From contig CAIMAO010000036.1 of the NCBI GenBank assembly GCA_903838985.1, forward strand, positions 1-52,708: DNA of 52,708 nt, written 5' to 3'. This DNA comes from an uncultured bacterium. Lineage in GTDB: Bacteria; Patescibacteriota; Minisyncoccia; Phycocordibacterales; UBA9973. A program made the position numbers and the translations under genes. The notes beneath the pieces were generated by a model. That model was not told the origin of the DNA, did not search any database, and saw only the letters and a list, made by a program, of their open reading frames with translations. This document shows positions 1 through 52,708 of this stretch, one piece after another (position 1 is the first letter of the stretch; each line of letters starts with the position of its first letter).

Positions 1-345
1 GTTATAAAAAAATCAAAAATTCATGGTAAAGGTGTTTTTGCAAAAAGAAATTTTAAAAAAGGCGAAATAATTTTAAAATGGAATCCTAAAAAATTATCTA
101 AAAAAGAAGTAGATAACTTAACTGAAAAACAAAAGCATTATTTGGAGAAAGATAAAAATAATTATTTTCTTATGAAATTACCTGAGAAATATGTCAATCG
201 TTCTTGTAATGCAAATACAAAATCAAAAAATCTATGTGATGTAGCCATAAGAGATATTAAGAAAGGTGAAGAAATTACCTCGAGTTATAAAAATAATAGT
301 TTTAAATGTAAGTGTGGAGATAAAAATTGTGTAGGAAATGTTTAA
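1..345 (+). CDS. SET-domain protein (5' truncated by window edge)
   Basis: Frame 1 is open from base 1: VIKKSKIHGKGVFAKRNFKKGEII...NRSCNAN...DIKKGEEITSSY...CKCG..NCVG, which is typical SET and post-SET Cys motifs. Confidence 0.8.
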   Translation, partial: VIKKSKIHGKGVFAKRNFKKGEIILKWNPKKLSKKEVDNLTEKQKHYLEKDKNNYFLMKLPEKYVNRSCNANTKSKNLCDVAIRDIKKGEEITSSYKNNSFKCKCGDKNCVGNV

Positions 346-443
346 CATAATTTTTTTTGACAAAAATAATATTTAGATGTAGTGTCTTTTATAGAAATAT
401 AATATTTAATTGTTTTTTGTAATTCTAAAAAAGAAAGGTTTTT

Positions 444-1082
444 ATGGAAAAATTCATTATAATCGGTGGGCCACAAGCCACTGGTAAATCTTCTTTTATT
501 ACAACATTAAAGGAAGAATATCAGAAAACTCCAGATCCTTTTGGTAAGGAATCTAGTCCAATTTTTCCTCTTCAGGAAAGCAGACAAGTCATTGCTCATC
601 AATACATGCTCCAAGGGGCAATCTTTATGAAAAGAAAACATGAGATTGAAGTTATAAATTGTGATTTCAATCGAATGGATACTATTTTGAAACGTTACAA
701 TAATCAAATAACTTATGTTGATGAATGTAATGTTTTTACATTAGCTCATGCGAGCGCACATGGTATTGTCGGTATGGAAAAATATCTTAATTCTTATATT
801 AAAAGACTTAAAAAGTTAAGAACCAGAATACTTTTTATTGACACACCTGTAGAGATTTCTTGGGAGAGAAGAAAAAGTAGTTATGAACAGAGATTAATTT
901 ATTTTCTCAAAAAAGACCGCGAAGGTATCATGCAAAGGTATCATGATTATCTTGAGAAAACTTATTTATTACTGATGAAAATGTATGAAGATATACCATT
1001 TCCAAAAGTAATGATAGATGGAAACCAAGAGAAATCGGAGGTTTACAAAAGGGCATTAAATGCTTTTTTAAAGTTATCATAA
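444..1082 (+). CDS. P-loop kinase/AAA-type ATP-binding protein (zeta-toxin/deoxynucleoside-kinase-like)
   Basis: Walker A GGPQATGKSSF near the N-terminus; 212 aa ORF with upstream AAAGAAAGG. Confidence 0.6.
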   Translation: MEKFIIIGGPQATGKSSFITTLKEEYQKTPDPFGKESSPIFPLQESRQVIAHQYMLQGAIFMKRKHEIEVINCDFNRMDTILKRYNNQITYVDECNVFTLAHASAHGIVGMEKYLNSYIKRLKKLRTRILFIDTPVEISWERRKSSYEQRLIYFLKKDREGIMQRYHDYLEKTYLLLMKMYEDIPFPKVMIDGNQEKSEVYKRALNAFLKLS

Positions 1083-1087
1083 ATAAA

Positions 1088-1117
1088 AAAAGGTCTGAAC
1101 GATTGTTCAGACCTTTT
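1088..1117. terminator. Bidirectional intrinsic terminator between convergent genes
   Basis: AAAAGGTCTGAAC-gatt-GTTCAGACCTTTT perfect 13-bp stem. Confidence 0.9.
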
Positions 1118-1121
1118 CTGA

Positions 1122-2330
1122 TTATTTATCAAAAACAATTTCTCGATACCCTAATTGTCGGCTGTATCTTTTAGCCCAACGGTTGTCTTTATTCGCAAGC
1201 ATTAATGTTCCTCTCAACTTACTTGGGTTTGGCATTTGTAAGAGTTGATTGGTATCTATATAAAATAGACCATTATGCTCTTTGAATATTGAATAATTAG
1301 GAGGTGTGGACATTAATATCCCTTCTTTTGTCCACGGATTATTTTGGGAAATTTCATATAAAACAAGGGCTGGCTGGCTATCATCGGTGTCACTTTTAGC
1401 AAAACGAAGAAATGTCAGCCAATGAATCCACTCTCCGATTTTTTCTCCATTAGCCAATACAAAACCAACAGGTTTTTTCTTTGGTTGTAAGGAAGATAAA
1501 TAAAGTGCACGGCTAGGTCCACCTGGTTTGCCATAATGAATAAATTTATTCATTTCTTCTTTTGGTATAAAGCCGGAAGCGACAAAGTTTTCTTCATATC
1601 CGGCCTTACCAGTATCACCAAGAAAAGTTACAAACTTTTGCATGTTATCTTGGTTATTTAACCGGCTGTTGATTATTGGGAAGGAAAATGATTTGCCATT
1701 CTTTAATATAAAATCGAGATCAATCATTTTATCAGGACGACTTTCAGGTAAATCCAATATTCTATTTCCTGCTGCGCAGGAAATCATTAACTGTTGTGTA
1801 ATATAATTTATTATTACAGTGAATATTGGAAGACCTTTTCTAACACAACTGATGGCAGAAGTTGCTCCGGTAATAGCAGCAGGAGATCCGCAACTTTTTT
1901 CCCACTTTTTTATCGTTTCAGGATTTCTGATTATCTCACCAATTTCCATTTTTTTATTAGTAAAAAGTCGCAGGAAAGCTTTTAATTGGTTCGAGCGATC
2001 AGTCGGGTCGATAATAAACACAGTTATATGTTTCATAAAACGCAACAAATCGCTATAACTAAAAGATAATCTTGAACCGATCTCCTCTGTAATCACAGCA
2101 GCGCCTGAATCATAATGTGCGAGTTCTTCACAAATTGTGATTTCCGGACCAGAATCCATGCCTAAGGTGTCTTTTTTACCATAAGCACTTATTGGTCGAA
2201 GAGCTTCTTCAATCTTCATATGAAGAAGATCGTAGTAAGCGATTAACCCAGCTTTTAAAGCTGCATTAAAATGAGAAATTTCCACACCTTGCATTGGCAT
2301 AAAAGTACCTTTCATGTATTGATTTTTCAA
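1122..2330 (-). CDS. Inositol-monophosphatase-like protein (divergent)
   Basis: 402 aa with AAVITEEIG and FIIDPTDRSNQ resembling the IMPase E-E and DPxDGT metal motifs, but with DPTDRS. Confidence 0.45.
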   Translation of the reverse strand: MKNQYMKGTFMPMQGVEISHFNAALKAGLIAYYDLLHMKIEEALRPISAYGKKDTLGMDSGPEITICEELAHYDSGAAVITEEIGSRLSFSYSDLLRFMKHITVFIIDPTDRSNQLKAFLRLFTNKKMEIGEIIRNPETIKKWEKSCGSPAAITGATSAISCVRKGLPIFTVIINYITQQLMISCAAGNRILDLPESRPDKMIDLDFILKNGKSFSFPIINSRLNNQDNMQKFVTFLGDTGKAGYEENFVASGFIPKEEMNKFIHYGKPGGPSRALYLSSLQPKKKPVGFVLANGEKIGEWIHWLTFLRFAKSDTDDSQPALVLYEISQNNPWTKEGILMSTPPNYSIFKEHNGLFYIDTNQLLQMPNPSKLRGTLMLANKDNRWAKRYSRQLGYREIVFDK

Positions 2331-2423
2331 TGTATATAATGAATTAGACTATTTGTCAATTCTTCTAAATAAAATACTAATCCTTTAAATTTAAAAAGCA
2401 AGTGCATTATTTTTATAAAAGTA

Positions 2424-2452
2424 TTGATTACTTTATTAATTTATGTTATTTT
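2424..2452 (+). promoter_or_regulatory. Sigma70-like promoter
   Basis: TTGATT-N17-TATTTT upstream of a 5' leader hairpin. Confidence 0.45.
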
Positions 2453-2487
2453 AATTTAAATCTGTAGTTTGAAAATAACTGTTGTAA

Positions 2488-2540
2488 TAATCATAGTCAA
2501 AAGATGCTTATAGTATTTAGGCATTTTTTAACTATGATTA
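2488..2540 (+). promoter_or_regulatory. Long leader hairpin upstream of the 2587 ORF
   Basis: TAATCATAGTcAAAAGATGC / GCATTTTTTaACTATGATTA, about 19 of 20 paired including one G-T wobble; no U-tract follows. Confidence 0.6.
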
Positions 2541-2586
2541 TCTTCTATGTTGAAGAATCCAATAGTAAAATATAAAAGGAGATTTT

Positions 2587-3144
2587 ATGTTAGTAGACGA
2601 AAAAACAGCAAAATGGTTCTTTGAAATAAGAAATATGGCTGAAAGATATCGTGCTTCTTGTTTTTTGGTCCCGGACATTTTTGTTGACTATTCTCTTCCA
2701 TATACAGTGGAAGAGCTTAAAAGCTCAAGAACATCTACTAAACATAGATGTCACTTTGACAAGGAATTAATTGACGCTTTTTCTTCCTGTGAAATATCAG
2801 ATGAAGGAAAAGTTAACAATTTTTATGTCCTCTTGGATTTTTTAAATGAAAAGAAAAAAATTGAAGAGATATTAGAAATTGGTAAGGTTCTCGGGCTAAA
2901 AATGACCAATCCGAGAGATCAATTGGAATTTAATTTCAATTATATTCAAGGAAATTTCGAGTTGGATACAAGGAGATTTTCGGAATCTTTTTATGTCTGT
3001 GCAACGACTGAAATTTTTTATCGAGAAACAAATCAAATTTTGCATTCATTTATTGATCATAGAAAAAAATTGGTTAGTTTCGATATTGAACCAACTTTTT
3101 CTTCAGTAGTAACTAGTGATGTGCTATGGCTCTTTAAAAAGTAA
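2587..3144 (+). CDS. Uncharacterised protein (185 aa)
   Basis: ORF with an AAAAGGAGATTTT SD-like sequence; no recognised motif. Confidence 0.6.
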   Translation: MLVDEKTAKWFFEIRNMAERYRASCFLVPDIFVDYSLPYTVEELKSSRTSTKHRCHFDKELIDAFSSCEISDEGKVNNFYVLLDFLNEKKKIEEILEIGKVLGLKMTNPRDQLEFNFNYIQGNFELDTRRFSESFYVCATTEIFYRETNQILHSFIDHRKKLVSFDIEPTFSSVVTSDVLWLFKK

Positions 3145-3152
3145 ATTTAGAA

Positions 3153-3181
3153 AATACTCGGGTCTTTATAACCCGAGTATT
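3153..3181. terminator. Bidirectional intrinsic terminator
   Basis: AATACTCGGGT-ctttata-ACCCGAGTATT, 11-bp stem followed by T-run. Confidence 0.85.
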
Positions 3182-4041
3182 ACTTTTTTAGATGCATCAA
3201 ACCATTTAATTTCTTTATCGCGCTTAAACCAAGTCATCTGGCGTTTTGTGTATTTAATAGTTTCTTTTATAACTTTTTCTATTGTCGGATCATTATATTC
3301 AAAACCGAATTCTTTTAATCTTTTTTCTGAAATGCCTGATTTTTTAAGTTTTTTAATTTCTTTTAATAACCCATTTTTAAACATTTGTTTTACTCTTTTT
3401 TCAATTTTTTCTTTAGATTTATCGGGAGGTAAATATAAGCCTATTTTTATAAATTTATACTTAGGATTTTTTTCTATAATTTTAGGGACATTACCTAAAT
3501 GTTTAGCTATTTCTATAGCTCTAATTAGCCTAACTTTATTATTTAATTCATTTTTTTCTTTAATATCTTTTGCACGCCTAGGGTCTAACTTCAGTAAAAT
3601 TTTAAAAAGTTCTTTTACTGATTTTTTTTCTAAAATTTTTCTCAACTTCATATTTGGTGGAACTTCTGGAAAAATTGTTCCTTTCGTAATGGCATCAATA
3701 TATAATCCTGTGCCACCACATATTATGGGTGTTTTACCACGTGAAATTATTTCTTTTATTTTTTCTTCAGTAAGTATCTTATATTCTGCGACAGTAAATT
3801 TGTGTTTAGGATTTGCAACATCAATTAAATAATGAGGAATACCCCTCATTTCTTTTTTAGTAATTTTTCCAGTACCAATATCAAGACCTTTATATACTTG
3901 TCTTGAGTCAGCAGAAATAATCTCTCCGCCCTTTTTTTTGGTCGAAGATCCTGAACGAAGTTGAAGGGCTATTTTGACAGCTAAATCGCTTTTCCCAGTG
4001 GCTGTCGGGCCTAATATTACTATAATTTTAGGTTTTGGCAT
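3166..4041 (-). CDS. miaA: tRNA dimethylallyltransferase
   Basis: VILGPTATGKSDLAVKIA, EIISADSRQVYKGLDIGTGK, PHYLIDV, GGTGLYIDAI motifs. Confidence 0.95.
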   Translation of the reverse strand: MPKPKIIVILGPTATGKSDLAVKIALQLRSGSSTKKKGGEIISADSRQVYKGLDIGTGKITKKEMRGIPHYLIDVANPKHKFTVAEYKILTEEKIKEIISRGKTPIICGGTGLYIDAITKGTIFPEVPPNMKLRKILEKKSVKELFKILLKLDPRRAKDIKEKNELNNKVRLIRAIEIAKHLGNVPKIIEKNPKYKFIKIGLYLPPDKSKEKIEKRVKQMFKNGLLKEIKKLKKSGISEKRLKEFGFEYNDPTIEKVIKETIKYTKRQMTWFKRDKEIKWFDASKKVILGL

Positions 4042-5399
4042 TATTTTAAGATTTTTATATCTGCACCAATAGAATTTAAGCGTTCAGCTATTTCTTCATA
4101 TCCACGATTAATCATATATACATTGCGTAAAATTGAGGTTCCTGGGGCTGCAAGCATAGAAATGAGTATTACCATCGATGGACGTAATGCAGGTGGACAA
4201 ACGACTTGTGCAGCTTTTAATGGTATTCCGCCGGTGATATATACACGATGAGGATCAGCAAGAGTTATATTTGCACCCAATCTATTTAATTCAGTAAAGT
4301 ATATTGCTCGGTTTTCATAGAACCAGTCGTGGATCATTGTTTGACCTTTTGCTCGTATGGCGATAGGAACAAAGAACGGAAGGTTGTCTATATTTATTCC
4401 AGGATAAATATTCGCGTGTATTTTATCTTGAAGTGCTTTTAATTTACTTGGAAAGATTTCTATATCTGCAAGTTTTGTTCTTTCATTATACGAATAGTAT
4501 CTTTTTAATATTTTATATTTCAAACCCATTCTTTTCATTTTTTCAATTTCAAGAGAGAGGAAGTCTATTGGACAACGTGTAATAGTAATGTGTGAGTCAG
4601 TAACTATTCCAGCAGAAATAAACATCATAGATTCTATTGGATCTTCACTATTTGAATATTCAATATTTTTATTTATTTCTTTGACTCCATGAACAGTTAA
4701 TGTAGAAGTTCCTACTCCGTCAATTTTGACACCTAATTTTTCTAAAAAGAAACAAATTTCTTGCACCATATAATTATTACTCATGAAGCTTATGGTAGTA
4801 TCTCCTTCGATTAAAGCTGCGGCAAATAATACATTTTCACAAGCAGTTTCACCTGTCTCATACATAACAATATTTTTTGCAGGTTTTAATTTTTTTGCAC
4901 TTATTTCATAGCTCTTACTTGTAGTTTTTATTTTTACACCAAGTTCTTCTAACGCATAAATATGAGCGGCTATTGTACGTTTACCTAGATTACATCCTTG
5001 TGCATGTGGAAGAGAAAAAGATTTTAGAAAATGAATCATTGATCCCATTAACATTATAATAGAGCGTGTTTTTACTGCTGATTCAATATTCATGTTTTCT
5101 ATTTTAAATTTTTCTGGTGGGACTATTTTTATAGAGTTTTGATTAATCCAAGTTGTTTTGACTCCAATACTTTCTATCATTTCAACTACTCTATTTACTT
5201 CTTCAATTCTAGCTATCCCATGAAGTGTAGTAGTTCCTTTGTTTAATAGAGAAGCGCAAAGCAAACCAACAGAACCATTTTTAGAAAAATTTGTCTTTAT
5301 AGTTCCATTTAATTTTTTTCCACCATTAACTTGAAAATCAATAGAATCTAATTTTTGTATTTTTGCTATTTTAATATTTTTTTTCATATTTTTGGTCAC
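4041..5399 (-). CDS. murA: UDP-N-acetylglucosamine 1-carboxyvinyltransferase
   Basis: EPSP-synthase fold: NGGKKLNGTIKTNFSKN, LPHAQGCNLGKRTI, RPSMVILISMLAAPGTS, RGYEEIAERL. Confidence 0.9.
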   Translation of the reverse strand: MTKNMKKNIKIAKIQKLDSIDFQVNGGKKLNGTIKTNFSKNGSVGLLCASLLNKGTTTLHGIARIEEVNRVVEMIESIGVKTTWINQNSIKIVPPEKFKIENMNIESAVKTRSIIMLMGSMIHFLKSFSLPHAQGCNLGKRTIAAHIYALEELGVKIKTTSKSYEISAKKLKPAKNIVMYETGETACENVLFAAALIEGDTTISFMSNNYMVQEICFFLEKLGVKIDGVGTSTLTVHGVKEINKNIEYSNSEDPIESMMFISAGIVTDSHITITRCPIDFLSLEIEKMKRMGLKYKILKRYYSYNERTKLADIEIFPSKLKALQDKIHANIYPGINIDNLPFFVPIAIRAKGQTMIHDWFYENRAIYFTELNRLGANITLADPHRVYITGGIPLKAAQVVCPPALRPSMVILISMLAAPGTSILRNVYMINRGYEEIAERLNSIGADIKILK

Positions 5400-5424
5400 A
5401 AATAATTTTCTTCTGAAAGTTTTG

Positions 5425-5508
5425 TGCCCGGGGAGAGAATCGAACTCTCATGTTGTTGCCAACAATAGATTTTGAGTCTATCGCGTCTACCAATTCCGCC
5501 ACCCGGGC
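5425..5508 (-). tRNA. tRNA-Leu (anticodon CAA)
   Basis: Revcomp GCCCGGGTGGCGGAATTGGTAGACGC...ATAGACTCAAAATCTAT, long variable arm, GAGAGTTCGATTCTC, CCCGGGC. Confidence 0.95.
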
Positions 5509-5602
5509 AAGTATAACTAAATAATGGTAATTCACACATTTTACACAAAAAAGGGCAGAAAATCAATTATTAAAATAATTTTCTTTATGTTAAAATAGTT
5601 CT

Positions 5603-6586
5603 ATGTCTAACTTGTATTCCAACTCAATTTTTTGGATTGATACAGATAAAATCAAACCCAATCCATATCAGCCAAGACGAGATTTTGATGAGACTCGTTT
5701 ACGTGATTTAGCTGATTCAATAAAGCAATATGGAGTACTCCAACCTCTTACAGTTTCTCGTGTTGAAATAGAAAAAGAAGAAGGTGGACTCGCAACTGAA
5801 TATGAACTTATAGCAGGAGAAAGAAGACTTCGTGCTTCTAAAATGGCTGGAGTTTCTCAAGTGCCTGTAATAATCCGTGAAGGAGATACCTCAATGATGA
5901 AGCTTGAACTTGCTATTATAGAAAATTTGCAGAGAGAAGATCTAAATGTTGTTGACAGAGCTCGAGCCTTTTTTCAATTGGTAACTGAATTTAAATTTAC
6001 TCACGGTGAAGTTGCTAAAAAAATGGGAAGAAGTAGGGAATATGTTTCTAATTCTCTACGTATTTTATCTTTGCCAGAAGAAATTTTAAATGCATTATCA
6101 GAAGGAAAAATTACAGAAGGGCACACAAGACCAATATTGATGCTTGCAGATCATCCTGAAGAGCAAATGGTTTTGTTTAAAGAAATTTTATACAAAAAAA
6201 TTACAGTGCGTGAAGCAGAAAGGTTGGCTAGAAAAATAGCTTATGATCGTGTGCGTAAAAAAGAATTTATGCCTGATCCCGAAATAACAGAATTAGAAGA
6301 AGAATTTCAAGATAAATTGGGCACTCGTGTTCATATTGATAGAAAAGAATTAGGTGGGCAAATTAAGATTGATTTTTTTTCTACAGAAGATTTGAGAGCT
6401 ATTTTGGAATTGATAAATAAGTCTGGAGTTGAAAAGAAACCAGATGAAATGCTTGAGAATTATATTGCGAAAAATGTTGAGCCTGTAGAAGCAACACATT
6501 CAGAAGTACCTCTTGATGATAGAACAAAAGATGAAATAAAAGAAGACGATAGTAAACTATACGATATTTCTAATTTTAGTGTTTAG
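5603..6586 (+). CDS. parB: ParB/Spo0J-family partition protein
   Basis: IKPNPYQPRRDFDETRLRDLADSIKQYGVLQPLTV, ELIAGERRLRASKMAG, AIIENLQREDLN. Confidence 0.95.
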   Translation: MSNLYSNSIFWIDTDKIKPNPYQPRRDFDETRLRDLADSIKQYGVLQPLTVSRVEIEKEEGGLATEYELIAGERRLRASKMAGVSQVPVIIREGDTSMMKLELAIIENLQREDLNVVDRARAFFQLVTEFKFTHGEVAKKMGRSREYVSNSLRILSLPEEILNALSEGKITEGHTRPILMLADHPEEQMVLFKEILYKKITVREAERLARKIAYDRVRKKEFMPDPEITELEEEFQDKLGTRVHIDRKELGGQIKIDFFSTEDLRAILELINKSGVEKKPDEMLENYIAKNVEPVEATHSEVPLDDRTKDEIKEDDSKLYDISNFSV

Positions 6587-6620
6587 ATTAAGAACGGCCA
6601 AAAGCCTCGCCCGTAGGACG

Positions 6621-8090
6621 TTAGCTACGGCCGAAGGATTTTAATTTAGAAAGCAAACTATGTTTTTCTAAATACGTTTTTATATTCTTTTTTGCTGTAT
6701 TTGTTTTTACATGCTCTAACCATTTTGCCGAAGGGTGTGCATCTTTTTTTGTAGTTATTTCGACGATATCTCCATTTTTTAATTTAGAAAGAAGTTGTAC
6801 CATTTTTCCATTAACTTTTACTCCAGATATATGATCACCAATATCTGAGTGAATGGAATAAGCAAAATCAATTGGACTAGAATCTTCTGGTAAATCTACG
6901 ACATCACCTTTGGGTGTGAAGATAAAAATACGGTCATTAAAGAAATCCATTTTTAAATGTTCTAAATAATTTTTAGGATCATTTAGTTCATAATTAAAAT
7001 TCTTCAGTTCTTCAATCCATTTAAATTTAGATTTTTCATCTCCGTTCTTTTTATAATTTTTTTCTTTATATGCAAAGTGTGCAGCGACACCATAGGCAGC
7101 TTCAGCATGCATTTCTTTTGTTCTTATCTGAATTTCGGCAACTCCACCTTGCCCTGTAAAGATAGTAGTGTGTATTGATCTATATCCATTTGGTTTTGGT
7201 ACAGCAATATAATCCTTAATTCTGCCTGGTAATGGCTTCCAAATTGAGTGTATAATTCCTAAAACTCTATAACAATCTTCAATATTTTCTACGACGACAC
7301 GTAATGCGACTATGTCATAGACTTTCTTAATATCCATATCACGCTTAGCAAGCTTTTTCCATAAGCTATATTTATGTTTCATTCTGTAGTTTATCTCTAC
7401 AGCCTTGACGCCATTTTTTATTAATTCTTTTTCTAGTTCTTTATGTATTTCATCTAAATTTTTTTCATATGATTCTTTTTCTTCTTTAATTATTTCTTCC
7501 ATCTCTGCATATTCTTTAGGAAAAGCATATGGAAAAGCGGCATCTTCTATTTCTCCTTTTAATTTTCCCATTCCTAGACGATTTGCAAGAGGAGCATAAA
7601 CTTCAATTGATTCTAATGCTATTCTATGTTTTTTGTCTTCTCGTACGTGTTGTAAAGTGCGAAGATTGTGCAATCTATCAGCGAATTTAATAATGACTAC
7701 ACGCAAGTCATTCGTCATTGCCACGAAAAATTTTCTTAAACTTTCTACATGTCTTTCATGCCCATGATATTTTAAAGTTCCAAGCTTTGTCACACCATTT
7801 ACTAAAAATACAATATCTTCACCAAACTCTTTTTTCATTTCTTCTTCACTTGTTTTAGTATCTTCCAATACATCATGTAGAAGTCCGGCTACTATAGTTT
7901 GAACATCCATACCAAACTTGGCTAAAATTTTTGCAGTTTCAAAAACGTGTATAAAATAGGGTTCGCCACTCATTCTTTTTTGTCCTTCATGAGCGCGTAC
8001 AGCAAAAGCATAGGCTTTTTTGATAAGCTCTTCTTCTTTTTCTGTTATACCTCCTGATATTAAGTCTAATAGTTCTTTTATGTCAGGCAT
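6621..8090 (-). CDS. RelA/SpoT (p)ppGpp synthetase/hydrolase, HD + synthetase + TGS, no C-terminal ACT
   Basis: HD motif VAGLLHDVLEDTKTS, FADRLHNLRT, KPNGYRSIHTTI, TGS FIFTPKGDVVDLP. Confidence 0.95.
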   Translation of the reverse strand: MPDIKELLDLISGGITEKEEELIKKAYAFAVRAHEGQKRMSGEPYFIHVFETAKILAKFGMDVQTIVAGLLHDVLEDTKTSEEEMKKEFGEDIVFLVNGVTKLGTLKYHGHERHVESLRKFFVAMTNDLRVVIIKFADRLHNLRTLQHVREDKKHRIALESIEVYAPLANRLGMGKLKGEIEDAAFPYAFPKEYAEMEEIIKEEKESYEKNLDEIHKELEKELIKNGVKAVEINYRMKHKYSLWKKLAKRDMDIKKVYDIVALRVVVENIEDCYRVLGIIHSIWKPLPGRIKDYIAVPKPNGYRSIHTTIFTGQGGVAEIQIRTKEMHAEAAYGVAAHFAYKEKNYKKNGDEKSKFKWIEELKNFNYELNDPKNYLEHLKMDFFNDRIFIFTPKGDVVDLPEDSSPIDFAYSIHSDIGDHISGVKVNGKMVQLLSKLKNGDIVEITTKKDAHPSAKWLEHVKTNTAKKNIKTYLEKHSLLSKLKSFGRS

Positions 8091-8097
8091 AGTTTGA

Positions 8098-10317
8098 TTA
8101 TAACATTTTATTTATTTTATGAGGATTGTGATTTGGGCAAGCTTTATTACTACATCTTTCACCAATAGTTTTTGTTCCCTCCATCATTAAAGAGCCACAT
8201 TTATCACAAATTCTTCCAGTTGGTTTTGCTTTTATAGCAAACTTACAATCTGGATAATTTGAACAAGAATAAAAAATTCCAAATCTTCCACGTCTCTCAG
8301 AAATGTCGCCCTTTTTACAAAGGGGACAAATTACCCCTGTTCTTTTTTTGGCTTCTTCAGCTTCATCTTTTTTTATGAATTTACATTTTGGATAACGTGA
8401 GCAAGATATAAAAGTACCTGTGCCATCACGTCTTTCACGTATTATTAATTTACCTCCACCAGATTTTCCTTTTTTTTCTCCACAGTCTGGGCACATTTCT
8501 CCTGTTTCTTTTGGCCCTTCTAGCTCTGTGCCATCCAACATAAGTGCTCCATCGCAATCTGGATATTTTGAACAAGAATAAAATTTACCACCACGAGAAA
8601 GTTTAATAATCATTTTACTTCCACATTTTGGACATTTAATATTTTCTGGTGCATCACCTAAGTTTGTGGCTTTTTCTAATTTTTCTTTTATTTTTATTTC
8701 TTTCAAAAACGGACCATAGAAATCTTTTAGGGTTTTTTCATATTCACGTTCACCTCTAGATATTTCATCTAATTCATCTTCCATTTCAGCAGTGAATGTA
8801 TCAGAAATATAATTTGCGAAATGAGTTTCTAAGAAATCAGATACTACTTCACCGACATCAGAAGGGAATAATGTTTTACCTTCTTTTTTTACGTATGTTC
8901 TGTCTTCAAGTGTTTTCATTATAGAAGCATAAGTAGAAGGTCTACCTATGTCTCTCGCTTCAAGTTCTTTAATTAAACCTGCTTCGCTATATCTATTTGG
9001 TGGTTCTGTAAATTTCTCTTCATTTACAAGATTAAGTAGGTTTAATTTTTCTCCAATTTTTACTTCAGGTAATTCTAAATCATCTCCAGCACTATCAGAA
9101 TCAACTTCAAGCCATCCTCTAAAAAGAATTCTTGAACCAGTTGCAGAAAAATCTGGAATTTCAGCACTTTTAATATTTGCAGTAATTTTTGTTTTTAATA
9201 ATTTAGCATCAGTCATTTGAGAAGATACTGCACGTTCCCAAATTAATCTGTATAGTCTTTTTTGCTCTTCTGTCCCAGCATTCATATTTTCAACATGAGT
9301 AGGACGAATAGCTTCGTGAGCTTCTTGTGCATTTTTTGATCTACTTTTATATATTCTTGCTTCTGCATACTTAGCTCCATATTTTTTTTCAATTAAGGAA
9401 ATTATTTGTTGTTGAGCAACAGTTGCTAAATTTGTGCTATCTGTTCTCATATATGTAATATGACCAGCTTCGTAAAGTTTCTGCGCCAATTGCATTGTTC
9501 TTGAAGGAGAATATCCAAGTCTTGAGCTGGCTGTTTGTTGCAATGTAGATGTCGTAAAAGGAGCACGAGGGACTCTTTTTTGTTCTGATTCTTTGATGTC
9601 TTTTACAAACCAATCTTCTTTTTTGCCCAAGGTCATTATTTTTTCAACTAGTTCTTGTTCTCTTGGTTCTTTTGAACAATATAAAGTTATTTTCCCTTTT
9701 TTAATTGTTTCAAAAAGTCCATATATGTTCCAATATTTTTCAGGAATGAATGCACGTATTTCTCTTTCACGTTCCATTATTATGCGAAGTGCAGGGGATT
9801 GAACTCTTCCTGCTGAAAGTCCATAACGTACTTTTTTCCAAATTAATCCAGAAAGGTCATAACCGACGAGTCTATCTAATACTCTTCGTGCTTCTTGAGC
9901 TTTTCTTAATGCTGTGTCTACTTCTCTAGGATTTTTTAATGCTTCGATAATTGCTTCTTTTGTTATTTCATAAAAAGCAACACGTTTGATCGGTGATTTT
10001 ATTTTTGGGTCTTTTTTCAAAAGTTCTTCTATGTGCCAAGCGATGGCTTCTCCTTCACGGTCAGGGTCTGTTGCTAGTAATATTTCTGTTGCTTTTTCTC
10101 CTAATGATTGTAGCTCGTGAACAACTTTTTCTTTTCCTTTAGAAATTTCGTAATGTGGAATGAAACCACCCTCTATGTCTATTGCTTGTTTGTTTGATTT
10201 AGGTAAATCACGAATATGTCCGACAGATGCACGGACGGTATATTCACCTTCGAGATACTTTTCAATAGTTTTTGCTTTTGATGGAGACTCAACAATTAAT
10301 AATTTCATATTTATCAA
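8098..10317 (-). CDS. topA: DNA topoisomerase I with C-terminal zinc ribbons
   Basis: MKLLIVESPSKAKTIEKYL, DPDREGEAIAWH, TYMRTDSTNL, several CPKCG zinc-finger repeats. Confidence 0.97.
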   Translation of the reverse strand: MINMKLLIVESPSKAKTIEKYLEGEYTVRASVGHIRDLPKSNKQAIDIEGGFIPHYEISKGKEKVVHELQSLGEKATEILLATDPDREGEAIAWHIEELLKKDPKIKSPIKRVAFYEITKEAIIEALKNPREVDTALRKAQEARRVLDRLVGYDLSGLIWKKVRYGLSAGRVQSPALRIIMEREREIRAFIPEKYWNIYGLFETIKKGKITLYCSKEPREQELVEKIMTLGKKEDWFVKDIKESEQKRVPRAPFTTSTLQQTASSRLGYSPSRTMQLAQKLYEAGHITYMRTDSTNLATVAQQQIISLIEKKYGAKYAEARIYKSRSKNAQEAHEAIRPTHVENMNAGTEEQKRLYRLIWERAVSSQMTDAKLLKTKITANIKSAEIPDFSATGSRILFRGWLEVDSDSAGDDLELPEVKIGEKLNLLNLVNEEKFTEPPNRYSEAGLIKELEARDIGRPSTYASIMKTLEDRTYVKKEGKTLFPSDVGEVVSDFLETHFANYISDTFTAEMEDELDEISRGEREYEKTLKDFYGPFLKEIKIKEKLEKATNLGDAPENIKCPKCGSKMIIKLSRGGKFYSCSKYPDCDGALMLDGTELEGPKETGEMCPDCGEKKGKSGGGKLIIRERRDGTGTFISCSRYPKCKFIKKDEAEEAKKRTGVICPLCKKGDISERRGRFGIFYSCSNYPDCKFAIKAKPTGRICDKCGSLMMEGTKTIGERCSNKACPNHNPHKINKML

Positions 10318-10369
10318 GTATTACACGAAATATATTTTTTTTGCAAATTTAGTTTAATAAAAAAATAAT

Positions 10370-11230
10370 TTAAGCCATCCTGATCTCGCCTAGTTCTTCT
10401 TTTATCAATTCTTTTATTTCCATTATAGAAAGTATCGCATTTGCATTAGGTGTAGGCATTTTCATTGCACGAATCAAATCATCCCGAGGCATTGGTTCAC
10501 GAAGCAAATCTTTTACTTTTTTCTCTTCAGGTGTCAGATCTGCAAAAAGTTGTGCTTGTTTTTCTTTATCTTTTTTTATTTCAAATCCTAACGCTTCCAA
10601 AACATCTTCTGCCGAAGTCACTGGTGTAGCCCCTTGTCGTATTAATTTATTTGTACCTTTTGCTGAAGGAGAAAAAATAGAACCAGGCACAGCGAGCACA
10701 TCTCTATTATATTCTGTTGCTAATCTTGCTGTGATGAGTGTGCCAGATTTTTCTTCGGCTTCTATTATAAGTACAGATTTAGAAATACCAGCCATAAGAC
10801 GGTTGCGCATAGGAAAGCTCCATTGTGTGGCTTTGAAATCTGGTTCAAATTCTGAAATCAAACATCCACCATTTTCTACTACTTCTCTCATCAAGCGAAC
10901 ATTTGTTTTCGGATAAATTGCTTCATCAGAAAGTCCTGATCCAGGGAAAACTAAAGTTGTTAGTCCAACTTGCATTGCCTTTTTGTGAGCTATCGTGTCT
11001 ATGCCTATTGCGAAACCAGAAACTATGGCTATAGGGTATCCTTTCAACCCTGCTATTATTTTTTCACAAGCCTCTTTTCCATAAGAAGTAAATTTGCGTG
11101 AACCGACGACAGAAAGATAAATTAAATTTTCTTTTGGTAATTCACCTATGATGTAAAGTTGCTCTGGTATTTGTGGAATTTCTAAAAGTGCTTTTGGAAA
11201 TTCTTTTTTTGATAATTTTCTAATTTTCAT
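10370..11230 (-). CDS. dprA: DNA processing protein DprA
   Basis: VVGSRKFTSYGKEAC, IVSGFAIGIDTIAHKKAM, PMRNRLMAGISKSVLIIEA, GTNKLIRQGA. Confidence 0.93.
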   Translation of the reverse strand: MKIRKLSKKEFPKALLEIPQIPEQLYIIGELPKENLIYLSVVGSRKFTSYGKEACEKIIAGLKGYPIAIVSGFAIGIDTIAHKKAMQVGLTTLVFPGSGLSDEAIYPKTNVRLMREVVENGGCLISEFEPDFKATQWSFPMRNRLMAGISKSVLIIEAEEKSGTLITARLATEYNRDVLAVPGSIFSPSAKGTNKLIRQGATPVTSAEDVLEALGFEIKKDKEKQAQLFADLTPEEKKVKDLLREPMPRDDLIRAMKMPTPNANAILSIMEIKELIKEELGEIRMA

Positions 11231-11238
11231 AAAAATAT

Positions 11239-11366
11239 TTTCAAAATTGTTGAAGGCATAACTTTTTTAGGGGGTTTTGAGTGTGACGACACGAAAACTT
11301 CAGAATTTTTTAAGCTTCAAAAAATTCGTACCCTAGAAAAAGATATGCCAAATAAAAATTTTGAAA
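11239..11366. repeat. Intergenic cruciform-like palindromic unit
   Basis: Outer arms GGCATAACTTTTTTAGGG / CCCTAGAAAAAGATATGCC with an outer TTTCAAAATT/AAAATTTTGAAA; inner perfect GAATTTTTT/AAAAAATTC hairpin. Confidence 0.6.
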
Positions 11367-11394
11367 GAAACATATTATAGTATATAATATAGTT

Positions 11395-12702
11395 ATGTTA
11401 GACATCAAATTTATTCGTGAAAATAAAGAAATAGTGCAAGAAGGCGCAAAGAAAAAACGCGTAGATATTGATATTGGACAACTTATTGCCTTGGATGATG
11501 AACGTTTGAAGTTTTTAAAAGAAGTAGAAGAATTAAGAACTGAAGTTAATAAAGTTTCAAATGATATTGCTCGTGATCAAGATCCTGCTCTCAAAATACA
11601 GTTGATTGAAGAAATGCGTGCAGTTAAGGAAGATATAAAAACAAAAGAAGAAAAATTACAACAAATTATGGAAGAATGGCAGAAGATGATGTTGAAAATA
11701 CCAAACATACCTTCTGTCGATACACCTTTGGGGTCTGATGAAAGTGGCAACCAAGTTATTAAAAGTTGGGGAGAAAAACCACAATTTTCTTTTACACCAA
11801 AAGAACATTTTGAAATAGGTAAAGCTTTAGGAATTATTGACACAGAAACAGCTGCAAGTGTGTCTGGTTCTAGGTTTTCATATTTGAAAGGAGATTTAGT
11901 GCTTTTGCATTTTGCTGTCCTTCAAATGTGTTGGGATATTTTAACTAATGAAGAAATTCTTAAAAAAATAGCCGAAGAAGAAAATATTTCTATAAATGTT
12001 TTTAAGTTTATTCCAGTTTTACCTCCAGTTTTTGTTCGACCAATCGTGCAAGTAAAAATGGCAAGGTATATGACACCAGAAGAACATTATATGTTTCCAA
12101 ACGATGATTTAATGCTTATAGGTAGTGCTGAACACACTCTTGGTTCTATGCATATGAATAAAATTTTTGAAGAAAAAGATTTGCCTATTCGATATGCTGG
12201 ATACTCAACTGCTTTCAGAAGAGAAGCAGGAGCTGCGGGTAAAGATAGTAATGGTATATTACGTCAACATCAATTTGATAAATTAGAAATGGAAGTTTTT
12301 TCTTTACCTGAAAATGCTATTCAAGAGCAAAATTTCCTAGTGGCTATTCAAGAATATATTTTTCAAAAATTAGAAATACCTTATCAATTAGTAGCTGTCT
12401 GTACTGGAGATATGGGTTTTCCTGATACTAGACAAATAGATCTTGAAACTTGGATGCCTGGACAAAATAAATATAGAGAGACCAACAGTGCGGATTATAC
12501 TGGAGGTTTTCAAGCACGTAGATTAAACACAAGAGTAAGAAGAAGCGATGGTAAAATAGAACATGTACACATGAATGATGCTACAGTTATTTCTCAAAGG
12601 CCGTTAATTGCTATTTTAGAAAATTACCAACAAGCTGATGGTTCAGTAAAAGTTCCAGAAGTATTGAAAAAATATATGGGTGGTAGAGAGTTTATAAAGT
12701 AA
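11395..12702 (+). CDS. serS: Seryl-tRNA synthetase
   Basis: MLDIKFIRENKEIVQEGAKKKRVD, AGYSTAFRREAGAAGKDSNGILRQHQFDKLEMEVF, class II motif 3. Confidence 0.97.
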   Translation: MLDIKFIRENKEIVQEGAKKKRVDIDIGQLIALDDERLKFLKEVEELRTEVNKVSNDIARDQDPALKIQLIEEMRAVKEDIKTKEEKLQQIMEEWQKMMLKIPNIPSVDTPLGSDESGNQVIKSWGEKPQFSFTPKEHFEIGKALGIIDTETAASVSGSRFSYLKGDLVLLHFAVLQMCWDILTNEEILKKIAEEENISINVFKFIPVLPPVFVRPIVQVKMARYMTPEEHYMFPNDDLMLIGSAEHTLGSMHMNKIFEEKDLPIRYAGYSTAFRREAGAAGKDSNGILRQHQFDKLEMEVFSLPENAIQEQNFLVAIQEYIFQKLEIPYQLVAVCTGDMGFPDTRQIDLETWMPGQNKYRETNSADYTGGFQARRLNTRVRRSDGKIEHVHMNDATVISQRPLIAILENYQQADGSVKVPEVLKKYMGGREFIK

Positions 12703-12729
12703 AAATTTTTAAGGTTTAAAGTAATTAGA

Positions 12730-13599
12730 ATGAGAAACAAAATCGTTTTAAATTCTCCACGTTTACAAAAAATTAAAAAAGGAAGAAATAAAGTTTTAAG
12801 AAAAAAAATAGCCTTTTTTGTTTTATTTTTATTTATAATTTTTATTGCTTTTGTTTTTATCTCTAGGTGGCAAAAGTTAAATATTAATAATATACAGATA
12901 ACAGGAAATAAGGTCATAGAAAGTAAAACACTAGAAGAAATCGTCAAAAAAGATATCTCAGGATATTATCTTTGGGTTATACCGAAAACAAATTTTATAT
13001 TTTATCCTAAAAATCAAATTAAAAAAGAATTATCAGTGAAATTTAAAAGAATAAAAGATATTTCAATTAGCACAGAAAACTTAAATACATTGAAAGTTGA
13101 TCTCACAGAAAGAACAGCATTATATACATATTGTGGTGCCAATCTTGATGCAGAATTATTTTCTCAAGAGAAATGTTATTTCTTAGACAAAGAAGGATAT
13201 ATTTTTGACGAAGCTCCATTTTTTTCTGGAGAAATTTATACAAAGTTTTATGGCACAACAGATATAAATAGTGAGAACAATCCTTCGGATTCATATTTTT
13301 TTAAGACTGATTTTCAGAAATTAATATCATTAAAAGAAACATTGGGGAAAATGGGAATTAAATCAGTCATATTTTATTTACAAGATGATGGAAATGTTAA
13401 TGTATATCTTACTTCAAAGTCACAGCAATTAGGCCCAAAGATAATATTAAAGTTAGATTCTGATTTTGATAAAGCTATTGAAAATTTACAATCAATTTTA
13501 GCTACAGAACCTTTACAAACAGATTTTAAAACCAAGTACAATTCTCTTTTGTACATTGACCTTCGCTTCGGTAATAAGGTATATTACAAATTCAAGTAG
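12730..13599 (+). CDS. Cell division protein FtsQ/DivIB-like (POTRA)
   Basis: N-terminal TM followed by INNIQITGNKVIESKTLEEIV POTRA-type pattern. Confidence 0.6.
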   Translation: MRNKIVLNSPRLQKIKKGRNKVLRKKIAFFVLFLFIIFIAFVFISRWQKLNINNIQITGNKVIESKTLEEIVKKDISGYYLWVIPKTNFIFYPKNQIKKELSVKFKRIKDISISTENLNTLKVDLTERTALYTYCGANLDAELFSQEKCYFLDKEGYIFDEAPFFSGEIYTKFYGTTDINSENNPSDSYFFKTDFQKLISLKETLGKMGIKSVIFYLQDDGNVNVYLTSKSQQLGPKIILKLDSDFDKAIENLQSILATEPLQTDFKTKYNSLLYIDLRFGNKVYYKFK

Positions 13600-13605
13600 A
13601 ATTGG

Positions 13606-13697
13606 AAAATATAAAAATCAAAAATTTTTGAGCCTTCGCCCTCGGAGTCATAAGGACAGGGAACCCACGACTCTTAAAATTTTTATTTTTATATTTT
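13606..13697. repeat. Intergenic inverted-repeat unit
   Basis: Perfect 13-bp arms AAAATATAAAAAT / ATTTTTATATTTT flanking a GC-richer core. Confidence 0.55.
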
Positions 13698-13704
13698 AAA
13701 AAGT

Positions 13705-14715
13705 ATGTCAAATTTTTGGAAACAATTAGATAAACCTTTTTATTGTCTTGCCCCAATGTCAGATGTCACTGATATCGCTTTTCGTCGTATGTTGGCAAAA
13801 TATGGTAAAAATAGAGAAAATAAAAATAGCGTTGTTTTTTGGACTGAATTTGTGGCGGCAGATGGTTTATGTAACAAATTAGCTAAAAAGAAGCTATCTC
13901 ATATATTAAAATATTCTGAATCTGAGAGGCCTATAGTTGCTCAAGTTTTTGGTGCCAATGAAGATAATATGGAACAAGCTTGTAGATACATTGCTAGTCT
14001 TGGTTTTGATGGAATAGATATAAATATGGGTTGTCCTGATAAGTCAGTAGTAGCTCAAGGAGCTGGGGCAGGTTTGATTAAGACTCCACAACTTGCAAGA
14101 AAAATTATACAGGCAGCTCATAGAGGTATTGAATCTTCTGGAGCTAACATTCCATTATCAATTAAAACAAGAATTGGTTTTAACAAAGAAGAGATAGATG
14201 AGTGGATAGGAGAATTATTAAAAGAGGATTTTTCTGCTTTAACAATTCATTTGCGAACAAAAAAAGAATTATCGCTTGTTCCTGCTAATTGGGACTATAT
14301 AAAAAAGATAAAAGAAATTATTAAAAAAAGTGGTAAAGATGTTTTACTTATTGGTAATGGTGATGTTAAAGATTTAAATGATGCAGAGAGTAAAGCTAAA
14401 GAATATGGTTGTGATGGAGTAATGATAGGTCGGGGAGTTTTTGGTAATCCATGGTTTTTTGATAAAAATCATCATTTCTTAGAATCTTCAGAAAGGTCTA
14501 ATATTGAGGAACGGCTTTTAGTTTTAATAGAGCATACACAGATTTTTGAAAAAGAACTTTTGAAACCAAAATATAAAAATTTTGCTGTGATGAAAAAACA
14601 TTTTAAAGCTTATGTAAATGATTTTCCTGGAGCAAAAGAGTTAAGAATGAAATTAATGGAGACAAATAATTCTAAAGAAGTGGAAAATATAATAAAGAAA
14701 TTTTTAAAATCTTAA
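13705..14715 (+). CDS. dus: tRNA-dihydrouridine synthase
   Basis: LAPMSDVTDIAFRRM, GIDINMGCPDKSVVAQGAGAGLI, LSIKTRIGF, GDGVMIGRGVFGNPWFF-type motif. Confidence 0.95.
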   Translation: MSNFWKQLDKPFYCLAPMSDVTDIAFRRMLAKYGKNRENKNSVVFWTEFVAADGLCNKLAKKKLSHILKYSESERPIVAQVFGANEDNMEQACRYIASLGFDGIDINMGCPDKSVVAQGAGAGLIKTPQLARKIIQAAHRGIESSGANIPLSIKTRIGFNKEEIDEWIGELLKEDFSALTIHLRTKKELSLVPANWDYIKKIKEIIKKSGKDVLLIGNGDVKDLNDAESKAKEYGCDGVMIGRGVFGNPWFFDKNHHFLESSERSNIEERLLVLIEHTQIFEKELLKPKYKNFAVMKKHFKAYVNDFPGAKELRMKLMETNNSKEVENIIKKFLKS

Positions 14716-14750
14716 AAATTCAAGAATAATGTTTTAAAAAACTTTTTCTT

Positions 14751-14842
14751 GGCATACTTTTTATAAAACACGCATAATTTTCTACTGAAAATTTGCTATG
14801 CTCGCGCCGTCGCGCTGTGCAATGTTTTCTAAAAAGTACGCC
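14751..14842. repeat. Intergenic cruciform-like palindromic unit
   Basis: Arms GGCATACTTTTTATAAAAC / GTTTTCTAAAAAGTACGCC complementary at 17 of 19; inner GCATAatTTTC...GAAAA...TATGC hairpin and CGCGccgtCGCG. Confidence 0.6.
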
Positions 14843-14895
14843 CGCGATAAGTTTTTTTTATTTTCTTTTATTGTAAAAAGATATATAATAAATAT

Positions 14896-15960
14896 ATGCA
14901 TGATTTGGCTTTGTATCGTAAATATAGACCTAAAAGCTTCAAAGAAGTTATAGGACAAGACCATATAGTAAAAGTATTAGAGAGCTCTGTGGAGACCAAC
15001 AAAGTCTCTCATGCTTATCTTTTTGTTGGTTCTCGTGGTACAGGCAAGACATCTGTTGCTAGAATTTTTGCTAAGGAAATTGGTGTATCTACAAATGATT
15101 TATATGAGATAGATGCAGCTTCAAATAGAGGTATAGAAGATATTAGAGAGCTTCGTGATGGTGCTCGAGTATTACCATTTGATTCAAAATATAAAGTTTA
15201 CATAATAGATGAGGTTCATATGCTTTCGAAAGATGCTTGGGGCGCATTGCTGAAAATATTAGAGGAGCCTCCAAAACATGTTATTTTTATTTTGGCTACG
15301 ACAGAAGTTCATAAAGTTCCAGAGACGATTGTTTCTCGTTGTCAGGTTTTTACTTTTAGAAAGGCTTCTGAAATATCTTCTAAGAATATGATTTTGGAGA
15401 TAGCTAAAAAGGAAGGTTTTGAAATTGATGGTGGTGGGGCTGAACTTATTGCAATATTAGGAGATGGATCTTTCCGTGATGCCTTAGGCACATTGCAAAA
15501 AGTTTTAAATTTTGTAGGTAAAGATAAAAAAACCAACGCCAAGGCGTGGCAAGTAAAAAGAGAAGATATTGAAAAAATAACAGGGGCACCAAAAACAATC
15601 CTCGTGAATGATTTTATTTCTGCAATTGCTGAGAAAAAAATTGAAGATGGTATTTTGACTATTAGAAAAGCAGCTTCAGAAAATTTAGATATGAAACTTT
15701 ATTTCAAGCTCATTATTGAAAAGTTTCGTATGGCTGTGATTTTAAGATATGCTCCAAAATTAGAAAAAGAAATGGCAGGGGATTTAGGAGAAGAGGATTT
15801 AGTGTTTTTAAAAGGTTTAGTAAAGACAGACAAAGAAGGTTTACTTCGTTCTAAGGCATTGTCTATTTTACTTGAGTCATATAATGATATAGATCGTGCA
15901 TTTGTTTCAGAATTGCCATTAGAGCTTGCTTTGATAGAGATTTTGGGGCAAGATAAGTAA
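14896..15960 (+). CDS. dnaX: DNA polymerase III gamma/tau-type clamp loader subunit lacking the zinc-binding module
   Basis: YRPKSFKEVIGQDHIVKVL, GSRGTGKTSVARIFAK, EIDAASNRGIEDIRELRD, IIDEVHMLSKDAWGALLKILEEPP. Confidence 0.95.
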   Translation: MHDLALYRKYRPKSFKEVIGQDHIVKVLESSVETNKVSHAYLFVGSRGTGKTSVARIFAKEIGVSTNDLYEIDAASNRGIEDIRELRDGARVLPFDSKYKVYIIDEVHMLSKDAWGALLKILEEPPKHVIFILATTEVHKVPETIVSRCQVFTFRKASEISSKNMILEIAKKEGFEIDGGGAELIAILGDGSFRDALGTLQKVLNFVGKDKKTNAKAWQVKREDIEKITGAPKTILVNDFISAIAEKKIEDGILTIRKAASENLDMKLYFKLIIEKFRMAVILRYAPKLEKEMAGDLGEEDLVFLKGLVKTDKEGLLRSKALSILLESYNDIDRAFVSELPLELALIEILGQDK

Positions 15961-15965
15961 TAGTT

Positions 15966-16181
15966 ATGAGTTTTATACAAGTATATGTAGCTAAAGGTGA
16001 AATGGAAGCCTTAATTATAAAGGGTCTTTTTGAAGATGCAGGTATAAAATCAAAAATTAGTTTGATTGAAAATAATCTTCCTTCACGCTTTGGTGGGGTA
16101 AATACCATAAATGGTCCGCATGGAGTTTATGTAGAAGAGGAGAAAGCAGAAGAAGCAAAAAAAATTTTAGAAGAAAGATAA
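15966..16181 (+). CDS. DUF2007-like putative signal-transducing protein
   Basis: VYVAKGEMEALIIKGLFEDAGIKSKI...GVYVEEEKAEEAKKIL. Confidence 0.7.
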   Translation: MSFIQVYVAKGEMEALIIKGLFEDAGIKSKISLIENNLPSRFGGVNTINGPHGVYVEEEKAEEAKKILEER

Positions 16182-16186
16182 TACAT

Positions 16187-16257
16187 TGGGAGATCGTCTA
16201 ACGGTAGGACAGAGGCCTTTGAAGCCTTTAATCTAGGTTCGATTCCTAGTCTCCCAG
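16187..16257 (+). tRNA. tRNA-Gln (anticodon TTG), CCA not encoded
   Basis: TGGGAGA...GAGGC CTTTGAA GCCTT...TAGGTTCGATTCCTA TCTCCCA. Confidence 0.93.
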
Positions 16258-16262
16258 CAGTG

Positions 16263-16333
16263 CTATGCTAAGTCAGGTGACTGATACGCATAGGACAAAC
16301 TATTCAGTCAAAGCATACCGCTGAGAGTGGTAT
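16263..16333 (+). ncRNA. Structured 3' trailer or small RNA downstream of tRNA-Gln
   Basis: CTATGC-taag-TCAG-gtga-CTGA-tac-GCATAG and ATACCGCT-gag-AGTGGTAT hairpins before a strong terminator. Confidence 0.4.
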
Positions 16334-16338
16334 TTAGA

Positions 16339-16370
16339 ACAAAAAACTACCCATATCGGTAGTTTTTTGT
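16339..16370 (+). terminator. Intrinsic terminator
   Basis: ACAAAAAACTACC-catatc-GGTAGTTTTTTGT perfect 13-bp stem. Confidence 0.9.
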
Positions 16371-16382
16371 TAGTATAAATTT

Positions 16383-17504
16383 ATGGAAAATGAGGATATA
16401 AAAATTATAAAGAAACTGCTATTAACTCAAAAAAGAAAAGATTTGAGTGATTTTTTAACTGGATCAATTGGTGAAATAGAGCAAACTGGACAGTTTGGAA
16501 GCTATTGGAATTCCGTAATCTCTTTTTATAATATCTATCTGCCTTTAGATGCTTTTGTTAAAAGTAAAACTATTAATAAAGAAGATAAGAAAACAATTTT
16601 AGACGCAGTGCTTGATTTACATCCTCATGGTGATAGTGGTGTTGAAATTCAGGGAGTATTTTTTTACATACAAAGAGAAAATACAAGCGATAATATCTCT
16701 GAAGTAAAAAAGAATGATTTAGAATTAGGAGAACGTATCGAATTTGAAAAAAACATAGAAACACAATATAAGTTTCTAAATGAACAACTTGCAAAATCTC
16801 AAGAGCTTTTTGAAAAAGGTGATTTTCCGGGAGTTTTAACTTGCGTTCGATCCTCAGTAGAGGCTGCCACCTTTGATATTTTTAAAAGGATTACTGGTGA
16901 AGAGATATATGGCACAGGATCTCTTGGAGAAGATTATAAAAAAATACGAAACCTATTGAATTTGGCACCTGAAAATAAAACAAGTGCACACGCTAAAAAA
17001 CTGACTGCTTCACTTATAAGCATAATCGATGCAATTGATGAATTATCAAACCAAATGGGAGATAGGCATATTCAAAAGGTTGCTCCCGAAAGACATCATG
17101 CTTTATTATGCTTAAATTCAGGTAGGTCAGTTATTAGTTTTTTATACGCAAGTTTAATTTACCAATATAAAGAAAAAAATACCCTATATAAAGAAATTAC
17201 TGATTGCTTATATGAAGGTTCGAATCGTACCGAAATTCGAGAAGTTTTACTTGAAAAACCTAAACTGAAATTCATCTTTAATAGATGTGATGAATTTACA
17301 AAAGGATTGATTAAGAAAAAATTAATATCAGAATTTGAAATCAATCATTTTAAAGATAGTGATGTTTTCTTTAAAGCATTAGAACTTTTGGGAAATATTA
17401 ATAAAAAAGAAGATATTACTTTGGTAGAAAATAAATGTGCAGACAATAATCAAGCGTGTGGACTCAAAAACTTTTTAATAACATATAGCAACTTAACAAA
17501 CTAA
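16383..17504 (+). CDS. Abortive-infection C-terminal (Abi_C)-like protein
   Basis: CVRSSVEAATFDIFKRITGEEI...LGEDYKKIRNLLNLAP...IDELSNQMGDRHI...ERHHALLCLNSGRSVISFLY matches the Abi_C consensus pattern. Confidence 0.6.
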   Translation: MENEDIKIIKKLLLTQKRKDLSDFLTGSIGEIEQTGQFGSYWNSVISFYNIYLPLDAFVKSKTINKEDKKTILDAVLDLHPHGDSGVEIQGVFFYIQRENTSDNISEVKKNDLELGERIEFEKNIETQYKFLNEQLAKSQELFEKGDFPGVLTCVRSSVEAATFDIFKRITGEEIYGTGSLGEDYKKIRNLLNLAPENKTSAHAKKLTASLISIIDAIDELSNQMGDRHIQKVAPERHHALLCLNSGRSVISFLYASLIYQYKEKNTLYKEITDCLYEGSNRTEIREVLLEKPKLKFIFNRCDEFTKGLIKKKLISEFEINHFKDSDVFFKALELLGNINKKEDITLVENKCADNNQACGLKNFLITYSNLTN

Positions 17505-18791
17505 CGAGACTTTCTTTTCCCTTAGTATTAATTTACTTTTCATACACGATAATAATTCTCGCTTTTCCATTAATGTTCCATCTTTTAGAAGATATTTTGC
17601 ATAATTTCTTGTATCTATATCTACAGGTATTTTTTCCTGCTGATGACCCAGTACTCCTGATCTAAATTTATTAAAACGTGCAATTTCGTCTTCAATTTTA
17701 GATTTGATTCCTAATTCATCTAAATCTATTTTATCCATAATTTCAGTCAATTCACTTATTAGATCTGATTCACTAATAGCAGGGTTTTTACAATCCACGT
17801 TTCTTCCTTTAGTACAATGATAATAAACATGTCTATTTGTACCACCATCTTTAAGTTTCTTGAATTTCTCATCTGCTGATATACCAGAACCACAATATCC
17901 GCAGTGTATTAATTTAGTAAAAGCAAACTCCTTACTCTCGGTTTTTGGAATGAAATGTTCTTTAATTGCTATTTGTGCTTTTTCAAAAAGTTCTTTATTT
18001 ATTATCGGTGTATGTCTTCCTGTATACCATTGTCCGCCATCTACTGGATATTCAAAGTCGCCATAATAAAATGGGTTTCTTAAGATTAAATATACATTAG
18101 CTAGTGCAAGTGGTTTACCTCGATGAGTTTTGAAATCTATTTCTCTGAGCCACTTATATACTTTTCTTCCACTCCATTGTTCGTCTGCCACTTTCTGGTA
18201 CATCTGTTTTATAACCATGCCTCGCTTTGGATCAACTCTGCATTGGCATTTTTTATCCACATGCTTTTCGTTTAAGTAGCCAGTTGGAGCCACTCCTGGT
18301 CTCCAACCCATCTCACATCTCGTTCGTAGTCCTCGCTTCACATTCACTGCCTTGTTGTCATTTTCGAGTTTTGCTTGTGATCCTAAAATCATCAGCAGGA
18401 ATTTTTCATTTGGGTTGTTGGTAAATTTCTGTCCGTATGTTTTTATCTCAATTAATTTTCCTTGATCCATTAAATCCACTATTGACCCCAAGTCGCCAGC
18501 ATTTCTACTTAACCTATCTGGTGCCCAAGTCAGAATGGCATTAAACTTGCCTTGTTTGATCTCAGCAAGCATCTCATTGTAAATAGGTCTTTGTCCGACT
18601 TCTTTTGATGAATGTGCTTCTCGCTTGATCTCTACTATGTGGAGATGGTCTCGCTCAGCTAAAGATTGCATTTCTTTTACTTGTGACTCTATTGAAAGAG
18701 CCTGTTTGTCCTCAGCCTCAGTGGATTTCCTAGAATACAGACAGTACTTAAGGGGTGCTACGGGGGCTTGTTCTGCTTGCTTATGTTTCAT
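17493..18791 (-). CDS. Serine site-specific recombinase (resolvase + recombinase + zinc ribbon)
   Basis: YCLYSRKSTEAEDKQALSIESQVKEM, WAPDRLSRNAGDLG, recombinase-domain YLILRNPFYYGDF, zinc ribbon HCGYCGSGI...C..C. Confidence 0.95.
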   Translation of the reverse strand: MKHKQAEQAPVAPLKYCLYSRKSTEAEDKQALSIESQVKEMQSLAERDHLHIVEIKREAHSSKEVGQRPIYNEMLAEIKQGKFNAILTWAPDRLSRNAGDLGSIVDLMDQGKLIEIKTYGQKFTNNPNEKFLLMILGSQAKLENDNKAVNVKRGLRTRCEMGWRPGVAPTGYLNEKHVDKKCQCRVDPKRGMVIKQMYQKVADEQWSGRKVYKWLREIDFKTHRGKPLALANVYLILRNPFYYGDFEYPVDGGQWYTGRHTPIINKELFEKAQIAIKEHFIPKTESKEFAFTKLIHCGYCGSGISADEKFKKLKDGGTNRHVYYHCTKGRNVDCKNPAISESDLISELTEIMDKIDLDELGIKSKIEDEIARFNKFRSGVLGHQQEKIPVDIDTRNYAKYLLKDGTLMEKRELLSCMKSKLILREKKVSLVC

Positions 18792-18939
18792 CTTTTTTTC
18801 TTGTTATTGGTTGATAATTGACCTACATACAAGGAATGACGCAACGGCTCTTAGGAGTCTAGGAAGCATATGTTGGTAACTAATTTTTTGAAAAATCCTT
18901 TATTTTTAAGTCAAAAAATGCTATATTCTAAATAATTCT

Positions 18940-20517
18940 ATGTCAAACAACAACCGTAAACAACTCCATGAAAGACTTTGGTCCGCAGCAATACAGCTTC
19001 GAGCAAATTCTAGTCTCAAGCTTAATGAAATGTCAGAGCCTATTCTGGGTTTAATTTTTCTAAAATTCGCTGATGTACGATTCAAGCAAGCACAAAGAGA
19101 AATAGAAACTGATAGAAAAAATGCATCTGGAAGACAAGCTCCAGTCACGCCTGATCACTATAAATCAAAAGGTGTTTTGTTTTTGCCTGAAATATCTATT
19201 TACTCATATCTTATGAGTCTTCCAGAGAGTAAAAACATTGGCAAAGCTATAAATGATGCAATGAAAGAAATTGAAGCAAAGAATACTGACCTCTCTGGTG
19301 TATTACCACAAGACTATACCTCTCTTCATAAGACTCCGGGAGAAAATAGCAAAATACTTATTGCTCTTCTAAAAAACTTCAATCAAATTCCGGACGACAT
19401 AGAGGGCGATGCTTTTGGAGAAATTTATGAATTCTTTCTTGGTGAGTTCGCACGTTCCGAAGGTGCTAAAGGTGGAGAGTTCTTTACGCCACCATCTATA
19501 GTAAAATTATTAGTAGAAGTCATTGAACCCTACAATGGAAAGATTTTTGATCCTGCCTGCGGTAGCGGTGGCATGTTCGTGCAATCTGCAAATTTCGTAA
19601 AATCACATTCTCAAAACAAAACACAAATAATGAATGAAGTGGCTTTATATGGTCATGAGAAAGTAAGTAGCAATATTCGTACAGCAAAAATGAACTTGGC
19701 TATTCATGGCCTTTCTGGAAAAATAGCAGAAGCTAATTCTTTTTATGAAGATCCATTTAAAAGTGTAGGAAAATTCTCGTATGTTCTGGCGAACCCCCCA
19801 TTCAATGTAAAAGGCAAAGATAAACATGGCCAAATAGTAATCGATCCAGCACGTATCAAGGGTGATCCACGCTTTTCTCTTGGACTACCTATCACAGGCA
19901 AAGGTGAAATTTCAAATGCCAATTATCTTTGGATGCAAATATTCATGAGTGCTTTAGATTCAAAAGGTAGAGCAGGTTTTGTCATGGCAAACTCAGCCAG
20001 TGATGCTGGTAATGCGGAAAAAGAAATCCGCAGAAAGATGATTGATGCAGGAATGGTAGATGTGATTATTTCTGTAGGCAATAATATGTTTATGAATGCG
20101 ACTCTTTCCTGTACGCTATGGTTTTTTGATAAAAGAAAAGTAGGTACTAATAGACAAAACAAAATTCTTTTTATAAATGTTCAGGATATTTTTACAGAGA
20201 TTGATAAAGCTCATAATGAGTGGACTCCGGAGCAAATACAAGAAATTGCTTCTATTGTTCGTAGATATCGGGAGGAAAAAGGCGAAGAAAAATACAAAGA
20301 CATAAAAGGCAGATGTAAAATGGCAACTCTAAAAGAAATAGAAGCCAATGATTATTCTCTCAATCCTGGACGTTATGTTGAGATTATAGAAAAAGAAATG
20401 AGTGATGTTGATTTTGATGAACGAATGAAAGAGTTGATGGATGAATTTACTGGTCTGACTACCGAAGCGCATAAACTAGAAAAGAAAATCACAAATGATT
20501 GGAAAACTATTTTATAA
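18940..20517 (+). CDS. hsdM: Type I restriction-modification system methyltransferase subunit HsdM
   Basis: GEFFTPPSIVKLLVEVIEP, FDPACGSGGMFVQ, YVLANPPFNVKG. Confidence 0.97.
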   Translation: MSNNNRKQLHERLWSAAIQLRANSSLKLNEMSEPILGLIFLKFADVRFKQAQREIETDRKNASGRQAPVTPDHYKSKGVLFLPEISIYSYLMSLPESKNIGKAINDAMKEIEAKNTDLSGVLPQDYTSLHKTPGENSKILIALLKNFNQIPDDIEGDAFGEIYEFFLGEFARSEGAKGGEFFTPPSIVKLLVEVIEPYNGKIFDPACGSGGMFVQSANFVKSHSQNKTQIMNEVALYGHEKVSSNIRTAKMNLAIHGLSGKIAEANSFYEDPFKSVGKFSYVLANPPFNVKGKDKHGQIVIDPARIKGDPRFSLGLPITGKGEISNANYLWMQIFMSALDSKGRAGFVMANSASDAGNAEKEIRRKMIDAGMVDVIISVGNNMFMNATLSCTLWFFDKRKVGTNRQNKILFINVQDIFTEIDKAHNEWTPEQIQEIASIVRRYREEKGEEKYKDIKGRCKMATLKEIEANDYSLNPGRYVEIIEKEMSDVDFDERMKELMDEFTGLTTEAHKLEKKITNDWKTIL

Positions 20518-20519
20518 TT

Positions 20520-21698
20520 ATGCAAAAAGTAGCATTTAAAACTGAAAAAGTTAAGAACCTACTTGAAAAAGTTAAAGGTCAAAGAAAAGTTCCAAAAGGT
20601 TCTTATTTTGAACTTGGAAAATATAAAATTGTTGATCAAGGAGAGGGTTTTATAAATGGATACACTAATGATGAATCACTTTTATATAAAGGTCCGATGC
20701 CAGTAGTGGTATTTGGTGATCATACTTGTAGACTAAAGTTTTTAAAACATTCATTTTGTTTAGGAGCAGACGGAACACAATTAATGTTTACAAAAAAACT
20801 TAATCAAACATATTTTTATTATGCACTTAAAAGTTTGGATTTTAAAATAAGTGCCTATCAAAGACATTATAAATTAATAAAAGAGAAATCAATTTTATAT
20901 CCAGAAAATAAAGAAACTCAAACTCGTATTGCATCTGTGCTTTCTTCCTATGACGATCTGATTGAAAAAAACGAAAAGCGAATCAAGATATTGGGAGAAA
21001 TGGCTCAACTTCTTTATATGGAGTGGTTTGTAAAATTTAAATTCCCAGGATACGAAAAGGTTAAAATGGTTGATAGTGGCACTGACTACGGGATGATACC
21101 AGTAGGATGGAAAGTGGTAGAGATGCGTTCAGTTGCAAAAATTATTGATTGTTTGCATACAAAAAAACCAAAACAAATTGAAACTGGGAGAAACTTATTT
21201 TTACAACTAGAAAATATTTTAGATAATGGAATGATTAATTTTTCTTCAACTTATTACATAAGTGACGAAGATTATAAGAAATGGACAAGTAATATCGAAT
21301 TACGAGAGGGTGATTGTGTTGTTACTAATGTAGGTCGCATTGCAGCTTCAGCTCAAATACCTAATGGTGTAATCGCAGCTGCAGGTAGAAACATGACTGT
21401 TATACGTCCAGAAAAAATACCAGCTAGTTTTCTAATCCAGTATTTACACTCTAGACATATGGAAAAAGAAGTATCTAGAAAAACTGACGCAGGAGCAATA
21501 ATGGGAAGTTTGAATGTTAAAAATATTTACTTACTTAAGGTATTAATTCCTGATAATTCTCTACTTGAAAATTATTCAAATTTAGTATCTATATGGAGAA
21601 ATGAAGCAAACACTCTTCATAAAGATAATTTTATCTTATCCCAAACCCGAGACCTTTTAATTCCACAATTAGTCACTGGAAAACGAGAATTGAAGTAA
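20520..21698 (+). CDS. hsdS: Type I restriction-modification specificity subunit HsdS
   Basis: Two TRD halves, ENKETQTRIASVLSSYDDLIEKNEKRIKILGEMAQLLYMEWF, DLLIPQLVTGKREL; start moved to ATG 20520. Confidence 0.93.
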   Translation: MQKVAFKTEKVKNLLEKVKGQRKVPKGSYFELGKYKIVDQGEGFINGYTNDESLLYKGPMPVVVFGDHTCRLKFLKHSFCLGADGTQLMFTKKLNQTYFYYALKSLDFKISAYQRHYKLIKEKSILYPENKETQTRIASVLSSYDDLIEKNEKRIKILGEMAQLLYMEWFVKFKFPGYEKVKMVDSGTDYGMIPVGWKVVEMRSVAKIIDCLHTKKPKQIETGRNLFLQLENILDNGMINFSSTYYISDEDYKKWTSNIELREGDCVVTNVGRIAASAQIPNGVIAAAGRNMTVIRPEKIPASFLIQYLHSRHMEKEVSRKTDAGAIMGSLNVKNIYLLKVLIPDNSLLENYSNLVSIWRNEANTLHKDNFILSQTRDLLIPQLVTGKRELK

Positions 21699-21706
21699 AA
21701 AATAAT

Positions 21707-22414
21707 ATGTCAAACAATAATTTTAAATGTAAATACTGTTCACACCATTCAACGATTACAAGTCCCGACCAATTTTCGCACTGGGAACAGATTGTTATAA
21801 ACGAATCAAAGCACGGATCAATTGGATTTCACTTGTATGCGATTACTTGTCCAAACCCCGATTGTAAAAAATTAACGCTAAAAGTATTATTGACCGACGC
21901 TGTTAGAAATCAAAGCACTGATTGGAATTGGAAAGCTAAACAAGTTCATCAGGAATGGCAATTACTTCCAGAATCAGAGGCGATAGTACTTCCTGAATAT
22001 ATACCGGAACCTGTACAGCAAGATTATTATGAAGCTTGTCGGATTAGGGATTTGAGTCCAAAGGCATCAGCAACTCTAGCTAGGAGATGTCTACAGGGAA
22101 TGATCAGAGATTTTTTCGGTATCAGTAAAAATAGATTAAAAGATGAGATTGATGCTATAGAAGATAAGGTAGAAGCCGATGTTTTCGCTGCTATTGATGC
22201 CGTACGAAATGTTGGAAATATTGGTGCTCACATGGAAAAAGACATCAACTTGATTATTGACGTAGAACCAAATGAAGAGAAATTGTTGATTGAATTGATC
22301 GAACAACTTGTTGAAGATTGGTATGTTTCCAGAAAAGGAAAACAAGATCGTCTATCAAAAATTACAGCACTCGCTAAATCAAAAGAAGATCAGAAGAAAA
22401 ATGAAGCAAATTAA
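21707..22414 (+). CDS. DUF4145-domain protein
   Basis: YYEACRIRDLSPKASATLARRCLQGMIRDFFG...AVRNVGNIGAH. Confidence 0.75.
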   Translation: MSNNNFKCKYCSHHSTITSPDQFSHWEQIVINESKHGSIGFHLYAITCPNPDCKKLTLKVLLTDAVRNQSTDWNWKAKQVHQEWQLLPESEAIVLPEYIPEPVQQDYYEACRIRDLSPKASATLARRCLQGMIRDFFGISKNRLKDEIDAIEDKVEADVFAAIDAVRNVGNIGAHMEKDINLIIDVEPNEEKLLIELIEQLVEDWYVSRKGKQDRLSKITALAKSKEDQKKNEAN

Positions 22415-22417
22415 TTT

Positions 22418-23566
22418 ATGAAAAATTTAAATAAAATACATATTAAGAATAAGACTTTTGAAATAGATGTATTTTTATTTGATGATGTTTTAAGTAATTT
22501 AAAAAATAAGAAAAATAAGAAAAGTGGAGAGACCCATTTATCATTATTGCAATCAGGTAGAATAGCTAGAGGACTTAAACACTTACTACAGACACTGCAA
22601 GCAAAGGATAAAAATAAAAAAATTGTTCTTTTCACAAATGAAACAAAAACTGACGATGATTGCTGGTATATAAATCTGGATGAATATTCTGGTATTGTTA
22701 CAGGAAGATTTTACTCATTATATAGAGAAACTGGATTAGATGGAGCTTCTTTTTATCTTAACCAAAAAATTCCTGAACATTTTGATTATATTAAAAATAA
22801 AGTTAGTGAAAATCAATTAAAAAAAATTGGTTCTAATTTACCACAAACATTAGAAGATTTAGAAAAAAAAGCTAAAAACAAAAAAGTAATTTTAAAACAT
22901 ACTGCTGAATCTATAAAAAATTTAAAAGATCAAAAAGATGAATTAGCAAAATCAATTAATGAATTGAAAACTATACAGAATGAATCTACCTCAGCTGTGA
23001 TGAGGGTAAGTCTCAATCAATTAGACGAAAGACTTACTGGAGAGAAAAAATACAAAGAAACGAGTGGAAAAAATAATTGGCAAGACTGGATAAAAGAAAA
23101 TTCATGGATGATGGGTGTTAATTATCAGGAACCTATTGAAAAAACAAAAATTGGGTTTGATAATATACCTGATTATATGTTTCCAACTATTGATGGGTTT
23201 TTAGATCTTGTTGAAATAAAACTGCCTCAACATGAATGTATAAAAGAAGATGAACATCACCCTGGTTCGTTTATGTGGTCAGGAAAAACAAGCGAAGCAA
23301 TCGGGCAAGTTGTAAATTATTTATCTGAAATAGACAAAAATCACTACCAAATACAGGAAAGGATAAAAGAAAAATATAATATAGATTTAATTGCTATAAA
23401 ACCTAGATCATATATTATTGTTGGAAATTCTAATAATTGGGAACCAAAATTTAAAAAAGCTCTTAGAAAGTTAAATTACTCTCTACACGGAATAGAAGTA
23501 CTAACATACTATGATCTAAAATTAAGAGGAGAACAGATAGTTAAAATTTACGAGAAAAAATCATGA
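22418..23566 (+). CDS. Shedu-like nuclease (DUF4263)
   Basis: NWQDWIKENSWMMGVNYQEPIEKTKIG..NIPDYMFPTIDGFLDLVEIKLP...EAIGQVVNYLSEIDKN, the DUF4263/SduA C-terminal pattern. Confidence 0.75.
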   Translation: MKNLNKIHIKNKTFEIDVFLFDDVLSNLKNKKNKKSGETHLSLLQSGRIARGLKHLLQTLQAKDKNKKIVLFTNETKTDDDCWYINLDEYSGIVTGRFYSLYRETGLDGASFYLNQKIPEHFDYIKNKVSENQLKKIGSNLPQTLEDLEKKAKNKKVILKHTAESIKNLKDQKDELAKSINELKTIQNESTSAVMRVSLNQLDERLTGEKKYKETSGKNNWQDWIKENSWMMGVNYQEPIEKTKIGFDNIPDYMFPTIDGFLDLVEIKLPQHECIKEDEHHPGSFMWSGKTSEAIGQVVNYLSEIDKNHYQIQERIKEKYNIDLIAIKPRSYIIVGNSNNWEPKFKKALRKLNYSLHGIEVLTYYDLKLRGEQIVKIYEKKS

Positions 23567-26500
23567 ACCCATTTAATGAAGACAATTTGGTAGAAAAGAC
23601 AGTCATCAAACTCATAAAGGAAATATGGGGTGATTCGAAGTGTCATATCAATGCATACAAAGACGAAGACGATTTGTTACTTGGACGAGACAATCAAGGT
23701 GAAGTGGTACTAAAAAAGTATTTATTGCCAGCATTACAGAAAATAAATCCCACCTTACCGGATGATGCACTAGCGCAAGCGATTGATGCTATTACTCGCG
23801 ATAGATCCAATTTGAGCTTAGTAAAAGCCAATCAAGAGGTTTATAAGCTCTTGCGTGATGGTGTAAATGTAAATGTTATACAAAGTAACGGAGATACGAC
23901 AAGCGAACGTGCGCGATTCTTTGATTTTGAAAAAGTAGAAAATAATGATTTTTTAATAGTGTCCCAATTGTGGGTAGTTGGAGAAATGTATCCTCGTCGC
24001 CCAGATATAGTGCTTTTTGTGAATGGTATACCTATTGTTTTATTTGAACTAAAAGCTTCACACAAAAGTTTAGTGGATGCATATCACGATAATTTGCGAG
24101 ATTATAAAGACACAATACCAAAACTGTTTTGGTATAACATGGGAATTATTATTAGCAATGGAATAGAAAACAAATTCGGCTCACTGACTGCTCCATTTGA
24201 ATTTTTTAATGAATGGAAGAAAATTGAAAAAGAAGAAGACAAGCCAAAAACTCATTTATCTACAATCCTTCATGGAATATGCAACAAAACACGACTACTG
24301 GATATTTTTGAAAACTTTATTTTATTTGAAGAATCAAAAGGTGGAATAAAAAAGATTGTTCCACGATACTTCCAATATCTAGGTGTAAATCTTGCTTTTA
24401 ACAATGTAGTGCGTCGCAAAGACTTGGATGGAAAGCTCGGTGTTTTTTGGCATACACAAGGCTCGGGCAAATCGTACTCTATGGTATGGCTCTCACAAAA
24501 AGTCTTGCGTAAAGTTACCGGTAATTTTACTTTCGTAATTGTGACAGATAGGACACAGCTAGATGGGCAAGCATATGACAACTTTGCCAATGTTGGAGTC
24601 ATCAACGAGACAGAGGTCCATGCTGAAAGCATTTCACATCTAAAAGAATTATTAGCACAAGATCATCGTCAGATTTTTACTACTATTCAAAAGTTTCAAG
24701 ATATTTCCGGTCCTATTTCAGAGCGTGAAGATATAATTGTGATGACCGATGAAGCACATAGAACACAATATGACCGTATGGCTTTGAATATGCGCAAAGC
24801 TTTACCAAAAGCATCGTTTATTGGATTCACCGGTACACCCCTTATGGCAGATGGTGAAGCTGAAACAGTAAAAACTTTTGGTACTTATGTATCAAAATAT
24901 AATTTCAGCGATTCAGTGCGTGATGGTGCTACTGTGCCCTTGTATTATGAAAATCGAGTGCCACGACTAAAAAATGTTAATGCCGATCTTGAGCAACAAC
25001 TGGGGCAATTGATGGATAAATATGATCTTGATGAAGATGAAGAAGAAAAATTGGAACGGGAGTATTCTAATTTTTATGAAATTATTACCCGAGAAGACAG
25101 ACTTGATACTATCGCTCGTGACATTGTGGAGCATTATGTAGGGCGAGGTTATGATGGAAAGGCAATGGTAGTTTCTATTGATAAGAAAACTACTTTCAGA
25201 ATGTATGACAAAGTAAAAAAAGAATGGGACCGTTATATAGCAAAACTCCGAATGGATCTTTCTCGTACCACAAACGAATACGAACATGAAAAGATTTTAG
25301 TAAAATTAGAACAACACGAAAAAGTAGATATGGCAGTAATGGTGAGCTTGGGTGGTAATCAAAATGAAATTGCTGATATGGCAGAATTCGGAATTGATGT
25401 ATTACCAATTCGTGAAAGAATTATTAAAGGAAATTTAGAAGAAGAATTCAAAAAGCCAAACAGCAACCTACGTATTATTTTTGTGTGTGCCATGTGGATG
25501 ACCGGCTTTGATGTGCCTAATCTTTCTACTTTATATTTAGACAAGCCATTAAAAAATCATACTTTAATGCAAACTATTGCTCGCGCAAACCGTGTAGCTG
25601 ACGAAGGCAAGAAGAATGGGTTAATTGTAGATTACATCGGTGTGTTCAAGAACATTGAGCGTGCCTTAGCATTATATGCGGCCAATGGAGTAGATGAAGA
25701 CGATATAATCAAAAGCAAAGACGAGCTTTTGAATGATTTAAAACACTCACTCAAAAAAGTAAAAGAATTTTTGAAAGTTGAAGAGATAGAATTAGATCCT
25801 CTACTCGAAGCTCCAAGTGAACAAAAATTATTACTCTTAGAAAAATATGCCAACACAATAATAGACCAGCAAGAAAAGAAAAAGGAGTTTTTAAATCTTG
25901 CAAGCGATTTACAAGGTGTTTATCGTTCAGTACTACCCGATCCAAATGCAGAAGATTACTACAAAGAAGTGACAGCTATCCGTGTATTAGCTTCACGTAT
26001 TCGTGATGTAGGGTCACAAAGCATAGATGTTTCTCAAGTAAAAAAAGATTTGGAAGATTTGCTCGATAAGTCAATTCAGACCGGTGAATATATCATTTCT
26101 GTACATAAAAAGATAAAAGACTTGAGCGTCCTTGATGCTGATGCATTGCATACTTTTTTTGCAGGTTTAGACAATAAAAATCTACAAGTAGAAGCAATGT
26201 CGGCTGAACTTGAACAAAAAATAACGGAAATGGTAAAGAGAAACAAAAAGCGCGCAAAATTTATGGAAAGACTTGTGTCGCTGTTACAAGAATATAATAC
26301 TGGTGCTCACGACGTGGACCAGCTATTTGATGACCTTGTTTCGCTTGCAAAAGATCTGAGTGAAGAAGAGCAAAGATCGGTAAAAGAGAATTTGAGTGAA
26401 GACGAATTAGCAATTTTTGACTTGTTAGTGAAAGAAAATTTGAATCCAGAAGAAGTGGCCAGTATTAAAGGGGCAACACACGAATTACTAATAAACCTTA

Positions 26501-26694
26501 AACCATTACTTGTACCGCACTGGAGGGACTTTGAAACAAACCGTGCTGGAGTAAAGATCGCTATATCAGATTTATTATTTACAAAATTACCAGAGCCAAC
26601 TTATACAGAAAAAGAATGTGAGCTAAAAGGATTTGAAATTTATAATTTTGTTTATGAACATTTCCAAGACGTAGGTAGATTGGATTATGCTTAA
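23563..26694 (+). CDS. hsdR: Type I restriction endonuclease subunit HsdR
   Basis: PD-(D/E)XK N-terminus (RRPDIVLFVNGIPIVLFELK), Walker A FWHTQGSGKSYSM, DEAH (IVMTDEAHRTQ), helicase motifs. Confidence 0.97.
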   Translation: MNPFNEDNLVEKTVIKLIKEIWGDSKCHINAYKDEDDLLLGRDNQGEVVLKKYLLPALQKINPTLPDDALAQAIDAITRDRSNLSLVKANQEVYKLLRDGVNVNVIQSNGDTTSERARFFDFEKVENNDFLIVSQLWVVGEMYPRRPDIVLFVNGIPIVLFELKASHKSLVDAYHDNLRDYKDTIPKLFWYNMGIIISNGIENKFGSLTAPFEFFNEWKKIEKEEDKPKTHLSTILHGICNKTRLLDIFENFILFEESKGGIKKIVPRYFQYLGVNLAFNNVVRRKDLDGKLGVFWHTQGSGKSYSMVWLSQKVLRKVTGNFTFVIVTDRTQLDGQAYDNFANVGVINETEVHAESISHLKELLAQDHRQIFTTIQKFQDISGPISEREDIIVMTDEAHRTQYDRMALNMRKALPKASFIGFTGTPLMADGEAETVKTFGTYVSKYNFSDSVRDGATVPLYYENRVPRLKNVNADLEQQLGQLMDKYDLDEDEEEKLEREYSNFYEIITREDRLDTIARDIVEHYVGRGYDGKAMVVSIDKKTTFRMYDKVKKEWDRYIAKLRMDLSRTTNEYEHEKILVKLEQHEKVDMAVMVSLGGNQNEIADMAEFGIDVLPIRERIIKGNLEEEFKKPNSNLRIIFVCAMWMTGFDVPNLSTLYLDKPLKNHTLMQTIARANRVADEGKKNGLIVDYIGVFKNIERALALYAANGVDEDDIIKSKDELLNDLKHSLKKVKEFLKVEEIELDPLLEAPSEQKLLLLEKYANTIIDQQEKKKEFLNLASDLQGVYRSVLPDPNAEDYYKEVTAIRVLASRIRDVGSQSIDVSQVKKDLEDLLDKSIQTGEYIISVHKKIKDLSVLDADALHTFFAGLDNKNLQVEAMSAELEQKITEMVKRNKKRAKFMERLVSLLQEYNTGAHDVDQLFDDLVSLAKDLSEEEQRSVKENLSEDELAIFDLLVKENLNPEEVASIKGATHELLINLKPLLVPHWRDFETNRAGVKIAISDLLFTKLPEPTYTEKECELKGFEIYNFVYEHFQDVGRLDYA

Positions 26695-26703
26695 TGAATA
26701 ATT

Positions 26704-27045
26704 ATGGAAAATAAAGATCTAGAAAAAATAATAAGTAAAAACAAGTTGGTTGGAAAAATTCACTTCGCAATTATTTTAGTAGATAAAAATATAATGTTTC
26801 GTGTTTTTCCTTTGTATATAAGATATTCAAAAAATGACAAGGTAATAGCTATTTTATTTTTTAGTGGTAAATTTGTAAACTCAGGTGAGTTAGTCATGGG
26901 ACTAAATTTAGATAAAAAACCCAAACTAACAGGATTTAAGGATGCTAAATTTATGAAGGATTCTAATCTAACTTATAGTTACATTTTTAAAGAAACAGCA
27001 GTTTCTAATAATTTTATTTCTAAAATAATTAAATTAATTAAATAA
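26704..27045 (+). CDS. Uncharacterised 113-aa protein in the R-M operon
   Basis: Tightly spaced ORF; no recognised motif. Confidence 0.5.
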   Translation: MENKDLEKIISKNKLVGKIHFAIILVDKNIMFRVFPLYIRYSKNDKVIAILFFSGKFVNSGELVMGLNLDKKPKLTGFKDAKFMKDSNLTYSYIFKETAVSNNFISKIIKLIK

Positions 27046-27049
27046 TTTT

Positions 27050-27805
27050 ATGTCTGAATACTACAAACCAAATAGAGGATCAGCTTGGAATTATGGAGGC
27101 AAACAATGGAAACTGAGTCGTTCCAAAATTGATTTGTTTTTACAGTGCCCTCGATGTTTTTATATAGACAACAAACTAGGTACAAAGCGTGTACCAGGGT
27201 TTCCTTTTAATATAAACACTGCCGTTGATACATTGTTAAAAAAAGAATTTGATATTCATCGTGCAAAGGGAGAACAACACCCGTTACAGAAAGAATACAA
27301 GATAGATGCTAAGCCTGCACCTCATGAAGAACTAGATGAGTGGAGGAGAAATTTTGGAGGTATCAGACACGAACATGAAGCAACTGGATTGATAGTCACT
27401 GGTGCAATTGATGACTTATGGATAAATAGCAAAGGAGAATATATTGTTGTGGATTATAAAGCAACTGCTGGTGAAAATGCTATTAAAGAACTTAGCGACG
27501 AAAAAGAACATCACAAGGGATATAAGCGACAAATGGAAGTTTATCAATGGCTACTTCGGCAGAATGGTTTGAAAGTTTCTGATATTGGGTATTTTGTTTA
27601 TTGTACAGGAACAACAGATCGAGAGGCTTTTGATAAAAAAATTGATTTTGATGTAAATCTTATTGAATATAAAGGAAAGGATTCCTGGGTAGAAAAAACT
27701 TTATTCAAAATTAAAGAATGTTTAGAGAAAGACACTATCCCAAAGACAGGAAAAGACTGTGATTGGTGTGCCTATTGGAACGCTAGAAAGGAATTGGAAA
27801 AATAA
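27050..27805 (+). CDS. PD-(D/E)XK (Cas4/RecB-like) nuclease with probable Fe-S Cys cluster
   Basis: SRSKIDLFLQCPRCFYID, GAIDDLWIN...YIVVDYKATA, GYKRQMEVYQWLL, CDWCAYW. Confidence 0.85.
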   Translation: MSEYYKPNRGSAWNYGGKQWKLSRSKIDLFLQCPRCFYIDNKLGTKRVPGFPFNINTAVDTLLKKEFDIHRAKGEQHPLQKEYKIDAKPAPHEELDEWRRNFGGIRHEHEATGLIVTGAIDDLWINSKGEYIVVDYKATAGENAIKELSDEKEHHKGYKRQMEVYQWLLRQNGLKVSDIGYFVYCTGTTDREAFDKKIDFDVNLIEYKGKDSWVEKTLFKIKECLEKDTIPKTGKDCDWCAYWNARKELEK

Positions 27806-27807
27806 TT

Positions 27808-28428
27808 ATGAAAAATAAAGAGGAAATGTTAAAAACATTTAAAGAAAATATATCTATAAATAAAATCTTTACAGATGAAAGCACCATTGATATTCCAAAG
27901 GATCGTTCAGACTTTATTTCTTATGTTGAGTTTATAAAATATTTTAGTGATTTAAAAACAATTACAAAGCATAATGTAATTATTGGAATTAATTTTACTT
28001 ATGGCTGGATGCCAACAATTTTTGACTTTCGATCTAATGATATAGAGTTAGTAACAAATATCTTAAATAAAGCAAAACTTGGAAAAATTCCACATGAAAA
28101 CGAATTAGAAATACTTAGGAAATGTTTTAATAATTCACTAGTTGGAACATCTAAGCTTTTACATTTTATAAATCCTAACATCTTTGCAATATGGGATAGT
28201 CGTGTTTTTCGTTATTTAACAAATCAAGAACCCCATTCTTATAGATTAGATAATTGTAAATCTTATTTAGATTATCTTGAATTTCTTAAATACTTAACAG
28301 AGCAACTAGAATATAATAGAATTCATAATTCTATTATTAAAAAAATTGGATATGAAATGACTAAATTTAGAACAGTTGAATTAATTATGTATTTAAAAGG
28401 GAGTAAAGATAATAGTTTAATAAAATAA
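27808..28428 (+). CDS. Uncharacterised defence-operon protein (206 aa)
   Basis: Tightly coupled ORF; GTSKLLHFINPNIFAIWDSRVFRYL motif, family not identified. Confidence 0.5.
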   Translation: MKNKEEMLKTFKENISINKIFTDESTIDIPKDRSDFISYVEFIKYFSDLKTITKHNVIIGINFTYGWMPTIFDFRSNDIELVTNILNKAKLGKIPHENELEILRKCFNNSLVGTSKLLHFINPNIFAIWDSRVFRYLTNQEPHSYRLDNCKSYLDYLEFLKYLTEQLEYNRIHNSIIKKIGYEMTKFRTVELIMYLKGSKDNSLIK

Positions 28429-28431
28429 TTT

Positions 28432-28563
28432 ATGGATGAAGAAACTTTTGAAATAGCTAAAGATAATGATTTAAGCTTTGAAGAGGCAGAACAGCTTCAA
28501 GAAGTTATTGACGATACAGGACTTGATGCGGAAGATGCATTAGAAATTTCGCAAGATTTATAA
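28432..28563 (+). CDS. 43-aa very acidic microprotein, copy 1
   Basis: MDEETFEIAKDNDLSFEEAEQLQEVIDDTGLDAEDALEISQDL; paralogue at 32549. Confidence 0.7.
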   Translation: MDEETFEIAKDNDLSFEEAEQLQEVIDDTGLDAEDALEISQDL

Positions 28564-28610
28564 TAATATAGCTGTTGATAACTCGACTACACAAATTTTA
28601 TGATCTAAGC

Positions 28611-28840
28611 TAGGATGGCAGAACCTCTAAAAAAGAGGTATAATTTCTTTACAAATTAATAGACGACCTAACCCCTTAGAATTTCTAAGGATATGGTCGA
28701 AAGTCCTATCAAGCGTAAAAACCCCGTCATGGGTTCGCTTGATAGGCCATATTGGGAAACCAATATGAGAGGCTTCGGTCTCTGCCCGTGATGGGATTTT
28801 GCGTCTCTATCGGTAATTATTAAGACCTATCAAGTACCTT
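28611..28840 (+). ncRNA. Strongly structured non-coding RNA or leader upstream of the 28841 ORF
   Basis: Hairpins ACCTCT/AGAGGT, CCTTAG/CTAAGG, 11-bp CCTATCAAGCG/CGCTTGATAGG, CATATTGG-GAAA-CCAATATG, AGAGGC-TTCG-GTCTCT; candidate promoter TTGATA-N18-TATGAT at 28575-28604. Confidence 0.6.
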
Positions 28841-29305
28841 ATGAACCCAGCAGAAGAAATAGTAAAATTTTGGTTACAAAATAAAGGGTGTTTTATGCAG
28901 TCTTCTATTCGCTTACCCAAAAACAAGGAGATAGACATTTTAGCTGTTGATGAGAATGGAAATAAAAGTCACATAGAGGTATCCGTTTCTGTGAGAATGG
29001 CTAATTACACATTAAATGCAACACAAAAGGCTAGAGAAGTTTATGAACATAAATTTAACTCTGTAAAAGAGGAGGTGAAAAATAGAATTGGCAAAAAGTA
29101 CCAAAAGAAATTCATTGCTGGTAATGTATCGTATAAAAATAAAGATATAACATTAGAGTTTACGGAGGAATGTAAAAAATTAGATATTGAAGTGATTCTT
29201 TTTAAAAACATTCTCAATGAAATTAGACCTTTATTGGGAACAAATTCTCATTTGAATTCAACGATTAAAGCTGTTCAACTAACAGAAGTTTTTGAAAGAA
29301 AATAA
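28841..29305 (+). CDS. PD-(D/E)XK restriction-endonuclease-like protein
   Basis: AEEIVKFWLQNKGC...RLPKNKEIDILAVDENGNKSHIEVSVSV gives the E-ID-(x)n-EV pattern. Confidence 0.5.
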   Translation: MNPAEEIVKFWLQNKGCFMQSSIRLPKNKEIDILAVDENGNKSHIEVSVSVRMANYTLNATQKAREVYEHKFNSVKEEVKNRIGKKYQKKFIAGNVSYKNKDITLEFTEECKKLDIEVILFKNILNEIRPLLGTNSHLNSTIKAVQLTEVFERK

Positions 29306-29306
29306 A

Positions 29307-30371
29307 TTATTCAAACACATTTCGATTTGAATTATTAATGACGATCGTTTTTAAGTTAGTATCGTTAACAGTTGGTACGCTTATATGATATCCAAGTAAT
29401 CCAGCATGGATTCTATCTGCTTTTTCTTTTTTCTGCCTTATCTTTTTGTTTTGTTTTTTTACTTCTATATTTTCCGAATTATCATAATTCTTAATAATAT
29501 TAATAACTCTATTTTCTCCAATAGTTAATAAATATTCTCGTTTCCAAACAGCCTCGTCTGATATTGTTTTCTTAAGTTTTCCGATATTCGCCATTGTTTT
29601 AAACTTTTCTAGCCACATAATTTTTTCATTATCATCCAACAATGGATATGCTCTAAAAATACCATTCATCTTTTTTTCTTTAATTTGTTCTTTGAGTTTT
29701 ACAAGCAATGAATCTCCACTAATTAGATTTCCTAGGACAATTATTCTAGTATCTTCATTACCTAATGGAAGGATTTCACTCACAAAGCGGTTGTACATAT
29801 TTTCACTTATCTTTTTATCTTCAAATGAAAAACTATCTTCTAGATCATCACAGATAATTAGATCTGGTCTGTTAGCTCCGTATTTAAAACCACGTACACT
29901 TTGTTCTCGCGAAACACAAACAATCTTTGACCCATGATATTCAAGTTCCAAGGATAATTTTTTCCAAACTGATTCATTCCCATGAAAAGGTCCGAAGTCT
30001 TCTTTTAGTAAAGGGTTGTGTTCCAGTTCTTCTTTGATGTTTGCAAAGTGAGTTTTGGCTTGCTCTTGGGTTTGCCCAACAATAACAATAAATTTATTTT
30101 GTCTGGTACCTAAAATTGACCACAGAGTGTTTGTAGTATTCATTATTGTAGATTTTCCAGAATTTCTGAAAGCCATAATTGTTATTAATTTGTTTCTTGA
30201 ATCACGCAACAATTTAAACATATCTTTCTGAAAAGGTGCTAAAGGAAACTCCATATACTTACGCATATATATTAGGAAAAACCATAACGGATCTTCGTAT
30301 GCCAATTTTTGTCTCAATTTTTTATTCTGAACAATTAAGTCTAATTCTTTTTTACTTATTTCTTTTCCCAT
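29307..30371 (-). CDS. Terminase large-subunit-like ATPase (no evident nuclease domain)
   Basis: PLAPFQKDMFKLLRDSRN, Walker A-like MAFRNSGKSTIMNT, Walker B LIICDDLEDSFS, TRIIVLGNLISGDSL. Confidence 0.8.
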   Translation of the reverse strand: MGKEISKKELDLIVQNKKLRQKLAYEDPLWFFLIYMRKYMEFPLAPFQKDMFKLLRDSRNKLITIMAFRNSGKSTIMNTTNTLWSILGTRQNKFIVIVGQTQEQAKTHFANIKEELEHNPLLKEDFGPFHGNESVWKKLSLELEYHGSKIVCVSREQSVRGFKYGANRPDLIICDDLEDSFSFEDKKISENMYNRFVSEILPLGNEDTRIIVLGNLISGDSLLVKLKEQIKEKKMNGIFRAYPLLDDNEKIMWLEKFKTMANIGKLKKTISDEAVWKREYLLTIGENRVINIIKNYDNSENIEVKKQNKKIRQKKEKADRIHAGLLGYHISVPTVNDTNLKTIVINNSNRNVFE

Positions 30372-30777
30372 AATTTTTTATACCTCCAGTAGAAAAAGTC
30401 AAAGCTTTCCTAAAGAGCTTTTCTTCTCGAGGATTTAGATCAACATCAATAGGTCTAACTGTGTCAATTTTATACTTACTACCATAGATTGGGTGGTGAT
30501 GTTTTAACCATGTGGTAATAGCTGGCATTTTCTTTTCTCTAATAAGCTGGATAATTTGCGATTCACTCATGTCATTGATAAATTCAAAACCTTGAGCAAG
30601 TGAAGCTTCAGTTTGTCGAAGAAAATTAATATCTTCTTTTCTCCAACGGTAATATGTAGCTCTGCTAACACCAGCTTTCTTGCAAGCTACTTGGATAATC
30701 GGCATCTCCTTGAGAGTTTCAAGGAGTGCCAATTTATCTTTTTCAGTTCTCTCTTCAATAGTTGGATCAGTTTCCAT
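30352..30777 (-). CDS. Small-terminase-like helix-turn-helix protein
   Basis: MPIIQVACKKAGVSRATYYRWRKEDINF; overlaps the TerL-like gene. Confidence 0.65.
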   Translation of the reverse strand: METDPTIEERTEKDKLALLETLKEMPIIQVACKKAGVSRATYYRWRKEDINFLRQTEASLAQGFEFINDMSESQIIQLIREKKMPAITTWLKHHHPIYGSKYKIDTVRPIDVDLNPREEKLFRKALTFSTGGIKNYGKRNK

Positions 30778-32098
30778 ATATTTTCTTTGCAGTTAATCCT
30801 GTAAATTTTTCCCATCTTTTTAGAATAACTTCTGTGTAGACTGGAGACTTTTCCATAAGATAACAACGGCGATGCATCTTAATTGAGGCAATTAAAGTGG
30901 ATCCTGAGCCTCCAAATGGCTCAACAATGAGATCATCTCGTTTGGTGAGTACTTTGATATATGGGATGAGAATTTCAAGGGGTTTGGTGCCGAAAATAAT
31001 TGCTTGACCAGAACTTTTTTCATCGGATGCTTTAAATTCGATAAAGTCAGTTGGACAATACTTTTTTCCTTTACCATAGCTTTCCCAATGTGGACGACCT
31101 GAAGTTGCAAATAAAGCTGTTTCATAATCTGTCTGCAATAACTCATCTGATTCAGGTTCTTCGTTCAATTCGATCTTTCCCGAAGTACCAAGCATAGCAA
31201 AATCATATTTGTTGAAGAATTTATATTTTGCTGAGAAACCTTGAACACGATTAGGTAGATGCCACACAACTGTGTTTCTATACTTCCAGTGTTTTTCCAA
31301 TTCATTCCAAATAGTACGAAGATTTTTAGGATTTTCGTATATCATGATTGAAAAATCTTCTTTCTGAATTTTTGCAATATTTGCCATCCATAATTCAGTA
31401 AAGTTATCAGGTAAAGATTCTGTACCTAAATAAATACGATCACGCTTTAATCCAAATCCTTCAGTTACTTTTCCATTTTTTTTCTTTTTACCGTTAAGGT
31501 AATCAAGAATGTAAGGCGGATCAGTTAGACACATATCTGCTTTTTCATTTTCCATTAGTTTAATGATGTCTGTTTCGGACATTGAGTCTCCACACATCAC
31601 TCTTGACCCATCAAGTTCATAAACATCGCCCTCTTTCACATTTATCTGATCTATCTTCAACTTTTTCAATTCGTTGTTGAGATCAAATTCTTCTGGTGTA
31701 GGTTCTAACTCAAAAATTGAATCAAGGTCTTCGCTAGAAAAACCAATATCTGATAAGAATGTCTCATCAAACGTTTTAAGAATATCCCAATCAAATTCGC
31801 CAGTGTTTTTGTTTAAACGAATATTCAATTCTTTCTCTTTTTCAATATCGGGAATATTAATATAGACTACTGGTACATTTTCTATACCTAGTTCTTTTAT
31901 TACCGACAACCTAAAGTGTCCACCGATAACAATATTTTTTCTTTCTTCTGCAGAGTTTACTAGAAGCGGATCAACGATTCCATATTTTCTAATACTTTCT
32001 TTTAATTGATTTTCTGCTTCTTTATCCCACTTGCGGGGATTGTAATCTGAGGCTTGGAGATCGTTTACAGATACGTACACAATATTTAATTTATCCAT
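30767..32098 (-). CDS. ParB-like N-terminal domain fused to a DNA adenine/cytosine-N4 methyltransferase
   Basis: VNDLQASDYNPRKW...IVIGGHFRLSVIKELG and CLTDPPYILDY, VEPFGGSGSTLIA. Confidence 0.93.
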   Translation of the reverse strand: MDKLNIVYVSVNDLQASDYNPRKWDKEAENQLKESIRKYGIVDPLLVNSAEERKNIVIGGHFRLSVIKELGIENVPVVYINIPDIEKEKELNIRLNKNTGEFDWDILKTFDETFLSDIGFSSEDLDSIFELEPTPEEFDLNNELKKLKIDQINVKEGDVYELDGSRVMCGDSMSETDIIKLMENEKADMCLTDPPYILDYLNGKKKKNGKVTEGFGLKRDRIYLGTESLPDNFTELWMANIAKIQKEDFSIMIYENPKNLRTIWNELEKHWKYRNTVVWHLPNRVQGFSAKYKFFNKYDFAMLGTSGKIELNEEPESDELLQTDYETALFATSGRPHWESYGKGKKYCPTDFIEFKASDEKSSGQAIIFGTKPLEILIPYIKVLTKRDDLIVEPFGGSGSTLIASIKMHRRCYLMEKSPVYTEVILKRWEKFTGLTAKKIYGN

Positions 32099-32126
32099 AA
32101 TTTTAAATTATAAATTAGCTATTAAA

Positions 32127-32161
32127 AAAACAGACCATTCACATACGTGTTGGTCTGTTTT
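32127..32161. terminator. Perfect hairpin between divergent/convergent units
   Basis: AAAACAGACCA-ttcacatacgtgt-TGGTCTGTTTT, 11 bp. Confidence 0.6.
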
Positions 32162-32197
32162 AGGAGAATTAAAAACTCAACTAAAATAACAAACTAA

Positions 32198-32209
32198 TCA
32201 CATATGTGA
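32198..32209. promoter_or_regulatory. Perfect palindrome, operator-like
   Basis: TCACATATGTGA; near-copy TCACATACGTG at 32139-32149. Confidence 0.4.
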
Positions 32210-32465
32210 AATGTTTATTACTTCAGCAAAATTTTTATCTTCACCTGATTCGCTTTTAGTGTCTACCGTTAAATTCAGATAGCCTTTACGAATTTTTGAT
32301 AATAGAATTTAAAAAAGTGCTTGACTCTACGATTGTTGGAGAGTGAGAATTATTCAGCTCATTACTTTTCCTTCAGTTGGACGTGTACGGGCTTGTTCAC
32401 ACCTACAAAGCCAAAGTGAGACTGTAATAGATTTCTCAAGATACTTATTAATTAATTGGTGCTAT

Positions 32466-32486
32466 TTACAGTAATATTTACTGTAA
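32466..32486. promoter_or_regulatory. 21-bp perfect inverted repeat, operator-like
   Basis: TTACAGTAA-tat-TTACTGTAA upstream of microprotein 2. Confidence 0.5.
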
Positions 32487-32548
32487 TATACCTGTAGTAT
32501 ATCACATTTTTGACTCTTTTTCAACAAAAGAGTGGTAAAATATAATAT

Positions 32549-32680
32549 ATGGATGAAGAAACATTTGAGCTGGCTAAAGAAAATGATTTAAGTTTAGGTG
32601 AAGCAGAAGAGCTTCAAGAATTTATAGATGACACTGGGCTTGAAGGTGATGAGGCTTTGGAAGTTTGGCAAGATTTATAA
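32549..32680 (+). CDS. 43-aa very acidic microprotein, copy 2
   Basis: MDEETFELAKENDLSLGEAEELQEFIDDTGLEGDEALEVWQDL; 31 of 43 identical to copy 1. Confidence 0.7.
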   Translation: MDEETFELAKENDLSLGEAEELQEFIDDTGLEGDEALEVWQDL

Positions 32681-32717
32681 GATAGTACTTTTTATTAGGT
32701 GTTGATATAATAAAAAT

Positions 32718-33089
32718 ATGTTTAACAAAAAAGATATAAAAGGACTGGAGAATAAAATTGATGAATTAACTGAAAAAATTAAGTTAATTTATGAGCGTCA
32801 AAATTCACAATATACAGATATTATGCTGAAGTTAAAAGAACTAGAAGATGTAATACAAGAAGGAAAAACAGAACCAGAAGATAATCGCTCAATGGAGGAG
32901 TTATATGATCTTGCACTAAAGACAGTTTCAAAAGCAGGCAAAGCATCGACTTCGTATATTCAGCGAGTTCTTAAAATTGGATATATTCGTGCAACTAGAA
33001 TTATAGATTTACTTGAAAAGAAGGGAGTCATAGGGCCAGCAATTGGTGCTAAGCCAAGAAAGGTTTTAGTTAGGCCTGAAAGGGAATAA
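32718..33089 (+). CDS. Stand-alone FtsK gamma (winged-helix) domain protein with N-terminal coiled coil
   Basis: LYDLALKTVSKAGKASTSYIQRVLKIGYIRATRIIDLLEKKGVIGPAIGAKPRKVLV. Confidence 0.88.
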   Translation: MFNKKDIKGLENKIDELTEKIKLIYERQNSQYTDIMLKLKELEDVIQEGKTEPEDNRSMEELYDLALKTVSKAGKASTSYIQRVLKIGYIRATRIIDLLEKKGVIGPAIGAKPRKVLVRPERE

Positions 33090-33101
33090 TCTACTTAGCA
33101 T

Positions 33102-33410
33102 ATGGAAAATCCTTATCATATAATATTTAGAAGAATATCTTGTGGTACAAAATGTGGTACGCCTTTTATTCAAATGGCACAAGCGAGAAGAGAAGCTTAT
33201 CTTGCTTTAAGTAAAGAAGAAAAATTAAAATGGTTAGAAGAAAAGGAGAAACGGTTAGAAGAAGAGAAAATTTATCAAAAGAAAGAGAATTTTTTAAATA
33301 TAATTAGGACTATTTTACTTGTTATGATAATCATTGGAATTATTTTAATTTGCACCCAAAGATTTTGGGTAGATTCTCTGGTGAATTTCATCCTAAAATA
33401 TAATATTTAA
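33102..33410 (+). CDS. Small membrane protein with charged coiled coil
   Basis: C-terminal TM IIRTILLVMIIIGIILI. Confidence 0.5.
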   Translation: MENPYHIIFRRISCGTKCGTPFIQMAQARREAYLALSKEEKLKWLEEKEKRLEEEKIYQKKENFLNIIRTILLVMIIIGIILICTQRFWVDSLVNFILKYNI

Positions 33411-33413
33411 ATA

Positions 33414-33476
33414 ATGATGTATTATCTCTATATTCTTAAATGTGCTGATGATACTTTATACACTGGAATTACTTAA
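33414..33476 (+). pseudogene. Truncated GIY-YIG nuclease N-terminus
   Basis: MMYYLYILKCADDTLYTGIT* matches the canonical GIY-YIG start and stops right after YTGIT. Confidence 0.75.
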
Positions 33477-33501
33477 GTATAATATAACTTTCATAGGTTT
33501 T

Positions 33502-33936
33502 TTATATCTTAATGCCTTCATAAAAACTTCCATTCAAATAACACTTTACGCCTAAAGTACTTGCGTCAAAATGAGGATGTGGTAATTCTTTTGGATTTAC
33601 CCAATTCCAACCCTCACACTTTTCTGGCTCCATATTTTTTAATTCACCAGAGTATTTTGTTACCAACAATATGATAGATATATAATGTTTTCCTTCTTCT
33701 TTGAATGTTTCTAGATTATTGGTGATGGCGATTACCTTTGGTTCCAAAATATCTAAATCAGTTTCCTCTTTAATTTCTCGAATGGCTCCTTGTTCAAATG
33801 TTTCTCCCAAATCTAAATGACCACCTGGAATTGAATACTTCTGTGCGTGACTGCCTTTTCTTTTACCAATCAAAATATTGCCATCTTTATTGACAATGAT
33901 TATTCCTAGACCTACTTTTGGATGATTTGTTTCCAT
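33502..33936 (-). CDS. NUDIX hydrolase
   Basis: Nudix box GGHLDLGETFEQGAIREIKEETDLDI. Confidence 0.95.
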   Translation of the reverse strand: METNHPKVGLGIIIVNKDGNILIGKRKGSHAQKYSIPGGHLDLGETFEQGAIREIKEETDLDILEPKVIAITNNLETFKEEGKHYISIILLVTKYSGELKNMEPEKCEGWNWVNPKELPHPHFDASTLGVKCYLNGSFYEGIKI

Positions 33937-33944
33937 AAATTAAT

Positions 33945-34535
33945 TCATATTTTTTCTAATTCTAAAAATCTACCATCACCAGTCGGATGAAGTTTAATCG
34001 CTTTAATAAACTTATTGATCTTAAATTCTCTCCATTTAGCTTGTACAGCAGAAGGATCTATCAACCTTATTATGTCTTTTGTTGGATAAATTCTATCTAT
34101 AACACATGCATGCCCATTGTTATTTTTAGTATTATTCAAAACATCACTATTTAAAAGAACAATAATATTTCTGTCTTTTTTTACACTCTTAGAAAGATAG
34201 GAAACTATCCCATTTTTTGTCTTAAAATTTTTGATTGGATAAGCATTTACTTTAAGAGGAATTTTTAATTTTTTAAAAACTGAATTAATCTCATATTGTT
34301 TTTTACTTAACTGGGTTCCATAGCCAGCTCCTGGTCTTTTGCCAGTTCTGACATTCCAAAATAGATTCTTCTTTTCTTTGTCTAAAATAAGGCCAAGATA
34401 ATAGCCCAATAGTTCTTGTGGTATAAGGGGTATACCTAATTTGTACATAACGACACTTATGCTGGTTGGTACACAACAAGAGTTCTGTTGGGTTAATGGC
34501 ATATACCTTGTGTCTTTTGGTATGACATTTTTCAT
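33945..34535 (-). CDS. C39-like cysteine peptidase-fold protein
   Basis: NSCCVPTSISVVMY, NGHACVIDRI, RLIDPS. Confidence 0.55.
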   Translation of the reverse strand: MKNVIPKDTRYMPLTQQNSCCVPTSISVVMYKLGIPLIPQELLGYYLGLILDKEKKNLFWNVRTGKRPGAGYGTQLSKKQYEINSVFKKLKIPLKVNAYPIKNFKTKNGIVSYLSKSVKKDRNIIVLLNSDVLNNTKNNNGHACVIDRIYPTKDIIRLIDPSAVQAKWREFKINKFIKAIKLHPTGDGRFLELEKI

Positions 34536-34554
34536 ATTTTTATTATAACAAATT

Positions 34555-35760
34555 TTACTTTTTATTTTTAGTCTCTCTTTTCCTTAACGAAGAAGCACGT
34601 TTAATTATATCTTCACCATACTTTTTCCTTATCTTATCTGCTGCTTCTTCTACAACAAGATTGCTAAGTTTCTTTTTTTGCCTTCCAAATAAATCCAATG
34701 GAACTTCTTCCTCACGTATTAGATTATGTAATATCACTCCTGTTGACCTTATTCTTTTCTTTGCTCTTAAAAGTTTTAAAAATTTTGGCTCAAGTGCATC
34801 TAAAATTACTCCCGGATCAGCTGTATATTCTGTTAACTTAACTTCATCAATATAATACTTAAATTCACTAGTCTTTACAAAAAATGATACTTTGTTACTT
34901 ACAAGTTTAATTTTTCTTACGTTTCTACATGCATGTTCTGCATTTTCTGATATTTCTCTCCAAATTATCTTTGGATCAGTGGAAGCAGGATGAAAAGTAG
35001 AAGTTGATTGAATGGATTTTTGATCACGGGGATTGATGTTACTTTCTACTTCTAGTATTGGTTCTCCGCCAAGTTCTTTTTGTAAAACAAGAAGTGGTTT
35101 ACTAAACTTCTTTTCAATTTCTTTTTCAGGATAATTAACAAAATCATATGCGTTTTTAATTCCAAGCCTACGAAGATCCGGAACTGTCTTTCTACCAATA
35201 CCCCAAATATTATCTATCAGTGTAGCTTTGAGAGCTTTTACTTCATCTTCTTTTGAAAGTAACATTACTAACCCATTTGGTTTTTCAAGTTTAGATGCTT
35301 GCTTGGCAAGAGCTTTAGTTTTAGCAAGTCCAATAGAGTATGTTACATGTAATGTTTCTTCTATTTCTTTTTTTAATGCAGTTAATAACTTTTTTTCTCC
35401 ACCAAAATATTTAACTTCAGAAGGTTCTACTAGAGCAAAACATTCGTCAATACTATATTCTTCAATTGTGCAAAAATATTTTAAAAGAATCTCGTGCATT
35501 CTCCTTTGAATATCATGATATAGATCAAAGTGATGAGAAAGAATTACAACCTGTGGAAATAGTTTCTTTATTTGAAAAATTGGCATTCCTCTGGTTACTC
35601 CAAGTGCCTTAGCTTCAGAGCTCATAGCAACAGCAATTCCTCGATCTCCGCCTACAATTACCGGAAGGCCTTTTAGTTCAGGATGAACTGATATTTCGCA
35701 TGCAACAAAGAATGAATCTCCGTCGGCGTGTAGATATAGGTTTTTTGATTGTTTTATCAC
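34555..35760 (-). CDS. dinB: DNA polymerase IV (Y-family)
   Basis: LHADGDSFFVACEISVHPELKGLPVIVGG, EYSIDECFA, SIGLAKTKALAKQASKLEKPNG. Confidence 0.95.
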   Translation of the reverse strand: MIKQSKNLYLHADGDSFFVACEISVHPELKGLPVIVGGDRGIAVAMSSEAKALGVTRGMPIFQIKKLFPQVVILSHHFDLYHDIQRRMHEILLKYFCTIEEYSIDECFALVEPSEVKYFGGEKKLLTALKKEIEETLHVTYSIGLAKTKALAKQASKLEKPNGLVMLLSKEDEVKALKATLIDNIWGIGRKTVPDLRRLGIKNAYDFVNYPEKEIEKKFSKPLLVLQKELGGEPILEVESNINPRDQKSIQSTSTFHPASTDPKIIWREISENAEHACRNVRKIKLVSNKVSFFVKTSEFKYYIDEVKLTEYTADPGVILDALEPKFLKLLRAKKRIRSTGVILHNLIREEEVPLDLFGRQKKKLSNLVVEEAADKIRKKYGEDIIKRASSLRKRETKNKK

Positions 35761-35836
35761 TTAGCTATTGTACAACTTTTTTTATTTATAAATTATTTTG
35801 TTATTTTTATTAAATTAATATAGTATTTTTATACTA

Positions 35837-35865
35837 TTTACAATTTATTATATATGTGCTATTAT
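35837..35865 (+). promoter_or_regulatory. Sigma70-like promoter
   Basis: TTTACA-N17-TATTAT. Confidence 0.55.
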
Positions 35866-35891
35866 GTATGGCAGTATTCTGCTCTTTGAAA

Positions 35892-35960
35892 TTTGATTTT
35901 TCTTTGCTTGTAGGGACATTTTTGTTTCTTTTTGGAGATAAAAATGTCCCTAAAATCAAA
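35892..35960 (+). promoter_or_regulatory. Long leader hairpin upstream of the 35987 ORF
   Basis: AGGGACATTTTT/AAAAATGTCCCT perfect 12 bp plus outer TTTGATTTT/AAAATCAAA. Confidence 0.65.
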
Positions 35961-35986
35961 ATGTATCACAAATAAAAGGTTCTAAA

Positions 35987-37786
35987 ATGAATAGCTTGGG
36001 CTTTAAAATTGGTTCAACCATGGTATTTCTCGTTATTTGGTATTTCTTAACGGAATACTTTTTTATGCCGGCGTTTGCCTTTAACCTATCAACAGGTATC
36101 TATTGGAATATAGTTATACTGTCAGCCATATTAGCGTTAATATGGTCAGTAGATCTTGACTCCATTAGTCTTGAGATTGAGTTAAATCCAGCTTCAGGTG
36201 CTTTTTCTGGTATTGCAATTTTTGTATTTATCGGGATCATAATTATCGGTCAAATATTCTCAACTTCTGGATGTTTACATTCAGACAGTTATAGAAATCT
36301 AATCGGTAAAATTGAGGAAACAGAATTTACAGCAAATGTTCAGCCAATTGCAATAAATCAAATGTTGATCGTTGATGAAGAAATTGCAAAACGCGTTGGT
36401 GAAAAAGTTTTGGGTGCAGATCCAGGACTTGGTAGCCGCGCTGAACTCGGAGAGTTCACTCTTCAGGCGGTAAAAGGTCAATTGTATTGGATAGCTCCTC
36501 TTTTGCACAGTGGATTTTGGAAATGGAATACTTTTGGTGATCAGGGCACTCCCGGTTACGTAAAAGTGTCTGCAACAAATCAAGATGACTATTCTCTAGT
36601 CACAAATGTCGATGGTAAAGATTTGCACGTTGTATATCAACCAAAGGCGTGGTTCAGCCAAGATTTGGAACGTCACATTTATATAAATGGTTTTCGTTCC
36701 ATACTCTATGGTGATTACACCTTTGAAGTCGATGATAATTGGCATCCGTATTGGACGGTAACAGTTTATCAAACAAGAATTGGCTTTGGCGGAGATGATG
36801 CAGTCGGAGTACTGACAGTTGATCCTCAAACTGGTGAGGTGAAACAGTATGATATAAAGAATGCTCCAACGTGGATTGACAGGATTCAGCCAAAGCAATT
36901 TGTTTCAAAGCAAGTTGATGACTGGGGTAATTATGTTCATGGCTACTTTAATTGGTCAGGAAGCGACAAAATAAGAGTTGCAGAAGAAAGCTCGTTAGTT
37001 TTAGGTAGTGACGGGCATGCTTACTTTTATTTCGGTCTTACTTCCGAAGGAAATGACAATTCTACGGTAGGATTTGTAATGGTTGATACCAGAACAAAAA
37101 AGGCACATTGGTTCAAGCAATCAGGGGCTACTGAAAAAGCAGCAAGAAAATCTGCTGAAGGAAAAGTTCAGGAGAAAAAATATGTTGGATCCGACGGTGT
37201 AACATACAATGTTGACGGTCATCCTACATATGAATTTCTTTTGAAAGACGAAGGCGGATTGATGAAACTTGTTTCTCTGGTAAGTGTTCATGATCATACT
37301 ATTGTGGGTGTCGGAGAAAGCCGGCAAGAAGCCATACAAGATTATCGAAGTCAGATGACTAATCGTGGGAACAGTGTTTCTCTTGCAACAAGCGATATGG
37401 AACAAGTAACTGTTACTTCCAAAGTACTAAGAATTGCTCCGGAAATAATGAAAGGGAATACTTTTTATAGATTCATTCTTGAAAAGTGTCCCAATACATT
37501 GTTTATCGCAGGAACAACAGTATCGGAAGAGCTTCCTCTCACAAAAGAAGGAGATGTAGTGAAGGTTCACTACACATTGCTAAATTCTAATGGATCAATT
37601 TCTATTATGAATTTCGACAACCTGGCATTGTTGATACAAAAAGATCCAGTTCAGGTTCAAAATGAAACAAGACTGGATTCATTAAAGGAAAAATCGATAC
37701 AAGAAAAATCAACAAAGGTGGTTGATGATAAGATAAATAATCTTACAAATGAGCAAAAGAAAAGATTATTAAAACTTATTAAGTAA
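35987..37786 (+). CDS. Large membrane-anchored protein with PepSY-like segments
   Basis: N-terminal TMs, then WTVTVYQTRIGFGGDDAVGVLTVDPQTGEVKQYDI-type segments. Confidence 0.5.
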   Translation: MNSLGFKIGSTMVFLVIWYFLTEYFFMPAFAFNLSTGIYWNIVILSAILALIWSVDLDSISLEIELNPASGAFSGIAIFVFIGIIIIGQIFSTSGCLHSDSYRNLIGKIEETEFTANVQPIAINQMLIVDEEIAKRVGEKVLGADPGLGSRAELGEFTLQAVKGQLYWIAPLLHSGFWKWNTFGDQGTPGYVKVSATNQDDYSLVTNVDGKDLHVVYQPKAWFSQDLERHIYINGFRSILYGDYTFEVDDNWHPYWTVTVYQTRIGFGGDDAVGVLTVDPQTGEVKQYDIKNAPTWIDRIQPKQFVSKQVDDWGNYVHGYFNWSGSDKIRVAEESSLVLGSDGHAYFYFGLTSEGNDNSTVGFVMVDTRTKKAHWFKQSGATEKAARKSAEGKVQEKKYVGSDGVTYNVDGHPTYEFLLKDEGGLMKLVSLVSVHDHTIVGVGESRQEAIQDYRSQMTNRGNSVSLATSDMEQVTVTSKVLRIAPEIMKGNTFYRFILEKCPNTLFIAGTTVSEELPLTKEGDVVKVHYTLLNSNGSISIMNFDNLALLIQKDPVQVQNETRLDSLKEKSIQEKSTKVVDDKINNLTNEQKKRLLKLIK

Positions 37787-37809
37787 AAATATTTCGTTTG
37801 TTTAATTTT

Positions 37810-37848
37810 CGTCCGAGTGGTATTTTATCACTCGGACGATTTTTTTTT
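37810..37848 (+). terminator. Intrinsic terminator
   Basis: CGTCCGAGTG-gtattttat-CACTCGGACG then T-rich run. Confidence 0.92.
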
Positions 37849-37880
37849 ATCTAATTTTCTAAAAATGATATAATAAAGTT

Positions 37881-38090
37881 ATGCAAAAAATAGCAACACG
37901 TGTTTTTATTTATTCATCAATCGTTTTTGGAATTATAGGTATTTTGGTTGTGATAACTGGTTCTGGGCCAGATTCGTCAGATTTAAAAATAAGTGAAATA
38001 TTAATTAGGCTCCTATTTGCAACTGTCTTTATTATATTACCTTCATTTGCGTTAAGTCTCGCTGGTAAGTATTTAAATGATAAATCTTAA
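37881..38090 (+). CDS. Small membrane protein
   Basis: 69 aa, two predicted TM stretches. Confidence 0.45.
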   Translation: MQKIATRVFIYSSIVFGIIGILVVITGSGPDSSDLKISEILIRLLFATVFIILPSFALSLAGKYLNDKS

Positions 38091-38134
38091 CTTTGATTAA
38101 TAGTTTTTAATTGTGTTTTTGATATAATCAAGAA

Positions 38135-38920
38135 ATGGAAGAATATTTAGAATTTGCAAAAAATTTAGCCGAAGAAGCCGAAAAAATAGCTTTAAAATAT
38201 TTTAGTTTTGAAACTGACACTACATGGAAAGAAGATAACACTCCTTTGACTATGGCAGATACAGAAATTAATGATTTAATTATTAAAAGAATAAATGAAA
38301 ATTATCCTGAACATAGTATTTATGGAGAAGAAAAAAGTGACAAGAAAGAAAATTCAAAATATATTTGGGTTTGTGATCCATTAGATGGAACTATTGGTTT
38401 TTCTTGTGGTTTACCAATATTTGTTTTTTCTATCGCATTAGTTGATCAATCAAATGGTCAACCAATTTTAGGTGTAATAAATGACCCCGTGATGAAAAAT
38501 ATGTATTGGGCAGATAGAGGTAGTGGTGCATATAGAAATGGTAAAAAAATATTTGTTTCAAAAGAAAACACTTTTAAAAATGGATATTTACTTACTGGTG
38601 CTTCAGGGAAAGATGTTGGTTTTTCTAATTTGCCAGTTCATAAATTATTAAATGAGAAGAAAGCTCATGTAATGAAATTTCCTTCTTTTATTTACGGTGC
38701 TATTCAAGTAGCTAACGGGAAATTTTTAGGAGGTGCACTTTATGGTAAATATGCTCATGATGTTGCAGCTCTAAAAATTATTACCGAGGAAGCTGGAGGA
38801 AAAGTTACTGATTTAAATGGAGAAGAAAGAAGATATGATCAAGATGGAATAGGATGTATTGTATCTAATGGAATATTACATAATGAAATTTTAGAATGTG
38901 TGCAGGCTGGTAAATTTTAA
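38135..38920 (+). CDS. Inositol monophosphatase family protein
   Basis: SIYGEEKSD, WVCDPLDGTIGF, HDVAALKIITEEAGGKVTDLNG. Confidence 0.93.
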   Translation: MEEYLEFAKNLAEEAEKIALKYFSFETDTTWKEDNTPLTMADTEINDLIIKRINENYPEHSIYGEEKSDKKENSKYIWVCDPLDGTIGFSCGLPIFVFSIALVDQSNGQPILGVINDPVMKNMYWADRGSGAYRNGKKIFVSKENTFKNGYLLTGASGKDVGFSNLPVHKLLNEKKAHVMKFPSFIYGAIQVANGKFLGGALYGKYAHDVAALKIITEEAGGKVTDLNGEERRYDQDGIGCIVSNGILHNEILECVQAGKF

Positions 38921-38929
38921 ATAAAATAG

Positions 38930-38958
38930 TTGACTTTTTGTAAATAAAGTAGTATTAT
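38930..38958 (+). promoter_or_regulatory. Sigma70-like promoter
   Basis: TTGACT-N17-TATTAT. Confidence 0.7.
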
Positions 38959-38989
38959 ATATTTAGTTATATAGGTTCTTTGATATTGA

Positions 38990-39038
38990 TTTGTTGGGTC
39001 ATTTTTGTTTATTTTGTAAGCAAAAATGGCTCAATAAA
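38990..39038 (+). promoter_or_regulatory. Long leader hairpin upstream of the 39075 ORF
   Basis: TTTGTTGGGTCATTTTTG / CAAAAATGGCTCAATAAA, 18 pairs including G-U wobbles. Confidence 0.65.
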
Positions 39039-39074
39039 CATAAATTAATTTAAAACAAAATTGAAAGTATAGAA

Positions 39075-39581
39075 ATGAGAAAAGTTCAAATTTTTTTTGC
39101 AAAGGCACTGATTATTTTATCAGTGTTGCTTGTGGATATTTTGGGTTATTATTTTTCAAATGAAAAAAATGCGTTTGATTTTACATTTAATCATACGTAT
39201 TTCCCTGGATCGATGTTTGTTTTTTGTTTGTTGTCTTTTTTCGTATTTTTGAAAATAGATATGGCAAATTGGAAAAACAATAGTCTTTTGGGAAAGCCAT
39301 TTCTTCGCTCAGAAATTAATTGGAGAAAGGAGTACAAAAAACATCTTAAGGACAAGAATGCCGCTATCCCTTTTAGCCCTATATCTGGGAAAAATGAATG
39401 CTCTTGTTTGTTTTGTTTTTATCGCGATGGTAAGAATAATCCTGATAGGGACTGCCGAATGAAAAACAATGAAGCAAAAATCTTTTTTGGATATTTGAAA
39501 GAGGATTTTTTACCTCCAACAATTTACAATAAAGAGGTGGGGTATTATTGTCCTTATTGGAAATTCTTTCTTACAGAATAA
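39075..39581 (+). CDS. Uncharacterised membrane protein with Cys-rich C-terminal region
   Basis: Two N-terminal TMs then ECSCLFCFYRDGKNNPDRDC...YYCPYW. Confidence 0.55.
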   Translation: MRKVQIFFAKALIILSVLLVDILGYYFSNEKNAFDFTFNHTYFPGSMFVFCLLSFFVFLKIDMANWKNNSLLGKPFLRSEINWRKEYKKHLKDKNAAIPFSPISGKNECSCLFCFYRDGKNNPDRDCRMKNNEAKIFFGYLKEDFLPPTIYNKEVGYYCPYWKFFLTE

Positions 39582-39588
39582 AATTTAA

Positions 39589-39640
39589 GGCTCGTTTGTT
39601 AGATGAGAAAAAGTCTCGTCTTACAACGAGCCTTTTTCTT
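39589..39640 (+). terminator. Intrinsic terminator
   Basis: AAGGCTCGTT...ACGAGCCTTTTT with inner AGATGAG/CTCGTCT stem. Confidence 0.8.
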
Positions 39641-39678
39641 TTTATTTTAAATTTATAAAATTGTGGTAAAATGAAAAT

Positions 39679-40203
39679 ATGAACGACTCGGATATTATTT
39701 TAGAATTTGGGATAAAAAGAGAAAATGAAGAACGTAGGGATGGGGGATGTGCTGTTATTTTTGATCCCACTAGTCAAAAATATGCTGCATATAGACATCT
39801 TAAAAGTGGAATGCTGGGACTTTATGGTGGAGGTTTTAATGAAGGAGAAGATGAAATAGAAGGCACTTTGAGAGAATTAAAAGAGGAAAGTGGATTATAT
39901 GATTTTTTATATATTGAAAAAATAGATAGAGTTTTAGCTCATTATCATAATATAGGTAAAAACATAGATCGTGTAGCTTCAGCTACTTGTCTTTTAGTTA
40001 TATTAAAAAGTTCCAAATTACAACCTACACAATTAGAAGAACACGAAAAATATGAACTAGAATGGGCAACTCCAGAAGAGCTAATTTCAATTTGGGAATC
40101 TCGTAATGAAATAAAAAACTATGATCACTGGATTTATTTTTTGAAAAAAGCTGTGAATCGTGCAATTGAACTTGGTTATGACACTACAAGTTTAAAAATG
40201 TAA
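39679..40203 (+). CDS. NUDIX hydrolase
   Basis: GGGFNEGEDEIEGTLRELKEESGL. Confidence 0.92.
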   Translation: MNDSDIILEFGIKRENEERRDGGCAVIFDPTSQKYAAYRHLKSGMLGLYGGGFNEGEDEIEGTLRELKEESGLYDFLYIEKIDRVLAHYHNIGKNIDRVASATCLLVILKSSKLQPTQLEEHEKYELEWATPEELISIWESRNEIKNYDHWIYFLKKAVNRAIELGYDTTSLKM

Positions 40204-40216
40204 TATAATAATTACA

Positions 40217-41338
40217 ATGGATGAAATAGAAAAAATTAAAACTAAAAAAACTGTCTTTGAACATGCTAGGAATTGGTATGGCCGTTTTGAAAGACCTATC
40301 TCTTCAATTTCTCTTATTACTGGGTTCCTTTTTGATGCAATTACATTAAAGCGTGTTGATACTCTTTGGGAAAATTTATGGGTTTTAGGGCATCTTTTGA
40401 TAGTTGGAGTGTTTATTATACTAATACACGTGAAAGAGAAAGAAGAGGAAGATGAAAAGAATCCAAGTAAAGCACATTTTTGGTATGTAAACATTTTGCA
40501 ATTTTTCTTTGGAGGAATTCTCTCTACATATTTAGTCTTTTATTTTAGAAGTGCTGATATTTTTGTGACATGGCCATTTATAGCCATGTTGCTTGGAGCA
40601 TTTATCGCAAATGAATCTTTGAAAAGATATTATGTAAGACTTAGTTTTCAAATAAGTTTATTTTTCCTTTCTATATATGCTTTTGCGATTTTCATAATTC
40701 CAGTATTGATGCATAGAATTGGCGCAGATGTTTTTATACTTTCTGGTATAGTTAGTCTTATTTTTATAATTATATTTCTGTTAATTTTATTTCATTTCGC
40801 GAACGATAAATTTAATGAAAATAAAAAAGTAATTTGGTCTTTAGTAATTGGTATTTTTGCCGTTGTAAATTATTTATATTTTATAAATTTAATTCCGCCA
40901 ATACCTTTATCACTAAAAGATGCGGGAGTTTATCATTCAATTCAAAAAAATGGAGATGACAATTATACAGTAGAAGGCGAAAAACAAAGTTGGCAGAGTT
41001 TTTTTCAAATGTATCAAAGTTTTAAAGAGACAAGTTCTTCTCCTGTATATGCCTTTAGTGCAATTTTTTCTCCATCTGGTTTAAATATAAACATTATTCA
41101 TGAGTGGCAATATTTTGATGAAAAAACTAGTAAATGGATTAAGGATGCTTCCATAGATTTATCATTAGTTGGTGGCCGCGATGGTGGTTTTAGAACATAT
41201 TCTATGCGTCAAAATATTAGACCGGGGTTATGGCGTGTGAATGTTTTGACTACACAAGGACAACTCATCGGTAGAATAAGACTAAAAATTGAAAAAGTAG
41301 ATACAGAACCTATTTTGATAACTGAAACAAAAGAATAA
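40217..41338 (+). CDS. DUF2914-containing multi-pass membrane protein
   Basis: C-terminus IIHEWQYFDEKTSKWI...SLVGGRDGGFRTYSMRQNIRPGLWRVNVLTTQGQLIGRI; several TMs. Confidence 0.8.
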   Translation: MDEIEKIKTKKTVFEHARNWYGRFERPISSISLITGFLFDAITLKRVDTLWENLWVLGHLLIVGVFIILIHVKEKEEEDEKNPSKAHFWYVNILQFFFGGILSTYLVFYFRSADIFVTWPFIAMLLGAFIANESLKRYYVRLSFQISLFFLSIYAFAIFIIPVLMHRIGADVFILSGIVSLIFIIIFLLILFHFANDKFNENKKVIWSLVIGIFAVVNYLYFINLIPPIPLSLKDAGVYHSIQKNGDDNYTVEGEKQSWQSFFQMYQSFKETSSSPVYAFSAIFSPSGLNINIIHEWQYFDEKTSKWIKDASIDLSLVGGRDGGFRTYSMRQNIRPGLWRVNVLTTQGQLIGRIRLKIEKVDTEPILITETKE

Positions 41339-41379
41339 AACATTATGAGTTTTTTTATTTTTGTAATACACTATTTTAT

Positions 41380-41772
41380 ATGATAAGAAATGTAAACAAA
41401 GAACATAAAGACAAATTAACATTATTAGATAAGGTGGCTATTTTTATTACAAAGATTGTCGGTACAATGTGGTGTGCAATAGCATTCACTATCTTAGCTT
41501 TGATAAGTTTTCCTGAAGCAATACACAATGGGACAGCGACAACTATCTCTTGGATTGCTCAGACATTTTTGCAACTTGTTTTACTATCAATCATAATGGT
41601 TGGACAAAATTTGCAAAATAGACATTCAGAAATTCGCGCAGATGCAGATTATGAAACAGATATGGATGCAAAAAAGGATGTTGAAACACTGATGAAACGC
41701 CTTGATAGTATTGAACAAAACAAACTTGATAAAATACTAGAAATTTTAGAGAAAGATGCAGGAAATAAATAA
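41380..41772 (+). CDS. DUF1003-like membrane protein
   Basis: Two TMs then VGQNLQNRHSEIRADADYETDMDAKKDVE. Confidence 0.6.
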   Translation: MIRNVNKEHKDKLTLLDKVAIFITKIVGTMWCAIAFTILALISFPEAIHNGTATTISWIAQTFLQLVLLSIIMVGQNLQNRHSEIRADADYETDMDAKKDVETLMKRLDSIEQNKLDKILEILEKDAGNK

Positions 41773-42295
41773 AGAAATTTTACTTCGTGTCAAAAGCGGT
41801 GATGTGGAAGCTTTTGAATATTTACTATCTTTTTATGAAAAAGCTATTTTTAACTATTGCTTAAGAATAACAAAAAATTTACACGAAGCTGAAGATATAA
41901 CTCAGGAGACTTTTATAAAAGTTTATAAAAATAGAAAAAATATTGATACAGAAAAAAAGATAAAAACTTGGATTTTTACCATTGCCACAAACACAGCTTA
42001 TGATTTATTAAGAAGTAAAAAAAGAAAACAAGAGGTAAGTCTTGACGAAGAAGATGAAACAATCTCTAAGATTAAAGCGTATTATAGTGAAGAGGGCTTA
42101 AATTTTGATATAGAAAAAGCCTTATTAAAGATAAAAGAAGAATATAAAGAAATATTATTGCTTTATTACCAACAGGGTTTTGATTATAAAGAGATAGCCG
42201 AAATGCGCTTAATGCCTATAAATACCGTAAAAACACACTTAAGTAGAGGCAAGGAGCAATTAAAAGAAGTGTTAAAAGAATATGGAAAAAATTGA
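41756..42295 (+). CDS. ECF-type RNA polymerase sigma factor
   Basis: EAEDITQETFIKVYKNRKNI, YQQGFDYKEIAEMRLMPINTVKTHLSRGKEQLKE. Confidence 0.95.
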   Translation: MQEINKEILLRVKSGDVEAFEYLLSFYEKAIFNYCLRITKNLHEAEDITQETFIKVYKNRKNIDTEKKIKTWIFTIATNTAYDLLRSKKRKQEVSLDEEDETISKIKAYYSEEGLNFDIEKALLKIKEEYKEILLLYYQQGFDYKEIAEMRLMPINTVKTHLSRGKEQLKEVLKEYGKN

Positions 42296-42671
42296 TCAAC
42301 AATTAAATAATCTAAAAAATGTAGAATTTCCAATACATTCTCATCGTCTTATTATGCGTAAAATAAATTACGAGAAAACAAAGCCATTCTTTTTTATAGT
42401 ACTTAGTTTGCTTGTTGTTAATTTTGTTTTAGTGACATGGCATATCAATAGTAAGCTTGTTGAAGCTGAATTTAGCGACATATTTTATGATTTTATAAAT
42501 AATTTTGCTTTGAGTTATGCATTTATAAATCCATTTGTGCAAAATTTCTTTGAAGTTATTTCACCTGTAGTGTGTGTTTCATTTTTGTTGAATCTTTTAG
42601 GGATAATTTATGTATGCAAAAAAATATTCGCTAGTTCTTTTAGATATAGAATAGGTTTTGAAACAAATTAA
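42282..42671 (+). CDS. Putative membrane anti-sigma partner
   Basis: Overlaps the sigma gene by 14 nt; short N-terminal cytosolic region followed by TMs. Confidence 0.45.
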   Translation: MEKIDQQLNNLKNVEFPIHSHRLIMRKINYEKTKPFFFIVLSLLVVNFVLVTWHINSKLVEAEFSDIFYDFINNFALSYAFINPFVQNFFEVISPVVCVSFLLNLLGIIYVCKKIFASSFRYRIGFETN

Positions 42672-42738
42672 ATACTTATGACGTATTACCATTAGATGAG
42701 GTCGAGAATTAATATTATTAAAATAATTTTAAAATAAA

Positions 42739-43140
42739 ATGACAAATAAAATCAAATTTTCTGTTTTAGTTTTAGTTTTTGGTCTTTTGCTAAGTTCAAC
42801 AGCATTTGCTCAATCAGCTACATCAACAGATCCTAGTACAGCACCAGCTGCTGTTACCAAAAAGGAATGTGTCGCTAATGCAGTAAGTGCAAAGAATGTT
42901 GCAGCAAAAGCTGCAAAAGATGCTTATGCTGCTGCAATTAGTGCTGCAAAAGCTACAAAAGCTTCTTCATTGAAAGATGCTAAAGCTCTTACAGACAAAG
43001 TCGCTGCTAAAGCCGCAAAGAAAGCTGCTAATGATGCTTATTCTACTGCATCCAAAGATGCAATGAAAGCAAAAACAGATGCTACTAAAGCTGCAAATGC
43101 TGCCTATAAAACAGCAAAAGCTGCTTGTCCAAAGAAATAA
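42739..43140 (+). CDS. Exported Ala/Lys-rich low-complexity protein
   Basis: Signal peptide FSVLVLVFGLLLSSTAFAQ then KxAAKAA-type repeats. Confidence 0.75.
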   Translation: MTNKIKFSVLVLVFGLLLSSTAFAQSATSTDPSTAPAAVTKKECVANAVSAKNVAAKAAKDAYAAAISAAKATKASSLKDAKALTDKVAAKAAKKAANDAYSTASKDAMKAKTDATKAANAAYKTAKAACPKK

Positions 43141-43157
43141 TCTTAAATTATTTTTGA

Positions 43158-43200
43158 TAAAAAACACCACAAATAAAATTATGTGGTGTTTTTTATTTTT
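43158..43200 (+). terminator. Intrinsic terminator
   Basis: AAAACACCAC...GTGGTGTTTT then T-rich run. Confidence 0.85.
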
Positions 43201-43229
43201 TACTAAATTTGTGCTATTATATACATAAT

Positions 43230-44783
43230 ATGCAACAAATTAAAAAACTTATAGGAAATGTAAAATTATGGTCGCTCAGAAAAAAAATAATTTACGGAAT
43301 TATTTTTTTGGTTGTAGTTTTAATTTTATTTTTTATATTAAAACCAAAGAATAATAGCGCTAATATCACTACAGATATAGCCAAAATAATAAATTTAAAA
43401 CAGACAGTTTTAGCTACAGGCCAGGTCACTTCAAATACTGATTTAGACCTTTCTTTTTCTTCTAGTGGGGTAGTTCGTTCTGTAAAAGTAAAAGTGGGGG
43501 ATAAGGTAAGTTCTGGACAGATTTTAGCTACTCTTGATCAAGGAGATGAACTTGGAACATTGACTCAAGCTCGTGGAGCAGTAGCAGCAGCACAAGCTAG
43601 ATATCAAAGTATTTTAGATGGTGCATCTAGTGAAGAAATTAAACTCTCACAAGTAGCATTACAAAATGCAAAACTCGATTTTGATAGATTAAAATCTCAA
43701 CAAGAGTTATTAGTTTCAAATGCTTATCATAATTTTCTAAACTCCACCCCAGAAGCATTACCAACCAGCGGTCAAAGTGATTATGTAGCTCCCACAATAA
43801 GTGGTAATTATAATAAAGATACAGAAGGAGATATAAAGATATCAGTCTATTACACAGGTAATGGCCCTAGTTTTAATACGAGTGGTATAGCTTCAGGCAG
43901 TGGACTTGTCACTACTATTACACCTCAACCAATTGGAGATTCAGGATTATACATTAAATTCCCAAGTACTAGTTCCACCAACATTACTGATTGGACTATA
44001 ACTATACCTAATAAGAAAGCTCCAGATTATATAAATAATTACAATCTTTATCAAGCTGCATTAAAAACAAAAGATTCTGTATTAGGTTCTGCTCAAGCTG
44101 TGATTGATCAACGTCAAGCAGAATTATCTTTAAAACAAGCATCTGCGCGTCCTGCAGACATTGATCTTGCCAAAGCAAATATTTTGACAGCACAAGGTCA
44201 ATTGGAATTAGCCAGTGCAAATTATGAACACACGATTCTTCGTTCTCCTGCAAGTGGCACTATAACAAAAGTTGATATAAAAATTGGTGAAATTGCTCAA
44301 GCACAAAAAAATGTCATGACTGTTCAAGATATAAATAATGTCTACTTAGAAGCAAATATAAATGAGGCGAATATAACAAGTATTAAAGTTGGTGCACCCA
44401 TAGATATTACTTTTGATGCTTTTAGCACAGATCAGATTTATAAGGGTAGTGTGGTAAAAGTAGATCCAGCTTCTACTATTGTTTCTGGAGTAGTCAACTA
44501 TAAAATTACAGCAGATATAACAAATGCTCCACAGCTTCGTCCTGGAATGACAGCGAATATGACTATTTTAGTAGGGGAAAAAGATAATATTTTGACTATA
44601 CCTTCTCGTGCAATTATAAAAGACAATACTGGAAAGAAAACTATTCGCCTTGTCACAAATACTAAAACTAAAGATTACAAAGAAATTGAAATTGCTACAG
44701 GCATGGAAGGTGATGGAGGTTTGACTGAAGTGACTACAGGCTTAAATGTAAATGATGAAATTGTTGTTTTAATCAAAAAATAA
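43230..44783 (+). CDS. MacA/HlyD-type periplasmic adaptor
   Basis: GVVRSVKVKVGDKVSSGQILATLDQ, TILRSPASGTITKVDIKIGE, RPGMTANMTI; start moved to ATG 43230. Confidence 0.88.
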   Translation: MQQIKKLIGNVKLWSLRKKIIYGIIFLVVVLILFFILKPKNNSANITTDIAKIINLKQTVLATGQVTSNTDLDLSFSSSGVVRSVKVKVGDKVSSGQILATLDQGDELGTLTQARGAVAAAQARYQSILDGASSEEIKLSQVALQNAKLDFDRLKSQQELLVSNAYHNFLNSTPEALPTSGQSDYVAPTISGNYNKDTEGDIKISVYYTGNGPSFNTSGIASGSGLVTTITPQPIGDSGLYIKFPSTSSTNITDWTITIPNKKAPDYINNYNLYQAALKTKDSVLGSAQAVIDQRQAELSLKQASARPADIDLAKANILTAQGQLELASANYEHTILRSPASGTITKVDIKIGEIAQAQKNVMTVQDINNVYLEANINEANITSIKVGAPIDITFDAFSTDQIYKGSVVKVDPASTIVSGVVNYKITADITNAPQLRPGMTANMTILVGEKDNILTIPSRAIIKDNTGKKTIRLVTNTKTKDYKEIEIATGMEGDGGLTEVTTGLNVNDEIVVLIKK

Positions 44784-44784
44784 A

Positions 44785-45501
44785 ATGTTAATACAACTAA
44801 AAAATATTATAAAAGAATACGACAATGGTGGCGTTGTCACTCGGGTGTTGCGAAATATTTCTCTTGATGTTGAAGAAGGAGAATTTATTTCAATAATGGG
44901 CCCTTCTGGCTCTGGTAAATCTACGTTGATGCACATCATTGGTTTCCTTGATAGACCAACAAGTGGTAAATATTTTTTTGATAATGAAAATATTGAAACT
45001 TTTACTGATGATGAACTTGCACGAATTCGTAATGAAAGAATTGGTTTCGTTTTCCAGTCTTTCAATCTTCTTGCAAGAACGACAGTATTGGACAATGTCA
45101 TTCTTCCTTTGACGTATGGAAAAAAGAAAGATCACATCATGCTCGCGACAAAAGCATTAGAAGCGGTAGGCCTTGGAAATAGATTAAACTTTTTATCAAA
45201 TCAAATATCTGGTGGACAGAAACAACGTGTGGCTATTGCTCGTGCTCTTGTTTGTGATCCAAAAGTTATTTTTGCAGATGAACCTACAGGAAACTTAGAT
45301 TCTAAAAGTGGTGCAACTGTCATGAATATTTTAGGACGTTTAAATAGTGAAGGGCGTACTATCATACTCGTCACTCACGATAGAAATACAGCAGAGCATG
45401 CAAAAAGAATAATAACGATTAAAGATGGCACGATAATTTCAGACGAAAAAAATCATCACCAAAAGAAAAGTGAAATTATAGAAGATGATTTAGAACTATA
45501 A
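44785..45501 (+). CDS. MacB-type ABC transporter ATPase
   Basis: [49 protein letters not shown]. Confidence 0.96.
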
Positions 45502-45503
45502 AA

Positions 45504-46769
45504 ATGGTACATCTTTTTAAAAATATAAATACGATTACAAAAAATCTTCTTTCTAGAAAAGCGAGAAGTTTTTTGACTATTTTGGGAATCATTATAGGTG
45601 TAGCAGGGGTAATCATAATAATCTCTCTTGGTGCAGGTGCACAGGCTCTTGTATTGGGTCAAATTACAAAATTAGGAACTAATTTAATAGGTGTTTTACC
45701 AGGAAAAAGTAATGAAAAAGGTCCTCCAGCTTCTGTTTTTGGTGTGCAAATTAAGACATTAATAAATGATGATTTAGAAGCGATAAAAGATAAAAATAGA
45801 GTGCCACATGCGACAGAAGTGGCTGCATATGTTCGTGGTAGCGTGACACTTGTCTCTGGACATGAATCAGTAGATACGACTTTTACAGGTACTGATGGAA
45901 GTTATCCTCGTGTTCAAAACGTGCAAATGGATCGTGGTACTTTTTTTACAGATGAAGAAGGACGTACCGGAGCAAATGTAATGGTATTGGGATATGATGT
46001 AGCAAATCAATTATTTCCAAATGGTGGAGAACTTGGTTCTATTGTTAAAATACAAAATAGTGGAAATACCTTTGGTAGTATTCCATTTCGTGTGATAGGT
46101 GTACAAGAAAAATTAGGTACCGTTGCTTTTCAAAATCAAGACGATCAAGTTTATATACCATTTACTATAGGTCAAAGACAAATATTGGGAATAAATTATA
46201 TTCAATTTGTTAGAATAAAGACCGATACATCTGATAATGTTAGTAGCACTATAGCTGATGTAGAACGTGTTCTTCGAGAGCAACATCATATAAATAATAA
46301 AGACAACGATGATTTTTCTGTGAGAGATTTAGCAGATGCGATAAAGATACTCACAAGTATTACTGATGGACTTCGAATGTTTCTAGGTTTAATGGCAGGT
46401 ATCTCTTTAATTGTCGGAGGAATAGGAATAATGAACATAATGCTTGTCACTGTTTCTGAACGTACGAGAGAAATTGGCCTCCGAAAAGCATTAGGAGCTA
46501 CTCCAAAACAAATTCGTAATCAATTTTTAATTGAAGCTGTTTTGCTTACTGGAGTTGGCGGAATATTTGGTATTATCTTTGGAATATTAGTTTCATATAT
46601 TATAGCACTCGGCGCACGTTATGCTGGATATGATTGGTCTTTTGTAATATCACCACTTGCCATAATACTTGCAGTTTTTGTTTCTACTTTAACAGGTATT
46701 GTTTTTGGCCTTTTCCCAGCATTAAAAGCAGCAAAACTTAATCCAATAGATGCGTTGAGATACGAATAA
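45504..46769 (+). CDS. MacB/FtsX-type ABC permease 1
   Basis: KARSFLTILGIIIGVAGVI, NIMLVTVSERTREIGLRKALGA. Confidence 0.94.
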   Translation: MVHLFKNINTITKNLLSRKARSFLTILGIIIGVAGVIIIISLGAGAQALVLGQITKLGTNLIGVLPGKSNEKGPPASVFGVQIKTLINDDLEAIKDKNRVPHATEVAAYVRGSVTLVSGHESVDTTFTGTDGSYPRVQNVQMDRGTFFTDEEGRTGANVMVLGYDVANQLFPNGGELGSIVKIQNSGNTFGSIPFRVIGVQEKLGTVAFQNQDDQVYIPFTIGQRQILGINYIQFVRIKTDTSDNVSSTIADVERVLREQHHINNKDNDDFSVRDLADAIKILTSITDGLRMFLGLMAGISLIVGGIGIMNIMLVTVSERTREIGLRKALGATPKQIRNQFLIEAVLLTGVGGIFGIIFGILVSYIIALGARYAGYDWSFVISPLAIILAVFVSTLTGIVFGLFPALKAAKLNPIDALRYE

Positions 46770-46774
46770 ATATT

Positions 46775-48025
46775 ATGAAAGCATATTTTTTACAAGCTAT
46801 AAGAGGAATAAAACACAACAAAAGTCGTACTTTTTTGACTACTTTAGGTATTATGATAGGCATAGGCACTGTCGTGCTTGTTCTTTCAGCCGGAGAAGGA
46901 TTTAAAAGTTATATAAATGCACAAGTAGAAATGTTTGGATCAAATACACTTTCTATTGAAACTGTTGTTCCTCCTTCCACAAAAGACAGAAATGCAAATA
47001 ATAATACTGGCGGAAATTCTGCAAATAATGCTGTTCCTATTACAACATTAAAAAACAAAGATATACAAGATATCAAAACTGTATCAAATGTAAAAAATGC
47101 TTATGGTGCGGCTCTTGGTCAAGAAGTGGTGACTTATGGTAATATTTCAAAAAATATATTTATATTTGGTGCTGATGCTTCACGTTTTGATATAGATAAA
47201 GGAGTGATTGCTTCTGGACGTCCATATACAGAAGAAGAAAATAGATCTTTGGCTCAGGTGGCTATTTTAGGACATGATATAGCTGTAGATTTATTTGGAG
47301 AAAATGATCCATTAGGTAAACTCATTCGTGTTGGTAATTATAATTTAGAAGTTATTGGTGTTTATGAACCAAGAGGAAGCTTGGGTGCAAATGATGATCA
47401 ACAGATTTTTATACCAATTACAACATTACAGAAAAAATTCCTAGGTATAGATTATCTTTTTTATGGAATAGTTGAACTGACTGATGGAAATAAAGCTGAT
47501 GCGACAGCCCTCGATGTCAGTGACTTGATTCGTCGCAATCATCACATAAATGATCCGACAAAAGATGATTTTAGTGTTAAAACTCAAGCCCAAAATTTAG
47601 ATACATTTAATACAATTTTAAGTGCTGTGACTTTTCTTCTTATAGCTATTGCACTTATTTCTCTCGTTGTCGGTGGTGTTGGTGTTATGAATATAATGTA
47701 TGTCGTTGTCACTGAACGTATAGGAGAAATAGGATTAAAAAAAGCACTTGGTGCACGCAATAAAGATATTTTATTTGAATTTTTAATTGAAGCTGTGCTT
47801 TTGACTTTACTAGGTGGAATAATTGGAATTTTAGGCGCGGCATTTTTTGCTTATATTATTGCTAAAATTGCACAAAGTTTTAATTTTGCTTGGAGTTTTA
47901 TCGTCCCTATTTATAGTGTCGTTTTAGCTGTATCTATCTCAATGATTACTGGAATAATATTTGGCGTTTTTCCAGCTCGTAGTGCTTCAAAACTTAACCC
48001 GATAGAAGCATTGAATAAGGAATGA
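46775..48025 (+). CDS. MacB/FtsX-type ABC permease 2
   Basis: KSRTFLTTLGIMIGIGTVV, NIMYVVVTERIGEIGLKKALGA. Confidence 0.94.
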   Translation: MKAYFLQAIRGIKHNKSRTFLTTLGIMIGIGTVVLVLSAGEGFKSYINAQVEMFGSNTLSIETVVPPSTKDRNANNNTGGNSANNAVPITTLKNKDIQDIKTVSNVKNAYGAALGQEVVTYGNISKNIFIFGADASRFDIDKGVIASGRPYTEEENRSLAQVAILGHDIAVDLFGENDPLGKLIRVGNYNLEVIGVYEPRGSLGANDDQQIFIPITTLQKKFLGIDYLFYGIVELTDGNKADATALDVSDLIRRNHHINDPTKDDFSVKTQAQNLDTFNTILSAVTFLLIAIALISLVVGGVGVMNIMYVVVTERIGEIGLKKALGARNKDILFEFLIEAVLLTLLGGIIGILGAAFFAYIIAKIAQSFNFAWSFIVPIYSVVLAVSISMITGIIFGVFPARSASKLNPIEALNKE

Positions 48026-48051
48026 TTTTGTTTTGATAAATATATTTTAGA

Positions 48052-48867
48052 ATGTATAATAAAAATATGACTTTTAAGAAAATTGGAATAATTTTATTTT
48101 TAATATTCTCTTTGTTTCCAATAAATAAAATACTTGCACAAAATTCTAACACTGGTTTTGTTTCAGGAAATATTTGGTATTCGAAAGATCCATTTGAGGA
48201 AGGGGATAAGATAAAAATATATACATTTGTTTTTAACCCTGATACTAAAGAATTATCTGGCACTGTAATTTTCTTTGATAAAACAATAATGTTGGGTAAA
48301 AAAGATTTCGTAATTCCTGCCAAAGGAGCAGATGATGTATCGATAGATTGGACAGTGACAGCTGGAGATCATACAATATTTGGAAAAATTGAAAATTCTA
48401 AATTTTTAGTTTCAAAAGGGAAGTATGAAGATGTTTACCTTCCAGATAATGAGACAGAAAAAAGCTCACATACTGTTTCTAAAAAAGTAGCTGCTGTCTC
48501 TGCAGATAAAACTATTGATTCTGCCGTTTCTTCTGTATCAAATATAGGAAAAACAATAGAAGAAGCGACGCCAGACTTTATTGCAAAGCCTCTGACTTCA
48601 ACGACGAATGTTTTAGAAAATTTTAGACAAGATACAAATATATCTTCAGAAAATAAAAAAATAGAGGTGCAAAAAGACATAGATTCTTTAAATAATGTTA
48701 AAAATCCAAGTACGAATTCAAATAATATTTTAAAACCATTTAAATATGTAGAATTATTTTTCTTGACCATATTTAATTTTATCTTAGGTAACAAAATAGT
48801 ATTTTATGTTATTTTAGTTCTCATACTTTTCTTTATACTACGTTTTGTTTGGAAAAAAATATTTTAA
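48052..48867 (+). CDS. Exported protein with C-terminal TM anchor
   Basis: N-terminal signal, Ser/Thr/Asn-rich linker, C-terminal YVILVLILFFILRFVWKKIF. Confidence 0.55.
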   Translation: MYNKNMTFKKIGIILFLIFSLFPINKILAQNSNTGFVSGNIWYSKDPFEEGDKIKIYTFVFNPDTKELSGTVIFFDKTIMLGKKDFVIPAKGADDVSIDWTVTAGDHTIFGKIENSKFLVSKGKYEDVYLPDNETEKSSHTVSKKVAAVSADKTIDSAVSSVSNIGKTIEEATPDFIAKPLTSTTNVLENFRQDTNISSENKKIEVQKDIDSLNNVKNPSTNSNNILKPFKYVELFFLTIFNFILGNKIVFYVILVLILFFILRFVWKKIF

Positions 48868-48911
48868 ATAAATTTATTTGTTTTTTAAATTTAAGTGTGT
48901 AAAATAAGGTT

Positions 48912-49169
48912 ATGATACTTCGTATTTTAGCTTTTTTAGTTTTGGCACTTTCTATACTTTTTATGCCTTTTTGGATATCTCTTATATTGGCTCTTGCTGG
49001 TATAATTTATTTTGCGATATTTTGGGAAAGTGTATTTCTATTTTTTATTTCAGACTTACTTTTTGGAATGAAAGAAATCAAATTTCATAATATACTTTTT
49101 GTTTCTACAATAATGATTTTGATAATATTAGTTATAATTGAATTTTTGAAAAAGAAAATTAGAGTTTAA
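48912..49169 (+). CDS. Small membrane protein preceding PBP2 (possible short MreD-like)
   Basis: 85 aa, three hydrophobic segments; position directly upstream of PBP2. Confidence 0.4.
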   Translation: MILRILAFLVLALSILFMPFWISLILALAGIIYFAIFWESVFLFFISDLLFGMKEIKFHNILFVSTIMILIILVIIEFLKKKIRV

Positions 49170-49172
49170 ATA

Positions 49173-50867
49173 ATGATTAGAAAAATATTAATAAAACAAA
49201 AAATAAAAGACGCAAATTTTTTCGTAGAACCCGATGAGATTTTTCTTGACTCAAAAAATATACAAAATTTTGACCGTCAGCAATTTGAAGGCAGAATAGA
49301 AAAACCAATTTCTAAAAAAACTATATTTTTTATTGGTTCTTTTTTCTTAATAATATTTGTAGTTTTTTCTGCTAGACTTGGGTATCTTCAAATAAAAAAA
49401 GGTCAGCTTTATTTAAACAGGAGCAACAATAATACTTTGGAAAAACAAGTCATTTTTAGTGATAGGGGAATCATTTATGATAGGAATAAAGTAGAATTAG
49501 CTTGGAATAAAAAGGATGAAGAAGCTCCTACAGCCATTCGTACTTATATGTCACCTGGCTTTTCTCATCTTTTGGGTTATGTAAGCTACCCTAAACAAGA
49601 TGATTCAGGTAATTTTTGGCAAAGTGATTTTATAGGTAAAGATGGCTTAGAAAAACAACATAATGAAGAGCTTAAAGGTGAAAATGGTTCAAAAATAGTA
49701 GAAGTAGATGTGCGTGACAAAGTTCATTCAGAAAATATTGTAAATGCTCCTACACGTGGTGCTGATGTTGTGACGACGATTGACTCACGTATTCAGAAAC
49801 AATTATTTACATTTATTAAAAATTTATCACAAAGTAATGGTTTTGCTGGTGGAGCAGGTGTAATAATGAATGTTCAAAATGGTGAAGTCATAACGTCTAC
49901 AAGTTATCCAGAGTATGATTCTGAGGTTCTATCTTTAGGAAAAGATTCAGAAAAAATTAAAGGTTATTTTACTGATAAAAGAAAAGTTTTTATTGATAAA
50001 ACAATTTCAGGACTTTATACACCTGGATCAATCGTCAAACCATTTTTCGCTATTGGGGCGCTCGCCGAAGGTGTCATAGACCCATACAAAAAAATATTAT
50101 CTACAGGTTCAATTTCTATTCCAAACCCATATCTTCCAGGTCAAAAAACTGTCTTCAAAGATTGGAGGGCTCAAGGTTGGGTGGATATGCGTCAAGCATT
50201 GGCCGTGTCTAGTGACGTTTATTTTTATGAAATTGGTGGAGGTTTTGAAGGACAAAAAGGTTTGGGTATAGCTAATATTGAAAAATACGCCCGACTTTTT
50301 GATATTGGTCAAAAAACAGATATTGATTTACCAGATGAAAAAGGAGGCACAATTCCTAGCCCTGAATGGAAAATTAAAAACTTTAAAGGTGAGCAATGGC
50401 GCATAGGAGACACATATCACACTGCAATCGGGCAGTATGGTTTCCAAGTCACACCTATGGAAATGGCTCGTGCTATTTCTGCTGTCGCAAACTATGGCAC
50501 GCTCGTTTCTCCACATTATATATTGGGAGATACAGCAAAAGAAAAAGCAGTTTCAAAAATTGATTTGAAAAAAGAATATTTTGATGTTGTGCATGAAGGA
50601 ATGAGGCAAGGCGTTTTGAATGGAACTTCTGTTGCTTTAAACGTGCCTTATGTGCATGTCGCTTCTAAAACAGGAACAGCTCAACTTGGTGTAAATAAAA
50701 ATAAAGTTAACTCTTGGATAATTGGTTTTTTTCCTTATGAAAATCCAAAATATGCATACACAATAATGATGGAAGCTGGGCCTTCTACAAATGGAGTGGG
50801 AGCATCTTCTATAATGCGTCAACTTTTAGATTGGATGTCTATAAATACTCCAGAATATTTTAAGTAA
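49173..50867 (+). CDS. Penicillin-binding protein 2-type transpeptidase
   Basis: SxxK in YTPGSIVKPF, SxN-type AVSSDVYFYEIG, KTGTAQ. Confidence 0.93.
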   Translation: MIRKILIKQKIKDANFFVEPDEIFLDSKNIQNFDRQQFEGRIEKPISKKTIFFIGSFFLIIFVVFSARLGYLQIKKGQLYLNRSNNNTLEKQVIFSDRGIIYDRNKVELAWNKKDEEAPTAIRTYMSPGFSHLLGYVSYPKQDDSGNFWQSDFIGKDGLEKQHNEELKGENGSKIVEVDVRDKVHSENIVNAPTRGADVVTTIDSRIQKQLFTFIKNLSQSNGFAGGAGVIMNVQNGEVITSTSYPEYDSEVLSLGKDSEKIKGYFTDKRKVFIDKTISGLYTPGSIVKPFFAIGALAEGVIDPYKKILSTGSISIPNPYLPGQKTVFKDWRAQGWVDMRQALAVSSDVYFYEIGGGFEGQKGLGIANIEKYARLFDIGQKTDIDLPDEKGGTIPSPEWKIKNFKGEQWRIGDTYHTAIGQYGFQVTPMEMARAISAVANYGTLVSPHYILGDTAKEKAVSKIDLKKEYFDVVHEGMRQGVLNGTSVALNVPYVHVASKTGTAQLGVNKNKVNSWIIGFFPYENPKYAYTIMMEAGPSTNGVGASSIMRQLLDWMSINTPEYFK

Positions 50868-50912
50868 TTTTTTTATTTGCACTTTTGGGTATTTATACGG
50901 TATAATGGACGA

Positions 50913-51206
50913 ATGAGTAAAGTAAAAATATTGTTAATATTAGGTATTTGGGTGGCGATATTGCCATATCTAGGTTTCTCATATTCATTTAAAAATAAGC
51001 TATTTTTCATTACGGGCTTAGGTATCATTTACTTTGCTTATGTAATGTATAAAAATTCAAAAGCAGGGGAGAAGAAGCAAAAAAAAGTTTGTGATAATTT
51101 TTCAGAAAATAGTGATTTTAAAGAAAAAGAAATTATAAAAGAAAGTGAAATAAAGCCAGAAGAAATTCAACAAGAAAATTATGATTCAATTAAAGAAGAA
51201 ATTTAA
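50913..51206 (+). CDS. Small membrane protein
   Basis: Two TMs, acidic/Lys-rich tail; start chosen at ATG 50913. Confidence 0.45.
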   Translation: MSKVKILLILGIWVAILPYLGFSYSFKNKLFFITGLGIIYFAYVMYKNSKAGEKKQKKVCDNFSENSDFKEKEIIKESEIKPEEIQQENYDSIKEEI

Positions 51207-52443
51207 CGAAATATTTTTTGCCATTTTAAAATATTTTAAAAATAGGCGAGCCACGACTACAGTATTGCTCGTAGCTATTTTTTTTGGTTTTGGTATTTAT
51301 GTCGGATATCACAATGGACCAGCAATAGACAAAGTTGTCAATGTTTCAAACAAAGAGACAGCTGTGACGACGACAGCTGACTTTGCACCATTTTGGAAAG
51401 TTTGGAATAGTATTAATGAGAAGAATCCAGGTGCAAACAAGATAAGTGACCAGGATAAGGTTTACGGGGCTATTTCAGGCCTTGTAGGCTCTTTAAATGA
51501 CCCATACAGTGTATTTTTCAAGCCAGATGAGGCTAAACTCTTTGAATCTGACATCCAAGGAAGCTTTGGCGGTATAGGTATGGAAGTCGGTATAAAAGAT
51601 AAAGTACTCACAGTTATTGCACCTCTTAAAAATACTCCTGCATATAAAGCAGATATCAGACCTGGTGATAAAATTTTAAAGATTGATAAAACAATTACTA
51701 CAAATTTGAGTATCGAAAAAGCGATAAAATTAATTCGTGGTGATGTCGGAACGACTGTAACGTTGACTATTTTCCGTGACGGCGATCAAGAACCACGTGA
51801 GGTAAAAATTGTCCGAGATAATATAAACATACCCACACTAGATACCGAATTAAGAAAGGACGGAGTTTTTGTAATTAAACTTTATAGTTTCTCTGCAAAC
51901 TCTGCTGAGCTTTTCCGTAATGCTCTTAAACAATTCACAACATCAAATACTGATAAATTATTATTAGATCTAAGGGGTAATCCTGGAGGATATTTAGATG
52001 CTGCTGTCAGTATGTCTAGTTGGTTCTTGGATGGAGGAAAAACTGTAGTCACAGAAGACTATGGAAATAATATAAAAGCAAAAGAATATCGCAGTCAAGG
52101 TTATAATATTTTTACTGATAAATTAAAATTTGCTATTTTAATAGACAGCGGTTCTGCTTCAGCTTCAGAAATCTTAGCTGGTGCAATGCAAGATTACAAG
52201 AAAGCAATACTCGTCGGAGATCAGAGTTATGGTAAGGGTTCTGTGCAAGAAGTCGTAAGTGTCACACCCGACACAATATTAAAGATTACAGTAGCAAAAT
52301 GGTTGACTCCAAATGGAAATTCTATTTCAGAAAAAGGTTTGACTCCTGATTATAAAGTACCATTTACCAAAAAAGATATTGAACAAAAGAAAGATCCTCA
52401 ATTAGATAAGGCAGTTAATTTACTAAACAATTGGTCTAAATAA
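51181..52443 (+). CDS. C-terminal processing peptidase (S41, CtpA family) with PDZ
   Basis: GSFGGIGMEVGIKDKVLTVIAPLKNTPAYKADIRPGDKI, DSGSASASEILAGAMQDYKKAILVGDQSYGKGSVQ. Confidence 0.95.
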   Translation: MIQLKKKFNEIFFAILKYFKNRRATTTVLLVAIFFGFGIYVGYHNGPAIDKVVNVSNKETAVTTTADFAPFWKVWNSINEKNPGANKISDQDKVYGAISGLVGSLNDPYSVFFKPDEAKLFESDIQGSFGGIGMEVGIKDKVLTVIAPLKNTPAYKADIRPGDKILKIDKTITTNLSIEKAIKLIRGDVGTTVTLTIFRDGDQEPREVKIVRDNINIPTLDTELRKDGVFVIKLYSFSANSAELFRNALKQFTTSNTDKLLLDLRGNPGGYLDAAVSMSSWFLDGGKTVVTEDYGNNIKAKEYRSQGYNIFTDKLKFAILIDSGSASASEILAGAMQDYKKAILVGDQSYGKGSVQEVVSVTPDTILKITVAKWLTPNGNSISEKGLTPDYKVPFTKKDIEQKKDPQLDKAVNLLNNWSK

Positions 52444-52482
52444 TATTTAAAAATAATTACGAGCTTAACGCTACATAAAATT

Positions 52483-52708
52483 ATGAAAGTAATATTCTTA
52501 CAAGATGTGCCTAGAGTAGGCAAAAAATATGACATTAAAGAGCTGAATGATGGTTATGCTCTTAATTTTTTGTTTCCTAAAAAATGGGCAATGCTTGCAA
52601 CACCTAAGGCTATCGCAGAAGTTGAAAGACATAAAAAAGAAATTGTGATAGAAAGGGAAGTTCAAGAAGATCTTTTAGTAAAAAATTTAGAAGAAATAAA
52701 AGGTAAAA
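52483..52708 (+). CDS. rplI: Ribosomal protein bL9 (3' truncated by window edge)
   Basis: [40 protein letters not shown]. Confidence 0.93.

Follow-up and report, generated by a model that had tools for sequence, protein, structure and literature searches.

The window analysed here, that is, the whole stretch of 52,708 nucleotides, contains about 230 nt (28611-28840) crowded with hairpins and directly followed by a small gene. This raises the question of what the stretch is, and of whether it acts by itself or on the gene that it precedes. An earlier note, made from the sequence alone, had proposed a novel riboregulator, an RNA component of a defence system, or a packaging or replication origin.

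The stretch rich in hairpins belongs to the LOOT RNA family

All the helices named in the earlier note are present where it had placed them (Table 1), and its view that the structure is unusually stable held up: the 230 nt fold with −79 kcal/mol, whereas dinucleotide-shuffled sequences give −52.3 ± 4.3 (z = −6.3), and none of 200 shuffles folded as well. Comparison with Rfam covariance models returned a full-length match (model positions 1–121 of 121) to RF03000, LOOT RNA, at 28665-28783 on the forward strand, scoring 89.3 bits (gathering score, 46.4). The stretch is thus a copy of a catalogued RNA and a further member of a known family. This supports the idea of a structured riboregulator, but the match, whose score is almost double the gathering score, rules out a novel family; the earlier note had itself named a match to a known Rfam family as what would speak against its claim. 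The group I intron model (RF00028) reached 15.2 bits, below its gathering score of 50.

Rfam 14 shows LOOT as an example in a figure (PMC7779021), Rfam 15 gives a consensus that R-scape has refined (PMC11701678), and 28 cross-covariations have been noted for it (PMC7657543); Rfam assigns it the type 'Gene; sRNA'. In the literature searched, which does not include the original LOOT description, we found only the name and the structure and no functional study. The window copy agrees with RF03000 in its full-length match and in the same five helices. Beyond that description, it shows a leader preceded by a promoter, a long-range helix that covaries and lies 3' of the model, a copy of a P3 strand close to the start codon, which defines a subclass, and placement in cis to a gene. 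The cis-leader role, the helix beyond the model end and the start-region mimic are unreported in that same literature, and we do not claim priority for them.

Table 1. Features of the LOOT locus and of its surroundings in the window
Feature	Position	Strand	Sequence	Remarks
HsdM	18940-20517			
HsdS	20499-21698			
DUF4145	21707-22414			
SduA	22418-23566			
HsdR	23563-26694			
Promoter-like site	28615-28644	+	ATGGCA 28615-28620; TATAAT 28639-28644	weak −35 box; 18-nt spacer
Inverted repeat	28623-28639		ACCTCT/AGAGGT	overlaps promoter
Leader	28651-28660	+	ACAAATTAAT	family consensus ACAAYTTAAT; probable transcript 5' end
LOOT core (P1, P2, P3, P4, P5)	28665-28783	+		RF03000 match; helices covary
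GACC/GGTC helix	28665-28668 with 28695-28698	+	GACC/GGTC	seen in sequence
CCTTAG/CTAAGG helix	28674-28679 with 28685-28690	+	CCTTAG/CTAAGG	seen in sequence
P1/P2 internal loop	28667-28672 / 28692-28696	+	CCUAAC / UAUGG	resembles 11-nt GAAA-tetraloop receptor
P3	28705-28715 (5' strand) / 28736-28746 (3' strand)	+	CCTATCAAGCG / CGCTTGATAGG	covariation
Strand A, inside P3	28718-28734	+	CCCGTCATGGGT 28723-28734; AAAA 28718-28721	pairs with strand B
P4 hairpin	28748-28767; GAAA 28756-28759	+	CATATTGG-GAAA-CCAATATG	candidate partner of receptor-like loop
P5 hairpin	28768-28783	+	AGAGGC-TTCG-GTCTCT	UUCG loop in window; GNRA-type in many copies
Strand B	28784-28800	+	GCCCGTGATGGG 28784-28795; TTTT 28797-28800	3' of Rfam model
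P3 5'-strand copy	28826-28834	+	CCTATCAAG	6 nt before ATG at 28841; also at 28705
Gene in cis (154-aa ORF)	28841-29305	+		no Pfam, PHROGs or PADLOC match

LOOT copies lie in tight linkage upstream of genes

Two sets of copies were compared: 114 from CPR/Patescibacteria genomes, and an independent, non-overlapping set of 98, all of the A.C receptor subtype (see below), from a pattern scan. In 105 of the 114 copies, LOOT is followed at no more than 150 nt by a same-strand ORF of at least 50 codons that begins with ATG, against 40/114 in a mirror-image divergent control, and the distance from LOOT to the ATG is 40–80 nt in 86/114 (median about 55 nt). Likewise, 87/93 copies of the independent set precede a same-strand ATG-initiated ORF by at most 150 nt (median 53.5 nt; divergent control, 33/90). 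The 5' leader location, one of the criteria for a riboswitch, was thus found in the large majority of copies from both sets. Upstream of LOOT, TATAAT-like boxes peak 6–7 nt before a conserved ACAA (43 of 60 match at least five of six positions), and the leader consensus is matched in at least nine of ten positions by 71/113 copies. The ACCTCT/AGAGGT repeat is probably promoter-region DNA that lies outside the LOOT transcript, because it overlaps the TATAAT box and is located upstream of the probable start at ACAA (28651); similar inverted repeats occur at the equivalent position in the copies from genomes G363 and G164. Shine-Dalgarno-like motifs are equally rare in front of LOOT genes (14/102) and of their neighbours (56/498), and we rejected the idea that LOOT substitutes for them.

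The Rfam type would agree with a free-standing small RNA that acts in trans, made from its own promoter, terminated by a downstream helix (A:B, see below) together with the U-rich stretch after it, and pairing with other mRNAs. The promoter-like box and leader fit such an RNA, as does a conserved CUUUKUGUU after A:B that resembles a terminator tail; however, this U stretch contains a conserved G, and reads UUUUGCG in the window. A free-standing RNA gene would be independent of the downstream ORF, whereas more than 90% of the copies are tightly spaced from a same-strand gene in cis, and the upstream position of LOOT argues against 'sRNA' as the whole story. Moreover, a search of the window's genome for CCTATCAAG-N0-8-ATG returned the LOOT locus itself and no other site, so that this P3 sequence stands before an ATG in cis only. 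We consider this trans-acting alternative improbable, although LOOT may have a dual role as small RNA and leader.

The helices covary and include a long-range pseudoknot

In an alignment of 47 copies that extended over 34 nt of downstream sequence (A1), 40 of the 45 pairs have changed on both sides, and the score of the whole structure exceeded those of 500/500 shuffles and of all slid registers; the covariation that the earlier note had suggested looking for is therefore present. Double-sided changes occur in nine of ten P3 pairs, and P4 is 99.2% paired, with an invariant GAAA cap. The alignment also contains a helix that ends beyond the Rfam model, formed by strand A, within P3, and strand B, just 3' of P5. 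Its 12 pairs are formed in 96.4% of cells, with double changes in 10/12, and one of its column pairs reads CG 16, GC 12, AU 10, UG 8 and GU 1 times, with zero exceptions. Strand A pairs better with its own strand B than with swapped ones (14.1 vs 8.9), and the independent set agrees (27.3 vs 15.0, p = 2e-40). The window's helix, including the additional AAAA/UUUU, has −23.4 kcal/mol. A:B forms a pseudoknot with P3 and is incompatible with the apical hairpin that Rfam draws inside P3.

In a subset of copies, strand B also pairs with a strand C located further downstream (15.0 vs 12.5, p = 2e-8; replicated with p = 1e-6), while pairing of strand A with strand C gave no signal in either copy set. 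These data bear on transcription attenuation, whereby A:B and the U stretch would halt RNA polymerase and the P3 apical hairpin, which contains strand A, would be the antiterminator. The near-universal A:B helix, the U-rich sequence that follows it and the replicated B:C pairing favour attenuation. Yet B:C would hardly act as a classical antiterminator, because C lies 3' of the U-rich stretch, too late to prevent termination; besides, the U stretch is imperfect, and attenuation leaves the start-codon repeat described below unexplained. We hold attenuation to be fairly unlikely for LOOT as a whole, but it is the main rival for the approximately 78% of copies that do not contain this repeat.

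P4 may dock into a receptor-like internal loop

Across copies, the internal loop between P1 and P2 reads CCUAA(A/C)...(C/U)AUGG. Columns 5, 7 and 35 of A1 are invariant or nearly so, and columns 8 and 34 exchange A.C for C.U without ever forming a canonical pair, which gives the two receptor subtypes. GAAA tetraloop/11-nt receptor pairs are known from group I introns and other RNAs, and the CCUAAC/UAUGG loop together with the GAAA-capped P4 resembles a pair of this kind. LOOT shares with those RNAs an internal loop of the form CCUAAN/NAUGG and a conserved hairpin with a GAAA cap, but the classic receptor has G.U where LOOT has A.C or C.U. From this resemblance we predict that the GAAA of P4 probably docks into the receptor-like loop. 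Conserved unpaired bases that might resemble a ligand pocket are few.

A subclass of LOOT repeats a P3 strand next to the start codon

In 24 of 109 copies (ca. 22%), 9 nt or more from the 5' strand of P3 recur downstream, when 0.2 are expected from swapped partners, and so they do in 6/91 copies of the independent set (0.23 expected). In the listed cases the repeat lies about 36–54 nt 3' of LOOT and typically ends 2–6 nt before the ATG. Its frequency depends on the receptor subtype, with 14 of 26 copies for C.U, the class of the window, against 6/58 for A.C (A-type vs C-type overall, p = 1e-5). The identity is limited to the P3 strand and adjoining A's.

Because one P3 strand is repeated before the ATG, the other strand can pair either within P3, which closes it, or with the repeat, which masks the start region. 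The duplex between the P3 3' strand and the start region is much more stable with the copy's own partner than with swapped ones (−18.2 vs −6.9 kcal/mol), and its mean energy (−17.3 kcal/mol) is nearly equal to that of P3 itself (−18.1). For instance, orthologous genes in G251 and G363, with 67% protein identity, have differing P3s, each identical to its own start region; three strands that have changed in step are hard to explain without selection for the alternative pairing. Sequence comparison thus supports competing pairings of P3 and the start region in one subclass. Masking of the start codon cannot be the general mechanism, because ca. 78% of the copies lack a P3-like repeat there, and in this non-repeat class no LOOT segment paired convincingly with the copy's own start region (best p = 0.03 in eight tests).

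Two copies from G012 (L054 and L055) and one from G120 (L053) bear the repeat and are followed by short ORFs that resemble gene remnants, the next long ORF beginning about 145–175 nt from LOOT.

LOOT precedes diverse genes, many for membrane proteins

The genes behind LOOT are diverse and do not belong to a single common family. A membrane segment is predicted in 66 of 102 downstream proteins (65%), against 121/498 neighbouring ORFs (24%), and for genes of at least 100 codons the enrichment of N-terminal membrane segments is highly significant (p = 8e-9). Recurrent families include N6/N4 DNA methylases (five), staphylococcal-nuclease-like proteins (four), zinc ribbons (about four), and trypsin-like and peptidoglycan-binding proteins. 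For one protein encoded behind LOOT, a zinc-ribbon membrane protein, many of the best homologues from other families of the phylum likewise have LOOT directly 5' (G152, G251, G113, G311, G012 twice and G032), while those of G042, G063, G117 and G320 do not; this pattern fits a regulon, or linked horizontal transfer.

The 154-aa product of the window's gene had a single weak match in 384 genomes. With almost no homologues, it was not possible to obtain a deep alignment for its fold, and a single-sequence AF2 model (pLDDT 44) was too poor to judge it. The motif EIDILAV...HIEVSV, on which a PD-(D/E)XK-like label can be based, is indeed in this ORF, but no Pfam, PHROGs or PADLOC match confirmed the label.

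Further upstream, the window contains a type I restriction cluster (18940-26694) with the Shedu gene SduA between the S and R subunits, followed by a Cas4/PD-(D/E)XK-like gene (27050-27805); a 43-aa acidic ORF (MDEETFEIAKDNDLSF...) is found at 28434-28562 (+), directly 5' of the LOOT promoter. On the other side, and convergent with the LOOT gene, there is a phage packaging remnant at 29307-32098 (−), with a short TerL-like gene (354 aa), a TerS/HTH-like gene and a ParB-N6 methylase fusion.

Such surroundings, with HsdMSR and Shedu upstream and a short TerL/TerS pair downstream, together with the five methylase genes, are what would suggest that LOOT belongs to a defence system as its RNA component, or that it serves a phage in packaging or replication. 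Nevertheless, the genes behind LOOT share no family and encode membrane or secreted proteins more than defence proteins, which weakens the reading as a defence RNA. Also, LOOT copies precede unrelated genes in cellular genomes, and no similar DNA was found, at blastn sensitivity, in 50,697 phage records or in plasmid records, at odds with a packaging or replication origin. We regard a defence or phage element as extremely unlikely.

LOOT is widespread but patchy in CPR bacteria

LOOT is present in 84 of 384 genomes sampled from the window's phylum. The window's genome (751 kb in 46 contigs) contains two further copies, and the maximum of seven was found in the 700-kb genome of G363, from the same genus, another genome of which has none. 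One 3.7-kb contig of G097 has LOOT at both ends. The pattern scan of 85,462 species genomes retrieved 117 stretches; it indicates range and not abundance, because the pattern recognises one LOOT subtype only (17 of the 114 known copies). The titled records listed are nearly all from CPR/Patescibacteria, among them Parcubacteria, Microgenomates groups, Saccharibacteria and WWE3. Exceptional taxon labels are few and include Gastranaerophilales (a 3.5-kb contig) and Bathyarchaeota (a 950-base contig), both likely misbinned, as well as TM6, for a record that equals in length (853,053 bases) G218, a genome assigned to the window's phylum.

A patchy distribution, with as many as seven copies in 700 kb, could be expected if LOOT were mobile, either as an element or as a promoter-leader cassette, and came to stand before accessory genes as it spread. 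Likewise, three identical copies (L042, L043 and L044) lie at contig ends in G097, as repeats that broke the assembly, and G113 contains tandem LOOT-ORF units 376 nt apart (L045; contig C3, 12613-13386), whose small ORFs are 69% identical, apparent evidence of a recent duplication of LOOT with its gene. Against mobility, copies within one genome differ strongly and no common ORF or transposase accompanies them; additionally, since the identity between P3 and the start region is confined to the paired strand, pairing fits better than target-site duplication. We therefore find mobility highly unlikely.

A model for LOOT as a cis-acting leader

In all, we consider it rather probable that the gene at 28841 has 28651-28840 as its 5' leader, and that this leader, built on LOOT, functions as a cis-acting, riboswitch-like control element. 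Comparison among copies argues for the cis position, the family, the long-range helix and the start-region repeat; we infer the direction of control, with closed P3 as the ON state, the docking of GAAA and the existence of a signal.

In the proposed model, transcription would begin at ACAA (28651) and the RNA would fold into P1/P2, P3, P4 and P5, with the GAAA of P4 probably docking into the CCUAAC/UAUGG loop and strand A pairing with strand B. In the window's class, the P3 3' strand would have two equivalent partners, the P3 5' strand or its identical copy before the ATG. Closing of P3 would leave the start region free and the gene translatable, while with P3 open the 3' strand would mask the start region. 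The conserved core would decide between both states, and the balance might be set by a small molecule, an ion, an RNA-binding protein or the state of the ribosome. The signal would be general, given that many genes without relation to each other share this core, and their families are too diverse to point to any one signal. Like translational riboswitches with sequestered start regions, LOOT is a 5' leader with a compact conserved fold and two mutually exclusive pairings of one strand. It differs from them in that it has no known ligand or obvious pocket, that its switching sequence is variable, and that only about one fifth of the copies have a start-region partner.

More tentatively, LOOT could be an orphan riboswitch-like leader, widespread among CPR bacteria, which responds to one general signal and governs surface, secreted and DNA-modifying proteins as a regulon, with a subclass whose P3 mimics the start region and whose three strands coevolve. 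The assignment as a cis leader, the named competing helices and the list of genes make the role of LOOT testable. CPR bacteria are ultrasmall and live attached to other bacteria, and little is known of their gene regulation. The LOOT leader occurs in about one fifth of the CPR species sampled, and a common leader before many surface and secreted proteins would give a handle on regulation in these organisms.
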